A stretch of DNA of 64,000 nt from an uncultured Alphaproteobacteria bacterium. GTDB lineage: Bacteria; Pseudomonadota; Alphaproteobacteria; HIMB59. The notes under the pieces are model-generated. The model was given only the letters and a program-made list of their open reading frames with translations, had not been told where the DNA came from and ran no database searches. Numbering within the stretch: position 1 is the first letter of the stretch; every line of letters starts with the position of its first letter. Both the position numbers and the translations under genes were made by a program. Positions 1 through 64,000 of this stretch are shown here, piece by piece. The stretch spans positions 161,378 to 225,377 of the forward strand of contig CACMGP010000002.1 in NCBI GenBank assembly GCA_902613185.1, written 5' to 3'.

Positions 1-738
1 TATGGTAACCACAAAAAGAGTTGTAGGACCTAACATTGGCCAAGTTACAAGTTTAAATTGTTCCCAAGTTGACTGAGCACCATCCATTTCTGCAGCATGA
101 TACAATTCTCTTGGTATACTTGTTAAACCAGCTAAGTATAACACCATATTAAATCCAAAGGCTTGCCATACTCCAATAAAACAAATTGTCCAAATCGCTG
201 TTTTTTTATCTTTGAGCCAATACGGGAAATCCATATTGTTAGCACAAGCAACACTGTACCAACTGTCCTCGGAACTAACCCACGGTAGCCAATGAAAACC
301 TAAAATAAATTCTCTAATACCTCCGCATCCATTGGCAAGAAAAGAATTTATTATTCCAAGAGTTGGATGAAGAGTAAATTCCCAAGCAATAGCCATTGCC
401 AATAAAGTAGCCATCACCGGAAGAAAGAAAATTGTTTTATAAATATCAGCTCCAAATCGAAGAGAGTTGAGCATAATGGCTGCAACTAAACCTAATACCA
501 CTGAAACAGGAACAACGATCAACACGTAAGTTGCCGTTGATATAATCATTTTTATGTAAGTTTTTCTGGAGAACATTTTTTCATAATTCTCCGTACCTAC
601 CCATTCGAAACTAGAATTACCAAGATTGTAATTAGTAAATGAGATACCTCCGGCTAAAAAAATTGGAAGAATTAATATGACAATCATTAGTATGATTGCA
701 GGCCAAACAAACCAAATATGTGCTTTAGAGTGGTGCAT
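1..738 (-). CDS. Ugp/Mal-type ABC transporter permease (3' end cut by window edge)
   Basis: This is the N-terminal 246 codons of a binding-protein-dependent sugar/glycerol-3-phosphate type permease (UgpA/MalF class); the C-terminus lies outside the window. The ATG at 738-736 begins MHHSKAHIWFVWPA. Hydrophobic segments are visible near residues 8-31, 67-88, 102-120 and about 185-205. The cytoplasmic EAA loop that docks on the ATPase is present as YHAAEMDGAQSTWEQF near residues 215-232. It starts 2 nt downstream of the ATPase gene, so the two form one leftward operon, and a second permease probably follows outside the window. Its likely binding protein is the UgpB-like gene at 4803. Substrate is inferred from context only: a phosphonate or an organophosphate such as glycerol-3-phosphate. 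Confidence 0.85.
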   Translation of the reverse strand, partial: MHHSKAHIWFVWPAIILMIVILILPIFLAGGISFTNYNLGNSSFEWVGTENYEKMFSRKTYIKMIISTATYVLIVVPVSVVLGLVAAIMLNSLRFGADIYKTIFFLPVMATLLAMAIAWEFTLHPTLGIINSFLANGCGGIREFILGFHWLPWVSSEDSWYSVACANNMDFPYWLKDKKTAIWTICFIGVWQAFGFNMVLYLAGLTSIPRELYHAAEMDGAQSTWEQFKLVTWPMLGPTTLFVVTI

Positions 739-740
739 AT

Positions 741-1856
741 TTATCGGATACGCTCACCAGATGTTTCAAAAAGCATAGCCTCTGCATGAGAGAGACTTAT
801 TCTAACTGTTTCCCCATTTGAAATTAGTCCAGCTGGTGAGCCTCTGACTATGATCTTAAAGTCAGATTGATCAACTTGAACATGGTAAAATATATCCGAA
901 CCAAGGTTTTCTCTGTATGAAACTGTAGCCTCAAATGCAGGTTTGTTTGAGTCTTTTGTAATTTCTAAATGTTCTGGTCTCACAGCAACTAAAGCTTTTT
1001 GACTATTAGTATTAAATTTTCTTTCAAGCTTAATACCCGTAAATTCAACAGAACCATCAGAGGTAATCTGAGCAGCAAATGTGTTAATCTTTGGGCTGCC
1101 GACAAATTCTGCAACCCTTAAAGATGATGGATTATTATAAACCTCACTTGGTGTATCAAGTTGCAAAAGTTCCCCATCAATCATTACCGCCATTCGAGTT
1201 GACATTGTAAGTGCTTCAGCTTGATCATGCGTCACATAAATGAAAGTGGTCTTTAAAGAATTATGAAGCTCAGATAGTTCAGATCTCATATGAACTCTTA
1301 ATGCAGCATCAAGATTTGATAAAGGTTCATCCATTAAGAATGCAACTGGTTCTCTTACCATCGCCCTTCCTAATGCCGCTCTTTGTCTTTGACCACCAGA
1401 TAGTTGACCTGGCTTTCTATCAAGTAGTTCTGTTATTTTTAAAGTTTCAGATGTTTTAAAAACAAGGTCATCAATTGATTTCTTTTTTTCTTTTCTACTA
1501 GGTACAAAATTACCAACAAGAGGCAACCTCTCTACAAAACTATAGTCTCTTAATTTCAAAGGTGTTTCTAGATTTTTTCTGACAGTCAGGTGCGGGTAAA
1601 GAGCGTAAGATTGGAAAACCATTGCTAAGTCTCTCTTGCTGGCTCTGGTGCTGTTAACATTCTTATCATCAATAATTACATCGCCACTATTTTGTTGCTC
1701 TAATCCAGCAATAATTTTTAACAAAGTGGATTTGCCACAACCGGACGGACCGACTAATGTTAAAAATTCACCATCTTGGATATCAAGGCTTAGTTGTTTA
1801 AGTACCTCAGTTGAACCAAATGACTTATTGATGTTCTTTAAAGAAATTGTCCCCAT
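741..1856 (-). CDS. ABC transporter ATP-binding protein, MalK/UgpC family
   Basis: This is the ATPase subunit of a carbohydrate/glycerol-phosphate class importer (371 aa). Walker [10 protein letters not shown] is at residues 36-44, the Q-loop MVFQSYALYPH is near 79-89, signature LSGGQRQR at 152-159, Walker B AFLMDE at 172-177 and the switch region YVTHDQAEA follows. A C-terminal TOBE-type regulatory domain (about 240-371) is typical of MalK/UgpC. An insertion near residues 103-128 (YSFVERLPLVGNFVPSRK) separates Q-loop and signature relative to E. coli MalK; similar insertions occur in other alphaproteobacterial members as far as I recall. It is co-transcribed with the permease at 738. A degenerate Pho-box-like repeat lies about 54 nt upstream of its start. 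Confidence 0.93.
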   Translation of the reverse strand: MGTISLKNINKSFGSTEVLKQLSLDIQDGEFLTLVGPSGCGKSTLLKIIAGLEQQNSGDVIIDDKNVNSTRASKRDLAMVFQSYALYPHLTVRKNLETPLKLRDYSFVERLPLVGNFVPSRKEKKKSIDDLVFKTSETLKITELLDRKPGQLSGGQRQRAALGRAMVREPVAFLMDEPLSNLDAALRVHMRSELSELHNSLKTTFIYVTHDQAEALTMSTRMAVMIDGELLQLDTPSEVYNNPSSLRVAEFVGSPKINTFAAQITSDGSVEFTGIKLERKFNTNSQKALVAVRPEHLEITKDSNKPAFEATVSYRENLGSDIFYHVQVDQSDFKIIVRGSPAGLISNGETVRISLSHAEAMLFETSGERIR

Positions 1857-1909
1857 CTATTTTTATTCCTCAAAACTAAAATAGTTCTGATTAAGACATT
1901 TTAAAAGTA

Positions 1910-1931
1910 AATTTGTAATATTTATGTTAAA
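1910..1931 (-). promoter_or_regulatory. Degenerate Pho-box-like tandem repeat facing the ABC ATPase/permease operon
   Basis: Read on the minus strand this is TTTAACATAAA followed directly by TATTACAAATT. The first 11-mer matches the first repeat of the pstS and UgpB-like candidate Pho boxes at nine of eleven positions; the second retains only part of the TAACAT core. It lies 54 nt upstream of the ATPase start at 1856, a reasonable promoter distance. The call depends on the two better copies in this window and is tentative. Confidence 0.4.
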
Positions 1932-1938
1932 ACTTTAT

Positions 1939-1970
1939 GAACAAATTTTAAAATAATCAAAAATTTGTTC
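1939..1970. promoter_or_regulatory. Perfect 11-bp inverted repeat, candidate operator in the divergent promoter
   Basis: GAACAAATTTT at 1939-1949 is the exact reverse complement of AAAATTTGTTC at 1960-1970, separated by a 10-bp A/T spacer. The dyad ends 22 nt upstream of the phnA start in the spacer between the leftward transporter operon and the rightward phn operon. Half-sites centred 21 bp apart (two helical turns) suit a dimeric repressor or activator. No regulator gene is adjacent in the window, so the cognate protein is unknown. It could instead fold as a hairpin in a phnA leader. Confidence 0.5.
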
Positions 1971-1992
1971 TTTATAGAGAGCAGTTATAATT

Positions 1993-3228
1993 ATGAGTGA
2001 TAAAATTGACATTAATAAAAGACATTATAATAAGTCACTTACTTCAACTGTAGTAGTTATATGCCTCGATGGTAGTCAAAAAGAGTATATTGATATCGCC
2101 TCTTCAAAAGGATTGACACCAAATCTTGATAAAATATTGGAAAATGGCCAATATCTGATGGCTAACAGTGCTATTCCCAGTTTTACAAACCCTAACAACA
2201 TTTCGATAGTCACAGGGCAGCCTAGTGATGTTCATGGAATAAGTGGTAATTTCTTTTATACCCCATCAACCGGTGAAGAAGTGATGATGAATGATCCACA
2301 ATATTTAAGAGCTCCAACTATTTTTGAGAAATATTATAATGAAGGTTATAAAATAGCAGTAATCACTGCAAAGGATAAATTAAGAACTCTTTTAGGTAAT
2401 GGTTTAAAATTTAATGAAGGAAGAGCAATCTGTTTTTCATCAGAAAAATCAGATCAGGCCACTCTCAGTGAAAATGGTATAGAAAATATTAATGACTGGA
2501 TTGGAATGAAAGTACCTGAAGTATATTCTCAGGATCTATCAGAATTTGTTATGGCAGCTGGGGTAAAATTACTTGAGGAATTTAATCCTGACATTATGTA
2601 TTTATCTACCACTGACTTTATTCAACACAAATATGCACCTGGAGATAAAGAAGCAAATGATTTTTATCAGATGTTTGATAAGTATGTCAGTAAAATTTGT
2701 AGTAATGGGAATTCGGTTGTCATCACTGCAGATCATGGAATGAAGTCTAAAGCAAATATTAATGGAGAACCTAATGCCATCTTCCTTCAAGATTATTTAG
2801 ATGACCAAATGGGTAAAGATGAGGCTAAAGTAATACTTCCAATTACTGACCCTTATGTAGTTCATCATGGTTCACTGGGATCGTTTGCCACAATATATGT
2901 AAAAGATAAATCAAAAATTGATGAAACAATCATCAAAATATCATCAATTAAAGAAATTGAAGTAGTTGTTAAACAAGAAGAAGCATGTAGAGAATATAGG
3001 CTACCTTCAGATAGAATAGGTGATATCGTATGCATGTCATCCGAAGATATGACAATTGGTACCTCAAAAGCTAATCATGATCTTTCAAAATTAAAGGAAC
3101 CCCTTAGATCTCATGGAGGCCATCATGAAAGAGAAGTTCCTTTTATTTCTAATAAAAAACTAAACATTGCCAAAGATCAAAGTTTAAATAACTATGATGC
3201 ATTTTTTTATGCTATTAATGGAGCTTAA
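1993..3228 (+). CDS. phnA: Phosphonoacetate hydrolase
   Basis: The enzyme hydrolyses the C-P bond of phosphonoacetate to acetate and phosphate; it is a two-metal enzyme of the alkaline phosphatase/NPP superfamily, probably cytoplasmic since no signal peptide is seen. The expected metal and nucleophile residues are in place: D26 (VICLDGS), T65 (SFTNPNN), D208 and H212 (TTDFIQHK), D247 and H248 (TADHGM), and the C-terminal His cluster HGGHH at 373-377. Their spacing matches the Sinorhizobium PhnA set as I recall it, offset by three. It is followed 2 nt later by phnY, giving the two-step route from phosphonoacetaldehyde. The ribosome binding site is weak (GAGAG around 1977). The other possibility, a generic nucleotide pyrophosphatase, is unlikely given phnY next door. 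Confidence 0.93.
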
Positions 3229-3230
3229 TC

Positions 3231-4670
3231 ATGGCTGATAAAATTATTAATGAGGGTATGAGGATTGGTGGAAAAACTGTTCACACCGATAACAAGATTG
3301 ATGTTATCTATCCCTTCACAGGTAAAGTTATAGGCACAGTACCAGCTGGCACAGCAGAACATGCTCAAAAAGCCTTTGATATTGCTGCAAATTATAAACC
3401 CAATTTATCTAGATATGATCGTCAAAAAATACTTCAAAAGACTGCTGAAACGCTTGTTGAAAGAAAAGAACAAATCTCTGATCTAATTTCACTTGAGTCT
3501 GGGCTATCGAAACAAGATACGCTTTATGAAGTTGGTAGGGCCTTTGATGTATTTTCTCTTACTGCTCAGCTTTGTATCCAGGATGATGGAGAAATTTATT
3601 CTTGTGATTTAACACCTCATGGAAAACAAAGAAAAATATTTACAATTAGAGAACCGCTTAACACAATATCTGCAATCACTCCATTTAATCATCCTTTAAA
3701 TATGGTTGCTCACAAAATTGCTCCATCAATAGCAACTAACAACTGTACTGTTTGTAAACAAACAGAATTGACCCCTTTAACAGCTATGCTACTTGCAGAT
3801 ATTTTATATGAATGTGGCCTTCCTCCAGAAATGTTTTCAATTTTAACAGGATGGCCTGAAGACATTGGGAATGAAGTAATTAAAAATAAAAATATAGATT
3901 TGATTACTTTTACAGGAAGCGTTGGTGTTGGAAAACTGATAGCTGAAAATGCAGGTTACAAAAGAACTGTTTTAGAGTTAGGTGGAAACGACCCTTTAAT
4001 AGTTTTGAGTGACTTAGATGATGATGATTTAAATAAAGCAGCTGATCTAGCAATCATGGGAGCAACAAAAAACTCTGGCCAAAGATGCACTGCTGTAAAA
4101 AGAATATTAGTTCAAGAATCAGTAGCTGATAAATTTGTCGAGCTTGCTTTGGAAAAAGCAAAAGCAATTAAATATGGTGATCCTATGGATGTTAACAATC
4201 AGTTGGGTACAGTAATTAATAAAGAGGCAGCAAGTATGTTTAATGACAGAGTAAATAAAGCTGAAAAGGATGGTGCAAAAATTCTTTATAACCCTGGGGT
4301 TCAAGAAGCTCTTGTGCCACCAATTTTTTTAGACAACGTTAATTATAAATCAGAACTTGTTGTTGAAGAAACTTTTGGTCCAATTGTGCCTGTCATTAGA
4401 GTTCCCAATGATGATGAAAAAGTAATGGAAATTTCAAATTCAACGGCCTTTGGTTTGTCATCAGGTGTTTGTAGTAACGATTTTAGAAGAATTAAAAAAT
4501 ACATAAGCGGTCTTAATGTAGGCACGGTTAATATTTGGGAAGTGCCCGGTTACAGAATTGAGATGTCCCCATTTGGCGGAATAAAAGACTCAGGATTAGG
4601 CTATAAAGAGGGTGTAATAGAGGCTATGAAAAGTTACACAAATGTAAAAACTTTCTCATTACCCTGGTAA
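3231..4670 (+). CDS. phnY: Phosphonoacetaldehyde dehydrogenase
   Basis: This NAD-dependent aldehyde dehydrogenase oxidises phosphonoacetaldehyde to phosphonoacetate, the substrate of PhnA. At 479 aa it is a full-length ALDH: the cofactor-binding region holds the lysine of VCKQTE near 176, the general base lies in LELGGND near 249-255, and the catalytic cysteine is C286 in GQRCTAVKR. The C-terminal oligomerisation segment includes [16 protein letters not shown]. It follows phnA with a 2-nt gap and so is translationally coupled. No phnW (2-AEP transaminase) is present in the window, so the source of the aldehyde must be elsewhere or be the iron alcohol dehydrogenase at 7197. Substrate assignment rests mainly on the phnA pairing; the family itself is broad. 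Confidence 0.9.
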
Positions 4671-4741
4671 TTAATAGCTTTTAAGAATTATTCACAGATT
4701 TTTTTTCACACATACTGAATATTTCTACTTTGCTTTAAGAA

Positions 4742-4763
4742 TTTAACATATTCTTAACATTAA
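4742..4763 (+). promoter_or_regulatory. Candidate Pho box (PhoB site) upstream of the UgpB-like gene
   Basis: Two adjacent 11-mers, TTTAACATATT (4742-4752) and CTTAACATTAA (4753-4763), share a TTAACAT core at the 11-bp period expected for PhoB. The first 11-mer is identical to the first repeat upstream of pstS in this window. A TATAAT hexamer at 4780-4785 and a strong AGGAGG ribosome binding site at 4793-4798 lie downstream, before the ATG at 4803. The rest of the 132-nt phnY-to-SBP spacer is A/T-rich with no other feature seen. Confidence 0.65.
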
Positions 4764-4802
4764 GGATTTAGTAATTAATTATAATTATTTTTAGGAGGGA
4801 CT

Positions 4803-6038
4803 ATGAAAAAAGTAATCTTAGGATTTTTTGCATCAGTTTTCGCATACAACGCTAATGCAGTAGAAATTGAATTTGCATATCCTTATTCAGGTTTGTTCGA
4901 TGTGACATACCAGGCAATTATGCCAGAGTTTGAAAAAGCTCATCCTGACATTAAAGTTAAGTTCAGAGCAACTTATGAAAACTATGAAGATGCTACTGCT
5001 ACTATACTAAGAGAGTCAACATCAGGAAATTTACCTGATATCACAATGCAAGGTCTAAATAGACAAGCACCTTTAGTAGACAAAGGTATCGCTTTATCTT
5101 TAGAACCTTTCATAGCTAATGAGCCAGATTTTGCAAAAGACGGTTATCATGAAGCTATGTTGAGCTTATCTACCTTTGGAGGAGAAGTTTATGGCTTACC
5201 ATTTTCAGTATCAACTCCAGTTGGTTACTACAATATGGATCTTTTAGCAAGTGCAGGTGTTAGCAGCATTCCATCAAATTGGGATGAGGTTATTGACGCT
5301 TGTAATAAATTAGAAGCTGCAGGACACGGTACTCTTTACTTTGGATGGAATATTACAGGAAACTGGTTCCATCAAGCTCTAATGCATAGCCAAAATGTTC
5401 CAATGGTTAAAGATGGTGCTGTTAACATGGGAGGAGATGCAGGTCTAAAAACTCTAGAGCAAATGCAAGATATCATGGGTGGCTGTAATATGCCTAACTA
5501 TTCTATTGCTGACGGACAGGCTGCGTTTAATGCAGGTACTATTGGTATGATGTTTTGGAGTACTAGTAGTTTAGGCTCTGTTGAAGCTGCTAAAGCTGAC
5601 TTTGAGCTAAAGACTGCGCCTTTCCCAGGAATACCAGGTGTTAATGGTGGAACTCCAGCTAGACTACCTGCTGGTGGTAACGCAGCGATGTTAGTTACTA
5701 CATCAGATGACCCTGAAAGAGTACAAGCAGCATGGACATTTTTAAAATTTATCACATCAGGTGTAGGAGCGGCAGCTGTTGCAGAAACAACAGGTTACGT
5801 TCCTCCTAACAAAGCCGCGAATGACCTGCTAGGTGATTTTTATGATGCAAACCCAAACAAGTTAACTGCTGTTAATCAGTTGCCTTTGTTAGCTGATTGG
5901 TTCGCATATCCTGGAGAAAACGGTCTTGCTGTGACACAAGTAATTTATGACTACACCGAAGAAATTGCTACAGGTGATGCAGACGATATGGGTGATCTAC
6001 AGGCCGAAATGATGGAGGAGATTGAAGACTTAATGTAA
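4803..6038 (+). CDS. ABC transporter substrate-binding protein, UgpB-like (family 1)
   Basis: This is a periplasmic solute-binding protein (411 aa) for the ABC importer encoded at 1-1856. A classical Sec signal peptide is visible (Lys-Lys, hydrophobic GFFASVFAY, cleavage after NANA near residue 19). The mature N-terminus, the region TILRESTSGNLPDITMQG and the C-terminal TGYVPPNKAA segment resemble glycerol-3-phosphate-binding UgpB, a family-1 protein. It sits inside a phosphonate catabolic cluster, behind a candidate Pho box and a perfect Shine-Dalgarno, and is followed by a strong hairpin that should make it the most abundant product of the locus. Possible ligands are glycerol-3-phosphate, other phosphodiesters or a phosphonate; sequence alone does not decide. 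Confidence 0.88.
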   Translation: MKKVILGFFASVFAYNANAVEIEFAYPYSGLFDVTYQAIMPEFEKAHPDIKVKFRATYENYEDATATILRESTSGNLPDITMQGLNRQAPLVDKGIALSLEPFIANEPDFAKDGYHEAMLSLSTFGGEVYGLPFSVSTPVGYYNMDLLASAGVSSIPSNWDEVIDACNKLEAAGHGTLYFGWNITGNWFHQALMHSQNVPMVKDGAVNMGGDAGLKTLEQMQDIMGGCNMPNYSIADGQAAFNAGTIGMMFWSTSSLGSVEAAKADFELKTAPFPGIPGVNGGTPARLPAGGNAAMLVTTSDDPERVQAAWTFLKFITSGVGAAAVAETTGYVPPNKAANDLLGDFYDANPNKLTAVNQLPLLADWFAYPGENGLAVTQVIYDYTEEIATGDADDMGDLQAEMMEEIEDLM

Positions 6039-6070
6039 GTCTTTTTAATACCTTTTATCATTAGATTTTT

Positions 6071-6106
6071 AAACAGCAGTCATTATACTGGCTGCTGTTT
6101 TTTTTT
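6071..6106 (+). terminator. Intrinsic terminator or attenuator between SBP and MetE-like gene
   Basis: AAACAGCAGTC (6071-6081) pairs with GGCTGCTGTTT (6090-6100), an 11-bp stem with one G-T pair and an 8-nt loop, followed by a T tract to 6106. The next gene starts at 6109, so the terminator occupies the position where its ribosome binding site would be. Transcription of the downstream pair must come from read-through or an undetected promoter. Confidence 0.85.
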
Positions 6107-6108
6107 AA

Positions 6109-7191
6109 ATGAGCATTAAAACTACAACTATTGGAGCTTATCCAAAACCTAATTACACCCCTATAAGAGATTGGTTTCTTCAAGATAAATCAGACGAAGA
6201 AAAAAAACAATCTAAGGGATTGTTATCTAATTGGGATCCCAAAAGTGAAGATCATAAAATTTACGAAGAGAAAGATGAGGAAAAAGAAAAACTATTCTTA
6301 AAAGCTATTGAAGAGGTAATTCTTGATCAGACAAGTAGCGGAATAGATATCCCCACAGATGGTGAAGTAAGGCGAGAAAACTATATTTTTTATCAATTGA
6401 GGTTTTTTAATGGGGTAAGTTTTGAACACTTAACGACTAAATCAGTTAGGAAAGGAGCTTTTGAAGCAACACTCCCAACAATTACAAGTAAGGTTTCAAA
6501 TAAATCATTACGATTAGTAGATGATTGGAAATCTGCGCAGCAGTTTACTGATAACCCAGTGAAAATTACTATACCTGGTCCTATGACAATAACTGACTCC
6601 ATTGCTGATGACTATTATAATGATCCCAAAAAAATGGGTTATGATCTAGCTTTATGTATTAGTAATGAAGTTAAGGCTCTATCCGAAGCTGGTTGTCAAT
6701 ACATTCAAATTGATGAACCAGTGTTCGCCAGAAAACCAGAAGAAACACACGATTATGGTATGGAAAACTTAGAAAGAGCAATGCATGGAATACTAAAAGA
6801 AACTCAAAAAGCTTGTCATATTTGCTGCGGTTATCCTAACTCGCTTGACTCAGAACACTACAAAAAAGCAGACCTAGATGCATATGATAAAATTGCTGAC
6901 TTAGTTGAAGACTCTAGTATAGACGAAGTTTCTTTGGAAGACTCTCACCGACCTTTAGATTTAAAATTATTAGAAATATTTAAAAAAACCAAAGTTATTA
7001 TGGGTTTGATTGATGTAGCTAAAAGTCGTATGGAAAGTGTCGAGGAAATTCAAAAAAGGATCAGAGAAGTTCTTGAGCATATTGATGAGGAAAGATTAAT
7101 TGCTGCTCCTGATTGTGGTCTAGGGTTTTTTGATAGAAATCAAGCAAAACAAAAAATGCAAATTCTCTCAAAAGCTGTTAAAAATCTCTAA
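6109..7191 (+). CDS. Core-MetE-like zinc methyltransferase (cobalamin-independent methionine synthase catalytic domain)
   Basis: This 360-aa protein is a single MetE C-terminal barrel, half the length of classical MetE (about 750 aa), so it lacks the N-terminal folate-gripping barrel. The zinc ligands are intact: H237 and C239 in CHICCGY, E277 in SLEDSH, C336 in PDCGLGF. Members of this group include core-MetE enzymes that transfer methyl from methylcobalamin or small methylated donors to homocysteine, and the epoxyalkane:coenzyme M transferases. The gene lies in a phosphonate cluster with no vitamin B12 genes nearby. It starts 3 nt after a terminator T tract, with no Shine-Dalgarno. Role unresolved: methionine synthesis linked to the SAM genes at 10691-14154, or an alkyl transfer in phosphonate catabolism. 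Confidence 0.8.
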   Translation: MSIKTTTIGAYPKPNYTPIRDWFLQDKSDEEKKQSKGLLSNWDPKSEDHKIYEEKDEEKEKLFLKAIEEVILDQTSSGIDIPTDGEVRRENYIFYQLRFFNGVSFEHLTTKSVRKGAFEATLPTITSKVSNKSLRLVDDWKSAQQFTDNPVKITIPGPMTITDSIADDYYNDPKKMGYDLALCISNEVKALSEAGCQYIQIDEPVFARKPEETHDYGMENLERAMHGILKETQKACHICCGYPNSLDSEHYKKADLDAYDKIADLVEDSSIDEVSLEDSHRPLDLKLLEIFKKTKVIMGLIDVAKSRMESVEEIQKRIREVLEHIDEERLIAAPDCGLGFFDRNQAKQKMQILSKAVKNL

Positions 7192-7196
7192 ATCTT

Positions 7197-8309
7197 ATGT
7201 GGGAATATTATAATCCAGTAAATGTTATTTTTGGTTCGGAAAAATTTAATGAAATTGAACATATAATAAGTAATCGAAAGTACATTCTTATTACCCATCC
7301 TGATGATAACTTTGATACGTATAGAGAGTTTTTTAACAATTTATCAAATAAGCCTTTAGAAATCTTTGATGATGTTCAACCAAATCCAGACTATCAAGAT
7401 TTAATTTCTGCAGGGGAAAAATTTTCAAAAATAGAAAGTCGAATTGATACAGTTGTTGCTCTTGGGGGCGGCTCTGTCATGGATACGGCCAAATTACTTG
7501 CGGCTTTTAAAGGTGAAAATAAATATTTAAATGATTTTGTAAGAAATAAAAAATCAGCTTACGTTCAAGATCCAAAAAAAATTATAGCTATACCTACTAC
7601 TTCGGGCACATCGAGTGAACTTACGTGTTGGGCTACAGTCTGGGATAAAGAATATAAAAGTAAATTTTCATTAGCAGATAAATCTTTATATCCTGAAATA
7701 TCAGTTATTGACCCTAAGTTAATGATCAACAAGCCAAAAAATCTGACTATTTCTACTGGTCTTGATGCATTGTCCCACTCCTTAGAAAGCATTTGGAATG
7801 TAAACTCAAATCCGATTTCAACATTTCATGGAATTGCAGGTGCTCAAACCGTGATCGATACTCTTCCAAAACTTGTAAATGATTTAAAAAACATAGAGTT
7901 GAGAACTTTAATGGCTAAAGCTTGTGTTCATGCAGGTCTAGCTTTTTCAAATACTAAAACTGCAATAGCACATAATATTTCATACCCGATAACAATAAAT
8001 TTTAATGTTCCACATGGAATAGCTTGTTCTTTTACTTTGCCGACAATAATGAGGAGTCTGATTGGCCAAGATGAAAAAACAGAAAAATCCCTAGAAAAAA
8101 TTTATAATGTCGATCTCATTGAGAGTTCAAAAAGACTATCTGAGACATTGAGAATTCTTGAAGCACCATTAAATTTAAATGAAATTGGAATACCAAAAAT
8201 TGAATGGGATAAATATGTTGAGGATGCTTTTCAAGGTGAAAGGGGAAAAAATTTTATTGGAAATAAAATCTCATTTGATAAAGCGTGTTCTGAGATGAAT
8301 TTCTTCTAA
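7197..8309 (+). CDS. Iron-containing (group III) alcohol dehydrogenase, phosphonoacetaldehyde reductase-like
   Basis: This is an Fe-dependent NAD(P) alcohol dehydrogenase of 370 aa. The dinucleotide motif GGGSVMD is at residues 90-96, and all four iron ligands are seen: D190 and H194 (STGLDALSHS), H259 (AIAHN) and H273 (VPHG). The N-terminus MWEYYNPVNVIFG resembles proteins called phosphonoacetaldehyde reductase (PhpC type), which interconvert 2-hydroxyethylphosphonate and phosphonoacetaldehyde. No phosphonate-biosynthesis genes (pepM, ppd) are in the window and phnY/phnA are upstream, so I infer the oxidative direction. It starts 5 nt after the MetE-like stop, and its stop codon overlaps the convergent trxA stop by 3 nt. 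The substrate is an inference from the neighbours. Confidence 0.78.
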   Translation: MWEYYNPVNVIFGSEKFNEIEHIISNRKYILITHPDDNFDTYREFFNNLSNKPLEIFDDVQPNPDYQDLISAGEKFSKIESRIDTVVALGGGSVMDTAKLLAAFKGENKYLNDFVRNKKSAYVQDPKKIIAIPTTSGTSSELTCWATVWDKEYKSKFSLADKSLYPEISVIDPKLMINKPKNLTISTGLDALSHSLESIWNVNSNPISTFHGIAGAQTVIDTLPKLVNDLKNIELRTLMAKACVHAGLAFSNTKTAIAHNISYPITINFNVPHGIACSFTLPTIMRSLIGQDEKTEKSLEKIYNVDLIESSKRLSETLRILEAPLNLNEIGIPKIEWDKYVEDAFQGERGKNFIGNKISFDKACSEMNFF

Positions 8310-8632
8310 AGTTTACTGTTAATCCAACTTCTTAAGTCTGCTTCTGAGCCTAAGCCAATCTTTGCATCAGCCATTGATCCATCTTTAAAGAGTATCATTG
8401 TAGGTATACTCCTAATACTAAAGTTTGCTGGTGCTTGAGGATTTTCATCTATATTAATTTTTTTTATAGATATCTTATCGCCCATTTCAGAGGCTAAATT
8501 ATCCAAAATAGGAGCAATAGCCTTACATGGACCACACCACTCAGCCCAAAAATCTACCAAAACAGGCTTATCTTTTGATCCTTCAAGAACTTTTTGATTA
8601 AATTCATCGTCACTTATTTGTTCAACTGTCAT
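8306..8632 (-). CDS. trxA: Thioredoxin
   Basis: This is a cytoplasmic dithiol-disulfide reductant of 108 aa, the normal thioredoxin length. The active site WAEWCGPCK sits near residues 28-36 and the cis-proline segment IRSIPTMILF near 72-81. It can serve ribonucleotide reductase and the thioredoxin-coupled arsenate reductase encoded in this window. It lies 19 nt downstream of murU; in many alphaproteobacteria addB and addA sit between these two genes and are absent here. Its stop overlaps the stop of the convergent alcohol dehydrogenase, so no terminator fits between them. Confidence 0.97.
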   Translation of the reverse strand: MTVEQISDDEFNQKVLEGSKDKPVLVDFWAEWCGPCKAIAPILDNLASEMGDKISIKKINIDENPQAPANFSIRSIPTMILFKDGSMADAKIGLGSEADLRSWINSKL

Positions 8633-8651
8633 ATATTTAATATGGTTATTA

Positions 8652-9293
8652 TTATTTGTATTTCAAATACTCATCTTTAGTCCCAACATGAGCATTGATT
8701 TTAGTAGTCTCATATCCATAGATTTTTTCATTTAACGAACAATCTTTCCAAAAGTCTTGAATGTTAAAAATTTCAGGGTAAGGATGCAAAGAGTTTTTTC
8801 TAATAATATGACAACCTTGAAATGAAGTATTGCATAGTTTTGATGGAAAGTTAATAAGCCCTTCATTATTTACTTCAAGATCAAAATTATTATTTTTAGA
8901 ATTTATAAGAAGGACGCTATCAAAGCTTTTATTTTCATCAAAAAATTTGATTGACTTTTCTAATTCATTTTCAAAGGACTGGTCCCATAAATTATCTGTA
9001 TTTAGAACTACTGTATCGTTTGTTTGTATGTTTTTTATACCACCTCCTGTTCCTAAGATAGTTTCTTCATAAGAAATTGTAATATCAGGGTAATTTTCAG
9101 AGATAAATCTTTCTAACATATTATGTTTATAGTGGGTATTGATATAAATTTTATCAAATGACATGTTTTTAATGAGATCGATTGCATAGCTAATAAGTGT
9201 TTTATTTTTTATTTTTAATAAGGGTTTAGGGATATCTTTGGTTAAGTTATCCATTCGCATTCCATAACCTGCAGCTAATATTAGAGCGTCCAT
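8652..9293 (-). CDS. murU: N-acetylmuramate-1-phosphate uridylyltransferase (MurU-type nucleotidyltransferase)
   Basis: The 213-aa protein has the sugar-nucleotidyltransferase start MDALILAAGYGMRM and the substrate-positioning PKPLLKIKNKTL near residues 22-33. TGGGIKN near 82-88 and TDNLWD are further family motifs. MurU converts MurNAc-1-P and UTP to UDP-MurNAc, a peptidoglycan recycling shortcut. The call is supported by the immediately upstream AmgK-type sugar kinase, which would provide MurNAc-1-P; the genes abut with no gap. Without that partner only a general NTP-transferase assignment would be safe. Location is cytoplasmic. Confidence 0.85.
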   Translation of the reverse strand: MDALILAAGYGMRMDNLTKDIPKPLLKIKNKTLISYAIDLIKNMSFDKIYINTHYKHNMLERFISENYPDITISYEETILGTGGGIKNIQTNDTVVLNTDNLWDQSFENELEKSIKFFDENKSFDSVLLINSKNNNFDLEVNNEGLINFPSKLCNTSFQGCHIIRKNSLHPYPEIFNIQDFWKDCSLNEKIYGYETTKINAHVGTKDEYLKYK

Positions 9294-10262
9294 TTAACTT
9301 GTTTTGTTATATATCTCCATAAATATTTCTCTTAAATCCCAAAGTCTTAAATATTCGACATGTTTAAATATTTGAGCCCATGTATTTTTTCTAAAGACTT
9401 TAAGATATTTTGGTTTTCCAGCATTATATAATTGCACCCAATTACCAAGAATTCTCAGATTACGTAAAAGACTAATCATATGAATGTCTGACCTAAGCTG
9501 CTTGAGATTAAGTTTCATTCTTCTTGCATAAAGCTTCAATAATTTATCTTCGACTTTGGTAGAATAAGATCTCCTAGCATCAAAAATCAATGAAGAAATA
9601 TCTAATAATGGATGGTTGTAGTGAGTATCTTGATGATCAATAACATAAACTTTTTGATTGTAATAAATTAAATTATCTAAAAAAAAATCACCGTGAGTTA
9701 AAGTTGGCTTAAATTTTCTATATTTTTCAGTACTTTTTTTCAAAGATACTTTCACAAGTTTATTGAGATAAAAACCAATTTGGATCTTATGATCATAGTG
9801 GTCAATAAAAGTCTCAATACCGTTCAATGCATCCTTGAGTAAATTATTTTGTGATTTTACTTGAACGCCTGAAAACTTTTTCTTGGGTTTTTGAAGATTT
9901 GTAAGAGCTCTCACAGCCAATGGAAGTATTTTTTTAATTTGTGGTTTTTGGAAATATTTTGATGCATTTGTAATAGGGAAATAATCCATGATTACAAACT
10001 TATATAAATTACTTTGGTCAATTATTTTTGGTGTATTAACATTTTGAGAAATTAAAATATCAGTTGCTTTAATATATTTTTTATAATCGCTAGGTTTGTT
10101 TAAAAAAGAAAGGACAAGCAATGATTGATTTGCTGTTTTACATAATTTGAAAATTTTTTCTGATGCATCAGACTTGAAATTTAAAAAGCCCCCTATTTTA
10201 AAATTTTTATTTTGAAGGTGGTTTTTTATTTTGATTAGATTTATTTTATTTTGTGAAGCCAT
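9294..10262 (-). CDS. amgK: Anomeric MurNAc/GlcNAc kinase, AmgK-type aminoglycoside phosphotransferase fold
   Basis: This is a 322-aa kinase of the APH/choline kinase fold. The catalytic loop THGDFFLDNLIY (about residues 188-199) carries the HxDxxxxN signature, and the Mg-binding VIDHQDTHYNHPLLD follows. AmgK phosphorylates the anomeric hydroxyl of MurNAc and GlcNAc for MurU. The tsaE-amgK-murU order is common in alphaproteobacteria. The N-lobe is lysine-rich and diverged, consistent with the genome's A/T bias. It overlaps the end of tsaE by 22 nt, suggesting translational coupling. Function is assigned by family and neighbours. Confidence 0.8.
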   Translation of the reverse strand: MASQNKINLIKIKNHLQNKNFKIGGFLNFKSDASEKIFKLCKTANQSLLVLSFLNKPSDYKKYIKATDILISQNVNTPKIIDQSNLYKFVIMDYFPITNASKYFQKPQIKKILPLAVRALTNLQKPKKKFSGVQVKSQNNLLKDALNGIETFIDHYDHKIQIGFYLNKLVKVSLKKSTEKYRKFKPTLTHGDFFLDNLIYYNQKVYVIDHQDTHYNHPLLDISSLIFDARRSYSTKVEDKLLKLYARRMKLNLKQLRSDIHMISLLRNLRILGNWVQLYNAGKPKYLKVFRKNTWAQIFKHVEYLRLWDLREIFMEIYNKTS

Positions 10263-10690
10263 TTTTTATTACTTGATTTTATCTCTATATTTCTTTTCTC
10301 ACCAGTAACCGAAATATTAATAGATAAAGCCATATGATTATATCTTTTAATAAGGTTTTCTAATGGCCACTCAATAAGAACACAATTATCATTAAAATAC
10401 TCATCCAAATCTAGTTTGTTATTTTGAACTTGATAAAAATCAAAGTGAATAATATTAAACTTATTAAAATTGTAAATATGTTCTCTTTGATACGTGGGGC
10501 TCCCTTGGAAGGAAAAAGTTTTTTTTTCTGACTTGCTAATTTCACTTAAGATATATCTGATTAATGTTGTCTTACCAGAACCGGCCTCTCCCTCAAAAAA
10601 AATAATCTGGTTTTTAGATAGAGACCTAGATATATTTCTAGCTAAAGGTTTTAACTCAATTTCATTTGAGACTGCAAATCTCAAACTCAA
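10241..10690 (-). CDS. tsaE: tRNA threonylcarbamoyladenosine biosynthesis ATPase TsaE
   Basis: TsaE is the ATPase component needed with TsaB/TsaD for the t6A37 modification of ANN-decoding tRNAs. The protein is 149 aa, the usual length. Walker A EGEAGSGKTTL is near residues 34-44, with the family motif HFDFYQ near 80 and IEWPL near 106. The start appears to be TTG at 10690-10688, immediately after the metK stop (TAATTG), a pattern also seen at coaC/coaB. It overlaps amgK downstream. TsaB and TsaD are not in the window. Confidence 0.92.
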   Translation of the reverse strand: MSLRFAVSNEIELKPLARNISRSLSKNQIIFFEGEAGSGKTTLIRYILSEISKSEKKTFSFQGSPTYQREHIYNFNKFNIIHFDFYQVQNNKLDLDEYFNDNCVLIEWPLENLIKRYNHMALSINISVTGEKRNIEIKSSNKKWLHKIK

Positions 10691-11863
10691 TTAAGCTAGC
10701 GATTTGAAATCGGACACTAAATCTAGAGCTTCCCATGAAAAAGCTCCTGAAGAGCTGTCATGTGTTCTACCAAAATGACCGTAAGCTGCTGTTTGTTCGT
10801 AAATTGGCTTATTTAAGTGTAATTTCTCTCTGATTCCTCTTGGAGAAAGATTCATAATGTCAGGTATCGCAGACTCAATTTTTGCTTCATCTATTTTATT
10901 TGTGCCTTGAGTATTCACATATATTGACAATGGTTTGGCTACACCGATTGCATAAGACAACTGGATAGTACACTGATCACATAAACCAGCAGCAACAATA
11001 TTTTTTGCTAAGTATCGTGAAGCATAAGCAGCAGAGCGATCGACTTTTGTAGGATCTTTTCCAGAGAAAGCCCCTCCACCGTGAGGTGCTGCACCACCAT
11101 AGGTGTCGACAATAATTTTTCTTCCTGTTAATCCTGTATCACCATCTGGACCTCCAATTACAAAATTACCTGTTGGGTTTACGTAGTATTCTTTATCATC
11201 TAAATTTTTTAATAACTCTTCAGGGATAGATTCTTTTAATGCTGGATTTACTATTTCTTTAACATCAGCAGGAGACAATCCGTCAGCATGTTGTGTTGAT
11301 ATCACAACAGATGTAACTGCACTTGGTTTACCATCAACGTATTTAAGAGTTACTTGGCTTTTTGAGTCAGGCTCTAATCCTTTTAAGCTACCGTCTTTTC
11401 TTCCCTTAGCCATTATCTCTAAGATTTTATGAGAATAAAAAATTGGTGCTGGCATCAGTTCAGGTGTTTCCGTACAAGCGTATCCAAACATAATTCCTTG
11501 GTCACCTGCCCCCTCGTCTTTGTCAGATGATGAGTCTACACCCATTGCAATATCTGCAGATTGTCCGTGAAGTAAATATTGGATATCTGCGGTTTGCCAA
11601 TGAAAACCATCTTGCTCATAGCCGATGTCTTTTATGCACTCCCTTACTTTCGAAATAATTTCATCTTTGTCTTCTTGGACTGGTCCTCTTACTTCACCAG
11701 ATAAAACAACTTTGTTGGTTGTTGTTAATGTTTCACAAGCGACTCTAGCAAATGGGTCTTTGGAGATAAAATGATCGACAACTGCATCAGAAATTCGATC
11801 AGAAACTTTATCTGGGTGTCCCTCAGACACTGACTCAGATGTGAAAATATAATTTTTTCTCAT
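10691..11863 (-). CDS. metK: S-adenosylmethionine synthetase
   Basis: MetK makes SAM from methionine and ATP (about 390 aa from the start chosen). Hallmarks are [13 protein letters not shown] near the N-terminus, the loop [12 protein letters not shown], and [17 protein letters not shown] with its active-site lysines. The ATG at 11863-11861 gives [11 protein letters not shown], the normal family N-terminus, and lies 1 nt after the ahcY stop; an upstream in-frame start at 11908 would only add residues overlapping ahcY. Pairing with ahcY and an adenosine kinase makes a SAM production and SAH disposal operon. In other alphaproteobacteria metK often sits between lnt and trmB, which here directly overlap, so it appears to have moved. 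Confidence 0.96.
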
Positions 11864-11864
11864 T

Positions 11865-13145
11865 TTAGTACCTATATGTATCTTTCTTAAATGGACCTTG
11901 TTGCTCAACTCCTAAATAATCGCTTTGTTCCTTAGACATTTCAGTCAGTTTAGCACCAACTTTTTGTAAATGAAACATTGCAACCATTTCATCTAGTTTT
12001 TTAGGAAGGACATAGACTTTATTTTCATAGTTTTTGTAATTCTCCCAAATTTCGATTTGAGCTAAAACCTGATTTGAGAATGATGCACTCATCACAAAAC
12101 TAGGATGGCCAGTGGCATTACCTAGGTTCACTAACCTTCCCTTTGAAAGAATTATTAACTTCTTACCATCCGGAAATGTTACTTGGTCAACTTGAGGTTT
12201 TATCTCCTCCCATTTATAGTTTTGCAAATCATCTATTTGAATTTCATTATCAAAGTGTCCGATATTACAGACAATTGCACGGTCTTTCATTTCTCTCATA
12301 TGGTCTTGGGTAATGATATCTTTGTTGCCTGTTGCAGTTACAAATATATCAGCATACTTACATGCATCATCCATAGTGACAACCTCATAGCCTTCCATTG
12401 CTGCTTGAAGTGCACAAATAGGATCAACTTCTGTTACTTGAACTCTAGCCCCGGCCCCTCTTAATGAAGCAGCGCTACCTTTTCCAACATCTCCAAACCC
12501 AGCAACAACTGCAACTTTACCAGCCATCATTACATCAGTTCCTCTTCGAATTCCGTCTACTAAACTCTCCTTACAACCGTATAAATTATCAAATTTACTT
12601 TTTGTTACCGAGTCATTCACATTTATAGCAGGAACTTGAAGAGTTCCTTTAGATGCCATTTGCTCTAAACGAAGAACGCCTGTGGTAGTTTCTTCAGATA
12701 GTCCTCTAACATTTTTTAATAGCTCAGGGTACTTCTCGTGCATTCGAAGTGTTAGGTCTCCGCCATCGTCTAGGATCATATTAGGCTCCCATCCATCTGC
12801 CTCAATTGTTTGATCAATACACCACCAAAAATCCTCTTCATTCATACCCTTCCAGGCAAAAACGGGCGTACCGCTTTGGGCAATCGCAGCAGCTGCATGA
12901 TCTTGAGTAGAGTAAATGTTACAAGAACTCCATCGACATTTGGCACCGAGTGCTACAAGTGTTTCAATTAAGACAGCAGTTTGGATGGTCATGTGAAGGC
13001 AACCCATAATATTGGCTCCAGCCAACGGTTTTGACTCTCCATATTGTTCACGAATAGCCATTAATCCTGGCATTTCAGTTTCTGCTATTTCAATTTCTTG
13101 TCTCCCGAATTCATGTTGGGAAATATCTTTTACTTTGTAATCCAC
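11865..13145 (-). CDS. ahcY: S-adenosyl-L-homocysteine hydrolase
   Basis: AhcY reversibly cleaves S-adenosylhomocysteine to adenosine and homocysteine, using tightly bound NAD. It is 426 aa. Substrate-site motifs include [13 protein letters not shown] and DDGGDLT, the NAD fold has [12 protein letters not shown], and the C-terminus ends in the family Lys-x-x-x-Tyr-Arg-Tyr. The start is GTG at 13145-13143 behind a strong AGGAGGG at 13150-13156. The 55-nt gap to the upstream kinase is too short for a SAM or SAH riboswitch and none is seen. Product adenosine is removed by the upstream kinase, and homocysteine could feed the MetE-like enzyme at 6109. Confidence 0.97.
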
Positions 13146-13200
13146 TTAACCCTCCTTTTAGATAGACTATTTAAAATAAAATATGATTTGTTCTTCATTA

Positions 13201-14154
13201 TCAAGCTCTTTTTATCCTTGGTCCCAGCTGCTGAATAACTTCTTCAGCCTTTCTATTACCATTTTTAAGCGCTTCATCGACAGGTTTTACAGATAAGTAA
13301 AAATCTAAAAATCCTGCAGCAAAATTATCTCCTGCACCTGTTGTGTCCAGAACATTTTCTATTTTTTGAGCAGATTGATGTTTTACATCGTCTTCAAAAA
13401 AATAATATGCACCCTCAGCACCAGAGGTCATAACAATTTTTTTTCCAAAATTTTTAAAAAAAGAACTCACATCTGCCATTGAATCAGATTGTGTAAACAT
13501 CTTTGCTTCATCAAAATTACAAAAAACTAAATCTACATTATCAGTTATAAAATTTTTTAATTCATCTCTGTGTCGATCAACACAAAAAGGGTCTGACAAT
13601 GAAAGAGATATTTCTATGTTTTTTGATTTTGCAATATCTGAAAATTTTTTAAGTGTTTTTTTTGTTAGTTCATGATCCCAAAGATATGACTCCATGTACA
13701 CATGATCAATTGAATTGAGTATATCCTCATTAACTTCGTCTGGATTTAATTGTGAACCTATTCCGATGTGTGTGGCCATTGTTCTTTCACCATCGGGTGA
13801 AACTAAAATATTACAGCAGCCAGTTGGAAGATCTGTTTTATTGGAGACACCTTTAAACGAGATATTTTCTTTTTCTAAATCTTGAACAAAAGCATTTCCA
13901 TACTCATCATCATTGACCTTGCCGTAAAAACTTGCCTCATGAGAGCCAAAGTTTAATTCATGGATAGTATTACATACCGACCCTCCCGAAGTAATTAATG
14001 GATTATCGAAATTTGACCTAATTTCCTTAATTTGAGACTCCTCAATCAATGTCATAGAGCCTTTAGTTAATTTCAAATTATTGATGACACTGTCCTCTAC
14101 CTGGCATATGACATCAACCAAAGCAGTTCCTACCCCTAGAATTTTTTTCACCAC
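13201..14154 (-). CDS. Adenosine kinase, PfkB family
   Basis: This ribokinase-fold sugar/nucleoside kinase of about 317 aa is most like alphaproteobacterial adenosine kinases. The N-terminal ILGVGTALVDVICQ strand, the SGGSVCNT glycine pair and the C-terminal anion hole with catalytic base DTTGAGDNFAAGF are all present. I start it at GTG 14154-14152 (a second GTG follows), because homology begins there; the open frame extends to 14247 with unrelated residues. It lies just upstream of ahcY and would convert the released adenosine to AMP, pulling SAH hydrolysis forward. The exact nucleoside specificity is inferred from the neighbour. Confidence 0.85.
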   Translation of the reverse strand: MVKKILGVGTALVDVICQVEDSVINNLKLTKGSMTLIEESQIKEIRSNFDNPLITSGGSVCNTIHELNFGSHEASFYGKVNDDEYGNAFVQDLEKENISFKGVSNKTDLPTGCCNILVSPDGERTMATHIGIGSQLNPDEVNEDILNSIDHVYMESYLWDHELTKKTLKKFSDIAKSKNIEISLSLSDPFCVDRHRDELKNFITDNVDLVFCNFDEAKMFTQSDSMADVSSFFKNFGKKIVMTSGAEGAYYFFEDDVKHQSAQKIENVLDTTGAGDNFAAGFLDFYLSVKPVDEALKNGNRKAEEVIQQLGPRIKRA

Positions 14155-14437
14155 ATGAAAGTAAGGGATTTTAAACGGAGGTCTATTAAAAAATCCTGAA
14201 TTCCTTATGAAAGTTGAACATAAATGTGAATTGTTTTTGATGTGCAAAATGCGAATCAGGTTAGAATTAGGACTATTAAAAATGGACCTAAATAATATTT
14301 TTTAAGAGATATTCGTAGTTTTGAAAAATTTGATAAAAACCTGTGAATATTTTCAAATTACTTGTTAATTGAATCTTTAATTTCCAATTGAATTTATTGG
14401 CTTTTCAGAATTTAATACAAAATAAATTGACTAAGAT

Positions 14438-14485
14438 TGTCTATAGATTGTATAGTCACTAGGCAATAAACACTACATCTAGTGA
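14438..14485. promoter_or_regulatory. Tandem NrdR-box-like operator upstream of nrdA
   Basis: The 16-mer ACACTACATCTAGTGA at 14470-14485 matches the NrdR consensus (ACACWATATATWGTGT) at 13 of 16 positions. A weaker copy TGTCTATAGATTGTAT at 14438-14453 matches at 11. They start 32 bp apart, about three helical turns, which is the known arrangement of NrdR box pairs. They occupy the A/T-rich 355-nt non-coding stretch between the adenosine kinase start (14154) and nrdA; I see nothing else definite there. nrdR itself is not in the window. Confidence 0.6.
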
Positions 14486-14521
14486 TTATTCAAAAAAGTA
14501 CACTTAAACTTGGTAGGAAGA

Positions 14522-17260
14522 ATGGAAACAAATAACGCAGAATCACTTGAAAATTCAACAAAAAACACAGTTATAAATAAGCAAAACGAAGAAATAAACC
14601 TGCTAAGTCTCAGTGTTGTAAGGCGTGATGGATCGATAACACCTTTTAAATCTGACAAAATTGCAAATGCTATAAGAAAAGCATTTTTGGCACAAACTGA
14701 TCTTCGTGATAGCAAACAAATTGACAAAAATGTTTCAGTGTTAACTGAAACAGTCACCGCAGCTCTGACTAGACGTATTGCAAACGGTGATATGATTCAT
14801 ATCGAGGATATCCAAGACCAAGTGGAATTGGCCCTCATGAGAGGTGAGCATCATAAAGTAGCTCGCGCCTATGTACTGTATAGAGAACAAAGAGCTAACC
14901 AACGTTATAAGACTGCTCAACTGAATGAACAAATTGGTGCCAAAGTATCAACAATGGCTGTTACCAAAAGAGATGGTAACAAAGAGGATATCTCTTTAGA
15001 AAAAATTACAAATCGTATTTCTATTTTGTCAAACGGTTTAGAGATAGATCCTATTACAATTGCTCAAAAGGCAATACAAGGTCTTTACGATGGTATTACA
15101 ACAAATGAAATTGATACTTACCTAGCAGAAACAGCTGCTGCTCTGACAGTAGAACATCCCGATTACTCATATCTAGCTGGAAGAATTAAAGCTAATGCTC
15201 TTCATAAAGAAACACCAGGTTTTATTATTGCAACAAAAAATCTTTATGAGGATGGTTTATTACGTGATGAATACTATGAAAAAGTAAAAGCTAACGCTCA
15301 AGAGATTGAAAAAATTATTGACTACGATCGTGATTATTACTTTGATTATTTTGCACTGACTACTTTGTTCAGAGCTTATCTTTTACAATCAAACAATAAG
15401 ACAGCAGAAAGACCTCAGGATTTATGGATGAGAGTAGCTTTATGTGTGTCCGGAGATAAGTTTGATTTTTATCAGGTTAAGAAAACTTATGACAGCCTAT
15501 CTCAGGGTTTCTACACACACGCAACCCCCACTCTATTTAATAGTGGTTTGAAGATGCAACAATTGTCGTCCTGTTTTTTAATTGGAATGGAAGATGACTC
15601 TATCGAAGGAATTTTTAATACTGTAAAAGACTGCGCTTTAATTTCAAAAACCGCTGGTGGCATTGGTCTTCATGCTCATAACATTAGAGGTGGCGGTAGC
15701 CGTATTAAGTCAACCAATGGCAAGTCTAATGGATTGATACCTTTCCTTAAAATTTTTAATGAAACAGCAAGGTCTGTTGATCAGGGTGGAGGTAAAAGAA
15801 AGGGTTCTTTTGCTGTCTATTTGGAGCCATGGCACGCAGATATTGAGGCTTTTTTAGAGCTTAGAAAAAATACTGGAGCTGAAGAATTTAGAGCTAGAGA
15901 CTTATTCTATGCCTTATGGATCCCTGATTTATTTATGGAAAGAGTCGAAGAAGATGCCGATTGGACTCTAATGAGTGAACACGAATGCCCTGGTTTATCG
16001 GATACATATGGCAAGGAATTTGTTGATCTTTATACAAAATATGAAAATGAAATGCCTGACTTAAAAAGAATAAAGGCAAGAGCTTTAATGTCTAAAATAA
16101 TCGAAGCCCAAATTGAAACTGGTCAGCCATACATGCTTTACAAAGATGCAGTTAATAATAAGTCTAACCAAAAAAATATTGGTGTTATCAAATCTTCTAA
16201 TCTCTGTGCAGAGATAGTGGAGTATTCTGAAAAAGATGAAACTGCTGTTTGTAACCTTGCATCAATTGCATTACCAAAATTTGTAACTGATGAAAGTAAA
16301 TTTGATTATCAAAACTTATATCAAGTTGCAAAACTGGCGACTAAGAATTTAGATCAAGTTATTGATATAAATTTCTATCCTACTAATAAAACTGAAAACT
16401 CAAATAGTCGTCACCGTCCTATTGGTCTTGGTATACAGGGTTTAGCAGATGTTTATTTTAAAATGAATATTGCTTATGACTCTGTTCAAGCACAAATAAT
16501 TAATAAACAAATTTTTGAGACAATTTATTTTGGAGCTTTAGAAGCATCAATGGAACTTGCTACTGATAAGGGGCCTTACTCTACTTTTAAAGGTTCCCCT
16601 TTATCTGAAGGGAAATTCCAATTTGATCTTTGGGGTGTTAAACCGTCAAGTATGTGGGACTGGAAGGGATTAATGGAGAAAATCCAAAAGCATGGTGTTC
16701 GAAACTCTTTGACCACTGCATGTATGCCTACAGCCTCCACTGGTATTATCCTAGGAAATACTGAAACGTTCCAAGTACAAACATCAAACATTTATAAAAG
16801 ACAAACTCTCTCAGGTGAATTTTTATTAGTAAATCGTCACCTTGTTAAAGAACTTATGAAGAGAAACTTATGGAGCAAAGAATTACGTGATCAAATTATT
16901 TTGGAAAATGGTTCTGTACAAAATATTGAAGGATTTCCTGAAGACTTAAAAGATGTTTATAAAACTGTTTGGGAAACATCTCAAAAAACAGTTATAGATA
17001 TGGCAGCTGATAGAGCGCCATTTATTGACCAAACCCAATCCATGAACTTATGGTTGGCAACACCTACTTTTGGAAAAGTAAACTCCATGCACATGTATGC
17101 ATGGAAAAAAGGCTTAAAAACAGGCATGTATTACCTGCGAAGCCGATCAGCCGTAGACGCCGTTAAAGTAACGGTGTCTTCTGAAAAAAAAGCAAAAGAG
17201 TCTTATGTCAAAGAGGCGCAATCTAATGAACCAGAAGATTGTGTAACATGTAGTGCGTAA
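14522..17260 (+). CDS. nrdA: Ribonucleoside-diphosphate reductase alpha subunit (class Ia)
   Basis: This is the large subunit that reduces ribonucleotides. Two ATP-cone domains occur in tandem, beginning at VVRRDGSITPF and at MAVTKRDGNKED, so activity is probably under dATP/ATP allosteric control. Catalytic motifs are SSCFLIGM, SNLCAEIVEYS (Asn-Cys-Glu triad), TAVCNLASIALP and the radical-transfer tyrosines in TGMYYLRSRS. The tail CVTCSA supplies the redox cysteines that glutaredoxin or thioredoxin recharges. I prefer ATG 14522; an in-frame TTG at 14510 would add four residues and lacks a ribosome binding site. At over 900 aa it is longer than E. coli NrdA (761), owing to the second cone. nrdB and a glutaredoxin follow. 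Confidence 0.95.
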   Translation: METNNAESLENSTKNTVINKQNEEINLLSLSVVRRDGSITPFKSDKIANAIRKAFLAQTDLRDSKQIDKNVSVLTETVTAALTRRIANGDMIHIEDIQDQVELALMRGEHHKVARAYVLYREQRANQRYKTAQLNEQIGAKVSTMAVTKRDGNKEDISLEKITNRISILSNGLEIDPITIAQKAIQGLYDGITTNEIDTYLAETAAALTVEHPDYSYLAGRIKANALHKETPGFIIATKNLYEDGLLRDEYYEKVKANAQEIEKIIDYDRDYYFDYFALTTLFRAYLLQSNNKTAERPQDLWMRVALCVSGDKFDFYQVKKTYDSLSQGFYTHATPTLFNSGLKMQQLSSCFLIGMEDDSIEGIFNTVKDCALISKTAGGIGLHAHNIRGGGSRIKSTNGKSNGLIPFLKIFNETARSVDQGGGKRKGSFAVYLEPWHADIEAFLELRKNTGAEEFRARDLFYALWIPDLFMERVEEDADWTLMSEHECPGLSDTYGKEFVDLYTKYENEMPDLKRIKARALMSKIIEAQIETGQPYMLYKDAVNNKSNQKNIGVIKSSNLCAEIVEYSEKDETAVCNLASIALPKFVTDESKFDYQNLYQVAKLATKNLDQVIDINFYPTNKTENSNSRHRPIGLGIQGLADVYFKMNIAYDSVQAQIINKQIFETIYFGALEASMELATDKGPYSTFKGSPLSEGKFQFDLWGVKPSSMWDWKGLMEKIQKHGVRNSLTTACMPTASTGIILGNTETFQVQTSNIYKRQTLSGEFLLVNRHLVKELMKRNLWSKELRDQIILENGSVQNIEGFPEDLKDVYKTVWETSQKTVIDMAADRAPFIDQTQSMNLWLATPTFGKVNSMHMYAWKKGLKTGMYYLRSRSAVDAVKVTVSSEKKAKESYVKEAQSNEPEDCVTCSA

Positions 17261-17293
17261 GATTTTCAATCAATTTAATTTAAGGAGCAAGTC

Positions 17294-18283
17294 ATGATAT
17301 CTAAAGGATGCAAATCAATTTTCCCTATACAACACCAAGAAATTTTCGATCGTTACAAGCAACACGTTCAAGCATTTTGGACACCTGAGGAGGTGTCTCT
17401 GCAAGATGATTTAAGAGATCTAAAAACACTAGGAGAAGGGGAAATACATTTTATCAAACATGTGCTTGCATTTTTTGCAAATTCAGAGGCAATGATAAAT
17501 GAAAATCTAGCATCCAGATTTTATAATGAGATTTTAATTCCTGAGTCTCGATTGTTTATCACCATGCAAATGCTAAATGAGTCTATTCACGCAGAAATGT
17601 ATGGTTTACAAATTGAAGCTTATGTAGAGGACCCATCAGAAAAAGATAAGTTATTTTCTGCTATTCAAAACGTTCCTTGTATTAATAAAAAAGCACAGTG
17701 GGTTTCAAAATGGTTGAATGGGAATCAAAATTTATTAACACGCTTAATTGCCTTTGGTTTAGTTGAAGGGTTATTTTTTGCTGGATCCTTTTGTGCCATC
17801 TATTACTTTAGAAAAAGAGGTTTACTTCCAGGCTTAGCCTTATCAAATGACTGGATAGCCAGAGATGAAGGAATGCACTTCAGTTTCTCAGCTTTGATGT
17901 TTAAAACGTTAAGTGAAAAGTTTAATAAAGGAACCTTGTCAGATGAAGATATTAAATCGATGGATTTAATCCCTAGTCCTGTCGCACAGTCTGAGTTCGA
18001 AGAAATAGTCAGAGAAGCAGTAGAGTTTGAAAAAGAATTTGTTACTGATGCACTTCCTGTTGATCTCATTGGTATGAACAAGGAAATGATGTGTATGTAT
18101 ATTGAGGCTGTTTCAGATCGAATTGCTGATCTTTTTGGATTTGAAAGGGTATTTAATACTGAAAACCCATTTGATTTCATGAGAGCTCTTGATGTTCAAA
18201 ATGTGACTAATTTCTTCGAGAAAAGGGTATCTGAATACCAGCGTCCAACAGATCGTTCTTTGTCTTTTGACGAGTCTTTCTAA
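17294..18283 (+). CDS. nrdB: Ribonucleoside-diphosphate reductase beta subunit
   Basis: NrdB is the diiron tyrosyl-radical subunit (329 aa) partnering NrdA. The motif E-x-x-H-x-x-x-Y in NESIHAEMY puts the radical tyrosine at Y103, so this is a conventional class Ia type rather than a Tyr-less variant. Further iron ligands are in FFANSEAM, LVEGLFFAG and RDEGMHFSF. A ribosome binding site AAGGAG (17282-17287) precedes the ATG. The C-terminal tail LSFDESF is the expected peptide that docks on NrdA. The stop directly abuts the glutaredoxin start. Confidence 0.97.
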   Translation: MISKGCKSIFPIQHQEIFDRYKQHVQAFWTPEEVSLQDDLRDLKTLGEGEIHFIKHVLAFFANSEAMINENLASRFYNEILIPESRLFITMQMLNESIHAEMYGLQIEAYVEDPSEKDKLFSAIQNVPCINKKAQWVSKWLNGNQNLLTRLIAFGLVEGLFFAGSFCAIYYFRKRGLLPGLALSNDWIARDEGMHFSFSALMFKTLSEKFNKGTLSDEDIKSMDLIPSPVAQSEFEEIVREAVEFEKEFVTDALPVDLIGMNKEMMCMYIEAVSDRIADLFGFERVFNTENPFDFMRALDVQNVTNFFEKRVSEYQRPTDRSLSFDESF

Positions 18284-18523
18284 GTGGAAGTCAAAATTTA
18301 TAGTAAAGACAACTGTATTTTTTGCACTAAAGCCAAGGCAGTTTTATCCTCACATAACCCCCAAGTATTAATGCTTGATGAGGATTACAGCCGTGATCAG
18401 TTTTTTGAAATATTTCCAACTGCCAAAACGTTTCCCCAAATCATAATCAACGGTGAAAAAATTGGTGGCTACCATGAGCTAGAACGTTGGATGGCATTTA
18501 ATAAACCTGACGATGATTTTTAG
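18284..18523 (+). CDS. Glutaredoxin, likely RNR electron donor
   Basis: This small cytoplasmic redox protein (79 aa) has the dithiol site CIFC near residues 11-14, the cis-proline TFPQIIING and the glutathione-binding GGYHELERW. It starts with GTG immediately after the nrdB stop, so it is translationally coupled and probably recharges the C-terminal cysteines of NrdA. Class Ia operons with a terminal glutaredoxin are common in marine alphaproteobacteria. A NrdH-type redoxin is the alternative, but the GGYHEL segment favours a GrxC-like protein. It ends 6 nt from the convergent polA stop with no terminator visible. Confidence 0.93.
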   Translation: MEVKIYSKDNCIFCTKAKAVLSSHNPQVLMLDEDYSRDQFFEIFPTAKTFPQIIINGEKIGGYHELERWMAFNKPDDDF

Positions 18524-18529
18524 TTTTAA

Positions 18530-21208
18530 TTAGTGAGCTAATCCCCAGTTCAAGCCGCCACCGAAGTCAACTTTTATAGGAGTTTTAAAAGATTTATATT
18601 TTTGATGTGATGTTTCCATCAATTTAGTTATTTGTGGAATAATATCTTTTTCTTTTTTATGAATTTCAAATAAAAGCTCGTCATGAACTTGAGATGTCAT
18701 CTTAGATTTACATTTATTTTTCTCTAAATAGCTATGAATATCCAACATTGCAATTTTAATTAACTCAGATGCAGTGCCTTGAATAGGTGCATTGATAGCT
18801 TGTCTTTCAGCAAAAGATCTGAGCATAAAATTTTTAGCATTGATGTCTTTAATGTGAGACTTTCTTCCAAAAAGGTTTTCAACATAGCCTAGTTTTTTTG
18901 CTTTATCGGTAGTTGATTTCATAAAGTCACTAATGTTTGGAAATTTTTGAAAATAGTTATCTATGAAAAGCTTTGCTTCAGCATTGCTAACACCTAACTG
19001 TTTAGCTAAACCATATTGGCTAATTCCATAAATTATTCCAAAATTAATAATCTTGGCCATTCTTCGATCATTAGCATTAATTGTTTTTTTGTTAAAAACT
19101 AATTGGCCTGTACTTTGATGAATATCTTGATCCTCTTGGAAAGCTTTTAATAAATTAGGGTCTTCGCACGCTTCACAAAGCACACGAAGCTCGATTTGGG
19201 AGTAATCGAAGCTATATAACTCATGATCTTTTTCTGCAATAAATGCTGTTCTAATTTTCTTTCCGATCTCAGTTCTAATAGGGATATTTTGTAAATTAGG
19301 TTCAGATGAACTTAATCTACCCGTAATAGTAGCTGCAATATTAAATGTGCTGTGAACTCGATCGTTATTATCAGCATGTTCAGCTAAAGAAGATGTATAG
19401 GTCGACACGAGCTTGGAGTATTGACGCCATTGTAAAATATGCGAGGCAATCTCTACTCCCTCAGATTCTAATTGTTCTAAGACTTTGACATTAGTTTGAA
19501 AATCTCCTGCTTTTGTTTTTTTTGTTACCTTCACATCAAGTTTCTTGAAGATTTCGGTAAGTTGCTTTGGCGAACCAATATTGAACTCCTCACCTGCGAT
19601 TTTGAAAATTTTCTGTTCAATTTTTTCAATTTCTTTATTTAGATCTTTTTCAAGTTTTGTTAAAAATTTAAGATCAATCTTACAACCATTGTTTTCAACC
19701 TGTTGAAGGACTAAGCTTAATTTTTTATCGATATCAAAATATATATAACTATCTGGGGCATCTAATATTTGATCGTGTAATGTTTCATATAATTTATAAG
19801 TGGCATAAGCATCATGAGCAGCGTAATTTGTTGCAGACTGTAAAGGCACTTCAGAAAAATCTTTATAATTTCTTTTAGATTCATTTTTAATGACATCTTT
19901 AAATTTTTCTTTTTCTTCTCCAAAATAATAATAATACAAATCCTCAAGATTGTGTTTTGTTAAACCGTTATTGACAAAAAAAGACATTAATAAGGTATCT
20001 TGAAAAGAAATAGTATTTACATTAAAGCGTTTTAAAATAACACTATCGTATTTAGCATTATGAAAAATCTTTAAAATTGAAGGATCTTCACATAATAAAT
20101 TCAACTCTTTCAATATTTTTTTTTGATCTGTCTCAGATATTGCATTTTCAGGTGATTTAAAAGGTAGGTAATAAGCTTGCTGTGCATTAGATAATGAAAT
20201 GCCAATGATATTTGCTTCATTTACGTCTAAACTATCTGTCTCTAAATCTATCGCTAAGGTTTTTTCGGATTGAAGAGACTTTAGATATTCAATTATATCT
20301 TTTGTCTTAATAAGTGATTTAAATTCTAAGTTTTTTTTGGCCGCATGCGGCTTTGTTTCATGAGCGCTATTTCTAATTAATGATTTAAATTCATATTTTT
20401 TAAAAAAGTCATTAAGTTTTGGTGAGTCCTCAAAATCTTTTAACTTTTCGATTGTAATAGGTAGCTCAAGATCATTTTTTAGAATTACTAGTTGGTGGCT
20501 TATTTTTGCTTTTTCCTCATGATCATGTATAAGATTTTTAATTCTTTCATTTGATATTTTCTCTTTATTTGCCAGAAGGCCCTCAAAAGAACCAAATTCA
20601 TTAATTAATTTAGAGGCTGTTTTTGGTCCGATGCCAGGGACGCCAGGAATATTATCAACACTATCACCAATTAGAGCTTGTACATCTGTAATCTTGTCAG
20701 GGCCAACACCAAATTTTTCCATTACCTTTGCTTCGTCAATTTCAATATTTTTCATTGGATCCATGATGCGATTATTAGTTGATAGCAGTTGAAAAAGGTC
20801 TTTGTCTGAACTAAATACTGTGGTTGGTATTTTATTGTCTTCACCATATTTAACGTAACTTGCTATAACATCATCGGCCTCAAAGTCTTTTTTTTCAATA
20901 ACATCTAAACCAAACGCATCAATAGCTTCACGAATAATAGTAAATTGAGGAATCAAATCTTCTGGTGCCTCGCCACGATTTGCTTTGTATTCAGGAAACA
21001 AAGTATTTCGAAAAGTATTCCTTCCTGCATCAAGAATGATTAGTATTTTGTCATTTGGATGCTCTTCAATAAGTCTAAGCATCATATTGCAGAACCCATA
21101 AACTGCATTTGTGGGGATGCCTTTAGAATTATTCATTGGGGGTAAGGCGTAATAAGCTCGGAAAATATATCCGGAACCATCAACAAGTATTAGTCTTGGC
21201 TTAGACAT
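18530..21208 (-). CDS. polA: DNA polymerase I
   Basis: This is the repair and Okazaki-fragment polymerase, 892 aa. The 5'-3' exonuclease domain starts LILVDGSGYIFRAYYALPP and includes SSDKDLFQLL. The 3'-5' proofreading domain is active-looking: AIDLETDSLD, FHNAKYDS and AAHDAYATYKL hold the acidic residues. The polymerase domain has SSSEPNLQNIP, the O-helix RRMAKIINFGIIYG, and motif C QVHDELLFE. It lies 32 nt downstream of regA at the end of the leftward replication block. All three domains are retained, unlike some reduced genomes that keep only part. Confidence 0.98.
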   Translation of the reverse strand: MSKPRLILVDGSGYIFRAYYALPPMNNSKGIPTNAVYGFCNMMLRLIEEHPNDKILIILDAGRNTFRNTLFPEYKANRGEAPEDLIPQFTIIREAIDAFGLDVIEKKDFEADDVIASYVKYGEDNKIPTTVFSSDKDLFQLLSTNNRIMDPMKNIEIDEAKVMEKFGVGPDKITDVQALIGDSVDNIPGVPGIGPKTASKLINEFGSFEGLLANKEKISNERIKNLIHDHEEKAKISHQLVILKNDLELPITIEKLKDFEDSPKLNDFFKKYEFKSLIRNSAHETKPHAAKKNLEFKSLIKTKDIIEYLKSLQSEKTLAIDLETDSLDVNEANIIGISLSNAQQAYYLPFKSPENAISETDQKKILKELNLLCEDPSILKIFHNAKYDSVILKRFNVNTISFQDTLLMSFFVNNGLTKHNLEDLYYYYFGEEKEKFKDVIKNESKRNYKDFSEVPLQSATNYAAHDAYATYKLYETLHDQILDAPDSYIYFDIDKKLSLVLQQVENNGCKIDLKFLTKLEKDLNKEIEKIEQKIFKIAGEEFNIGSPKQLTEIFKKLDVKVTKKTKAGDFQTNVKVLEQLESEGVEIASHILQWRQYSKLVSTYTSSLAEHADNNDRVHSTFNIAATITGRLSSSEPNLQNIPIRTEIGKKIRTAFIAEKDHELYSFDYSQIELRVLCEACEDPNLLKAFQEDQDIHQSTGQLVFNKKTINANDRRMAKIINFGIIYGISQYGLAKQLGVSNAEAKLFIDNYFQKFPNISDFMKSTTDKAKKLGYVENLFGRKSHIKDINAKNFMLRSFAERQAINAPIQGTASELIKIAMLDIHSYLEKNKCKSKMTSQVHDELLFEIHKKEKDIIPQITKLMETSHQKYKSFKTPIKVDFGGGLNWGLAH

Positions 21209-21240
21209 TTAAGCAGAATAACAAAGAATGTAGTGAGTTT

Positions 21241-21801
21241 CTATTCTTTAGGTGCGTGCTTATTTAAAATTCTTTGAAGAGTTCTTCTGTGCATTTTTAA
21301 TCTTCTAGCAGTTTCAGATACATTACGGTTACACTGTGTAAAAACTCTTTGAATATGTTCCCATCTTATTCTGTCAGCAGACATTGGGTTCTCAGGTGGT
21401 GGGGGCAAGGATGTAGCGGTAGCAGACATTAATGATTTTTCGATATCATCAATGTTTGCAGGTTTAGTTAAGTAATCATCAGCGCCCAATTTAACGGAGG
21501 ATACAGCTGTAGCTATGTTGCCATAACTTGTCAACATTACTGTTCTACATTCTGGGTTTTGCTCCTTGATCACCTTAATAACATCGAGTCCTGAACCATC
21601 ACCTAGACGAAGATCAACTATGGCATAATTAAAATTATTTCCAGCTAAAACATCTAAAGCCTCTTTTTTTGAAGCTGCTGCTGTTACTGTGAAGTCTTTA
21701 CGTTGAAACGAAGTGGTTAAACGCTCACGAAAGGGTTTATCATCCTCAATAATAAAAAGTGTTTTATCTTTGACTAATGTATTTTGCTCTAAATCCGCCA
21801 T
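21241..21801 (-). CDS. regA: Redox response regulator RegA (ActR/PrrA)
   Basis: This 186-aa response regulator has the phospho-acceptor aspartate in AIVDLRLGDGSG, an acidic pair in FIIEDDKPFRER and the switch residues in MLTSYG. A proline-rich hinge (LPPPPENP) leads to a Fis-type helix-turn-helix, NVSETARRLKMHRRTLQRIL, which is extremely conserved in RegA/PrrA/ActR. The family controls respiration, carbon, nitrogen and energy genes in response to quinone redox state in alphaproteobacteria. It overlaps the end of regB by 13 nt, so the pair is co-translated. Confidence 0.95.
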   Translation of the reverse strand: MADLEQNTLVKDKTLFIIEDDKPFRERLTTSFQRKDFTVTAAASKKEALDVLAGNNFNYAIVDLRLGDGSGLDVIKVIKEQNPECRTVMLTSYGNIATAVSSVKLGADDYLTKPANIDDIEKSLMSATATSLPPPPENPMSADRIRWEHIQRVFTQCNRNVSETARRLKMHRRTLQRILNKHAPKE

Positions 21802-23033
21802 GTTAAAGTTACTTCTGCTCCATCATTACTTTGTACTAATATTTCACCATTTAGATTTTCAATCATTTGTTTTGTTATGAACAGGCCGAGGCCCATATTT
21901 ACCCCTTTTTCAGATCTGCTAGAATAGAATGGTTTTCCAAAATTAGCTATAAACTTCTTATCAAAACCGGGACCATCATCTCTGATTTTAATTGAGTAAG
22001 AATTTTTCGATGTCTCTGAGATTACTAATATTTGTCTATAAGCGAAACTTATGGCATTTTTTATAATATTATTCATCGCTATGTTCAGTTCGGGTGTGAT
22101 TTTAATGTTGATATTTTTTGAATTTTCATCAGATCTATAATCTAATTTCACAGCTCGATAGTTATTTGAAAATTGATCACATAAAGATTGCACATAGGCA
22201 TCTAATGACATATTTGTAATTTCAGAAGAGAGTTCTTTTGACTCTGGGTTTGTTGAGAGCTCTTTTAGTATTTCCTTACACCTGTCTAACTCTAATAATA
22301 GAGTTTTAATATCTTTCCCATAATCATCTTTTAATTTTTGATCTTTTTTTAAATCATCAACAATTAAATTTATGGTATTTAGTGGTGTACCTAATTCATG
22401 AACAGCTGCAGCTGCTAAACCTCCAACTTTTAAAAGCTCTTTTTCATTTTGAAGTTGTTTACTAGCTAACTCATATGCTTTTTGGGTGCTTTTGTAATTT
22501 AATGAAAAGTAATAAAGATAAAAAACTAAAAAAATACTACTTATGAATAAAGAAATCATAATAGCTAGGCTGTATGTAAAATTAATATTAGGATGCACAG
22601 ACAAAGGAAGATTAATATAAAAATTAAATATCAAAGCAAAACAAACTAATGCTAAACTTAAGATAATTATTATTCTTTCTATCGTGAGATATGATGCTGC
22701 AATAGCAATAGGAGCTAAGATAATAAATATAAAAGGATTAGTGTGTCCACCATTTAAAGCAATCAAACTTGAAATTTGAACAATATCAAAACATAAAAAT
22801 AAGAAGACTTGTTTTTCAGAAATAATTTTATCTCCTTTATTTAAATAAAATCCTAAGAGAATACTAGCCATTAAGATAAAAGCTATTATCCAAGAGCTCA
22901 TTGCTACTGTCTTAGAAATTTCGAAAAAATACTGTGTTATGAATAAAGTGGCGGCCTGACCTCCAAAAGCTATTGCACGTATGATTAAAAAATCTGAAGA
23001 ATTAACAAAAAGAAAGTTTTTTTGATTATTCAA
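21789..23033 (-). CDS. regB: Redox sensor histidine kinase RegB (PrrB/ActS)
   Basis: This inner-membrane kinase (414 aa) has about six hydrophobic segments in residues 15-180. The quinone-binding heptapeptide GGxxNPF is present as GGHTNPF in the periplasmic loop region. The H-box is HELGTPLNTI, and a cysteine in LDRCKEILKELS is probably the redox-active one of the family. The HATPase domain (NNIIKNAISFA, DDGPGFD, GLGLFI) completes it. It directly follows gyrB with no spacing, an arrangement that would couple expression of a global redox regulator to a topoisomerase gene. Confidence 0.93.
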   Translation of the reverse strand: MNNQKNFLFVNSSDFLIIRAIAFGGQAATLFITQYFFEISKTVAMSSWIIAFILMASILLGFYLNKGDKIISEKQVFLFLCFDIVQISSLIALNGGHTNPFIFIILAPIAIAASYLTIERIIIILSLALVCFALIFNFYINLPLSVHPNINFTYSLAIMISLFISSIFLVFYLYYFSLNYKSTQKAYELASKQLQNEKELLKVGGLAAAAVHELGTPLNTINLIVDDLKKDQKLKDDYGKDIKTLLLELDRCKEILKELSTNPESKELSSEITNMSLDAYVQSLCDQFSNNYRAVKLDYRSDENSKNINIKITPELNIAMNNIIKNAISFAYRQILVISETSKNSYSIKIRDDGPGFDKKFIANFGKPFYSSRSEKGVNMGLGLFITKQMIENLNGEILVQSNDGAEVTLTWRI

Positions 23034-26569
<3,536 letters not shown>

Positions 26570-27679
26570 TTAAACTCTCATAGGCATTAAAATAAATAAA
26601 CTTGTTGTATCTTTGGGGTCCTTTACTATTACTGGTGATGATTGATTTAGTAACTCTAAAATCAAAGTGTCTCCTTCAACAACATCTTGTAAATCCAATA
26701 TATATTTTGAATTAAAAAGAATTTCAAGACCATCGGCAGCGTAATTTGCTGCAACCTCTTCATCGCCTTTGTTACTGTCAGTGCTAGTGGCCATTATCTT
26801 AATGCTATTATTTTCAAATTGTAACTTAACAGTTGGTGTTTTGTCTTGATTAACAGTTGAAACCCTATCAATGGCATTAAAAAAAGGCTCTGCCTCAACT
26901 TGTAATAATTTGTCATTGGATACAGGTATAACTTTTTCATAATCTGGAAATGTTCCATCTATTAGTTTACTGATTATAATGAAATTATCTGCTTCTAGAC
27001 TCACTTGAGTGTCAGTACATATTATTTTAACCTTACCTTCAAAATCACCTAAAATACGGTCTAATTGAAGTATAAATTTTCTTGGGAGTATAATTCCAGA
27101 TATATTTATGACATTTGTTAAATCTAGCTCTGTTTTAGCAAGTCTATGGCCGTCAGTAGCAACACACCTCAAAGTTGACTTTGATCCGTTAGTAACAGTA
27201 TGGAAGTATATGCCATTAAGGTAGTATCTCGTCTCTTCAGCAGATATTGCAAATTTAGTTTTATTAAAAAGTCTTTTAATCTGAGAGATTGTTAGTTCGA
27301 ATGAGTTTGTTTGTTCTAAAGGAACAAATTTCGGGAATTCATCTGCTGTTAATGCATTTAACTCAAAGACTGAGTTATCAGAATTTATTATTAATCTATT
27401 TCCCTCTAATTTACATTTTACAATAGAGTTTTTTTTTGTCTTGCGAATTATATCAGTTAAAATTCTTGAATTTACAGTTGCTTCGCCATTTTTTGAAGAA
27501 TCGGTTGATACAAATTCTCTGATAGAAATATCCATATCTGTCGATCTAATTTCTATTTGGTTATTATCACATTTTATATAAATGTTAGAAAGAATTGGAA
27601 TTGTGGATCTACTGTCCACAATTGAACTAACGTGAGTTAAGACTCTTAAAAAAGCCTCTCGACTTACTCTAAAATCCAT
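26570..27679 (-). CDS. dnaN: DNA polymerase III beta sliding clamp
   Basis: This is the processivity clamp (369 aa) with three repeated beta-clamp folds. Typical segments are MDFRVSREAFLRVLTHVSSIVDSR (start quoted in part), RSTDMDIS, the ATDGHRLAKTEL motif of domain two, and the C-terminal MPMRV, which closes the clamp and forms part of the partner-binding pocket. It follows dnaA directly and precedes recF directly, with no spacers. Confidence 0.98.
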   Translation of the reverse strand: MDFRVSREAFLRVLTHVSSIVDSRSTIPILSNIYIKCDNNQIEIRSTDMDISIREFVSTDSSKNGEATVNSRILTDIIRKTKKNSIVKCKLEGNRLIINSDNSVFELNALTADEFPKFVPLEQTNSFELTISQIKRLFNKTKFAISAEETRYYLNGIYFHTVTNGSKSTLRCVATDGHRLAKTELDLTNVINISGIILPRKFILQLDRILGDFEGKVKIICTDTQVSLEADNFIIISKLIDGTFPDYEKVIPVSNDKLLQVEAEPFFNAIDRVSTVNQDKTPTVKLQFENNSIKIMATSTDSNKGDEEVAANYAADGLEILFNSKYILDLQDVVEGDTLILELLNQSSPVIVKDPKDTTSLFILMPMRV

Positions 27680-29047
27680 TTAAGAAGTTTGCAATATTCT
27701 AGTCAAAAGTTCAATATCTTCTGCAAGGTTAGGATCATTTACCATAATTTCTTCGATAGTTTTAATAGCATGAATAACAGTGGTATGATCTCTACCACCA
27801 AATTTTCTACCAATTTCAGGTAAAGATCTTGTGGTAATTGACTTAGCTAAATACATTGCAACTTGTCTTGGACGTGCAACAGACCTTGATCTTCTCGGTG
27901 AATGCATATCTGAAAGTTTGATGTTGTAATGCTCAACAACTTTCTTTTGAATTTCATCAATTGTAATTTTTCTTGAATTAGTCCTGAGTAAGTCTTTTAA
28001 AACATCTTTTACTAGGTCAACAGATATTTCTGAGTCCTGAATTGAAGCATGAACTGCTAGTCTATTCAGGGCACCTTCCATTTCTCTGACATTATTTGTG
28101 ATCTTATTTGCTAAAAATTCCATCACTTCTTGTTTTAGATTAAGTGATTTTTGTTCAGCTTTAGCCTGTAGAATACCTAATCGTAATTCATAAGTTAAGG
28201 GATGTATATCCGCTACTAATCCCCAGCCTAATCTGGACTTTAATCTGTCCTCTAGTCCATCAAGATCAGCAGGGGATTTATCAGCTGAGATAATAATTTG
28301 TCTTTTTTTGTCAATTAAAGTATTGAAAGTATGAAAGAATTCTTCCTGTGTGTTATCTTTACCGATAATAAATTGCACATCATCAATCATTAAAACATCT
28401 ACTGATCTGAATTGTTCTTTAAAACTCATGATATTTTTAAATCTTAAAGCCTTAATAAACTGATACATAAATTTTTCAGCTGTTAAATAGACAACATTTT
28501 TTTTAGGATTTCTTTTTTTTATATTCCAGGCAACTGCATGCATTAAATGTGTTTTTCCTAATCCAACACCACCATACAAAAATAATGGATTAAAGCTTAC
28601 AACTTCTGATTGTGCTACACGTTGAGCTGCTGCGTATGCTAACTCGTTGGGTTTACCAACAATAAAATTATCAAAAGTAAATTTTGGATCTAATGGTGCA
28701 GAAATATCATCATAATATGTGTCTTCGTCATCATCTTTATCCTCATAGATGACTTCTGTGCCAGGAATAATTCGATTATTATTTTCTTTGACGAGTATAG
28801 CTAATTTATCAATGCTATGACCTTGGTCCATATAAGCTTTTTTAATAACAGAAGCATAATTTTTTATGATCCAATCACGTAAAAACCTGGTTGGAACTGA
28901 GAGAGTAAGAGAAGTGTCAATTAAAGACTCAAAATAAATCGGTTTAATCCAGTTTTGGAAGGTATCTTTATCAAGTGATTTTTTTAATTCAGATGTGATC
29001 TTCGGCCAGGACACATCTATGCCACCTTGATGCTTTTCGTCTTCCAC
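27680..29047 (-). CDS. dnaA: Chromosomal replication initiator DnaA
   Basis: DnaA (455 aa) opens the origin. Domain I begins with WPKITSELKKSLDKDTFQNWI. The AAA+ domain III has Walker A GGVGLGKTHL and Walker B VLMIDDVQFI. The DNA-binding domain IV carries HSPRRSRSVARPRQVAMYL and the signature GRDHTTVIHAI. The linker domain II is short and acidic (YEDKDDDEDTYYDD). The start is GTG at 29047-29045, preceded by AGAGGAAGGAA. The 105-nt spacer to rpsT is almost pure A/T with no DnaA boxes, so autoregulation by DnaA boxes is not apparent. Confidence 0.98.
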   Translation of the reverse strand: MEDEKHQGGIDVSWPKITSELKKSLDKDTFQNWIKPIYFESLIDTSLTLSVPTRFLRDWIIKNYASVIKKAYMDQGHSIDKLAILVKENNNRIIPGTEVIYEDKDDDEDTYYDDISAPLDPKFTFDNFIVGKPNELAYAAAQRVAQSEVVSFNPLFLYGGVGLGKTHLMHAVAWNIKKRNPKKNVVYLTAEKFMYQFIKALRFKNIMSFKEQFRSVDVLMIDDVQFIIGKDNTQEEFFHTFNTLIDKKRQIIISADKSPADLDGLEDRLKSRLGWGLVADIHPLTYELRLGILQAKAEQKSLNLKQEVMEFLANKITNNVREMEGALNRLAVHASIQDSEISVDLVKDVLKDLLRTNSRKITIDEIQKKVVEHYNIKLSDMHSPRRSRSVARPRQVAMYLAKSITTRSLPEIGRKFGGRDHTTVIHAIKTIEEIMVNDPNLAEDIELLTRILQTS

Positions 29048-29152
29048 TAACTTAATTCCTTCCTCTAAAAGATGCGCTATTTAAGCATGAAAAGTAAAAA
29101 AAGAAGAATAAAAAAAATGTTTTTTTTAAAAAAAATTGCTTGAAAAAAAAAA

Positions 29153-29419
29153 TTATTTTGAAATTGCGGTTATGTCTTTTTGTAGTTTTGAGATGGTTCT
29201 AGATGCCTTATTGAGGTGCATGATTTTCTTTTTAGTAGATTTATGCAATACAGACATAACTACTTTTAGTTTCGCCATTGATTCCTCTACCTTTTTATCT
29301 TTAATGAGTTTATCAATTGCCTTTAGCTGGGTTGAAACATTTGATTTTACAGCTTTGTTAACTGTTTTTTTTCTATCAGACTGTCGAAGTCTTTTTTTTG
29401 CTGATTTATGTTGTGGCAT
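29153..29419 (-). CDS. rpsT: 30S ribosomal protein S20
   Basis: This is a small basic protein of 88 aa that binds 16S rRNA early in assembly. The N-terminus MPQHKSAKKRLRQSDRKK is diagnostic, as is the lysine-rich helix ending MHLNKASRTISKLQKDI. Its location upstream of dnaA is common in alphaproteobacteria. A low-complexity A/T stretch follows its stop but no stable GC stem, so no intrinsic terminator is called. Confidence 0.97.
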   Translation of the reverse strand: MPQHKSAKKRLRQSDRKKTVNKAVKSNVSTQLKAIDKLIKDKKVEESMAKLKVVMSVLHKSTKKKIMHLNKASRTISKLQKDITAISK

Positions 29420-29464
29420 ATAAAAGTATTATTAACAGGTTGTTCGTCTAAAAGCGTTAATAAC

Positions 29465-29473
29465 TTATACACA
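29465..29473 (+). promoter_or_regulatory. Single consensus DnaA box
   Basis: TTATACACA matches the TTATNCACA DnaA-box consensus exactly and lies in the 59-nt spacer between rpsT and mutM, about 420 nt from dnaA. I found no second box nearby, so it may be a regulatory DnaA site or chance; it is not enough to call an origin. Confidence 0.4.
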
Positions 29474-29478
29474 TTTTT

Positions 29479-30297
29479 TTATTTTTGTAAAGCAGGCGAA
29501 AAAAAAGTCGAGCGACCATTTTGGATGATTTTTTTTATTTTATAAGTCTTTTTTTTGTATATTACTTGTTTCTTTTGATAGACCTTAAATAAACTCTGAA
29601 AACTTCCGAGGGTTCCATCTGGGGATTTATAATCATTTATTGAAGAGCCGCCATTTTTTAAAGATAGTTTCAATACAAATTTACAAGAACTTAATAACTT
29701 AGATATTTCAGCTTTTTTAAGTGTGTGTGTAAGTCTTTGAGGATCTAACCTTGAGTGAAAAAGAGCCTCATTAGCGTATATGTTTCCTATACCCACTATT
29801 AAACTTTGATCTAGAAGAGCTTGTTTCAAAGAAATTTTTTTCTTTATAAGTTTATTGTATATCTTATTTAAATTAACTTTGTTGACTAGTAAGTCAGTGC
29901 CATATTTATTAAAAAAAAATTTAACTTCTTTTGAGTCTTTAAGCCTAAAAAACATGCCAAACCTTCGAGGATCATTATAAATAATTTTAAATTCGTTAAA
30001 TTGTAGAACAACATGGTCATGTTTTTCTTTTTTATAATTCTCGTTTAAATAAAACTTTAATCGACCACTCATTCCCAAATGAATAATTACGTAATTATCA
30101 TTTTCTAATCTTATGATTATGTATTTTGCAAAACGTTCAACGGATGTTATTTTTTTTTGAGATATTTGCTCAAGGTCTTTAAAGTTTAAATTTTTCCTTA
30201 GTTTTTTTTGTGACCTATTGACAGAAATAATTTTTTTTCCTTTAACTTTTGACTTTAAATATCTTATTGTGGTTTCTACTTCAGGTAGTTCAGGCAT
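29479..30297 (-). CDS. mutM: Formamidopyrimidine-DNA glycosylase, zincless finger variant
   Basis: MutM/Fpg excises 8-oxoguanine and other oxidised purines (272 aa). The catalytic N-terminus MPELPEVETT (Pro2, Glu3) and the lysine in ERFAKYIIIRL are intact, and the helix-two-turn-helix segment DQSLIVGIGNIYANEALF is present. The C-terminal finger (about residues 238-272) ends GRSTFFSPALQK: the DNA-contacting arginine loop GRSTF is kept, but none of the four zinc cysteines remains, and Lys, Tyr, Ser and Ala stand in their places. It probably folds as a zincless finger as in NEIL1 and plant Fpg. Its start codon overlaps the divergent ubiE start by 2 nt. Confidence 0.93.
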   Translation of the reverse strand: MPELPEVETTIRYLKSKVKGKKIISVNRSQKKLRKNLNFKDLEQISQKKITSVERFAKYIIIRLENDNYVIIHLGMSGRLKFYLNENYKKEKHDHVVLQFNEFKIIYNDPRRFGMFFRLKDSKEVKFFFNKYGTDLLVNKVNLNKIYNKLIKKKISLKQALLDQSLIVGIGNIYANEALFHSRLDPQRLTHTLKKAEISKLLSSCKFVLKLSLKNGGSSINDYKSPDGTLGSFQSLFKVYQKKQVIYKKKTYKIKKIIQNGRSTFFSPALQK

Positions 30298-30997
30298 GAT
30301 AACTAAAAATAATTCAAATAATTATAATATTACAGATATTTTTGAAAATGTATCTCATGCAAAATATGATTTAATGAACGATATTATGAGTCTTGGCATA
30401 CATAGGCTTTGGAAAAAATATTTTGTTGACCTTGTATTGTTAAATTATACCGATAATGAGAAAATTTTAGACATTGCTAGTGGTAGTGGAGATATTTTTA
30501 ATTTGCTTCCTATTGCAAAAAATCTTTATGCTTTAGATCCTGTTTCTGAAATGCACAATATATCCAGAAAAAAAAATAGTTCTAAAAAAATTAATTACGA
30601 AGTTGGTTATGCAGAAAATTTGCCTTATAAAAAAAATTTTTTTCAAATTATAACATGCACTTATGGTGTAAGAAATTTTAAGAGTCGAAAAAATGGTTTT
30701 TCTGAGATTTATAGATGTCTTAAAAAAAATGGTTATTTTTTTATTATGGAATTTGGTATTCCAAAAAGAGATTTATTAAAAAGTCCATACAAAAACTTTT
30801 TAAAATATATTTTACCTTTTACCGGTAGCATCATCTCCAATGATAGACATAGTTATAAATACCTAGCTGACAGTATTATTTCTTTTCCTAATCAAAATAG
30901 CCTTCTTAAAGAACTGAAAAATACAGGTTTTTCTCATATTAAAACTATTGATTTCATTTCTGGAGCTAACAGCATATATATAGTTCAGAAAAAATGA
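30296..30997 (+). CDS. ubiE: Ubiquinone/menaquinone biosynthesis C-methyltransferase UbiE
   Basis: This SAM-dependent methyltransferase acts in ubiquinone synthesis (C-2 methylation of the benzoquinol ring). From the ATG at 30296 it is 233 aa. UbiE family features are the N-terminal KYDLMNDIMSLGIHRLWKK, motif I LDIASGSGDIF and the later YGVRNFKSR. An upstream in-frame start at 30218 would lie inside mutM and add non-homologous residues. The ATG shares the tetranucleotide CATG with the mutM start. In many alphaproteobacteria ubiB follows ubiE; here coaC starts 4 nt before the ubiE stop instead. Confidence 0.93.
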   Translation: MITKNNSNNYNITDIFENVSHAKYDLMNDIMSLGIHRLWKKYFVDLVLLNYTDNEKILDIASGSGDIFNLLPIAKNLYALDPVSEMHNISRKKNSSKKINYEVGYAENLPYKKNFFQIITCTYGVRNFKSRKNGFSEIYRCLKKNGYFFIMEFGIPKRDLLKSPYKNFLKYILPFTGSIISNDRHSYKYLADSIISFPNQNSLLKELKNTGFSHIKTIDFISGANSIYIVQKK

Positions 30998-31512
30998 AAA
31001 TTTTAATAATAATAACGGGGAGTGTTGGCTGTTATAAATCTTTAGATCTAATTCGTGAGTGCCAAAAAAAAGCCATTGAATATGAAGTTATTGCAACAAG
31101 AAATACTTATGAGTTTATTTCTAAACTACTACTTGAAACAATTACCAATAAGCCAGTGTATTCAGATCTCTTTGATTTGGATATGGAAAAAAAAATTGGT
31201 CACATAAAATTAGCACGAGATAATACTCATATTATTGTTTACCCTGCGACAGCTAATATAATTTCAAAATTTGCAAAAGGTTTTTGTGATGACCTAGCTC
31301 TAACATGTATGATTGCTGCAAACAAACCTATATATTTTGCGCCTGCAATGAATAAAGAAATGTGGGCTAATCAAATTATTCAAGACAATGTGGATTATTT
31401 AAAGAAAATTGGTCACCATTTTATTGGCCCAGATGATGGGTCTTTAGCTTGTGGTGAGTATGGTAGTGGTCGATTAGTTGATCCTAGTGAAATTATTAGC
31501 CAACTTAAGTAA
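30994..31512 (+). CDS. coaC: Phosphopantothenoylcysteine decarboxylase (separate CoaC half of CoaBC)
   Basis: This FMN-dependent HFCD-family enzyme decarboxylates phosphopantothenoylcysteine in coenzyme A synthesis. At 172 aa it covers only the N-terminal domain of a normal CoaBC fusion (about 400 aa). The active-site histidine is H70 (KIGHIKLAR), PAMN is at 117-120 and the reductive clamp cysteine is C153 (SLACGEYGSGRL). An in-frame TAA at 31510-31512 separates it from coaB, which starts at the next codon in the same frame. It overlaps the ubiE stop by 4 nt. Confidence 0.92.
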   Translation: MKILIIITGSVGCYKSLDLIRECQKKAIEYEVIATRNTYEFISKLLLETITNKPVYSDLFDLDMEKKIGHIKLARDNTHIIVYPATANIISKFAKGFCDDLALTCMIAANKPIYFAPAMNKEMWANQIIQDNVDYLKKIGHHFIGPDDGSLACGEYGSGRLVDPSEIISQLK

Positions 31513-32151
31513 TTGAAACGCGCATTAATTACTATTGGGTGCACTCGAGAGTATATAGATCCAGTAAGATATATATCAAATGAGTCATCAGGTCGACAAG
31601 GCATAGCTTTAATAAAAAGCCTATTAAAATTTAACTATAAAGTTATTTGTTTACACGGATATCTTCAAACAAAACAAATAGTTTCAAAAAATGTTAAATT
31701 TATCTTCACTCCAACAGCAGATATAATGTTAAAAGAAGCAAAAAAATATAAGTCTATCGACTTAGGAATTTTTAATGCTGCGGTTAGTGATTATAAAGCT
31801 AAAAAATATAACGAACTGAAAATAAAGAAAAAAAATGGAATGTCTTTAAAATTAATTAATAATCCTGATATTTTAAGATCAATGTCATTTGGAAAATATA
31901 AACCTAAGATTACAGTCGGATTTGCTTATGAAACAAATGATGTATTTCAAAATGCAAAGAAAAAATTGCTTTCCAAAAATTGTGATTATCTAATTTTGAA
32001 CTTTCCAACAGTGGAAAATAAAATTTTTAATTCAAAATACAATAATGGTATTTTAATTGGAAAATCAGGTGACTTTTTAAATTTAGGAAATGTAAGTAAA
32101 ACAATTTTTGCAAATAAAATTATAAAATACATTAGCAATAGAGAGAATTAG
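31513..32151 (+). CDS. coaB: Phosphopantothenate-cysteine ligase (separate CoaB half of CoaBC)
   Basis: CoaB joins cysteine to 4'-phosphopantothenate using CTP. The 212-aa product has the expected start ITIGCTREYIDPVRYISN, the NAAVSDYK segment (89-96), a lysine-rich KIKKKNG near 104-109 containing the likely catalytic lysine, and NPDIL. The only start is a TTG directly after the coaC stop (TAATTG), in frame with coaC, with no Shine-Dalgarno of its own, so it depends on coupling or on occasional read-through to make the classical fusion. All active-site motifs are intact, arguing against a pseudogene. Confidence 0.9.
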   Translation: MKRALITIGCTREYIDPVRYISNESSGRQGIALIKSLLKFNYKVICLHGYLQTKQIVSKNVKFIFTPTADIMLKEAKKYKSIDLGIFNAAVSDYKAKKYNELKIKKKNGMSLKLINNPDILRSMSFGKYKPKITVGFAYETNDVFQNAKKKLLSKNCDYLILNFPTVENKIFNSKYNNGILIGKSGDFLNLGNVSKTIFANKIIKYISNREN

Positions 32152-32152
32152 A

Positions 32153-32596
32153 GTGGTTTGTATAAAAGTAAAAAAGATAAATGATAACATTATTCTACCA
32201 ACTTATGAGACATCATCTAGTGCAGGAATGGATATAAGAGCATTCTTGCCAAATGGAAAAGTTAGCATATCACCAAAAGAAACAAAATTAATTGAAACTG
32301 GATTATTTTTTGAAATTCCAAATGGATTTGAAGTTCAAATAAGACCTCGAAGTGGGCTAGCTGCAAAAAACTCTATTACTGTTCTTAATAGCCCGGGAAC
32401 TATAGATGCGGACTATCGAGGGGAAGTAAAAGTGATTTTAATTAACCATGGATTAGAAATGTTTGAAGTTGAAGATAAAATGAGAATTGCACAAATGGTT
32501 GTGTCAAAATATGAAAAGGTCAATTTTGAATTAGTAAGTGATTTAAGTGAAAGTGAGAGGGGGGGTGGTGGTTTTGGATCCACAGGAACAAAGTGA
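32153..32596 (+). CDS. dut: Deoxyuridine 5'-triphosphate nucleotidohydrolase
   Basis: dUTPase hydrolyses dUTP to dUMP and diphosphate, protecting DNA from uracil. It is a trimeric type of 147 aa with all five motifs: SAGMDIRA, PRSGLA, GTIDADYRGEVKV, RIAQMVV and the C-terminal glycine arm RGGGGFGSTG. The start is GTG, 1 nt after coaB. The glycine arm is encoded by the G-rich stretch near 32559, in which the downstream moeB-like gene begins in another frame. Confidence 0.96.
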   Translation: MVCIKVKKINDNIILPTYETSSSAGMDIRAFLPNGKVSISPKETKLIETGLFFEIPNGFEVQIRPRSGLAAKNSITVLNSPGTIDADYRGEVKVILINHGLEMFEVEDKMRIAQMVVSKYEKVNFELVSDLSESERGGGGFGSTGTK

Positions 32597-33317
32597 AAAA
32601 CTGATTGAGGAATTTGGAAGACAAATTTTAGTCCCTGGGATTAATGAGGAGGGGCAAAAAAATATCTCTAGGAAAAAAATTTGTATAATCGGCTTAGGTG
32701 CTCTAGGAACTGTTGCATCTCAATATCTTGTTCGAGCTGGGGTTGGTGAAATTCATCTTGTTGATCATGATATAATAGAGAAGTCAAATTTACATCGTCA
32801 AATTAATTATGATAAAGATGATGTTGGTAAATCTAAATCAAACACTTCAAAACATAAACTTAAAAATATCAATGACTCAACAATATTAAAAGAGCATTCA
32901 TTAAATTTTGAGTCTTTCATAAAAAAAAATCCAGATAATAATTTTGATTTAATATTTGAATGCACGGACAATCATCAGAATAAAATTTTTTCTTCAAAAT
33001 ATTGCAAAGCTAATAAAATCTCATTTGTATCTATATCAATAAGCTCTTCAGAGGGCATATACTTTGCACAAAACAATGAAGAAAATAATCCATCATGTTT
33101 TGAGTGTCTTTTTCCTAAAGTTGATCAGAATCACCGTTGCCTTAACAGTGCGATGGTAGGTCCAGTTGCAGGGTTTGTTACTAGTTTTGCTTGTATGAAA
33201 ATTATATTCGCCCTTACCAAAATAAAAACACAATTGAAAAGTGAAATCAATTTGATAGACCTTTTGACTTCAGACATAAACAAACTACAATTAATTAATA
33301 AAAATTGTCCTCATTAA
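32547..33317 (+). CDS. moeB: ThiF/MoeB/HesA-family E1-like adenylyltransferase
   Basis: This family adenylates the C-terminus of a ubiquitin-like sulfur carrier (MoaD or ThiS) for molybdopterin or thiamine synthesis. The protein (up to 256 aa) has FGRQILVPGI, the nucleotide loop IIGLGALGTVA, LVDHDIIEKSNLHRQ with the catalytic Arg/Gln, DVGKSK and ECTDN. Of the usual two zinc CxxC pairs only CFEC is seen; the second is reduced to CPH at the extreme C-terminus, so His may complete the site. The start is uncertain: GTG 32547 is the longest, but GTG 32568 or TTG 32574 behind the purine-rich GAGAGGGGGG are also reasonable. MoeB versus ThiF cannot be separated here. Confidence 0.85.
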   Translation: MKVRGGVVVLDPQEQSEKLIEEFGRQILVPGINEEGQKNISRKKICIIGLGALGTVASQYLVRAGVGEIHLVDHDIIEKSNLHRQINYDKDDVGKSKSNTSKHKLKNINDSTILKEHSLNFESFIKKNPDNNFDLIFECTDNHQNKIFSSKYCKANKISFVSISISSSEGIYFAQNNEENNPSCFECLFPKVDQNHRCLNSAMVGPVAGFVTSFACMKIIFALTKIKTQLKSEINLIDLLTSDINKLQLINKNCPH

Positions 33318-33318
33318 G

Positions 33319-33837
33319 ATGAATACATTTACACCTCAATCTAGTTATAGTTACGAAGAAATTATTGAGTGTGGGAAAGGAAATTTATTTGGAAAGGGAA
33401 ATGCCCAACTACCAGCACCTCCTATGCTCATGTTTGATCGCATCACTAATGTCAATAAAGATGGCGGAGTACATGGGAAAGGAGAGATAACTGCTGAACT
33501 AGATATAAATGCTGATTTATGGTTTTTTAAATGTCATTTCTTGGATGATCCTATAATGCCTGGATGTTTGGGTCTTGATGCTTTATGGCAAATGTTGGGT
33601 TTTTATCTGGGTTGGCTTGGTTATTCAGGAAAAGGTCGTGCTTTGGGTGTTGGGGAAATAAAATTTGTTGAAGAAATAAAACCAGACAAAGAATTAATAA
33701 AATATAAAGTTAGCTTAAAAAAATCTTTAAATAAAAAAGGGTTATCAATAGGGTATGGAGATGGGCAGATAATTCACAAAGAAAAAATAATTTACCATGC
33801 CAATGATTTAAGAGTGGGTTTATTCAATGAGCAATAA
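33319..33837 (+). CDS. fabA: 3-hydroxydecanoyl-ACP dehydratase/isomerase FabA
   Basis: FabA dehydrates 3-hydroxyacyl-ACP and isomerises trans-2 to cis-3-decenoyl-ACP, the branch point for unsaturated fatty acids. It is 172 aa with the hot-dog active site: [23 protein letters not shown] contains the catalytic His and Asp (quoted in part: [14 protein letters not shown]). The fabA-fabB-fabI order, with an 11-nt overlap into fabB, is the standard alphaproteobacterial anaerobic unsaturated fatty acid operon. It follows the moeB-like gene by 1 nt. Confidence 0.97.
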
Positions 33838-35044
33838 AAGAGTTGTCGTTACTGGATACGGTATTGTTTCTTGTATAGGGGATAATAAAAGAGAAGTTTT
33901 GCAGAGCTTAAGAGATGTGAAATCTGGGATTAGTCATTGCAAGGAATATGAAGAACTTGGAATGAGAAGTCATGTACATGGAAAACCTAAAATAAATATT
34001 GAAGAAAATGTAGATAGAAAAATTTTACGTTTTATGGGAGAAGGCGCGGCATACAATTATATTGCAATGAAAGAGGCAATTGAACATTCGGGTCTCGATG
34101 AGGGACTTATATCTAATGTTAATACTGGGATAGTGATGGGTTCAGGAGGGCCTTCAACGTATCAACTGCAACAAGCATTTGATATAGCAAGAGAAAAAGG
34201 TGTTAAAAAAATTGGACCTTATATGGTTACTAGAACAATGGCATCAGGAAATTCTGCTACTTTAGCGACTCCTTTTAAAATTAAAGGTGTAAATTACTCC
34301 ATTAGTTCAGCTTGTTCGACAAGTTTGCACTGCATTGGCAATGCTTATGATCTCATAAGACATGGGCAACAAGAAATTGTATTTGCTGGTGGTGGCGAGG
34401 AAACCCATTGGACAATGTCAATTTTATTTGATGCCATGGGTGCTTTGTCAAGCAAATATAATGAAACACCAGAGGTTGCTTCTCGAGCATACGACTCTTC
34501 AAGAGATGGGTTTGTCATTGGGGGAGGTGCAGGTGTCTTAGTAGTTGAGAGCCTTGGTAGCGCAAAAGCAAGAGGGGCCAATATTATTGCAGAAATTCAA
34601 GGTTTCGGTCAAACATCAGATGGATATGACATGGTTCAACCCTCCGGAGAAGGGGCAGTAAGGTGTATGCAGATGGCAACACAGGGTAGAACTGTTGATT
34701 ATATCAACGCACATGGAACATCAACGCCTGTCGGGGACATGATTGAATTACAAGGTATAAAAGAAGTTTTTGGTGATAATATTCCTCCAACTAGTTCTAC
34801 TAAATCATTAACGGGTCATTCACTCGGTGCAACTGGTGTACAAGAAGCTGTCTACTCACTTTTAATGATGGAGAATGATTTTATGGTTGAGTCAGCCAAT
34901 ATTTCAAACTTAGATGAAAAGGCTGATGGAATGAATATTCTCTTAGAGAATAAAAATGATGTTAAGATTAATTCTATACTATCGAACAGTTTTGGTTTCG
35001 GCGGAACGAATGCATCTATCTATCTAACTAGCTTTAATGAGTAA
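33827..35044 (+). CDS. fabB: 3-oxoacyl-ACP synthase I (FabB)
   Basis: This is the condensing enzyme (405 aa) that elongates cis-3-decenoyl-ACP. The Cys-His-His triad is visible: nucleophile in [10 protein letters not shown], first His in [11 protein letters not shown] and second in [12 protein letters not shown]. The C-terminal [11 protein letters not shown] loop is typical of KAS I/II. Adjacency to fabA makes FabB, rather than FabF, the sensible call. It overlaps both neighbours (11 nt with fabA, 8 nt with fabI). Confidence 0.97.
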
Positions 35045-35813
35045 GATTCTAGCTGGTAAAAAAGGATTAATTGTTGGTATTGCTAATGATCACTCGATTG
35101 CATGGGGTATTGCAAAGTCTTTGAGTGATGAGGGTGCAAGTATGTATTTAACATATCAAAATGACTCAATAAAAAAAAGAGTTGAACCGTTATCTGAGAA
35201 AATTAATTGCTTAGGAATAATGCCTTGTGATGTCTCTGACACTTCCTCTATTAAAAAAGTTTGTGATGGTATTAATGAAAATATTGATTTTTTTGTCCAT
35301 GCCGTAGCTTACTCAGATAAAAATGAGCTATCAGGTAAATATTTAAATACATCAAGAGAGAACTTTCTTAAAACATTACATATTTCTGCATACTCTTTAA
35401 CTGAAATGCTGAGATTACTGTCACTAAAGATGAATAATGGCGCTTCTGTAATGGCGCTCACTTATTATGGTTCAACTAAATATATGCAAAGTTATAATGT
35501 TATGGGCGTTGCAAAAGCTGCTTTAGAAACATCTATAAAATATCTTGCTGTTGATATGGGTGACAGAGGAATAAGAGTAAATGCAATTTCAGCAGGACCT
35601 ATGAGAACTCTTGCAGGTGCTGTCATCAATAAATCGAGAAAGATATATAATTATACGATTGATAATTCTCCTATAAAAAAACCATTATCTCTAGAGGATA
35701 TTGGCAAATCATCAGTTTACCTAATGAGTGATCTGTCAAAAGGTGTAACTGGAGAAATACTTTATGTTGACAATGGTTACAATAATGTTGGAATGAGCGT
35801 TCAAGATTTGTAA
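35037..35813 (+). CDS. fabI: Enoyl-ACP reductase (NADH) FabI
   Basis: FabI reduces trans-2-enoyl-ACP in the last elongation step. The 258-aa SDR protein has [16 protein letters not shown] at the cofactor site and the extended YxxxxxxK catalytic pair ([12 protein letters not shown]). [12 protein letters not shown] forms the flexible substrate loop. This is the triclosan-target family. Its TAA stop overlaps the ATG of the first small lipoprotein gene (TAATG), so expression extends into that pair. Confidence 0.96.
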
Positions 35814-35935
35814 TGAAAATATTTTTTATATCTATGTTATTGTCTTTAAGTCTATTTACTAGTTCATGTAATACAATTGGGGGGTTTACAAGAGGTGTCG
35901 TTGACGATGTTAGGTCTGTAATACCTGGAATATGA
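35813..35935 (+). CDS. Small entericidin-like lipoprotein 1 (40 aa)
   Basis: This short gene starts with the ATG inside the fabI stop (TAATG). It encodes a Lys-containing N-terminus, a hydrophobic stretch (FFISMLLSLSLF) and a lipobox TSSC with the acylated cysteine at residue 19, followed by NTIGGFTRGVVDDV. The short length, the CNT after the lipobox and the Gly/Asp-rich amphipathic tail match the entericidin EcnA/EcnB family of tiny outer-membrane lipoproteins. It is coupled by an ATGA overlap to a second copy. The family's toxin/antidote role in E. coli is not shown to apply here. Confidence 0.75.
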   Translation: MKIFFISMLLSLSLFTSSCNTIGGFTRGVVDDVRSVIPGI

Positions 35936-36084
35936 GGCTAATACTGATTATATTAACAGTTAGTGCATTTACTCTTACTAGTTGTAACACGGTCATGGGT
36001 ACAGCCAAAGGAGTAGGTAGAGATGCAAAAGCAGTATTTATTTACTCTAGAGACGCTGTTACAGGTAAACCAATATCAGATTAA
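35932..36084 (+). CDS. Small entericidin-like lipoprotein 2 (50 aa)
   Basis: This is the second of two tandem tiny lipoproteins, overlapping the first by ATGA at 35932-35935. It has a hydrophobic signal (LILIILTVSAFTL), lipobox LTSC with Cys18, then NTVMGTAKGVGRDAKAVF. The CNTVxGxxKxxGxD pattern is the entericidin B signature. A 17-residue charged tail extends beyond the usual family end. It is followed by a 9-bp perfect hairpin at 36095. It shares only the lipobox/CNT region with its neighbour, so the pair is an old duplication or two independent members. Confidence 0.78.
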   Translation: MRLILIILTVSAFTLTSCNTVMGTAKGVGRDAKAVFIYSRDAVTGKPISD

Positions 36085-36094
36085 ATTAACACAC

Positions 36095-36122
36095 TAGCAT
36101 GGATAAGTTAATGTCCATGCTA
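36095..36122. terminator. Perfect 9-bp hairpin between convergent operons
   Basis: TAGCATGGA (36095-36103) and TCCATGCTA (36114-36122) are exact reverse complements around a 10-nt loop. It lies between the rightward fab/lipoprotein operon and the leftward translation operon that ends with pnp at 36134. Neither strand has a good T tract, so it may stabilise 3' ends rather than act as a strong intrinsic terminator. Confidence 0.6.
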
Positions 36123-36133
36123 AATAAATACTT

Positions 36134-38197
36134 TTATACTTCCTTCATGCTAAGTTTTACCTTACCAGCACGATCAATATCAAGTACTTTGACTTGAACT
36201 TCTTGTCCCTCGGATAAAACATCAGATACATTCTCAACTCTTTTTTGTGAAATTTGCGAGACATGTAGCAAACCGTCTCTAGCGCCCATAAAATTTACAA
36301 AAGCACCAAACTCAACAATTTTCACAACTTTACCAGTGTAGACTTTGCCAACTTCTGGCTCCGCAACAATGTCTTCCACCATTTGTCTAGCTTTGTTAAT
36401 TGACTCTTCATTGCTGGATGCAATTTTTACAACTCCATCATCGTTGACTTCTAGTTTTGCTCCAGAGACTTCGACTATATTTTTAATCACCTTACCACCT
36501 GAGCCAATAACATCTTTTATTTTAGCTTTATCGATAGTGATAGAGATTACTTGAGGTGCATGCTTAGAAAATTTTGTTCTAGCCTCTGGTAAGGCGTCCG
36601 ACATAACACCAATAATATGCTTTCGTCCACCTGATGCTTGATTTAAAGCAATTTCCATTATCTCTTTAGTAATACTAGTAATCTTAATATCCATTTGAAG
36701 AGAAGTAATGCCATCCATAGTACCAGCAACTTTGAAGTCCATATCACCTAAGTGATCTTCATCACCTAAGATATCGCTAAGCACTACAAAGTCCTCTCCC
36801 TCTTTGATTAGACCCATCGCTATACCACCAATATGTTTTTTAATTGGCACACCCGCTGCCATCAAAGCAAGGGATGAGCCACAAACTGTAGCCATAGAAC
36901 TAGAACCATTGGATTCAGTTATCTCAGATACTAATCTTAGTGTGTATGGGAAATCCTCTTTTTTTGGTAACATTGGATGAACTGCACGCCATGCTAGTTT
37001 TCCATGACCAATTTCTCTTCTGCCAGTTGCTCCTACTCTTCCTACTTCTCCTACAGAGTAAGGAGGAAAATTATAATGCAACATAAAATGTTGTTTATGC
37101 ATAGGATCAAGAGAGTCAATCATTTGCTCATCATCACCCGTTCCTAATGTGGTAACAACTAATGCTTGAGTTTCTCCACGAGTAAAAAGACTTGAACCGT
37201 GAGCTCGAGGAAGAATGTCTAATTCACATGTTATTTTTCTCACTTCATCCAATTTTCTTCCATCAATACGGCTTTTATTTTTGATGATATCGCCTCGAAC
37301 TACGTCTTTTTCAATGTCTTTAATGATTGTTGTAGCAGCTAAAATCTGATCATCTTCAACATTATCGATAATAGAAGATCTGATCTCTGTCAGTTTTTGA
37401 GATCGCTCTTGCTTATCAACTAAACCGTATGCTTCACGAATAGGATCTGAAATTTTACTTTCAATGTCTTTTTGCAAACCTTCATAAAAATCAGGTAGGC
37501 TTGGGACTTCAAAAGTCTTAATTTCTGTTTTGCTTGCAAAGTTTTGAACCTCTTTAATAAATGTCTGATAAAAATCATGTCCGAACATTACTGCCTCAAG
37601 CATGGTGCTCTCAGAGAGTTCTTGGGCTTCAGACTCAACCATCAAGACACCCTCATCCGTTCCAGCTACAACAAGATCTAGTTCAGAGTTTTCCATATCT
37701 TGGATAGATGGATTTGCAACTAGCTTGCCATCTATATATCCAACTCTAGCGGAACCCAAAGTACCTGCCACAGGAAGACCTGAAATCGCTAATGCTGCGC
37801 CGGTTGCATACATTGCAATAATATCAGGATCAACAACGCTATCGTAAGATAGCACAGTTAATGTTACTTGAGTTTCATTTTTAAAGTTTTTGTGAAATAG
37901 AGGCCTAATAGGTCTATCAATCAAACGACTTGTTAATGTTTCTCTTTCAGTCGGTCTAGCCTCTCTTTTAAAAAAACCTCCCGGTATTTTACCTGAGGCA
38001 TAATATTTTTCCTGATAGTTAACTGTTAATGGGAAAAAATCAATATCAGGTTTTTGTGTTTTTGCTGCACAAATATTAGCCATAACCATTGTTTCACCAC
38101 AGGTTACAACCACAGATGCATCTGCTTGTTTTGCTATTCGATTTGTTTCTAGTGTAATTTGTTGGTTACCCAACTCAAATTTATGTTCTATTTTCAT
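36134..38197 (-). CDS. pnp: Polyribonucleotide nucleotidyltransferase (PNPase)
   Basis: PNPase is a phosphorolytic 3'-5' exoribonuclease that degrades mRNA and regenerates nucleoside diphosphates. The protein (687 aa, slightly short) has two RNase PH domains (second with [20 protein letters not shown]), a KH domain ([13 protein letters not shown]) and a C-terminal S1 domain ([15 protein letters not shown]) ending at LSMKEV without the usual basic tail. It follows rpsO by 29 nt as in most proteobacteria. As a phosphorolytic enzyme it conserves bond energy and consumes phosphate, which is relevant to a phosphate-limited cell. Confidence 0.98.
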
Positions 38198-38226
38198 CTT
38201 CCTCTTTCTTTATAGCTAATTAAAAA

Positions 38227-38481
38227 TTATTTTTTTCTTAGCTTTAGTTTATCTGCTACTTCTGTGTACTTTCCTACATTCCTCTTCTTTAAATACGCCA
38301 TCAATCTATTTCTTTTACCAACCATCATCAGCAGACCTCTTCGAGAATGAAAATCTTTCTTATGGATTTTGATATGTTCTGTTAACAGATTAATTTTTTT
38401 TGTGAGAAAAAAAATTTGGGACTCTGGCGAACCAGTGTCATTATCAGCACGAGCTATATCGTTTATTTGTATTTCCGACAT
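38227..38481 (-). CDS. rpsO: 30S ribosomal protein S15
   Basis: This is the primary 16S rRNA-binding protein of the platform, about 84 aa. [16 protein letters not shown] and [18 protein letters not shown] are characteristic. I start it at ATG 38481-38479 because AAAGGAG sits at 38487-38493 with good spacing; the longer open frame to 38508 would absorb that ribosome binding site. The leader between truB and rpsO is about 48 nt and could host the usual S15 autoregulation, but I cannot demonstrate a pseudoknot. Confidence 0.96.
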
Positions 38482-38529
38482 CAATACTCCTTTCAAAGTA
38501 AACATCATCTGACCAGGATGTCGCCCAGT

Positions 38530-39228
38530 TCAAATGGTAATCAGATTGGTATGTAAATCATTTATACTTGAGAAATCAAGGATTTTTTCATAAGGAATAG
38601 CTTGATCTATATCAAAAGTCCCTATTTTCAATCTTTTAATCATACTTGCATAAGCTATATCACCTAGGGAATTTGCAAATTCTTCTGCGAATGCCCTCAC
38701 ATAAAACCCTGAATGGCAATACAACTCAACTCTCATTTTTGAGCTATTAGAAGATAGAATTTTTAAACTTTGAACTGATACTTTTTTATAACGATCTTCT
38801 ACAGCTTTATTATCTCTAGCGAGTTCATAAAAATTTTTACCATTTAATTTATGCGCAGAAAAGTCTGGTATTTTTTGCTGATATGTTCCTATGAACTTTT
38901 TTAAATGTGAAACTCTTTCATTTATATTATGCGAGGACGACTCCATTTTAAAGAATCTACCCTCTGAGTCTAAAGTATTTGTTGAAGCACCAAATCGTAT
39001 CTCAACCTCATAACTTTTTTTTTCTCGATGTATATTTGGTATTTTCTTCGTAGCTTTATTAATACCTACTAATAATAAACCAGAAGCTAAAGGGTCCAGA
39101 GTTCCAGCAAAGCCAATTTTTTTAAACGAATAACGAAATTTTAATTTTCTAATAACTCCAAATGACTCTATGCCCTGTGGTTTATTTATTAATAACCATC
39201 CATCACTGTGAAAGTTTTCTTTTACCAA
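38530..39228 (-). CDS. truB: tRNA pseudouridine-55 synthase TruB
   Basis: TruB isomerises U55 in the T-loop of tRNAs. It is 232 aa, somewhat short, with the catalytic aspartate in GFAGTLDPLASGLL and the family N-terminus WLLINKPQGIESF. Later motifs include SGFYVRAFAEEFA. The C-terminal PUA-like domain appears truncated compared with E. coli (314 aa), as in other alphaproteobacteria with compact genomes. The start codon appears to be TTG at 39228. It lies 3 nt after rbfA. Confidence 0.94.
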   Translation of the reverse strand: MVKENFHSDGWLLINKPQGIESFGVIRKLKFRYSFKKIGFAGTLDPLASGLLLVGINKATKKIPNIHREKKSYEVEIRFGASTNTLDSEGRFFKMESSSHNINERVSHLKKFIGTYQQKIPDFSAHKLNGKNFYELARDNKAVEDRYKKVSVQSLKILSSNSSKMRVELYCHSGFYVRAFAEEFANSLGDIAYASMIKRLKIGTFDIDQAIPYEKILDFSSINDLHTNLITI

Positions 39229-39231
39229 GAT

Positions 39232-39576
39232 CTATAATTTATCTAGAAGTGATTGTACTTTTAAAGACTCTTGAAAAGATTCATCAAAAATTAATGATAT
39301 TTTTGGAGTATATTTACTTGTAAGAGTTCTTGCGATTAAACTTTGTATTTCTCTTAGATAAAGTTTATTAAATTCTTTAAAATCCTCCTCTGAAATATTA
39401 TGAATAAGATAAATTTTTGCAAATCTTAGATCTTTACTTACTCTAACTTCAGTTATTTCGAAACGAACAGTTGGAAATTTTAAAAGATAATCTTTTTGAG
39501 TTACGAGATATTCAGAGACAAGCCTTTTAATTGAAAGTTCAACTTTTTTGGTTCGAAAACTTGGCTTATTGTCCAC
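39232..39576 (-). CDS. rbfA: Ribosome-binding factor A
   Basis: RbfA is a KH-fold 30S maturation factor (114 aa), acting on 16S 5' end processing and cold adaptation. Conserved segments are ITEVRVSKDLRFAKIYLI and IARTLTSKYTPKISLIFDES. It lies 1 nt from infB and 3 nt from truB in the standard operon. The maturation partner RimP, normally at the head of this operon, is not found here. Confidence 0.95.
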   Translation of the reverse strand: MDNKPSFRTKKVELSIKRLVSEYLVTQKDYLLKFPTVRFEITEVRVSKDLRFAKIYLIHNISEEDFKEFNKLYLREIQSLIARTLTSKYTPKISLIFDESFQESLKVQSLLDKL

Positions 39577-39577
39577 A

Positions 39578-41590
39578 CTATAATTCTTTTTGAACTTCCT
39601 TAGTTACATAAAATTCAATTTCATCTTTTTCCAAAATATCTGAATAATCTTTGAATGAAATACCACACTCATAGTTTTCTCTAACCTCTTTGACATCATC
39701 TTTAAAACGCTTAAGGGTTCCAACTTCTCCTTCGTGTATGATTTTACCTTCTCTAACAAGCCTGATTTTAGCAGAATTTTGGACTATACCGTCAGTAACA
39801 AAGCAGCCTGCAATTGTACCAAACTTTGAGGATTTGAAAGTATCACGAACCTCGGCATGACCAATAATTTCCTCTTTAGTGTCTGGAGTGAGAAGACCAG
39901 AGAGCATTTTTTTCATATCATCGATTAATTCATAAATAATTGAATAATATCGTATATCTACTTTATCACGTTTTGCGATTGTTCGGGCTTGTGGGATGGC
40001 TCTGATATTAAAACCAATTACTAACCCTTGTGCGGAACTCGCTAAACTCACATCACTCTCATTAATTGCACCAATAGCGTTATGGACGACATTTATTTTA
40101 ACTTCTTCATTACCGACTTTTTCTAGTGAGGAGACTATTGCTTCAAGAGATCCTTGAACATCTGCTTTGACGATGATTGGAAGTTTTTTCATATCTCCCT
40201 TTGATACATTAGCCATCATTTCTTCCAGTGATGATTTTTTAACTGCTTCTGTATTTTCTAATTTTTTTTGTTCTTTTACTTTTTCTGTAATATCTTTTGC
40301 GATATCCTCATTTGGCATAACATAAACTGTATCACCTGCTTGTGGCACTGAGTCAAAACCTAATACTTCAATCGGCATTCCAGGACTAGCTGATTTAATC
40401 CTACTACCATTTTCATCGAGTAAAGCTCTAACTCTTCCATAAGATGAACCACATGTAAAATGATCACCTTCTTTAAAGGTTCCATTTTTTACTATCACAG
40501 TTGCAACAGGTCCTTTTCCCGTTTCAATTTTGGACTCAACTACAATTGCCTCAGCGAGTTTGTTATGTTCGACATTAAGATCTAGGATCTCTACTTGTAA
40601 TAAAATGTTATCTAATAATTTTTCTAGATTTGTTTTTTTAATTGCAGATATTTCAGTTTCTAATACATCTCCACTATAGCTTTCTACAACTACCTCGTGA
40701 GTTAACAAATCATTTCTAACAATACTTGGGTCAACATCTGGTAAATCCATTTTATTAATTGCAAGAACAATAGGAACTTTTGCTGCTTTAGCATGTGAAA
40801 TTGCTTCAATTGTTTGAGGTTTAACACTATCGTTAGCAGCAACTACTAATACAACAAGATCTGTTAAATTGGCTCCCCTCGAGCGAATATTTGAAAAAGC
40901 AGCATGACCAGGTGTATCCAAAAAAGTAATAGAATTGTTTTTATGTTGAATTTGATACGCACCAATATGTTGAGTAATTCCACCAGACTCTTTTGAAGTT
41001 ACATTTGTATTTCTAAGTGCATCCAACAAAGATGTTTTGCCGTGATCAACATGGCCCATTACAGTTACAATTGGAGGTCTTGGCGAAATTTTGGATATTT
41101 TTGTTTTTTGGTGATTAGCGATTTCATCTTTTAAACTGATCGCCTCTTCTCTTTTCGGTGTATGCCCTAATTCTGTAACTATAAGCTCAGCTGTATCTCC
41201 ATCTATATATTGATTAGCCGTAGCCATAATTCCACTTTTCATAAGAGCTTTTACAACATCACCTGTTTTCTCGGACATTCTACTTGCTAATTCCTGCACA
41301 GAAATTTTTACAGGTATGTCAACTTCACGGACAATTTTTTGAGAGCTAGTTAAATTTGGTTTAAATTTTGTTTTTTGTTTTTCTCTATTTCTTTTAGTCT
41401 TTGCAAGACTGGGCATTTTTTCGTAGTCTGGTTCTTCATCTAAAAGATTATTAACTGAAATGGAAGACAGTTTTTTTTGAAATGCTGTTGTATTGAGAGT
41501 CAGTTTTTTTCTGGGAGGAGTAGATGTTGTAGAGGTAGGCGTAGAAGGTTTAGCCGAAGATGTATTTGTGTTCTTTGTCTCTTTTGTCAT
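39578..41590 (-). CDS. infB: Translation initiation factor IF-2
   Basis: IF-2 is the GTPase that delivers initiator tRNA to the 30S subunit. At 670 aa it is short for a proteobacterium (E. coli 890) because the N-terminal region is only a Thr/Ser/Pro-rich and basic stretch of about 110 residues. G1 is GHVDHGKTSL, G2 GGITQHIGAY, G3 DTPGHAAF and G4 NKMD; domain C1/C2 follows with VKADVQGSLEAI and ending EFYVTKEVQKEL. It starts 6 nt after nusA; the ylxR gene that usually intervenes is absent. Confidence 0.98.
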   Translation of the reverse strand: MTKETKNTNTSSAKPSTPTSTTSTPPRKKLTLNTTAFQKKLSSISVNNLLDEEPDYEKMPSLAKTKRNREKQKTKFKPNLTSSQKIVREVDIPVKISVQELASRMSEKTGDVVKALMKSGIMATANQYIDGDTAELIVTELGHTPKREEAISLKDEIANHQKTKISKISPRPPIVTVMGHVDHGKTSLLDALRNTNVTSKESGGITQHIGAYQIQHKNNSITFLDTPGHAAFSNIRSRGANLTDLVVLVVAANDSVKPQTIEAISHAKAAKVPIVLAINKMDLPDVDPSIVRNDLLTHEVVVESYSGDVLETEISAIKKTNLEKLLDNILLQVEILDLNVEHNKLAEAIVVESKIETGKGPVATVIVKNGTFKEGDHFTCGSSYGRVRALLDENGSRIKSASPGMPIEVLGFDSVPQAGDTVYVMPNEDIAKDITEKVKEQKKLENTEAVKKSSLEEMMANVSKGDMKKLPIIVKADVQGSLEAIVSSLEKVGNEEVKINVVHNAIGAINESDVSLASSAQGLVIGFNIRAIPQARTIAKRDKVDIRYYSIIYELIDDMKKMLSGLLTPDTKEEIIGHAEVRDTFKSSKFGTIAGCFVTDGIVQNSAKIRLVREGKIIHEGEVGTLKRFKDDVKEVRENYECGISFKDYSDILEKDEIEFYVTKEVQKEL

Positions 41591-41596
41591 TCAAAA

Positions 41597-43099
41597 TTAG
41601 CTATTAAGATAAATCTCCCTAGCATCCATTATAATTTTTTCGGCAGCAGATTTTTCAACTCTTTTTTGTAGTATGCCGTCTCTACCCACTAATTCATCAG
41701 TTGCTAAATCTGCAAGGTCTTGGCGTGAAAAGATATTGTTCTCTATCAATGTAGCTAAAATTTTATTATCAAACTCTGAAATTCCTTTGACATAATCATC
41801 TAGTTTTGAAGATTGTATTAATTTCTCAAGTTCTGCCTTCTCGTTTTCCATATACTGCGTTGCACGAGCGTATATCTCAGCAGCAAGTTCATTATCAAAT
41901 CCTTCAATTTTTTCTATATCTTGGATTGAGGCATTAGCAATTTTTTCAATACTTGTGTATCCCTCGACTGCTAATAACTGTGCGATCATATCTTCGAGAT
42001 CAAGTTTTTCAGCAAAAAGAGAAGTGATTTTTTTAAATTCCTCTTGTCTTCTTTCTGCGTCTTCTTTTTCAGTTAGTATATCAATTTCAAGATTGGTAAG
42101 TATTGAAGCTAATTTTACATTTTGACCTCTTCTACCAATAGCAATACTTAACTGATCCTCAGGTAAAACTATCTCCACTCTATTAGAGTCTTCAAATTCG
42201 TTAACTTTTGCAACTTGTGCGGGTGCAATAGCATTTTGAACATACATCGACTTTAACTCTGACCAATTTACGATATCAATTTTTTCACCTTGTAATTCAT
42301 TAACAATAGCCTGAACTCTTGAACCTCTCATACCTACGCATGCACCAACTGGATCGATGGACTTATCGTTCGCACGAACTGTAATCTTTCCTCTACTACC
42401 AGGGTCTCTTGCAACAGATAAAATTTCTATTTGACCTTCATATATTTCAGGTACTTCCTGTTCAAATAGTTTCGCCATAAACTGAGGGTGAGTTCTTGAA
42501 AGAAAAATTTGATGTCCTTTGGCTTCTTCTTTTATGTCGAAGAAATAAGCTCTAATACGATCACCATTTTTAAAATTCTCTCTTGGAATGAGTTCATCTT
42601 TTCTTAAAAATCCCTCAGCTTTACCAAGATCAACAATAATATTTCCAAATTCAATTCTTTTAACAATACCCGACAAAACTTCTCCGACGCGATCTTTGAA
42701 ATCATTAAATTGTCTTCTTTTTTCAGCTTCTCTAACTCTAGAGTAAATAACTTGCCTTGCCATATTGGCTGTTACTCTTCCAAAGTTTACGGATGGTAAA
42801 GGTATTGTTATTTGTTTTCCAATTTCAGTATCAGCATCATATTTTTTAGCATGATCTAATAAAATTTGATTTGCCTGCAAAACAGGATCAATTTTTTCAA
42901 CCACATCTTTAATATGAGATAAACTTATATTTCCTGTGAGACGGTCAATAGAGGCTTTAATGTTATTGTCCATTCCATATTTTGATTTTCCAATAATTTC
43001 AAAAGACTCCTCAAGAGCCTCCATTACTATATCCATTTCGATGCCCTTCTCTTGTGAGACGACTTCGGCAACTTTTAATATTTCTGTGTTATTTAGCAT
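41597..43099 (-). CDS. nusA: Transcription termination/antitermination factor NusA
   Basis: NusA (500 aa) binds RNA polymerase and modulates pausing and termination. The N-terminal domain, an S1 domain (VGEVLSGIVKRIEFGNIIVDL), KH1/KH2 (VGACVGMRGSRVQ; LPEDQLSIAIGRRGQNVKLAS) and two C-terminal helix-hairpin-helix acidic repeats (LLAVEGYTSIEKIA; YVKGISEFDNKILATL) are seen in order. It is the first gene of the operon here, because rimP, normally upstream, is missing and a terminator at 43113 isolates it from trmB. Confidence 0.97.
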   Translation of the reverse strand: MLNNTEILKVAEVVSQEKGIEMDIVMEALEESFEIIGKSKYGMDNNIKASIDRLTGNISLSHIKDVVEKIDPVLQANQILLDHAKKYDADTEIGKQITIPLPSVNFGRVTANMARQVIYSRVREAEKRRQFNDFKDRVGEVLSGIVKRIEFGNIIVDLGKAEGFLRKDELIPRENFKNGDRIRAYFFDIKEEAKGHQIFLSRTHPQFMAKLFEQEVPEIYEGQIEILSVARDPGSRGKITVRANDKSIDPVGACVGMRGSRVQAIVNELQGEKIDIVNWSELKSMYVQNAIAPAQVAKVNEFEDSNRVEIVLPEDQLSIAIGRRGQNVKLASILTNLEIDILTEKEDAERRQEEFKKITSLFAEKLDLEDMIAQLLAVEGYTSIEKIANASIQDIEKIEGFDNELAAEIYARATQYMENEKAELEKLIQSSKLDDYVKGISEFDNKILATLIENNIFSRQDLADLATDELVGRDGILQKRVEKSAAEKIIMDAREIYLNS

Positions 43100-43112
43100 T
43101 ATCTTTTCTAGT

Positions 43113-43138
43113 TAAAAAAAAAGGCGGGATAACCCACC
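43113..43138 (-). terminator. Intrinsic terminator after trmB
   Basis: On the minus strand GGTGGG pairs with CCCGCC around a TTAT loop (43123-43138, one G-T pair), followed by nine T residues (plus-strand A tract 43114-43122). It ends the plcP-to-trmB directon and separates it from nusA, whose start at 43099 is only about 14 nt farther, so the nusA promoter must overlap or lie upstream of it. Confidence 0.85.
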
Positions 43139-43151
43139 TCCTCATCGTTGG

Positions 43152-43796
43152 TTAATAATTTTTAAGAACGCTAAAATAGAATAATTTATGATTTTTGTCT
43201 AAGGCTTTTTTCTCAAATTTGGTGTGCAAAGCGTTGGAATCACTATATTTCCAACATTTAGGGCTAATATCTGGCATGGTGTATTTGAACTTTTTCATCA
43301 AAGCCAAAGCTTCAATAAAATAGTCACCGTGATCAGTAGCAAAACAAATAACTCCTTTTTTTTTTAATTTTTTTGTGAGTTCTTTTACAAGTGTTTGGTT
43401 AACAGTTCTTCTTTTTTTATGCTTATTTTTGGGCCACGGATCTGGAAAATATATTCTTATTTCCTGAAGATAATTGTTTGGTATGAATGGTAAAAGATCT
43501 TGAATATTTAAATGAAAGACTTGAAGATTTTTCAAATTATCATCAACAGAGTTTCTGATAGCTCTTAAAACTCCATCAGCAAAAATATCACAACCAATAA
43601 AGTTTATTTTTGAATATAATTTTGCATCTTCACTGATTTTTTCTCCATCACCAATTCCAATTTCTAAAATTCTTGGTGTTTTTATTTTATTAAATAATAT
43701 TTTATTTGGTTCTTTAAGAAATTTTGAGTATTGCTCGAGTCTTACAAATGACTTTCCTTTTTTTCTACCAAAGTATTTATTTTTTGATTCGAACAT
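43152..43796 (-). CDS. trmB: tRNA (guanine-N7-)-methyltransferase
   Basis: TrmB methylates G46 in the tRNA variable loop using SAM. It is 214 aa with motif I LEIGIGDGEKI, IGCDIFADGV, and the signature IYFPDPWPKNKHKKRR. C-terminal FATDHGDYF completes the substrate site. It overlaps the end of lnt by 20 nt. In related genomes metK sits just upstream and rimP just downstream; neither is here. Confidence 0.96.
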   Translation of the reverse strand: MFESKNKYFGRKKGKSFVRLEQYSKFLKEPNKILFNKIKTPRILEIGIGDGEKISEDAKLYSKINFIGCDIFADGVLRAIRNSVDDNLKNLQVFHLNIQDLLPFIPNNYLQEIRIYFPDPWPKNKHKKRRTVNQTLVKELTKKLKKKGVICFATDHGDYFIEALALMKKFKYTMPDISPKCWKYSDSNALHTKFEKKALDKNHKLFYFSVLKNY

Positions 43797-45291
43797 ATAA
43801 AAAACTAAGTAGAAATATTAAAAAAATCAAAAGACTTACAGAAAATAAAGTTGATGAACAATTTGATTTATATTTATTAATTGGATGTTGATAATAAAGA
43901 TAACCTTTTTTATTTGTTGGAAGAGTCCCAATAATTTTGCCCGAATAATCAACAACAGATGTAATACCTGAAGGAGTTGATCTTATGAGAGGTTTTTGGA
44001 ATTCAACACTTCTTAAAAGGGAATTAGCCAGGTGTTGATGTGGCCCGTACCATTTACCAAACCAAGAGTCATTTGAAATTTGTATCACCATATCTGCATT
44101 ACAAACCTCAGTATTAATTGATTTGTAATTAAAAATAGACTCAAAACAAATCATTGGAACAGCATTTATACTTTTTGGTAATTTTAAAATTTTTTGATTA
44201 GTTCCAGGAGTATAGTTCATTCCTAAATTTAAAAATTTGCTTACAATAGGTTTAACAAAAGGTATATATTCTCCAAACAAAACCAACTTTTGCTTATCGT
44301 AAAAATCAATGGTCTTTCCTTGATGATCAACGACATATAGACGATTAAATAATTGGTTTTTCTCGATAGCACTCGACCCAACTATTATTTTTTGATCCTC
44401 GTTAATTAAAGATGATAATCTACTAATAAGTCCGTCCCTGTTATTTAAATCAATTGGTAATGAGCCTTCAGGCCAAATAATTAAATCTGCCTTTGGAGTA
44501 TTTGTAAGAGCTTCTAGGGTTAATTTTTCATATATTTCAAGGTTTCTTAGAACATCAAATTCTACTAATGACTCATAAAGATTAGGTTGAATTAAAAGAA
44601 TGTTTAGAGTTTCATTGTTTGTTTTTCTCTCAGTATTATTTTCAAAAAAACCAAATGCATAAATTAAAACAAGTACTAATGACAAACTAAAAATTACAAC
44701 TTTTTTTTTGTAATAGAGAAAATAAATAATTAAACCCACAATCAAATTGACAACTAATCCTAAACCATAAACACCAAAAAATGGTAGTGATTTTAAGATC
44801 CAAATATTTTTGTAATATATGATTGCACTAGGATTCCAAGGGAAGCCTCCTAAAATAAATTCCTTTAGTATTTCTACTATAGATAAACCTAGTGGTAATA
44901 AGAAAATCTGTAGTAATTTTTTTTTAAAAGTTACTAGGATTAGAATTGTTGCTGAATAATGTAAGAATGCAATAAATAAAGAGAGTACGCCAACTAAAAT
45001 AATACCTAAGAATAAATATCCAAAACCTCCTGAATAAAAGGACTGTGTGATCCAACTTAATGTAATTATTTGAGTAAATAAGAAAAAATAAAATATATAT
45101 TTTTTCGAAAAATTATCATTGGTTAGAATATTATAAAAAACGATTGAAAATGATATATAATAGAAAATAGATACTCCAAATGGAGGAAGAGAAAATACAT
45201 AAACAATAGAAAAAATAATTATTATGTTTATTGGCCTAGAGAGATAGGGCAGTAGATTATTGAGATTTGACACCACTAACCACAACTTCAA
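43777..45291 (-). CDS. lnt: Apolipoprotein N-acyltransferase
   Basis: Lnt adds the third acyl chain to lipoproteins in the inner membrane, using phospholipid as donor. It is 504 aa with about six membrane helices before residue 220 and a periplasmic nitrilase domain. The catalytic triad is visible: Glu in IIWPEGSLP, Lys in DKQKLVLFGEYIPF and Cys in MICFESIF. A final helix (FSVSLLIFLIFLLSF) anchors the C-terminus. Its likely substrates include the two entericidin-like lipoproteins in this window. It overlaps corC by 35 nt. Confidence 0.95.
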   Translation of the reverse strand: MKLWLVVSNLNNLLPYLSRPINIIIIFSIVYVFSLPPFGVSIFYYISFSIVFYNILTNDNFSKKYIFYFFLFTQIITLSWITQSFYSGGFGYLFLGIILVGVLSLFIAFLHYSATILILVTFKKKLLQIFLLPLGLSIVEILKEFILGGFPWNPSAIIYYKNIWILKSLPFFGVYGLGLVVNLIVGLIIYFLYYKKKVVIFSLSLVLVLIYAFGFFENNTERKTNNETLNILLIQPNLYESLVEFDVLRNLEIYEKLTLEALTNTPKADLIIWPEGSLPIDLNNRDGLISRLSSLINEDQKIIVGSSAIEKNQLFNRLYVVDHQGKTIDFYDKQKLVLFGEYIPFVKPIVSKFLNLGMNYTPGTNQKILKLPKSINAVPMICFESIFNYKSINTEVCNADMVIQISNDSWFGKWYGPHQHLANSLLRSVEFQKPLIRSTPSGITSVVDYSGKIIGTLPTNKKGYLYYQHPINKYKSNCSSTLFSVSLLIFLIFLLSFLYVRIKK

Positions 45292-46084
45292 GAATTTTTC
45301 TTGTTGATACCTTGTGAATGGTGAAAGATAATTTTTTATTTATTGTAAATTTTTCTTTTTTCTTTGGTATACGACCAGCTATATTAAATATGATACCGCC
45401 TATAGTTCCTACATCCTCTTTTAAATCATCTGGGATATTGACATCAAATTCTCTTTCAAAATCATCAACAAGCATTGCGGCATCCATAATTATATTATTG
45501 TTTTTTTGTCGAAACATTGGTGCTTCATCCTTATCGTGTTCGTCTTCAATCTCACCCACTATTTCTTCCACTAAGTCTTCGATGGTAACCAAACCAGTAA
45601 CACTATTAAATTCATCCATGACAATTGCTAAATGGATGTTTTGTTTTTTCATTTTTTGAAGAAGATTAAAAACAGGTGTAGCAGAGGGAATATAAATGAC
45701 CTCTCTTAACAAACTCTTAATATTGAAGGACTTATTATTGATTTTCTTGAATAAATCCTTGATATGAACCATTCCCAAGCAATGTTCTAAGTCCTTTTTT
45801 ACGACTGGCATTCTTGAGTGAGCTTCTTTATTGATGATTTTAATGATGTTTTCTTTATCAATATTTTGATCAATAAAAATTATTTCACCTCTTGGAACCA
45901 TTACATCATCTACAGTTTTTTTGTGAACCTTTAAAAGATTATTAAAGATTTTTTTTTCTTCATTCTTGGCGACCCCTGAACTATCTGAAGTCGCTGAGAT
46001 AAGATCAATAATATCTTTTTTAAAATTCTCGTCTTGAATTAGTTCTTTGACTAATTTTATGGCTAAATTTTTTTTAATTTTCAT
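45257..46084 (-). CDS. corC: CBS-domain protein of the CorC/TlyC (hemolysin C) family
   Basis: This 275-aa protein has paired CBS domains (VDDVMVPRGEIIFI; HLAIVMDEFNSVTGLVTIEDLVEEIVGEIEDEHD, quoted in part) and a C-terminal CorC_HlyC domain ending near EVVVSG. No transmembrane DUF21 domain is present, so it is the soluble CorC type, linked to magnesium/cobalt efflux in enterobacteria and envelope integrity elsewhere. The ybeY-corC-lnt order is conserved in proteobacteria. The true physiological role is not fixed by sequence. Confidence 0.9.
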   Translation of the reverse strand: MKIKKNLAIKLVKELIQDENFKKDIIDLISATSDSSGVAKNEEKKIFNNLLKVHKKTVDDVMVPRGEIIFIDQNIDKENIIKIINKEAHSRMPVVKKDLEHCLGMVHIKDLFKKINNKSFNIKSLLREVIYIPSATPVFNLLQKMKKQNIHLAIVMDEFNSVTGLVTIEDLVEEIVGEIEDEHDKDEAPMFRQKNNNIIMDAAMLVDDFEREFDVNIPDDLKEDVGTIGGIIFNIAGRIPKKKEKFTINKKLSFTIHKVSTRKILEVVVSGVKSQ

Positions 46085-46523
46085 GTACTTTTTTTAAACC
46101 TAATAATTTCATCAGTGTGTTTTCTAAAAATCTCATATTACTTCTCGATTGTTTATCGTAGTGATGATAACCAAATAAATGATGTAATCCATGACTCACT
46201 AGCATAAAAAAGTTTTGTTCGTTAATTTTTTTATTGCGATTTAAAATATAACTATCTGCAATAGCAATATCACCAGAAAAGTCTCCATCGGGGAAAGATA
46301 ACACATCTGTGATTTTATTTTTATTTTTAAATTTTTTGTTCATGCTTTTAATTTCTTCATTAGAAACTATTTTTATTGTCAGTTCTGTTTGATGATCAGC
46401 TTGGTGGATTGTTTGAAAATATTCTGACAACTTTTTTAGCTTTTCCTTGGAGGATTTTAGAAATTGCTCTAAATTCTTATCTCCAATTATCTCAATCACA
46501 AATTTTTTATTACTAATCCTCAA
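46074..46523 (-). CDS. ybeY: Endoribonuclease YbeY
   Basis: YbeY is a single-strand-specific metal-dependent RNase (149 aa) needed for 16S rRNA 3' maturation and ribosome quality control. The zinc motif HGxxHLxGYxH is present as SHGLHHLFGYHHYD. The conserved VLSFPDGDFSGDIAI follows the substrate loop. It lies 2 nt downstream of phoH and overlaps corC by 11 nt in the standard order. Confidence 0.96.
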   Translation of the reverse strand: MRISNKKFVIEIIGDKNLEQFLKSSKEKLKKLSEYFQTIHQADHQTELTIKIVSNEEIKSMNKKFKNKNKITDVLSFPDGDFSGDIAIADSYILNRNKKINEQNFFMLVSHGLHHLFGYHHYDKQSRSNMRFLENTLMKLLGLKKVHEN

Positions 46524-46525
46524 AA

Positions 46526-47482
46526 TTACTTATCGTAAGCATTAATTATTTTTTCTACTAGTGTATGTCTGCATACATCGCTACTATTTAAATGAATAAA
46601 ACCGATGTCTTTGACTTTTTCTAATTTTTCCATTGCGTCCTGCATTCCACTTTTTGCATTATCGGGTAAATCTTTTTGACTTAAATCTCCCGTGATAACC
46701 ATTTTTGAGTTTTGTCCTAATCTAGTTAAGAACATTTTCATCTGTGTCGATAAGGTGTTTTGTGCTTCATCTAAAATTATAAAAGATTTATTTAATGTTC
46801 TTCCTCTCATAAAGGCAAGAGGAGCTATTTCTATTAAATTATTTACCATTTTTCGGTCAATTTCCTCACCTGGCATCATCTCATACAAGGCATCGTAAAG
46901 TGGTCGTAAATAGGGGTCAATTTTCTCTTTCATATCTCCAGGTAAAAAACCTAATCGTTCACCTGCCTCAACTGCTGGTCTTGATAGTATTAATCGATTA
47001 ATTTTTCCTTCCACAAAAAGACTAACTGCATATGCAACAGCTAAGTAAGTTTTTCCTGTTCCCGCTGGACCAACAGCAAAAACAACATCTTTTGATCTCA
47101 TTTCTTTTAAAAAGAGCTCTTGGTTTTTTGTCTTGGGATAAATTGTTTTTAATTTTGTATTGATTTGAAATTTCTGATCTTGTTCGATTTGTTCTTTGAT
47201 GTATGTAGGTTTTGCTAAATCAATATTGTTTTCTATTTCTTCTGCAGAAATATCATTGTTCTTTAATTTTTGGTATAAGCCTTGAATAATAAAGTAGGCT
47301 TTTTCAACTGGATCTCTATTACCTTTTATAGACAAAAGGTTGCCTCTTGTGTAAAGCTTTACTTTAAATTTATTCTCTAAGACCTTTAAATTTTTATCAT
47401 GATAACCAAATAGACTTGATAGAAACTGATTATCCTCAAACTCAAGTTGTTTTTGATGGGAAGAAATATTTACAGGACTCAT
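46526..47482 (-). CDS. phoH: PhoH-like ATPase
   Basis: This cytoplasmic P-loop ATPase of the PhoH family (318 aa) carries an N-terminal KH-like segment and Walker A VGPAGTGKTYLAVAYAV near residues 135-150, then LSRPAVEAGERLGFLPGD and Walker B FIILDEAQNT. E. coli phoH is a Pho-regulon gene, but this is the ybeY-linked paralogue (YbeZ type), probably acting with YbeY in RNA metabolism. No Pho box is seen next to it. It starts directly after miaB. Confidence 0.95.
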   Translation of the reverse strand: MSPVNISSHQKQLEFEDNQFLSSLFGYHDKNLKVLENKFKVKLYTRGNLLSIKGNRDPVEKAYFIIQGLYQKLKNNDISAEEIENNIDLAKPTYIKEQIEQDQKFQINTKLKTIYPKTKNQELFLKEMRSKDVVFAVGPAGTGKTYLAVAYAVSLFVEGKINRLILSRPAVEAGERLGFLPGDMKEKIDPYLRPLYDALYEMMPGEEIDRKMVNNLIEIAPLAFMRGRTLNKSFIILDEAQNTLSTQMKMFLTRLGQNSKMVITGDLSQKDLPDNAKSGMQDAMEKLEKVKDIGFIHLNSSDVCRHTLVEKIINAYDK

Positions 47483-48796
47483 CTAAATTTTTTCTCCTAA
47501 TAATGAGTGTGTTAAAACCTCCTTTATTTGTACAGGAATTATTTGACCTATTATTTCTTTATCTCCCTGCAAGGCTACACTTTGATTAAATTGTGACTTG
47601 CCTTTGATTTGTCCTATGTGTTTACCAGCACCATCAATTAATACTTGCACTGTCTTTTTTACAAACTGGTTGTTGTATTCAATTTGTTGTTCATTGAGTA
47701 AATCTTGTGTGATCTTTAAACGCTCGTTGAGAATTAATTGATCTATTTCTTCACGATCGGCAGCAGGCGTACCTGATCTTGGGCTGTACTTAAAAGAGTA
47801 AGAGTTCATGTATTTAACTCTTTCGATTAGATCGATTGTGTCTTCAAAATCTTTGTCTGTTTCTCCAGGAAAACCAATAATAAAATCCGAGGAAAGTGCT
47901 ATATCGGGTTTTACTTTTCTGACCTTTTCGATGATTTCAAAATAATAATCCCTAGTATGTTTTCTATTCATTAATTTTAAAACTTTGTCAGAACCTGATT
48001 GAACAGGAAGGTGAAGATAGGGCATAAGTTTTGAGTTTTCACCATGAAGGGAAATTAGGTCATCAGTCATATTCACAGGGTGACTTGTAGAATAGGTAAT
48101 TCTCTCAACTCCATCTATTAAACTAATACTGTTAATAAGAGATGCTAGATTATTTGATTGACCTTGAGTATCTAAACCATGGTAGGCATTAACATTTTGA
48201 CCTAAAAGTGTGAATTCCACTACACCCTGATCAATTAAAGTTTTAACCTCATCAGAGATTTCCTTAACTGTTCTTGAATATTCTGATCCTCTTGTATAGG
48301 GAACAACGCAGAAATGGCAAAACTTATCACAGCCTTCTTGGATAGTCACAAATGCAGATTTATTCGATGTATTCGTTTTAATATGATTAAGCGTGTCAAA
48401 TTTTTCATTAACATCAAATTCAGTAATAGATGTTTTAGGTAAATTATTTTTATCTAAAAATTTATTCAATGACTGAATAGATTGAGGTCCGATCACTAAA
48501 TCTACATACGGTGCTCTTTTTTGTATTAACTCACCTTCAGCTTGAGCTACACAGCCTGCAACAATAACTTTTTGATCATCTTTTCCTTTTTTATGAATTT
48601 TTCCTAAATCTGAAAATGTTTTTTCCGTTGCCTTTTCACGGATGTGGCAAGTATTTAAAACTACATAGTCTGCATTTTGAAAGTCATCGGTTTGATTAAT
48701 ATTATGCGATAGAAAAATATCTTTCATTTTATCAGAGTCATAAACATTCATCTGACAACCAAATGTTCTAATATAAAATTTCTTATTTGATAGCAT
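47483..48796 (-). CDS. miaB: tRNA-2-methylthio-N6-isopentenyladenosine synthase MiaB
   Basis: MiaB is a radical-SAM methylthiotransferase acting on i6A37 of tRNA. The N-terminal UPF0004 domain holds FGCQMNVYDSDKM, NTCHIREKA and VAGCVAQAEG for the auxiliary cluster; the radical SAM triad is in GCDKFCHFCVVPYTRG; a TRAM domain closes the protein. I prefer ATG 48796 (MLSNKKFYIRTFGC); a TTG at 48811 would add five residues. It overlaps the rimI end by about 14 nt. Confidence 0.96.
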   Translation of the reverse strand: MLSNKKFYIRTFGCQMNVYDSDKMKDIFLSHNINQTDDFQNADYVVLNTCHIREKATEKTFSDLGKIHKKGKDDQKVIVAGCVAQAEGELIQKRAPYVDLVIGPQSIQSLNKFLDKNNLPKTSITEFDVNEKFDTLNHIKTNTSNKSAFVTIQEGCDKFCHFCVVPYTRGSEYSRTVKEISDEVKTLIDQGVVEFTLLGQNVNAYHGLDTQGQSNNLASLINSISLIDGVERITYSTSHPVNMTDDLISLHGENSKLMPYLHLPVQSGSDKVLKLMNRKHTRDYYFEIIEKVRKVKPDIALSSDFIIGFPGETDKDFEDTIDLIERVKYMNSYSFKYSPRSGTPAADREEIDQLILNERLKITQDLLNEQQIEYNNQFVKKTVQVLIDGAGKHIGQIKGKSQFNQSVALQGDKEIIGQIIPVQIKEVLTHSLLGEKI

Positions 48797-49262
48797 TAAG
48801 GGATTTTGCAAACAAAATTGCGTCTTGCGTATTTGGAGCGTTTATAGACTTACTCCGATAATAGTTTTTTCTTTCATTGTAGGCTTTATAGCCTAATTTT
48901 TCATAAAGTTTAATAGCAAAATTATTAATAGCACTCGCTTCCAGAAAGATTTTAAATGATTTTCCAGTACTTTTGAGTTGTTTTTCAAGCTCTTCTAAAA
49001 TCATTCTTCCCAACCCTTGGTTTCTAAATTCAGGCAAAACAGCAATATGTAAAATTTCAAATTCACTGACCTTTTGATCTTGATATAAAAAATGTCCTAT
49101 CAAAGCACCTTTGACGTTAGTTTGATCTAGAAGATAAATATTAAAACTTGTTTCTTTATTGAGGTGAAGCTCAATATCTTTTTCACTCCAATTAATCTCT
49201 AGTTGGTCTTTATGATTGATAATCCAATTTTTAGAATCAGATAGAGTATGTGTAAAGTTCAA
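48783..49262 (-). CDS. rimI: GNAT acetyltransferase, RimI-like
   Basis: The 159-aa protein is a GNAT acetyltransferase: ILHIAVLPEFRNQGLGRMILEEL carries the acetyl-CoA pyrophosphate loop (RNQGLG), and FLEASAINNFAIKLYEKLGYK is the typical C-terminal motif. RimI acetylates the N-terminal alanine of ribosomal protein S18 in E. coli. The position before miaB is usual in alphaproteobacteria, but tsaB and fur, which often accompany it, are not here; agt lies upstream with a 4-nt overlap. Confidence 0.85.
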   Translation of the reverse strand: MNFTHTLSDSKNWIINHKDQLEINWSEKDIELHLNKETSFNIYLLDQTNVKGALIGHFLYQDQKVSEFEILHIAVLPEFRNQGLGRMILEELEKQLKSTGKSFKIFLEASAINNFAIKLYEKLGYKAYNERKNYYRSKSINAPNTQDAILFAKSLNAIK

Positions 49263-50251
49263 GCCACAATATTATCATAAAAAACCTTGGAACACTCATA
49301 CCAGTTAAATTTTTTTGTATATTCTTGACATTTTTTTCGATCGATAGTCAAACAATTCAAAACATTATCTTTTAAGTTATCACCAATAAAACCGTTGACC
49401 CCATTAACAATAATATCTTTAGGACCTGTTACATCATAAGCAGCGACTGGTGTGCCGGTTGCATTTGCCTCAGTTACCACATTTCCAAAGGTATCAGTCT
49501 TGCTAGGGAAAACCATTACATCTGAACTAGCATAGTAATTCACTAAATTCTGGCCAAACTGGTAACCAACAAATTTTATATCTGTATATTTTTTTTTTAG
49601 TTTATTTAACTGTGGTCCATCGCCAACGACAACTTTAGTACCTTCTAAATCTAAATCTAAAAAAGCTTGAATATTTTTTTCAGTAGCCACTCGACCGATA
49701 TAAGAAAATATTGGTCCTGGGCCTAAGTCTAATTTTTGATAGTTGCAAAATTTTTGATGATCGACACCTCTTGACCAAACAACGGTATTTTTAAAATTCA
49801 TATTTATTAATTCAGCCTGCATGGATGGGGTAGGAACAAGAACTTTTTTCGCTTTATTGTGAAAATGCTTTATGAAGAAATAAAAGAAACTTGCAGGTAT
49901 TTTTATACGTTGTTGAATATACTCAGGGAAACGAGTATGAAATGAAGTTGTAAAAATAATTTTTTCTGAAAGACATATTTTTCTGGCCAAAAAACCTAGG
50001 GGGCCCTCTGTAGCAATGTGAATATGATCAGGATTGATCTGATCCATCATATTTTTCAATGTTTTTTTGCGAGTAATCACAACTTTAATCTCATTATACG
50101 AAGGAAGGCCAAAGCGAACTTTAAATAACTCAGGGTGTATTACCTCTACCTGCATACCCATTTTTTCCAATTCCGGTATGGTATTCAGATAAGAACGGAC
50201 GACGCCGTTTACCTGAGGTTTCCATGCATCTGTTACTAATAATAATTTCAA
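49259..50251 (-). CDS. agt: Family 4-type glycosyltransferase, Agt-like glycolipid synthase
   Basis: This 330-aa GT-B glycosyltransferase begins LLVTDAWKPQVNGVVRSY and has the nucleotide-sugar site VFPSKTDTFGNVVTEANATGTPV. Its adjacency (4-nt overlap) to a PlcP-type phospholipase C matches the plcP-agt pair known from marine bacteria and rhizobia, in which Agt glycosylates diacylglycerol to glucosyl- or glucuronosyl-DAG when phosphate is scarce. The family alone would only give a GDP-mannose or DAG glycosyltransferase, so the specific role depends on the neighbour. Confidence 0.85.
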   Translation of the reverse strand: MKLLLVTDAWKPQVNGVVRSYLNTIPELEKMGMQVEVIHPELFKVRFGLPSYNEIKVVITRKKTLKNMMDQINPDHIHIATEGPLGFLARKICLSEKIIFTTSFHTRFPEYIQQRIKIPASFFYFFIKHFHNKAKKVLVPTPSMQAELINMNFKNTVVWSRGVDHQKFCNYQKLDLGPGPIFSYIGRVATEKNIQAFLDLDLEGTKVVVGDGPQLNKLKKKYTDIKFVGYQFGQNLVNYYASSDVMVFPSKTDTFGNVVTEANATGTPVAAYDVTGPKDIIVNGVNGFIGDNLKDNVLNCLTIDRKKCQEYTKKFNWYECSKVFYDNIVA

Positions 50252-51036
50252 GCTGCAGATACCTTATTAAGAGTTTGTTTTTCTAAAGACTGGATTTTTT
50301 TTTCATTCCAAAAGACTAACTCCAAGTTGCCTTTAAAGTCCTCAACCATTGCACTACAGCTATCTACCCAATCTCCTAGATTATGATATGTCTTATCACC
50401 AATTTTTTTTATTTGGGGATGGTGAATATGACCACAAACAATTCCATCACAATTATTTTTTTTTATTCTCTCAAGACATGCATTTTCAAAATTTTCAATA
50501 TATCGTTGAGCATCTTTTACTCGTGTTTTTAAATATCCTGATAAAGACCAATACGAAAGACCAAGTTTTCTTCGACAGAAATTTAAAATATTATTAAACC
50601 AAACAGAGTAGTCATAAAGGACGGCACCTATCTTTGCTAACCATTTTGAATTTAGAACTATTCCATCAAATTCATGCCCATGCATTAAGAGAAGTCTTTT
50701 ATTGTTCGCTGTTGTATGAATTCTATTTTTTCGAACTTTAATGTTTGCAAATGAAAAACCACAATAATCTGAAAAAACTTCATCATGGTTTCCAGGTATA
50801 TAATAGACTTTGGTACCTGAGCGTGCTTTTCGTAAAACTTTTTGTATGAAAGTATTAAAATCAGGATTCCAAAACCAATTTTTTTTTAGACGCCATCCGT
50901 CTATAATATCTCCAAGTAAATAAAGATGATCACAATCATTATATTTTAAAAAGTGTAAGAGCTCCTTTACTTTTGAAGCACGTATGCCAATATGAATGTC
51001 TGAAATGAATATGGATCGATGTTTTTTGATTTGCAT
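50248..51036 (-). CDS. plcP: PlcP-like phospholipase C (calcineurin-type metallophosphoesterase)
   Basis: The 262-aa protein has the metallophosphoesterase signature: SDIHIG, GDIIDGW, PGNHDE, MHGHEF and CGHIHHP. It resembles proteins annotated as UDP-2,3-diacylglucosamine hydrolase (LpxH2), but the sequence style (LYLLGDIIDGWRLKKNWFW, LLRKARSGTKV-type helix) and the coupled agt are those of PlcP, which removes phosphate head groups from phospholipids to leave DAG under phosphate starvation. Only a degenerate Pho half-site is seen upstream (51077-51087). The LpxH alternative is not excluded. Confidence 0.82.
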   Translation of the reverse strand: MQIKKHRSIFISDIHIGIRASKVKELLHFLKYNDCDHLYLLGDIIDGWRLKKNWFWNPDFNTFIQKVLRKARSGTKVYYIPGNHDEVFSDYCGFSFANIKVRKNRIHTTANNKRLLLMHGHEFDGIVLNSKWLAKIGAVLYDYSVWFNNILNFCRRKLGLSYWSLSGYLKTRVKDAQRYIENFENACLERIKKNNCDGIVCGHIHHPQIKKIGDKTYHNLGDWVDSCSAMVEDFKGNLELVFWNEKKIQSLEKQTLNKVSAA

Positions 51037-51097
51037 AGAATCTAAAAATAGATATATCTACGATTGATAGTATTGAGGATTGTTAAAGTTTTATTAA

Positions 51098-51592
51098 ATG
51101 GGCTCTTCACAAAAGCTTTATATTAGAAAAAATTCTAAAATTCATGCATCTGGTCTTTTTGCAAAAGCTGATATCTGTGCTGGCACTAGAATCATTGAAT
51201 ATCGCGGGTTAAAGATAACTAAAGCTCAATCCGACAAGATTGCTGATGTTCACATAGAGGCAAACAAAAGGGCTAAAACAGTCGGGTCAGTGTACATTTT
51301 TACACTAAATCAAAAATACGATATCAATGGAAAAGTATCGTGGAATTTAGCTAAATATATTAATCATTCCTGCAACCCTAATTGTGAAACTGATATAATT
51401 AAAGGAAGAATTTGGATTAGCGCAATTAAAGATATAAAAAAAGGAGAAGAGCTGTCATATGATTATGGTTATGATATGTACTCTTTCAAGGATCACCCGT
51501 GTAGATGTGGATCTAAAAACTGTATTGGATATATTGTTCGAAGCAATCTCAGATGGAGAATTAAAAAAAAATTAATGGAAAAGAGAAAGTGA
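51098..51592 (+). CDS. SET-domain protein lysine methyltransferase
   Basis: This is a complete small SET-domain protein (164 aa), a fold more usual in eukaryotes. It has SGLFAKADICAGTRIIEYRG at the N-terminal SET core, INHSCNPNCE (pseudoknot), GEELSYDYG and a post-SET zinc cluster CRCGSKNCIGYI, so the SAM and substrate-channel residues look intact. The tail RWRIKKKLMEKRK is basic. It is divergent from plcP across 61 nt and 41 nt before dgkA. The protein substrate is unknown; a ribosomal or nucleoid protein would be a guess. Confidence 0.88.
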   Translation: MGSSQKLYIRKNSKIHASGLFAKADICAGTRIIEYRGLKITKAQSDKIADVHIEANKRAKTVGSVYIFTLNQKYDINGKVSWNLAKYINHSCNPNCETDIIKGRIWISAIKDIKKGEELSYDYGYDMYSFKDHPCRCGSKNCIGYIVRSNLRWRIKKKLMEKRK

Positions 51593-51633
51593 ATAATAAA
51601 CAAAAACTTCATATAATTTATTGAACTTTAGCT

Positions 51634-51981
51634 ATGGATTTTAAAAATAAAAATATAGTAGATGCTTTTTGGTGTTCAATTGAAGGCCTAAAAATTCTCC
51701 TTCAAGAAAAAGCAGCAAGAAGAGAGCTATTATTGCTTCCCTTGTCTGCTCTATACATCGTAATTTTTCAACCGGCTCTTTTGTTCATACTTTGGCTGAT
51801 AATTTTACCTTTGCTCATACTTAGTATTGAGGCTCTAAACACTGCAATAGAATATACCTGTGATAAAATTACTATGGATAAGTCAAACAAAATAAAGAAA
51901 GCTAAAGATTTGGGCTCTGCTGCAATTTTTTTATCTCTAACAGCCTATGGAATAGTTTTAATCTTAGGTTTATTTAATTAA
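51634..51981 (+). CDS. dgkA: Diacylglycerol kinase (prokaryotic, membrane)
   Basis: DgkA is a small trimeric inner-membrane enzyme (115 aa) that phosphorylates diacylglycerol to phosphatidic acid. Signature segments are EKAARRELLLLP, EALNTAIEYTCDKIT and KAKDLGSAAIFLSL, with three membrane helices. In this context it competes with Agt for DAG released by PlcP, returning it to phospholipid synthesis when phosphate allows. A TATAAT hexamer lies near 51620. It ends 3 nt before a structured intergenic element. Confidence 0.95.
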   Translation: MDFKNKNIVDAFWCSIEGLKILLQEKAARRELLLLPLSALYIVIFQPALLFILWLIILPLLILSIEALNTAIEYTCDKITMDKSNKIKKAKDLGSAAIFLSLTAYGIVLILGLFN

Positions 51982-51985
51982 TTTG

Positions 51986-52057
51986 GGAAGATTGACATGA
52001 TTTTTCTACAAGTAGAGGAGGTCTATGTTTCAGTCACAGGGGAAATGCCAATCTTCC
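51986..52057. other. Candidate structured RNA: three-way-junction-like fold between dgkA and arsC
   Basis: GGAAGATTGACAT (51986-51998) pairs with ATGCCAATCTTCC (52045-52057), 12 of 13 positions with one A-C mismatch. Inside, TTTTTCTA/TAGAGGAG (52001-52020, loop CAAG, with G-T pairs) and CTATG/CACAG (52023-52039, 7-nt loop, one mismatch) can form two further hairpins, so the whole element could be a three-way junction. It lies in the 116-nt spacer between convergent dgkA and arsC and lacks a T tract. It is not a tRNA. Strand is undecided. Confidence 0.4.
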
Positions 52058-52097
52058 ACCTAATAAAATAATCATTTATATTAAATTAAAGTTAAAT

Positions 52098-52568
52098 TTA
52101 GATTAAATTTCCAATTTCTTTTATTTGATCGATATTTAATAAGTTGTTTTGCTTATAATTTTGAACTAGTGCAAGACATCTTTTTTTAAGAACATTGAAT
52201 ACTTTTAAAAATTCTATCTCAACTTCCTCTTCAGTGCCTTTAAATTTTGCAGGATCAGCTACACCCCAATGTGCCTTTAATGTATTTTTGAGATACAGGG
52301 GGCAAGTTTCTCCAGCTGCATTATCACACACAGTAATAACCAAATCAAAATTAATATCTGAAAAATCATTCCATGATTGACTTTTAAAATTGTCTAGGAA
52401 AATTTTATTTTTTTCTAATGTTTTGATACTTAATGGATGCACATATCCTGCAGGGTGGCTTCCTGCACTATAAGCATTAAAAAAGTCTTTACCATAATGG
52501 TTTAAAAGCCCCTCTGTTATAATTGATCGACAAGAGTTACCTGTACAAAGTATAAGAATTTTAATCAT
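52098..52568 (-). CDS. arsC: Arsenate reductase, thioredoxin-coupled (LMW-PTP fold)
   Basis: This 156-aa protein has the phosphatase-like P-loop CTGNSCRS (Cys8), and the redox cysteines in TVCDNAAGETCP, matching the Cys10/Cys82/Cys89 relay of thioredoxin-linked ArsC. It reduces arsenate to arsenite; TrxA at 8306 is a candidate donor. It lies 1 nt downstream of phoB at the end of the pst directon, which makes sense because arsenate enters through Pst when phosphate is low. No arsenite efflux gene is visible in the window. A protein tyrosine phosphatase is less likely given the extra cysteines. Confidence 0.88.
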   Translation of the reverse strand: MIKILILCTGNSCRSIITEGLLNHYGKDFFNAYSAGSHPAGYVHPLSIKTLEKNKIFLDNFKSQSWNDFSDINFDLVITVCDNAAGETCPLYLKNTLKAHWGVADPAKFKGTEEEVEIEFLKVFNVLKKRCLALVQNYKQNNLLNIDQIKEIGNLI

Positions 52569-52569
52569 T

Positions 52570-53259
52570 TTAATTTTCTGAATCGATAGAGTAGCCAGCG
52601 GATCTAACTGTTCGAATGAAATCTTTTTCTCCTGGTAAATTCAGCTCTTTTCTGAGTCTTCTTATGTGAACATCAACTGTTCTAGGTTCAACGTAAGCGT
52701 CATTTAACCAAACATTATCCAATAGTTGCTGCCTAGAATAGACTCTACCTTTATTTTCAATAAAAAATTTTAAAAGATTAAATTCAGTCGGTCCTAAATT
52801 TAATTTTCTCTCACCCCTTGATACCCTTCTGTTGGTAAGATTAATGTTAATATCATGAAACTTGAGTGAGTCGTTCTCTTCTCTTGCTTTTGTTCTTTTA
52901 AGTAATGATTTAATTCTAGCAAGGATCTCACTTGGAAGAAAAGGTTTGGTTACATAATCCTCCACACCTAATTCAAAACCTCTAATTTTATCATCCTCTT
53001 GACCTTTAGCTGTTAACATTATAATTGGAATTTTTTTTAGATTATCTTTTCTTTTAATTCTCTTTAAAACTTCAATGCCCGATATATTTGGTAGCATCCA
53101 ATCTAATAAAATTAAATCAGGCAGCCAATGTTCGATCTCTTGGATTGCAGATTCTCCGTCGTATGAAAATTTTATTTGGTAGTTTTGTTGTTCTAAATGA
53201 AATCCAATTAATTCTGAGATTGGTTTTTCATCCTCTACAACTAAAATCTTGTCTGTCAT
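52570..53259 (-). CDS. phoB: Phosphate regulon response regulator PhoB
   Basis: PhoB (229 aa) has a receiver domain with LVVEDEKPISE, phospho-aspartate in LILLDWMLPN, TAKGQED and KPFLPSE, then an OmpR-type winged helix (LGPTEFNLLKFF, VDVHIRRLRKELN, VRSAGYSI). It binds Pho boxes such as those proposed at 58604, 4742 and 1910. It overlaps phoU by 4 nt. The long distance between phoB and its kinase phoR within one directon (six genes apart) is unusual compared with adjacent phoBR pairs, but all are in one run. Confidence 0.97.
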   Translation of the reverse strand: MTDKILVVEDEKPISELIGFHLEQQNYQIKFSYDGESAIQEIEHWLPDLILLDWMLPNISGIEVLKRIKRKDNLKKIPIIMLTAKGQEDDKIRGFELGVEDYVTKPFLPSEILARIKSLLKRTKAREENDSLKFHDININLTNRRVSRGERKLNLGPTEFNLLKFFIENKGRVYSRQQLLDNVWLNDAYVEPRTVDVHIRRLRKELNLPGEKDFIRTVRSAGYSIDSEN

Positions 53260-53948
53260 TCAAAATCAGATTTTTTTAAATCAATATAATGACCTGTAAT
53301 GTTAAAAATGACCTCTTCAGCTATGTTAGTAGCATGATCACCTATTCTTTCTAAGGACTTTGCAATTAAAATTGGCTTAGTGCCTTCATCAACAACACTT
53401 GTTTCTTTATTGTGCATTCTTTCTATTAAATCAGATAATAAAGATTTGTACTGCCTGTCAATTTCTGCATCTTGATTCCATGAGATCCTTGCCTGTACCT
53501 CATCTTTTTTAAAAAAACTCTCAAGTGTTTGATTAACCATTTTTTGGACACCTTTACCTAAATTATGCATTTGGTCCGTTAAATCCTCGTCAAATGAAGA
53601 AGAAATTGAAATAGCTCTTTTTGCTAAATTTCTAGAGTGATCTCCCATTCTCTCAAGCTCTTTTGAAACTTTGAGGGCAGTGAAAACTAGTCTTAAATCA
53701 CTGGCAACGGGTCTATGTAAAGTCATAATTTCGAAACTTAAATCCCTAACATCTCTTTCCACTTCATCAACTTGTTCATCAAGATTCTGTGTTGTCTGTG
53801 CATCAGATGAGTCTTTAGATTTAATAACATTTACTGCAATTTCAATTTGTTTCTCAACAATATTACTCATTTTAATTAAATTATCTGTAAGATGATTTAA
53901 CTTTTGTTCAAAGTTTTTATCTGTGTGTGCTGTTTCCATTTTAACCAA
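53256..53948 (-). CDS. phoU: Phosphate signalling protein PhoU
   Basis: PhoU (230 aa) is a cytoplasmic metal-binding helical-bundle regulator that links the Pst transporter to PhoR. Two repeats of the bundle are visible, each with an E/DxxxD-type site ([33 protein letters not shown]) and the motif ERxGDHxxNLAK ([31 protein letters not shown]). It overlaps pstB by 8 nt. Confidence 0.97.
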
Positions 53949-54717
53949 ACCTTCCAGTTATGTAGTCATTTGTTTGTTCTTTATCAGGTTTTGTAAATAT
54001 CTTACCAGTTTCTCCATATTCGACAAGGTTACCTAAATGAAAAAACGCAGTTTTAGATGATACTCGTGATGCTTGAGACATAGAATGAGTTACTATAATA
54101 ATTGTGTAATTTTCTCTCAATTCGTTAATTAAATCTTCTATTTTTGCGGTTGCTATTGGATCTAATGCAGAACAAGGTTCGTCCATCAAAATGATTTCCG
54201 GTCTTATAGCAATCGCTCTTGCAATGCACAATCTTTGCTGTTGTCCTCCTGATAAACCGGTAGCAATATCATCCATTCTATCTTTTACCTCTTCATAAAG
54301 ACCCGCTCTGTGAAGTGAGTCTTTTACTATTTCATCTAATTCATTTTGAGAAGAAGCAATACCATGAATTTTTGGTCCGTAGGCAACATTTTCATAAATA
54401 GTTTTTGGAAAAGGATTGGGTTTTTGAAAAACCATTCCAACTTTTTCGCGAAGAGTTTCTACCTGTATATCAGGGCTATATATATCAACATTGCCATTCA
54501 ACAAAAACTTACCTTTAACATTACAAATATCTATTACATCATTCATACGGTTTAAACATCGCAAAAATGTCGACTTACCACAACCTGAGGGTCCTATAAG
54601 AGAAGTTACTTCATTTTTTGGAAAATTAAGAGCAACGTTATTGATTGCCATTTTTTTTCCATAGTGGACATATACCTCACTTGTTTGCAAAGCATAATTG
54701 CTGTTTTGATCTACCAT
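53941..54717 (-). CDS. pstB: Phosphate ABC transporter ATP-binding protein PstB
   Basis: PstB (258 aa) energises high-affinity phosphate uptake. Walker A is [19 protein letters not shown], with the PstB-specific [10 protein letters not shown] extension; Q-loop [16 protein letters not shown], signature LSGGQQQR and Walker [14 protein letters not shown] follow. The C-terminal YITGRFG is the family end. It overlaps pstA by 7 nt. Confidence 0.98.
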
Positions 54718-55961
54718 TTCACCTCCAATTTTCTTCTTACCAACACTGCCACAGTATTCATTATAATCAAAAAAGATAAAAGTAGCATTATTCCTGCAGA
54801 TGTTTTTTCGAGGAAACCTCTTTCAGCGCTCTCAGACCATAGATATATTTGTGAAGGAAGACCAGTGGCAGGGTCGAATGCCCCTCCCGGTATTTCCATC
54901 ACAAAAGCAACCATACCTACCAATAATAAAGGGGCTGTCTCACCCAAAGCTTGTGCCATTCCAATAATTGTTCCAGTAAGAGTACCTGGCAAAGATAAAG
55001 GGATTACATGATGAAATACAGTTTGCATTTTAGTAGCCCCCACAGCAAGTGCTCCCTCTCTAATTGAAGGGGGGACGCCTCTGAGCGATGCCCTAGATGC
55101 TATAATAATTGTTGGTAAAGTCATAAAACCTAAAACTAATCCTCCAACTAAAGGGACTTGATATGGCATCCCAAAAACTCCAATTAGCATACCTAAGCCT
55201 AAAAGTCCGTAAACAATAGAGGGAACCGCCGCAAGGTTATTTATATTTACTTCAATAATGTCAGTTATTTTTCCTGGTTTAACAAATTCCTCTAAGTACA
55301 CAGAAGCCAAAAGTCCGATTGGAAAAGCAAAACTAAAACAGATCAATAAAGCATAAAAAGACCCCATAAGTGCTCCAAGTATTCCGGCTGTTTCTGGATC
55401 TCTTGAGTCTCCATTTGTGAAAAACCAAAAATTGAATGTCTTAGACATTTTACCTTTGGAGTCTAAAGAGTCTAAGATAGAAAGTTGATAATCATTTATT
55501 TTTCGTTGTGCTTCGGGAACATTTCTTGGATAGTTTCCTTTGACAATTTGGTCAAGATCTGATGAGGCAGATATATCTAAATTGACAGTTTTTCCAATTA
55601 CATTTGGATTGTTTGCAATATAATCTCTCAGCTGATAATCAAATTTTCTTGTGTACATTTCTCTGACTTTAATAAAATTTTCTTCATCTAATCCAGGATG
55701 GTTTTGGTTAATCACTTGATCAGCAAGATCAACATAAGATGCTTTCATTATTTCTTTTTTGGAGGAGTTACTAGAAACCTCTATAAAATTTGGGTCAAAA
55801 TAAACATCAGCATTAATAGTTGTTCTAACAAAAGCACCACTGCCGGTAGAAAAAATTTTATACATTAAAATAAGCACGAAGAACAAAGAGAGAGTCATCG
55901 CAAACATTCCATAAAATTTGAAACGTTTCTCTGCTGCAAGTCTCTTTTCTAAACTACTCAT
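54711..55961 (-). CDS. pstA: Phosphate ABC transporter permease PstA
   Basis: PstA (416 aa) is an inner-membrane permease subunit, longer than E. coli PstA (296) because a periplasmic domain of about 150 residues (roughly 42-190) is inserted between the first and second membrane helices, as in other alphaproteobacteria. The permease core has the EAA-like loop [19 protein letters not shown] near residues 305-325, and six helices in total. It starts 8 nt within the end of pstC. Confidence 0.95.
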
Positions 55962-57390
55962 ATTTTTCTCTGTACTTTTTTACTATTGTTATAGCAGCAA
56001 TATTAAGAATTAATGTCATTACAAATAAAGTTAGGCCTAAAGCAAAAGCAACTAAGGTTTTTGGATTATCAAACTCGACATCTCCTATCAAACTTGTAAC
56101 AATCTGTGTTGTTATTGTAGTCGCTGGCTCCAAGGGATTAAAAGTAAGATTTGCTCTTAGGCTGGCGGCCATAACGACAATCATTGTCTCACCTATTGCC
56201 CTAGATATGGCTAATAAAAATGAGCCCATTATTCCAGCTAGAGCTGCTGGTAAAATTACTTTTTTAATAGTTTCTGATTTAGTTGCTCCAATTGCATAAG
56301 AACCCTCTCTTAAAGATTGAGGAACTGCTTTTATGACATCGTCACTAAGAGAGGAAACAAAAGGTATGATCATAACACCCATCGCTAAACCTGCAGCTAG
56401 AGCACTTTCAGCGGACACCGGTAATCCAACGCCTTCACCGACATCTTTTATGAAAGGTGCCAGTGATAAAGCAGCAAAAAATCCATAAACAACTGTGGGT
56501 ATGCCAGCAAGAATTTCAATTATTGGTTTAGCTATATCTCTTACTTTTGATGACGCATACTCTGCTAAATAAATTGCTGTTAGCAGTCCTAAAGGAACAG
56601 CGACTAACATGGCAACAGATGCAATTAAAAGCGTTCCGGTAAGCAAAGGTACAAAACCAAAAGCCTCTTTTAAAGCCTCTTGATCGAAGCCTTCTGATGC
56701 ATTGATAACAAAAGCTCTATTGGGATTCCATGCCGTATTAAAGAAAAAGTCCATAAAATTTACGTACCGAAAAAAATTAATGGCCTCGAAAACAAGAGAA
56801 AAGAAGATTCCAAAAGTAATGAATATTGCAATATAAGAACTGCCCTTGATAACATATGAAATTATTTTCTCAACAATTGGCTGTGCATTTAGTTTTCCTG
56901 ATATTGATTTCGTAGCCAAAAATCCTAAAAGCACAGGTAGAATAATAAATAGAGTTAAATTCGACCATCCGTAGATCTTGTCAAAATTTGCTAAATTTTT
57001 TGCTGCAATTATCTCACTCTCACTGGCCATTTTTAAAATTGATTTATCGCCTACGGTCAAATCAATTTCTGATAAATTAACAATTATAGATAGGTTGCTA
57101 ATCTTATTCATAATTAAACCGAATTTTCCAGAGCTCCATGTAGCGACATCTGGAAATAACACAGGGGACATTACAAACATCTCTTGAAAGTTTGATTTAA
57201 AAATAAGTAAAAAGAACCAAATAATTATTGCTGGAAAAAAAACTAAAAGGACAACGTAATATCCATAATAATCTGGAAGAGAGGAAAGATTTTCATTTTT
57301 TTTAAATTTTAGGCTTAATGCTCTTTTTTTACCATAGAAGTAAAAAGAGTAAGAAAGTATAAAAACAAAAACAAGTGATAAATAAAGCAT
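55954..57390 (-). CDS. pstC: Phosphate ABC transporter permease PstC
   Basis: PstC (478 aa) is the second permease subunit, also enlarged relative to E. coli (319 aa) by an N-terminal membrane region and a periplasmic segment before the core. The core carries VPQSLREGSYAIGATKSETI (EAA loop) and GIPTVVYGFFAALSLAPF. About eight hydrophobic segments are visible. The 80-nt gap to pstS upstream contains an 11-bp hairpin that probably lowers its expression relative to the binding protein. Confidence 0.95.
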   Translation of the reverse strand: MLYLSLVFVFILSYSFYFYGKKRALSLKFKKNENLSSLPDYYGYYVVLLVFFPAIIIWFFLLIFKSNFQEMFVMSPVLFPDVATWSSGKFGLIMNKISNLSIIVNLSEIDLTVGDKSILKMASESEIIAAKNLANFDKIYGWSNLTLFIILPVLLGFLATKSISGKLNAQPIVEKIISYVIKGSSYIAIFITFGIFFSLVFEAINFFRYVNFMDFFFNTAWNPNRAFVINASEGFDQEALKEAFGFVPLLTGTLLIASVAMLVAVPLGLLTAIYLAEYASSKVRDIAKPIIEILAGIPTVVYGFFAALSLAPFIKDVGEGVGLPVSAESALAAGLAMGVMIIPFVSSLSDDVIKAVPQSLREGSYAIGATKSETIKKVILPAALAGIMGSFLLAISRAIGETMIVVMAASLRANLTFNPLEPATTITTQIVTSLIGDVEFDNPKTLVAFALGLTLFVMTLILNIAAITIVKKYREKYE

Positions 57391-57422
57391 ACTGTCCTAT
57401 TCCTCTATAAACTGATTTTGTC

Positions 57423-57448
57423 TTAGGGGCAAGAAATCTTGCCCCTAA
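57423..57448 (-). terminator. 11-bp hairpin between pstS and pstC
   Basis: TTAGGGGCAAG (57423-57433) and CTTGCCCCTAA (57438-57448) are perfect complements around a 4-nt loop. Minus-strand sequence after it lacks a T tract, so it may be a stability element protecting the pstS 3' end or a partial terminator. Either would keep the binding protein in excess over the permeases. Confidence 0.75.
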
Positions 57449-57470
57449 AAATAAGATAATTAATTAATGC

Positions 57471-58547
57471 TTACTTACAAAGTCCGCTTGAAAAAGCGTA
57501 ACCAGCATCTTTTAATGGATGTTTTTTTTCAGCACATGCTGCAATATCAAATCCCATTGCATCTAAGCTGTCAGTAACGTTTCTTACTCTATTGATAAGG
57601 TCTGGTACCATAGGTGCAGCACCAATTTTTGTTAGGTAACCGTTATCACCAATTGCTTCATCACTTACCATCATTTGTGCAAACTCCTGAATGCCAGGTA
57701 CAACCCCGATGTGATCTGCTTTTAAGTATATGAAAAGAGGTCTTGCCATTGGATACTCATAAGTTGCAATGGATTCAGCAGATGGTACTACTCCCTCAAC
57801 AGTAGATGGTTGTAATTTATCTCCGTTGTCTTTTAGATAAGAATAACCAAAGTAACCAAAACGTTCTGGATCCTCAACTAGTTTTTGAACAATAAGAGTG
57901 TCATTCTCACCCATCTCGATGATTTTTCCATCTTCTCTGTAATCAGTACATCCATCGTCACTGCCAGTTACTGCTTCTAATGTACATCCAGCTTCCATTA
58001 CTTTACCATCAAATGCATCTCTTGTTCCTGAGGTTGGAGGAGCTACTAATACTTCAATTTTATATGCAGGAAGGCTTGGGTTAATTTCGTTCCAAGTTTG
58101 ATATGGATTTTCGACCACTTCACCATCAACAACAACTTTTGCAGCCATAGCTGTAAAGATTTCTTCTCTTGTTAGAGAAAAAGGTTCTGCTTCGTTGGAG
58201 TGAGAAAAAGTAATACCGTCATTAGCCCACATCACTTCAATTACGTTTGTTACACCGGCTTCAAGACATAATTTAGCTTCTTTAGCTTTCATTGGTCGTG
58301 ACGCTCCAGTAATATCTGGAAATTCAACTCCCACACCAGCACAAAATGCTTTCATTCCACCACCAGTTCCAATTGGATTGTAAGTGGGGGTTTTAAAACC
58401 TGACTCGCCGAGTCTTTGTGCGTTTACTGTTCCATATGGGTATACTGTTGATGAGCCAACAATATTAATTTGATCTCTTGCAAAAGTTTCAGCAGAGAAA
58501 AGTACGCTTACTGCTAGAGCAAGAAAAGTTAACATAGATTTTTTCAT
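57471..58547 (-). CDS. pstS: Phosphate-binding protein PstS
   Basis: PstS (358 aa) is the periplasmic high-affinity phosphate receptor. A Sec signal peptide (MKKSMLTFLALAVSVLFSA, cleavage near residue 23) precedes IVGSSTVYPYGTVNAQRLGE. The phosphate-binding segments are GSSTVYP, IGTGGGMKAFCAG and TSGTRDAFDGK. It is the first gene after a candidate Pho box and is separated from the permeases by a hairpin. C-terminal cysteines (DGCTD; SGLCK) may form disulfides. Confidence 0.97.
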   Translation of the reverse strand: MKKSMLTFLALAVSVLFSAETFARDQINIVGSSTVYPYGTVNAQRLGESGFKTPTYNPIGTGGGMKAFCAGVGVEFPDITGASRPMKAKEAKLCLEAGVTNVIEVMWANDGITFSHSNEAEPFSLTREEIFTAMAAKVVVDGEVVENPYQTWNEINPSLPAYKIEVLVAPPTSGTRDAFDGKVMEAGCTLEAVTGSDDGCTDYREDGKIIEMGENDTLIVQKLVEDPERFGYFGYSYLKDNGDKLQPSTVEGVVPSAESIATYEYPMARPLFIYLKADHIGVVPGIQEFAQMMVSDEAIGDNGYLTKIGAAPMVPDLINRVRNVTDSLDAMGFDIAACAEKKHPLKDAGYAFSSGLCK

Positions 58548-58603
58548 AGTTAAGTTCCTTTATGTTGTTTAAATTGAGCTAAAAATATCCATTAGAAGTA
58601 AAT

Positions 58604-58625
58604 CTTATGTTACAAATATGTTAAA
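58604..58625 (-). promoter_or_regulatory. Candidate Pho box upstream of pstS
   Basis: On the minus strand this is TTTAACATATT followed directly by TGTAACATAAG, two 11-mers sharing TAACAT at the PhoB period. It sits about 57 nt upstream of the pstS ATG and just after the phoR stop (58632). The first 11-mer is identical to that of the site at 4742. Placement before pstS, the archetypal PhoB target, makes this the reference copy in the window. Confidence 0.75.
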
Positions 58626-58631
58626 GTTTTA

Positions 58632-59897
58632 TTAAGCATGCTTTGGAATTGTGATTAAAAACTCTGAGCCTTTTCCAACTTCACTTTTTATGTCAATAAA
58701 ACCCATGTTTTTATTCAAAATATGTTTCACAATTGAAAGGCCTAATCCAGTACCACCAACCTCTTTGGATCGAGCACTGTCCACTCTGTAAAATCTCTCG
58801 GTAAGCCTTGAGATGTGCTCTTCTGCAATGCCTATGCCATTATCCTTGAAGGAAATTTCGACATATTCAGTCATATTGCTAGTATTCATTTTTTCACGAG
58901 CTTTAATTAAAATTTTAGCACCATCTTTTGAATATTTAACAGCGTTGTTAACGATATTGACAACCACTTGAATAAATTCTTCATGAGGACATCCAACTAA
59001 AAGAGATTGGTCTAAATTAATATCAACATTTATTTTTTTCTTTAAAATTTTTGACTCCAATGAGTTTATTCCAATTTTAACGGTATTTAATAAATTACAA
59101 AATTGGTCATTCTCATTAGTTTTTTTATTCTCGATGGAACTTAAACTTAATAGATCATCAATCAAAGAGTTCATTCGATTTGACTGATCTTGAATAATTG
59201 AAATAAATTTTTTTTTATTTTTTTCATCGTCAACAGTTAAAAGTGTTTCTAAATATCCTATTATTGAAGAGAGTGGAGTTTTTAATTCGTGACTTACATT
59301 AGCTACGAAGTCAGTTCTTACCATCTCAAGATTTTTAATTGCAGTAATGTCTTTAAAAGCAACGCAAAAAAAATCGTTAATTGGAAATCCTGTAACGTCG
59401 TAATATCGGTCATTTGGTATTAATCTGTTCCACTCAAAATTTTTTTTTGATTTAGTTTTAAGTGCGTTACTTAGATTTTCAGACAAAGATAAGTCTCTTA
59501 AACCTATTTTAAGGTTATCTGCATTTTCTAAATTAAATGTCTCTTTGAAAATATTATTAACGAATATGATATTATAATCGTAATCTATAATAACTATTGA
59601 GAGGTCTAAGGAGTTAAGAATGTCTTGATACTCCAAACTTTGTTTGTCACCAACTTCGATGCGTCTTTCTTTGTCTAAAAGAGTCTCTTCTAAAATATTT
59701 CGGACTTTTGTAAATAACATATTGTCAGATTTTCTTAGGTCAAAAGTTTTTTTTTCAAGATAGCTCTCAAAGAAATAATAAGAAATGAAATAAACTAAAC
59801 TCTGAGAAATAATTGATATTAAAAAAATATTAATTGAAGTACTAAAAAACAAAAATAAGTTTAATGAGAGAACAGCAATAGAAAATACAAATAACAT
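58632..59897 (-). CDS. phoR: Phosphate regulon sensor kinase PhoR
   Basis: PhoR (421 aa) has two N-terminal membrane helices (about residues 2-45), a PAS domain (DLSIVIIDYDYNIIFVNN), a dimerisation domain with phospho-acceptor in NVSHELKTPLSSIIGYLETL, and an ATPase domain with NIVNNAVKYSKDG, DNGIGI and GGTGLGLSIVKHIL. It lies 1 nt downstream of ppk and upstream of pstS, in the same direction as its response regulator phoB. It has no periplasmic sensing loop of note, consistent with signalling through PhoU/Pst. Confidence 0.94.
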   Translation of the reverse strand: MLFVFSIAVLSLNLFLFFSTSINIFLISIISQSLVYFISYYFFESYLEKKTFDLRKSDNMLFTKVRNILEETLLDKERRIEVGDKQSLEYQDILNSLDLSIVIIDYDYNIIFVNNIFKETFNLENADNLKIGLRDLSLSENLSNALKTKSKKNFEWNRLIPNDRYYDVTGFPINDFFCVAFKDITAIKNLEMVRTDFVANVSHELKTPLSSIIGYLETLLTVDDEKNKKKFISIIQDQSNRMNSLIDDLLSLSSIENKKTNENDQFCNLLNTVKIGINSLESKILKKKINVDINLDQSLLVGCPHEEFIQVVVNIVNNAVKYSKDGAKILIKAREKMNTSNMTEYVEISFKDNGIGIAEEHISRLTERFYRVDSARSKEVGGTGLGLSIVKHILNKNMGFIDIKSEVGKGSEFLITIPKHA

Positions 59898-59898
59898 T

Positions 59899-61983
59899 TT
59901 ATTGTTTTTCTATTTTTTTATAGACCTTTTTGGCAGCAGTGCCTCTCCCTGAGAGACTAGGGTTGGTCATAAAATATTTATGTGAGTCTATTTTTAATTT
60001 AGAGTTTATTTTTTGATAATCTCCATCTGAGTCGAGTATCCAAGTATTTTGATTGTCATTAATTGCCATGTACATAATTTGATATAAAATTTGTTCGTGA
60101 ACAGTTTTGTTATCGATAGGAACTAATGTTTCCACGCGTCTGTCAAAATTTCTAGTCATCCAGTCAGCAGATGAAATATAAATTTTTGCTTTTTTACTAG
60201 GCAGCTTATTGCCTTTTCCAAAACAAACTACACGCGAATGCTCTAAAAATCTTCCAACTATACTTTTGACCTCTATATTTTCTGACATTCCTTTAATGCC
60301 AGGGACTAAGCAGCAGATACCTCTAATTAAACAAGTAATTTTCACTCCTGCTTTAGATGCTTCGTAAAGTTTGTTAATTATTTCTTGATCAACTAAATTA
60401 TTCATCTTGATCCATATGTTAGCTGGCTTTTTAATTTTTGATAAACCTATTTCGTAGTCAATATGTTCGTATAGTTTTTGTCTTAAGTTATATGGAGAGA
60501 AAGATATTCGTTTAAAATCTTTTGCCATGTTGTAACTACTCATATAATGGAATAATTTTATAGCATCAGATGCTAGATCTTTATTACAAGTAAAAAATGA
60601 TAGATCTGTATAAACCTTTGCTGTTTGAGGATGATAGTTACCAGTACCATAGTGAACGTAATGGACTAAATTTTTTTTTTCTCTTCTAGTAACTAAGGAA
60701 ACTTTTGCATGAATTTTTAGATTTAAAAAACCATACACTACTTGAACTCCAGCTTTTTCCAAATTTGATGCCCACTGTAGATTTTTTTCTTCATCAAACC
60801 TTGCTTTTAACTCAACAACTGCTGTTACAGATTTACCAACATCAGCAGCACGAATGAGTGCATCAATGATTGGCGATTGATCGCTAGTACGATACAAAGT
60901 TTGCTTAATTGCCACAACGTTTTTGTCGTTTGATGCTTGATCTAAAAAACTAACAACAACATTAAAAGACTCAAAAGGGTGGTGTACAACTAAATCCTTT
61001 TTTTTGATTGCTGCAAAACAATCACCGCCAAAATCATTTATTCGCTGTGGGAAACGAGGTTTAAATTTTTTATAATTTAAATTCTTGTTTTTTATATTTC
61101 CAAAGACTTCTGATAATTGGTCGAACCCCAGTAGATCTTCGTATTCAAAAATTTCATTTTCAGATACATTCAACTCGTTAATGATGAATGATTTAAAATT
61201 ATTATTAAGACTTTTTTGAACATCTAATCTGATTACCTGTCCTCTTTTTCTTTCCCTGACAAGTTTTTTAAACTCTCTGATAAGATCGTCTGCCTCCTCC
61301 AAAACCTCTAAATCACTGTCCCTTATTACGCGAAATAGATTTGTATCAATAACATCAAAATCATGGAATATATCCCCAACATAATTGTTAATTATTGACT
61401 CTACGGGATAAAAATAAATACCCTGTTTATCAATAATTTTAAGAAAGCGTTGTTTTAAATCTGATACTCTCATAACTGAGATAAATTCTTTTTTTGATTT
61501 TTTATTTTTAATTTTAGCGATAAGGCACAAACTTAAATTTGGTATAAAGGGCAAAGGGTGTGTGCTATCAACTGTAATTGGTGTCAGAATCGAGATAATT
61601 TCATTCAAATAATAATTTTTTATGTGGGACAAATGTTTTTTTAAAAACTTATCTCTTAAAATATAGATTTTATTTTTTTTTAATTCTTTTTCAATTTGAC
61701 CATACGATTCATTTTGCCTTTTAATCAAACCTCTTGTTAATGAGTCAACAATTTTAATTTGATCCTCAATCTTCATTCCATCAAAACTTTTTTTATTAGG
61801 AGTGAGTTTTAACTGTTCAATTAATCCAGCCACTCTTACTGAAAAAAATTCATCTAAGTTTGATGCAGCAATACTTATAAAATTTAGTCGTTCTAAAATT
61901 GGGACGTTTTTATCATAGGATAATTCATTTACTCTCTCATTAAATTTTAGCCAGGATATTTCTCTATTAAAATACTTATTCAT
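59899..61983 (-). CDS. ppk: Polyphosphate kinase 1
   Basis: Ppk1 (694 aa) reversibly polymerises the gamma phosphate of ATP into polyphosphate. The N-terminal YFNREISWLKFNERV, middle KARFDEEKNLQWA, and the histidine-autophosphorylation region VHYGTGNYHPQTAKVYTDL are present, with the second PLD-like half containing FLEHSRVVCFG and SADWMTRNFDRRVE. It overlaps sixA by 8 nt and precedes phoR by 1 nt, so polyphosphate synthesis belongs to the phosphate directon. The opposing enzyme ppx is divergent. Confidence 0.97.
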   Translation of the reverse strand: MNKYFNREISWLKFNERVNELSYDKNVPILERLNFISIAASNLDEFFSVRVAGLIEQLKLTPNKKSFDGMKIEDQIKIVDSLTRGLIKRQNESYGQIEKELKKNKIYILRDKFLKKHLSHIKNYYLNEIISILTPITVDSTHPLPFIPNLSLCLIAKIKNKKSKKEFISVMRVSDLKQRFLKIIDKQGIYFYPVESIINNYVGDIFHDFDVIDTNLFRVIRDSDLEVLEEADDLIREFKKLVRERKRGQVIRLDVQKSLNNNFKSFIINELNVSENEIFEYEDLLGFDQLSEVFGNIKNKNLNYKKFKPRFPQRINDFGGDCFAAIKKKDLVVHHPFESFNVVVSFLDQASNDKNVVAIKQTLYRTSDQSPIIDALIRAADVGKSVTAVVELKARFDEEKNLQWASNLEKAGVQVVYGFLNLKIHAKVSLVTRREKKNLVHYVHYGTGNYHPQTAKVYTDLSFFTCNKDLASDAIKLFHYMSSYNMAKDFKRISFSPYNLRQKLYEHIDYEIGLSKIKKPANIWIKMNNLVDQEIINKLYEASKAGVKITCLIRGICCLVPGIKGMSENIEVKSIVGRFLEHSRVVCFGKGNKLPSKKAKIYISSADWMTRNFDRRVETLVPIDNKTVHEQILYQIMYMAINDNQNTWILDSDGDYQKINSKLKIDSHKYFMTNPSLSGRGTAAKKVYKKIEKQ

Positions 61984-62485
61984 TCTTGTAATTATAACTT
62001 TTAAGTCTTTTTACTAATTGTAGTTCTTTAATTTCACCAGTATTTTTTTTTATCTCACTCCAGGAATTAATATATAGATTAATCTCGCAAAATGCACATG
62101 TTGGAAATTTTATTATTTTATCTTTTGCAATATAGTTAATTAAATCAATCAAAGCTGGATTGTGACCTACTATCATTAAATTTTTGTTAATTTTAATTTT
62201 TTTTATCCATTTAATTAAATCGTTAAAGTTGAAAGTATATAGTTTACTTTCAAAATTAACTTTAATTGAGTTTTTAAATATTTTTTTGCAAGTCTCTTGT
62301 GTTCTTTTTGAATTCGATGAAAAAATTGAGATATCTTTAAAATTTAGTTTTTTAAAAATATGCGTTGCCATTACTTTGCAACTAAAAATCCCCCTCTCAG
62401 ATAATGGTCTTTCATGATCGTCTAATTCTAAATTTTTCCAAGAGGATTTAGCGTGACGTAATAAAAATAGTTTTTTTTCAATCAT
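61976..62485 (-). CDS. sixA: SixA-like histidine phosphatase
   Basis: This 169-aa phosphoglycerate-mutase-superfamily phosphatase has the RHG-type motif LLRHAKSSWKN with the catalytic His, followed by HERPLSERG and a second His in MIVGHNPAL. SixA acts on phosphohistidine in phosphotransfer proteins in E. coli, but the family is diverse. It heads the ppk-phoR-pst directon and is divergent from ppx with only 11 nt between starts, so a histidine-phosphate or polyphosphate-related role is plausible but unproven. Confidence 0.85.
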   Translation of the reverse strand: MIEKKLFLLRHAKSSWKNLELDDHERPLSERGIFSCKVMATHIFKKLNFKDISIFSSNSKRTQETCKKIFKNSIKVNFESKLYTFNFNDLIKWIKKIKINKNLMIVGHNPALIDLINYIAKDKIIKFPTCAFCEINLYINSWSEIKKNTGEIKELQLVKRLKSYNYKNE

Positions 62486-62496
62486 CTGTTAAATAT

Positions 62497-63957
62497 ATGC
62501 AATATAATATGCTTAATAAAAAAGATTCTATTGCAGTAATAGATATAGGGTCAAATTCAGTAAGATTGTGTGTATTTAGGGGCAATATGAGAAGCCCTGA
62601 TGTGCTCTATAATAAAAAATTTTTTTGTGGGTTAGGTGAATACCTTCCAAAAACAAAATTGATCAGCAAAGAGGCTGAAAAAAAATGTATCAACTCAATA
62701 ATTTTTTTTAACTCAATAATTGAAGAAATAAAACCTAACCACTCTGTCGCTTTGTGTACTGCAGCAATTCGAAATGCTTCTAACAAAAAACAAATTACAA
62801 ATAAGATACAAAAAGTTTTTAAGGGAAAAGTTTTAACTTTATCTGGAAGACAAGAGGCCTCCTATGCCACACTAGGCGTTCGTTCTGCAATACCTAGGGC
62901 CAATGGGACCATTATTGATATGGGAGGTGGCAGTCTTGAATTAGCACAAATAACACCACATAAAATTAAAAATATATCTTCTTTTCCTTTGGGTATATTA
63001 AACTTCACTAAAGAACATAAAGAGCATAAAAAAATTAACAAAGAAATAAATTCAAAACATAAAAATCAAAAAATCTTCTATTTAATTGGTGGAGCATTTA
63101 GGACAATTGCAAGATGTTATATTTATTTTAATAAATTGCCCTTTAATGAAATACACAACTTGAGTATCTCTCGGAAAAATTTTTATGAATTAAAATCAGA
63201 ATTACAAAAAATTGGGATTGACGACCTACAAAAAATTCCGAAAATTTCTGTCGACAGAATAAAACATATTCATATTGCAATAGAAGTATTGGACAAGGTG
63301 TTAAAATTATCAAACTGCGAGCAGTTTATTTATCCAAGATACGGGATTAGAGAGGGTTTCATTTACGAAAATCTTCCCAAAAAGCAAAGGCTTTTAGATC
63401 CAACTGAAATTTCTTTAGAATTAATAGCTAAAAGTAGATGTCGTTTTTTAATATTTAATAAAAAGACTTTTGCTTGGATTAAAAATGTTTATTTAAAATT
63501 TATAAATTTAAAAATGTCCCCTAACCAACTGAGAGTAATAAAACTCTCATGCATTATTTCAGATTTGGGATGGGAGCAAACAGCCAAAATTAGAGCTTCT
63601 TATGCATTCAACCTAATATTAAATAGTCCTCTAGTAGGAATAGAACAATCAGAAAAAGTATTTATTGCATATTTAGTGTATTTAAGGCACACGAAAAATA
63701 TCTTAGACCAAAGGGTTATTGAAAAAGAATTAAGTACCTATTTATCTTATTTATCAAGTGACGAAAAAAAGTTAGCTTATCAGATTGGGTGTGTATTAAA
63801 TTTTTTATACTCTATAACTAAGGGTTCTTCTTTTTTATTAAAACAGCTTGATCTTAAATCTTTAACATTGGCAGAGCAAAAAAAGGTTTCGTCTATTCAA
63901 AAAGTACCAAAATCAGGCAAAACTGAACAGCTTTATAACCTAATTAGAAAATTTTAA
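62497..63957 (+). CDS. ppx: Exopolyphosphatase (Ppx/GppA family)
   Basis: Ppx (486 aa) cleaves terminal phosphates from polyphosphate, and related proteins hydrolyse pppGpp. The ASKHA fold is seen in VIDIGSNSVRLCVF and the phosphate-2 loop GTIIDMGGGSLELAQI, with an HD-like C-terminal half (ILDLGW-type segment as ISDLGWEQTA). The ATG at 62497 is used here; ATG 62509 (MLNKKDSIAVIDIG) is a good alternative because it is closer to the conserved start. It is divergent from sixA/ppk, giving opposed polyphosphate synthesis and degradation from one spacer. The last 43 nt of the window hold only A/T-rich sequence. Confidence 0.93.
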   Translation: MQYNMLNKKDSIAVIDIGSNSVRLCVFRGNMRSPDVLYNKKFFCGLGEYLPKTKLISKEAEKKCINSIIFFNSIIEEIKPNHSVALCTAAIRNASNKKQITNKIQKVFKGKVLTLSGRQEASYATLGVRSAIPRANGTIIDMGGGSLELAQITPHKIKNISSFPLGILNFTKEHKEHKKINKEINSKHKNQKIFYLIGGAFRTIARCYIYFNKLPFNEIHNLSISRKNFYELKSELQKIGIDDLQKIPKISVDRIKHIHIAIEVLDKVLKLSNCEQFIYPRYGIREGFIYENLPKKQRLLDPTEISLELIAKSRCRFLIFNKKTFAWIKNVYLKFINLKMSPNQLRVIKLSCIISDLGWEQTAKIRASYAFNLILNSPLVGIEQSEKVFIAYLVYLRHTKNILDQRVIEKELSTYLSYLSSDEKKLAYQIGCVLNFLYSITKGSSFLLKQLDLKSLTLAEQKKVSSIQKVPKSGKTEQLYNLIRKF

Positions 63958-64000
63958 TATTAGATTAATATTTTTTTAATTAAAATTACATAATCAATAA

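Follow-up and report, generated by a model that had tools for sequence, protein, structure and literature searches.

The window analyzed here is a 64,000-nucleotide stretch of a contig from an uncultured alphaproteobacterium, and its left part carries a phosphonate gene set on the forward strand. The set opens with phnA (positions 1993 to 3228), encoding a phosphonoacetate hydrolase of 411 amino acids, and phnY (3231 to 4670), which starts 2 nt downstream and encodes a phosphonoacetaldehyde dehydrogenase of 479 amino acids. They are followed on the same strand by genes for a UgpB-like solute-binding protein (SBP) of the SBP_bac_8/SBP_bac_1 type (4803 to 6038), a 360-aa protein resembling the catalytic domain of MetE (6109 to 7191; PF01717, 116.7 bits; PDB entry 3rpd, 168.3 bits), and, 5 nt further on, a TIGR03405/PsrA-like iron-type alcohol dehydrogenase (Fe-ADH; 7197 to 8309), a putative 2-hydroxyethylphosphonate (HEP) dehydrogenase. 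The reading frames of phnA, phnY, and the Fe-ADH lie where the earlier note had placed them. Immediately to the left of phnA, and divergent from it, are the ABC transporter genes: a UgpC/MalK-like ATPase of 371 aa (741 to 1856, reverse strand) and, left of it, the permeases, one overlapping positions 1 to 753 and the other beyond the window. A convergent thioredoxin gene (8306 to 8632, reverse strand) marks the right-hand edge of the gene set in the window's family. Among the best 80 of the 127 loci found by a scan across genome contigs, all from the window's order as judged by title and identity, this thioredoxin edge recurs in 17, and the remaining loci belong to the sister family.

The earlier note described the genes as a single run. 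They are indeed co-located on one strand, but a terminator- or attenuator-like hairpin with a T-run (6071 to 6100, forward strand) divides the SBP gene from the metE-like gene and the ADH. The hairpin folds at −19.3 kcal/mol (z = −4.96), and the corresponding gap folds below −10 kcal/mol in all 74 of the named loci with enough flank, a count made with no shuffled control. The number of terminator-like sites in the scan is at chance level (4 found versus 3.5 expected). Given the position of the hairpin, the locus may consist of a phnA-phnY-SBP unit plus a less-transcribed metE-ADH pair.

Both phosphonate enzymes named in the earlier note were identified correctly. PhnA scores 484.9 bits against TIGR02335 (curated cut-off, 407.55), and its best PDB match is the phosphonoacetate hydrolase 3szy (542.5 bits), with the segments SFTNPNN, TADHGMK, and RSHGG aligned. 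PhnY scores 761.5 bits against TIGR03250 (curated cut-off, 635.65) and matches best PDB entry 4i3t (filed as aldehyde dehydrogenase; 787 bits), with the segment GQRCTAVKR aligned; the cysteine of this segment is presumably the catalytic one.

The third enzyme is a group III Fe-ADH with all four iron ligands, as had been claimed. It matches PF00465 and PF25137, its metal ligands D190, H194, H259, and H273 and its cofactor motif GGGS (residues 90 to 93) are invariant in 9 of 9 aligned rows, and its predicted structure (pLDDT 89.3) has the fold of the group. Along its full length, the protein matches TIGR03405 (NCBIfam) best, the phosphonate-associated Fe-ADH "PsrA," but the score of 383.1 bits lies below the cut-off of 423.7, and none of the 162 genomes of the window's order has an ADH above it. 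The ADHs of the order form their own clade in the tree (95/99 support, with a bootstrap that had not settled). Outside this clade, the tree is mostly unresolved and has very long branches (9.04 for G112_PepM).

Twelve residues (T147, W149, S158, S193, W200, N201, T253, T255, S262, Y263, T266, and C277) are present in 22 of 22 TIGR03405-type ADHs. This signature is our own, lies outside the TIGR03405 definition, and rests on alignment, by which the pocket positions were also mapped. Selection via the motif SNT[KR]T means that agreement at residues 251 to 255 is circular in 18 of the ADHs; the other four, L192, L184 (G162), L186 (G476), and L187 (G355), stand outside the tree and the 18-row count and, checked one by one, all hold the 12 residues. 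W145 is found in 21 of the 22; L186 has F145 and I250, and L187 has G150 and M250. The PepM-operon reductase of genome G112 carries the same 12 residues, also with F145 and I250. Apart from Y263, the signature is missing from FucO and from three Fe-ADH paralogues of the genus. Position 250 is phenylalanine in all of these as well as in the window ADH. T255 and W145 of the window ADH align with L259 and N151, the specificity positions of FucO (PMC10324492).

By sequence and by fold, the best PDB match of the window ADH is 6jko, the sulfoacetaldehyde reductase BkTauF (TM 0.88; chain filed as "methanol dehydrogenase"). Isethionate, on which BkTauF was tested, is the sulfonate counterpart of HEP, and three tested substrate positions of BkTauF, F252, T257, and F265, correspond in the alignment to F250, T255, and Y263. 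The BkTauF variants T257A and F265A are nearly inactive on isethionate, and an F/Y exchange at the F265 position occurs among TauF homologues (PMC6616044). BkTauF differs in its sulfonate substrate, in working reductively within its native pathway, in having Q for H at one metal ligand, and in favoring Zn, and its substrate residues are not conserved in SarD, the other sulfoacetaldehyde reductase of the Fe-ADH type (PMC6616044). The shared residues suggest that the window ADH may work like TauF, yet an identity of only 27% and the phosphonate context argue against its membership in that group.

The earlier note had seen no phnW or phnX near the locus, and this extends beyond the window to the whole genome, which is 92.22% complete. 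The feeder search covered PhnW, PhnX, PhnJ, PepM, and PbfD. No PhnW over the cut-off was found (best, 101.0 versus 400.8 bits), so that a PhnW encoded elsewhere in the genome was rejected. The locus resembles the PhnW-PhnY-PhnA (PhnWAY) pathway of 2-aminoethylphosphonate (2-AEP) degradation in its adjacent PhnY and PhnA orthologues and in the same final two steps to acetate and phosphate, but the Fe-ADH takes the phosphonoacetaldehyde-making place. The best PhnX match reaches 29.3 bits (cut-off, 220), below what the PhnW-PhnX pathway calls for. PhnJ of the C-P lyase had no match in the genome, whereas the Escherichia coli control was detected. C-P lyase cultures make ethylene from HEP (PMC5649143); the presumed substrate and the gain of phosphate are the same, but a hydrolytic route would give acetate instead. 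PepM likewise had no match, and HEP biosynthesis was rejected as the function of the locus, though two relatives of the ADH sit in PepM operons. The PhpC-type phosphonoacetaldehyde reductase of such PepM-Ppd-ADH operons has the same expected substrate pair. Judged from the G112 enzyme, it differs in its biosynthetic setting, in its 34% identity, and in F145 and I250.

Of the 162 genomes in the order (HIMB59/AEGEAN-169 by inference), 52 belong to the window's family and 110 to its sister family. A full-length ADH of the window type (at least 334 bits) is found in 92 genomes, PhnA in 125, and both in 88; in the four that have the ADH but no PhnA, a contig end lies no more than 1.3 kb from the ADH. 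The gene set is not confined to this contig, and the earlier note's refuting condition, an order found only here, did not refute the proposed route. None of the 52 genomes in the window's family has PhnW over the cut-off, versus 91 of 110 in the sister family; there, 67 of the 74 ADH genomes have it, and 28 of the 99 genomes with PhnA have no full-length ADH. The 26 phnA loci of the window's family include 19 with the ADH (two of them cut inside it), two on contigs that stop before that point, and five with a PbfD-type FAD oxidoreductase (TIGR03364) directly after phnY. PbfD feeding PhnY and PhnA is a PhnW-free variant named as possible in PMC10590968. Its FAD amine oxidase chemistry sets it apart from the window locus, whose genome has only a partial TIGR03364 match of 75.4 bits, under the cut-off. 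These patterns suggest that the step that makes phosphonoacetaldehyde is interchangeable within the order among PhnW, a PbfD-like oxidase, and the Fe-ADH. Some relatives that retain phnA-phnY-ADH lack SBP, MetE-like, and ABC genes jointly, and the ADH adjoins PhnY in the loci that have no MetE-like gene. In the wider stretches (18 + 20), family scans covered selected ORFs. In the sister family, the ADH is followed by a gene of about 375 aa, which was considered as PhnW and rejected: three copies have no NCBIfam match, one has no Pfam match, and a separate PhnW gene is present nearby.

Beyond the order, we examined six of nine plasmid ADH matches, and phnA, phnY, phnX, or phnCDE lies near the ADH in five of the six. 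The Ensifer plasmid has psrA-phnA-phnY; the Leisingera plasmid has psrA, a PhnD-type binding protein, phnC, phnE, a permease, phnA, and phnY, a plan shared by genome G535. The Comamonas plasmid carries phnD-phnC-phnE-psrA-phnX, and in the Agrobacterium plasmid phnX is one gene away from psrA. Near the ADHs of the Vibrio pelagius and Burkholderia arboris plasmids, no phnA, phnY, or phnX was found. Among ten class-level ADH genomes outside the order, eight have PhnW, and phnA adjoins the ADH only in G535 and in the SAR11-size genome G532. The latter has phnA-ALDH-ADH-DUF6-like with phnC, its ALDH is not PhnY, and neither PhnW nor PhnX exceeds the cut-off there. Four genomes (G247, G216, G438, and G515) have PhnDCE homologues near the ADH and no phosphonoacetaldehyde sink in the stretch, and G476 has PepM near the ADH. 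The remaining three (G341, G162, and G355) showed none of the sought phosphonate genes, except for a remote PhnC-like match in G162.

We propose, with a probability of roughly 0.7, that the gene set encodes a catabolic, ethylene-free route from HEP that is a variant of PhnWAY. The Fe-ADH would use NAD(P)+ to oxidize HEP, giving phosphonoacetaldehyde; PhnY would convert this to phosphonoacetate, and PhnA would cleave the C-P bond hydrolytically to give acetate and phosphate. The unfavorable alcohol oxidation, the presumed direction in vivo, would be pulled forward because the PhnY and PhnA steps are practically irreversible. The same route had been put forward in the earlier note, and sequence comparison supports it well through the genome-wide absences, the feeder interchange within the order, some distant recurrences, and the active-site residues in common with a sulfoacetaldehyde reductase. 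Several observations speak against it: the ADH falls short of the TIGR03405 cut-off; outside the order and in the sister family, genomes with the ADH mostly carry PhnW as well; a phosphonoacetaldehyde sink does not always lie beside the ADH; the hairpin separates the ADH from phnA-phnY; and the comparison with BkTauF involves a reductase, substrate residues not kept in SarD, and an F250 that FucO and the paralogues share.

It is possible, if unlikely, that the ADH uses another alcohol, such as isethionate, a longer or substituted hydroxyalkylphosphonate, or an ester of HEP that the MetE-like protein would help to cleave or demethylate beforehand. The matched isethionate-binding positions would fit this, as would the joint gain and loss of SBP, MetE-like, and ABC genes beside phnA-phnY-ADH and the occurrence of marine HEP as polysaccharide esters (PMC9381506, PMC5649143). 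However, PhnY and PhnA are full-scoring phosphonate enzymes, phosphonate genes neighbor the ADH in several distant loci, and ADH and PhnY stay together where the MetE-like gene is missing. We give slightly less credence to a reversed reaction, in which the ADH makes HEP from phosphonoacetaldehyde, either for export or as a valve for overflow or detoxification, and PhnY-PhnA use phosphonoacetaldehyde from another compound. SarD and TauF, the nearest functional analogues, are called reductases, and reduction is expected of the family members in the PepM-Ppd-ADH operons of G112 and G476, but both of these PepM-linked ADHs (n = 2 only) have F145 and I250 versus W145 and F250 in the window ADH. Moreover, the window's own genome has no PepM, and no PhnW or PbfD over the cut-off to make phosphonoacetaldehyde, and several distant loci link the ADH to PhnYA or PhnX and to PhnCDE importers.

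That the ADH is a hitch-hiking general Fe-ADH, with PhnY-PhnA serving imported phosphonoacetate or phosphonoacetaldehyde from an unrecognized enzyme as a partial 2-AEP pathway, appears very improbable given that PhnA co-occurs in 88 of the 92 ADH genomes, that distant taxa again have the ADH next to phnA-phnY or phnX, and that FucO and the three paralogues lack the residue signature. It would be in line with the dividing hairpin, with the sister-family PhnA genomes that have no full-length ADH, and with PMC11366302, where 30% of "Ca. Nemonibacter" are listed with a partial 2-AEP pathway made up of phnY and phnA.

The novelty of the HEP route was overstated in the earlier note because the ADH family is already modeled and named by NCBI (TIGR03405, PsrA); on the Ensifer and Leisingera plasmids, the same three genes are already annotated as direct neighbors or within a single run. 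In the text accessible to our literature search, there was no description of PsrA as a phosphonate enzyme, and the papers with both "psrA" and "phosphonate" concern, by title, other PsrA proteins. A 2023 review (PMC10574752) has no mention of "hydroxyethylphosphon-" or HEP, dehydrogenation of HEP was considered for another enzyme, PbfF, and ruled out (PMC12366243), and the only HEP degradation route found in the literature, as far as the accessible text goes, is the ethylene-forming C-P lyase (PMC5649143). HEP and methylphosphonate together account for up to 20% of the phosphorus in high-molecular-weight marine dissolved organic matter, in ester-bound form (PMC9381506), and in the South Pacific Gyre the lineage makes up as many as 6% of cells (PMC11366302). 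We lean toward the view that a dedicated, C-P-lyase-independent, ethylene-free HEP pathway (Fe-ADH, PhnY or another ALDH, and PhnA) is widespread among ocean bacteria belonging to HIMB59/AEGEAN-169, with further occurrences in rhodobacteria, in rhizobia, and in at least one genome of SAR11 size. On this view, it has so far been counted as a "partial" aminoethylphosphonate pathway, and its feeder step is interchangeable within one order among transaminase, FAD amine oxidase, and dehydrogenase. If this is true, the hydrolytic route would decouple HEP use from gas release, and studies that infer the use of aminoethylphosphonate from phnA or phnY (PMC8316502, PMC11366302) would partly measure HEP use. 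The proposal also gives the PsrA family a testable function.

The import of HEP through the UgpB-like ABC system, which the earlier note had suggested, is unsupported. The SBP reaches 69 bits against the UgpB model (cut-off, 411) and the ATPase 383.4 bits against UgpC (cut-off, 432), both below what defines a Ugp glycerol-3-phosphate importer, and the relatives that lack these genes together with the MetE-like gene keep phnA-phnY-ADH. The MetE-like protein itself keeps residues of the pattern HxC..E..C, which we take to be of the zinc type.

The gene set lies on the plus strand of the window and comprises phnA (1993-3228), phnY (3231-4670), a gene for a solute-binding protein (SBP; 4803-6038) that is only remotely UgpB-type, a gene for a MetE-catalytic-domain-like protein (PF01717; 6109-7191), and the gene for an Fe-type alcohol dehydrogenase (ADH; 7197-8309), with intergenic gaps of 2, 132, 70, and 5 nt in that order. 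An ABC ATPase gene (741-1856), divergent from phnA, and two permease genes lie on phnA's flank. PhnA passed its curated model, TIGR02335 (484.9 bits; cut-off, 407.55), and has as its best PDB match 3szy, a phosphonoacetate hydrolase; PhnY passed its curated model (761.5 bits; cut-off, 635.65), with the aldehyde dehydrogenase 4i3t as best PDB match; and the ADH carries Fe-ADH domains. The phnA-phnY-ADH set of the earlier note is borne out. Its best reading, to which we give a probability of about 0.72, is a route from 2-hydroxyethylphosphonate (HEP), in which the ADH would oxidize the alcohol to the aldehyde (phosphonoacetaldehyde), PhnY the aldehyde to the acid (phosphonoacetate), and PhnA would cleave the C-P bond to give acetate and phosphate. 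It would be a new form of hydrolytic phosphonate breakdown through PhnY and PhnA, in which the ADH comes from a family that NCBI already names. The route is of interest for the place that HEP holds among dissolved marine phosphorus compounds and for the interchange of the feeder enzymes that make phosphonoacetaldehyde.

The earlier note had also reported no PhnW or PhnX, which holds across the source genome (1.35 Mb, 92% complete): the best profile matches reach 101.0 bits versus a cut-off of 400.8 for PhnW, and 29.3 bits versus 220 for PhnX. In the same genome, the best match to the TIGR03364/PbfD family is partial (75.4 bits versus 285.1), and PepM and PhnJ have no match. The searches covered these five families, and an overlooked gene is possible because the genome is 92% complete. 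The search set divides the order into two families of 52 and 110 genomes, in agreement with the HIMB59/AEGEAN-169 order of PMC10734472 (in excerpt), to which the window probably belongs. PhnW exceeds its cut-off in 0 of the 52 genomes of the window's family, many of them incomplete, versus 91 of 110 genomes of the sister family.

Within the window's family, PhnA is present in 26 of the 52 genomes, and the ADH is seen at 19 of these 26 loci (17 whole and 2, L079 and L080, cut within the ADH). Two further loci (L077 and L078) have the same left part of the set, but their contigs end before the ADH position. In the remaining five (genomes G111, G116, G118, G120, and G128), phnY is directly followed by a TIGR03364 FAD oxidoreductase that exceeds its cut-off and then by a DUF6-like membrane protein; in G111, the genes further on include a 2-aminoethylphosphonate (2-AEP) binding protein, also over its cut-off. 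According to excerpts of PMC10590968, both aminoethylphosphonate and its N-methyl derivative are converted to phosphonoacetaldehyde by PbfD enzymes (TIGR03364). In the sister family, 74 of 110 genomes have a full-length ADH, and 67 of these 74 have PhnW; of the 99 genomes with PhnA, 28 lack a full-length ADH, and PhnW is found in 22 of these 28. Given this distribution over the PhnA genomes of both families, PhnY-PhnA of one order could, to judge from gene content, be supplied by three potential feeders (PhnW, the PbfD-type oxidoreductase, and the ADH), singly or jointly. Across the 162 genomes of the order, ADH (counted as present at at least 334 bits) and PhnA co-occur in 88, ADH only is found in 4, PhnA only in 37, and neither in 33; in all 4 ADH-only genomes, the ADH lies <1.3 kb from a contig end. 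A Fisher test on these counts takes no account of the genomes' kinship, and we give its p-value no weight. We also observed a PbfD/DUF6-like/2-AEP-binding-protein locus without phnA-phnY (L093, G114:C4:46000-64000, at 7730-14457) in genome G114, another contig of which holds PhnA next to the ADH. In G135, a member of the window's genus without a PhnW match, a PbfD-type oxidoreductase gene lies immediately upstream of phnX (L090 6083-8004).

The best family of the window's ADH is TIGR03405 (phosphonate-associated Fe-ADH, PsrA), at 383.1 bits, below the cut-off of 423.7. This cut-off is reached in none of the order's 162 genomes, which makes the ADH of this order a divergent branch of the TIGR03405 type; in the tree, it forms its own clade (support 95/99, with a bootstrap that had not settled). 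The NCBI name PsrA suggests that the family was named earlier by someone. Twelve residues (T147, W149, S158, S193, W200, N201, T253, T255, S262, Y263, T266, and C277; window ADH numbering) are identical in 22 of 22 TIGR03405-type ADHs compared, of which 18 were collected with a selection motif that makes residues 251-255 circular and 4 were checked separately. Only Y263 recurs in the Fe-ADH paralogues of the genus (2 of 3), and FucO has none of the 12. The FucO residues aligned with W145 and T255 are N151 and L259 (the paper's numbering runs one residue longer than the annotated protein), and exchanging them alters the FucO substrate range (PMC10324492, in excerpt).

The nearest solved structure, both by sequence (144.3 bits) and by fold (TM 0.88), is 6jko, filed as a "methanol dehydrogenase"; it is the sulfoacetaldehyde reductase BkTauF, and isethionate is the sulfonate analogue of HEP. 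According to excerpts of PMC6616044, the T257A and F265A exchanges leave BkTauF almost inactive in isethionate oxidation and F252A leaves 28%, the substrate residues are not conserved in SarD, another Fe-ADH-type reductase, and TauF is assigned to isethionate formation. By alignment, with a five-residue offset set by the metal ligands, BkTauF F252, T257, and F265 correspond to F250, T255, and Y263 of the window's ADH. Because F is also found at the F250 position in FucO and the genus paralogues, T255 and Y263 bear the weight of the likeness.

Relatives of the ADH also occur beside genes of phosphonate production. In G112, a genome of the window's genus, a relative with 34% identity (206.2 bits to TIGR03405) adjoins Ppd and PepM, both over cut-off (PepM-Ppd-ADH operon, L092 8019-11446). 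It keeps the twelve shared residues and has F145 and I250 versus W145 and F250 in the window's ADH. The only other ADH with F145 and I250, from G476, adjoins PepM and Ppd homologues (57% and 32% identity; L202, about 8950-12220). By residue comparison, this pair may separate biosynthetic from catabolic ADHs, with two cases only. The reductase gene phpC is classed with production genes (PMC9381506, in excerpt).

Among the plasmid matches outside the order (6 of 9 examined), the gene order is psrA-phnA-phnY in Ensifer sp. PDNC004 and phnD-phnC-phnE-psrA-phnX in Comamonas, and one LysR gene separates psrA from phnX in Agrobacterium. Leisingera thetidis has LysR, psrA, a phosphonate-type binding protein, phnC, phnE, a permease, phnA, and phnY. 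In a Vibrio pelagius plasmid (L191 8001-11589), psrA is accompanied by a phosphonate binding protein, phnC, and phnE, and phnA, phnY, and phnX were not found in the flank; in Burkholderia arboris, which has no gene table, LysR was the sole gene found beside psrA. The class-level search outside the order gave ten ADH genomes, in two of which phnA adjoins the ADH. One, G535, shares the gene plan of L. thetidis. The other, G532 (1,237,371 bases, one contig), has phnA, an aldehyde dehydrogenase, and the ADH; nearby lie phnC (over cut-off) and two genes that score below cut-off, one DUF6-like and one phn-LysR-like. Neither PhnW nor PhnX matches over cut-off in G532. In PhnY's place, it has a betaine-aldehyde-dehydrogenase-like enzyme (L201 9213-10655), which its score of 256.4 bits against TIGR03250 (cut-off, 635.65) sets apart from PhnY; therefore, the series from alcohol through aldehyde and acid to C-P cleavage appears to recur with another aldehyde enzyme. 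The stretches from G247, G216, G438, and G515 have PhnD, PhnC, and PhnE homologues and no sink for phosphonoacetaldehyde (two end with the contig), PepM lies near the ADH in G476, and the sought phosphonate genes are absent from the stretches of G341, G162, and G355, save a remote PhnC-like match in G162. Because 8 of the 10 genomes have PhnW over cut-off, the ADH is no simple PhnW replacement. PhnX exceeds its cut-off in none of these ten genomes or of G111 and G112 (0/12).

We found no description of an ADH-PhnY-PhnA route for HEP among the open-licence PMC papers searched; subscription work may exist. Excerpts of published work describe, for 30% of Ca. Nemonibacter, a partial aminoethylphosphonate pathway made up of phnY and phnA (PMC11366302, whose text lacks "alcohol dehydrogenase"), C-P lyase islands of HIMB59 (PMC10734472, whose text lacks phnA, phnY, and phnW), and HEP oxidation as hypothesized for PbfF and excluded by assay (PMC12366243).

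The phnA-phnY-ADH order is kept in other genomes: among 80 named loci (of 127) fetched via the ADH alignment, phnA lies upstream of the ADH in 72 and phnY in 75. The 8 loci without phnA equal in number those in which the ADH is preceded by <4.3 kb of contig (totals compared, not rows). Because some sister-family genomes (loci L037, L038, L041, L042, and L044) keep the trio contiguous without the SBP, MetE-like, and ABC genes, we regard phnA-phnY-ADH as the core and the latter genes as a separable module. Among strong PF01717 matches in the genus, the MetE-like gene is restricted to ADH-type loci: 19 matches score 111-117 bits, each of which maps to an ADH locus by its coordinates, and two cut copies come in addition; elsewhere, matches are weak (~35 bits or less). 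Removal of a methyl ester from a phosphonate is one speculative idea for its role.

Terminator-like elements after binding-protein genes can damp downstream expression. A terminator-like hairpin with a strong fold (z -4.96) follows the SBP gene at 6071-6100, and the 78 nt before the MetE-like gene fold below -10 kcal/mol in 74 of 74 loci with this flank (raw energy, without shuffled control); terminator-like sites in the scan are not in excess (4 versus 3.5 in shuffles). Since such hairpins can damp downstream genes, the ADH level may be lower than that of PhnA-PhnY. The SBP/MetE-like gap of the sister family also has a hairpin, of unlike sequence.

Just left of the window, near the ABC permeases, an M24-family protein is encoded (L034 7245-8561), whose sole NCBIfam match at the threshold used is the DMSP lyase DddP (370.3 bits, below the cut-off of 600). 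Directly after the ADH, sister-family genomes encode a ~375-aa protein family (P0001, L039 11100-12224) without a Pfam or NCBIfam match; the window's genome has a distant copy of this protein, encoded upstream of the gene set (L034 6119-7282).
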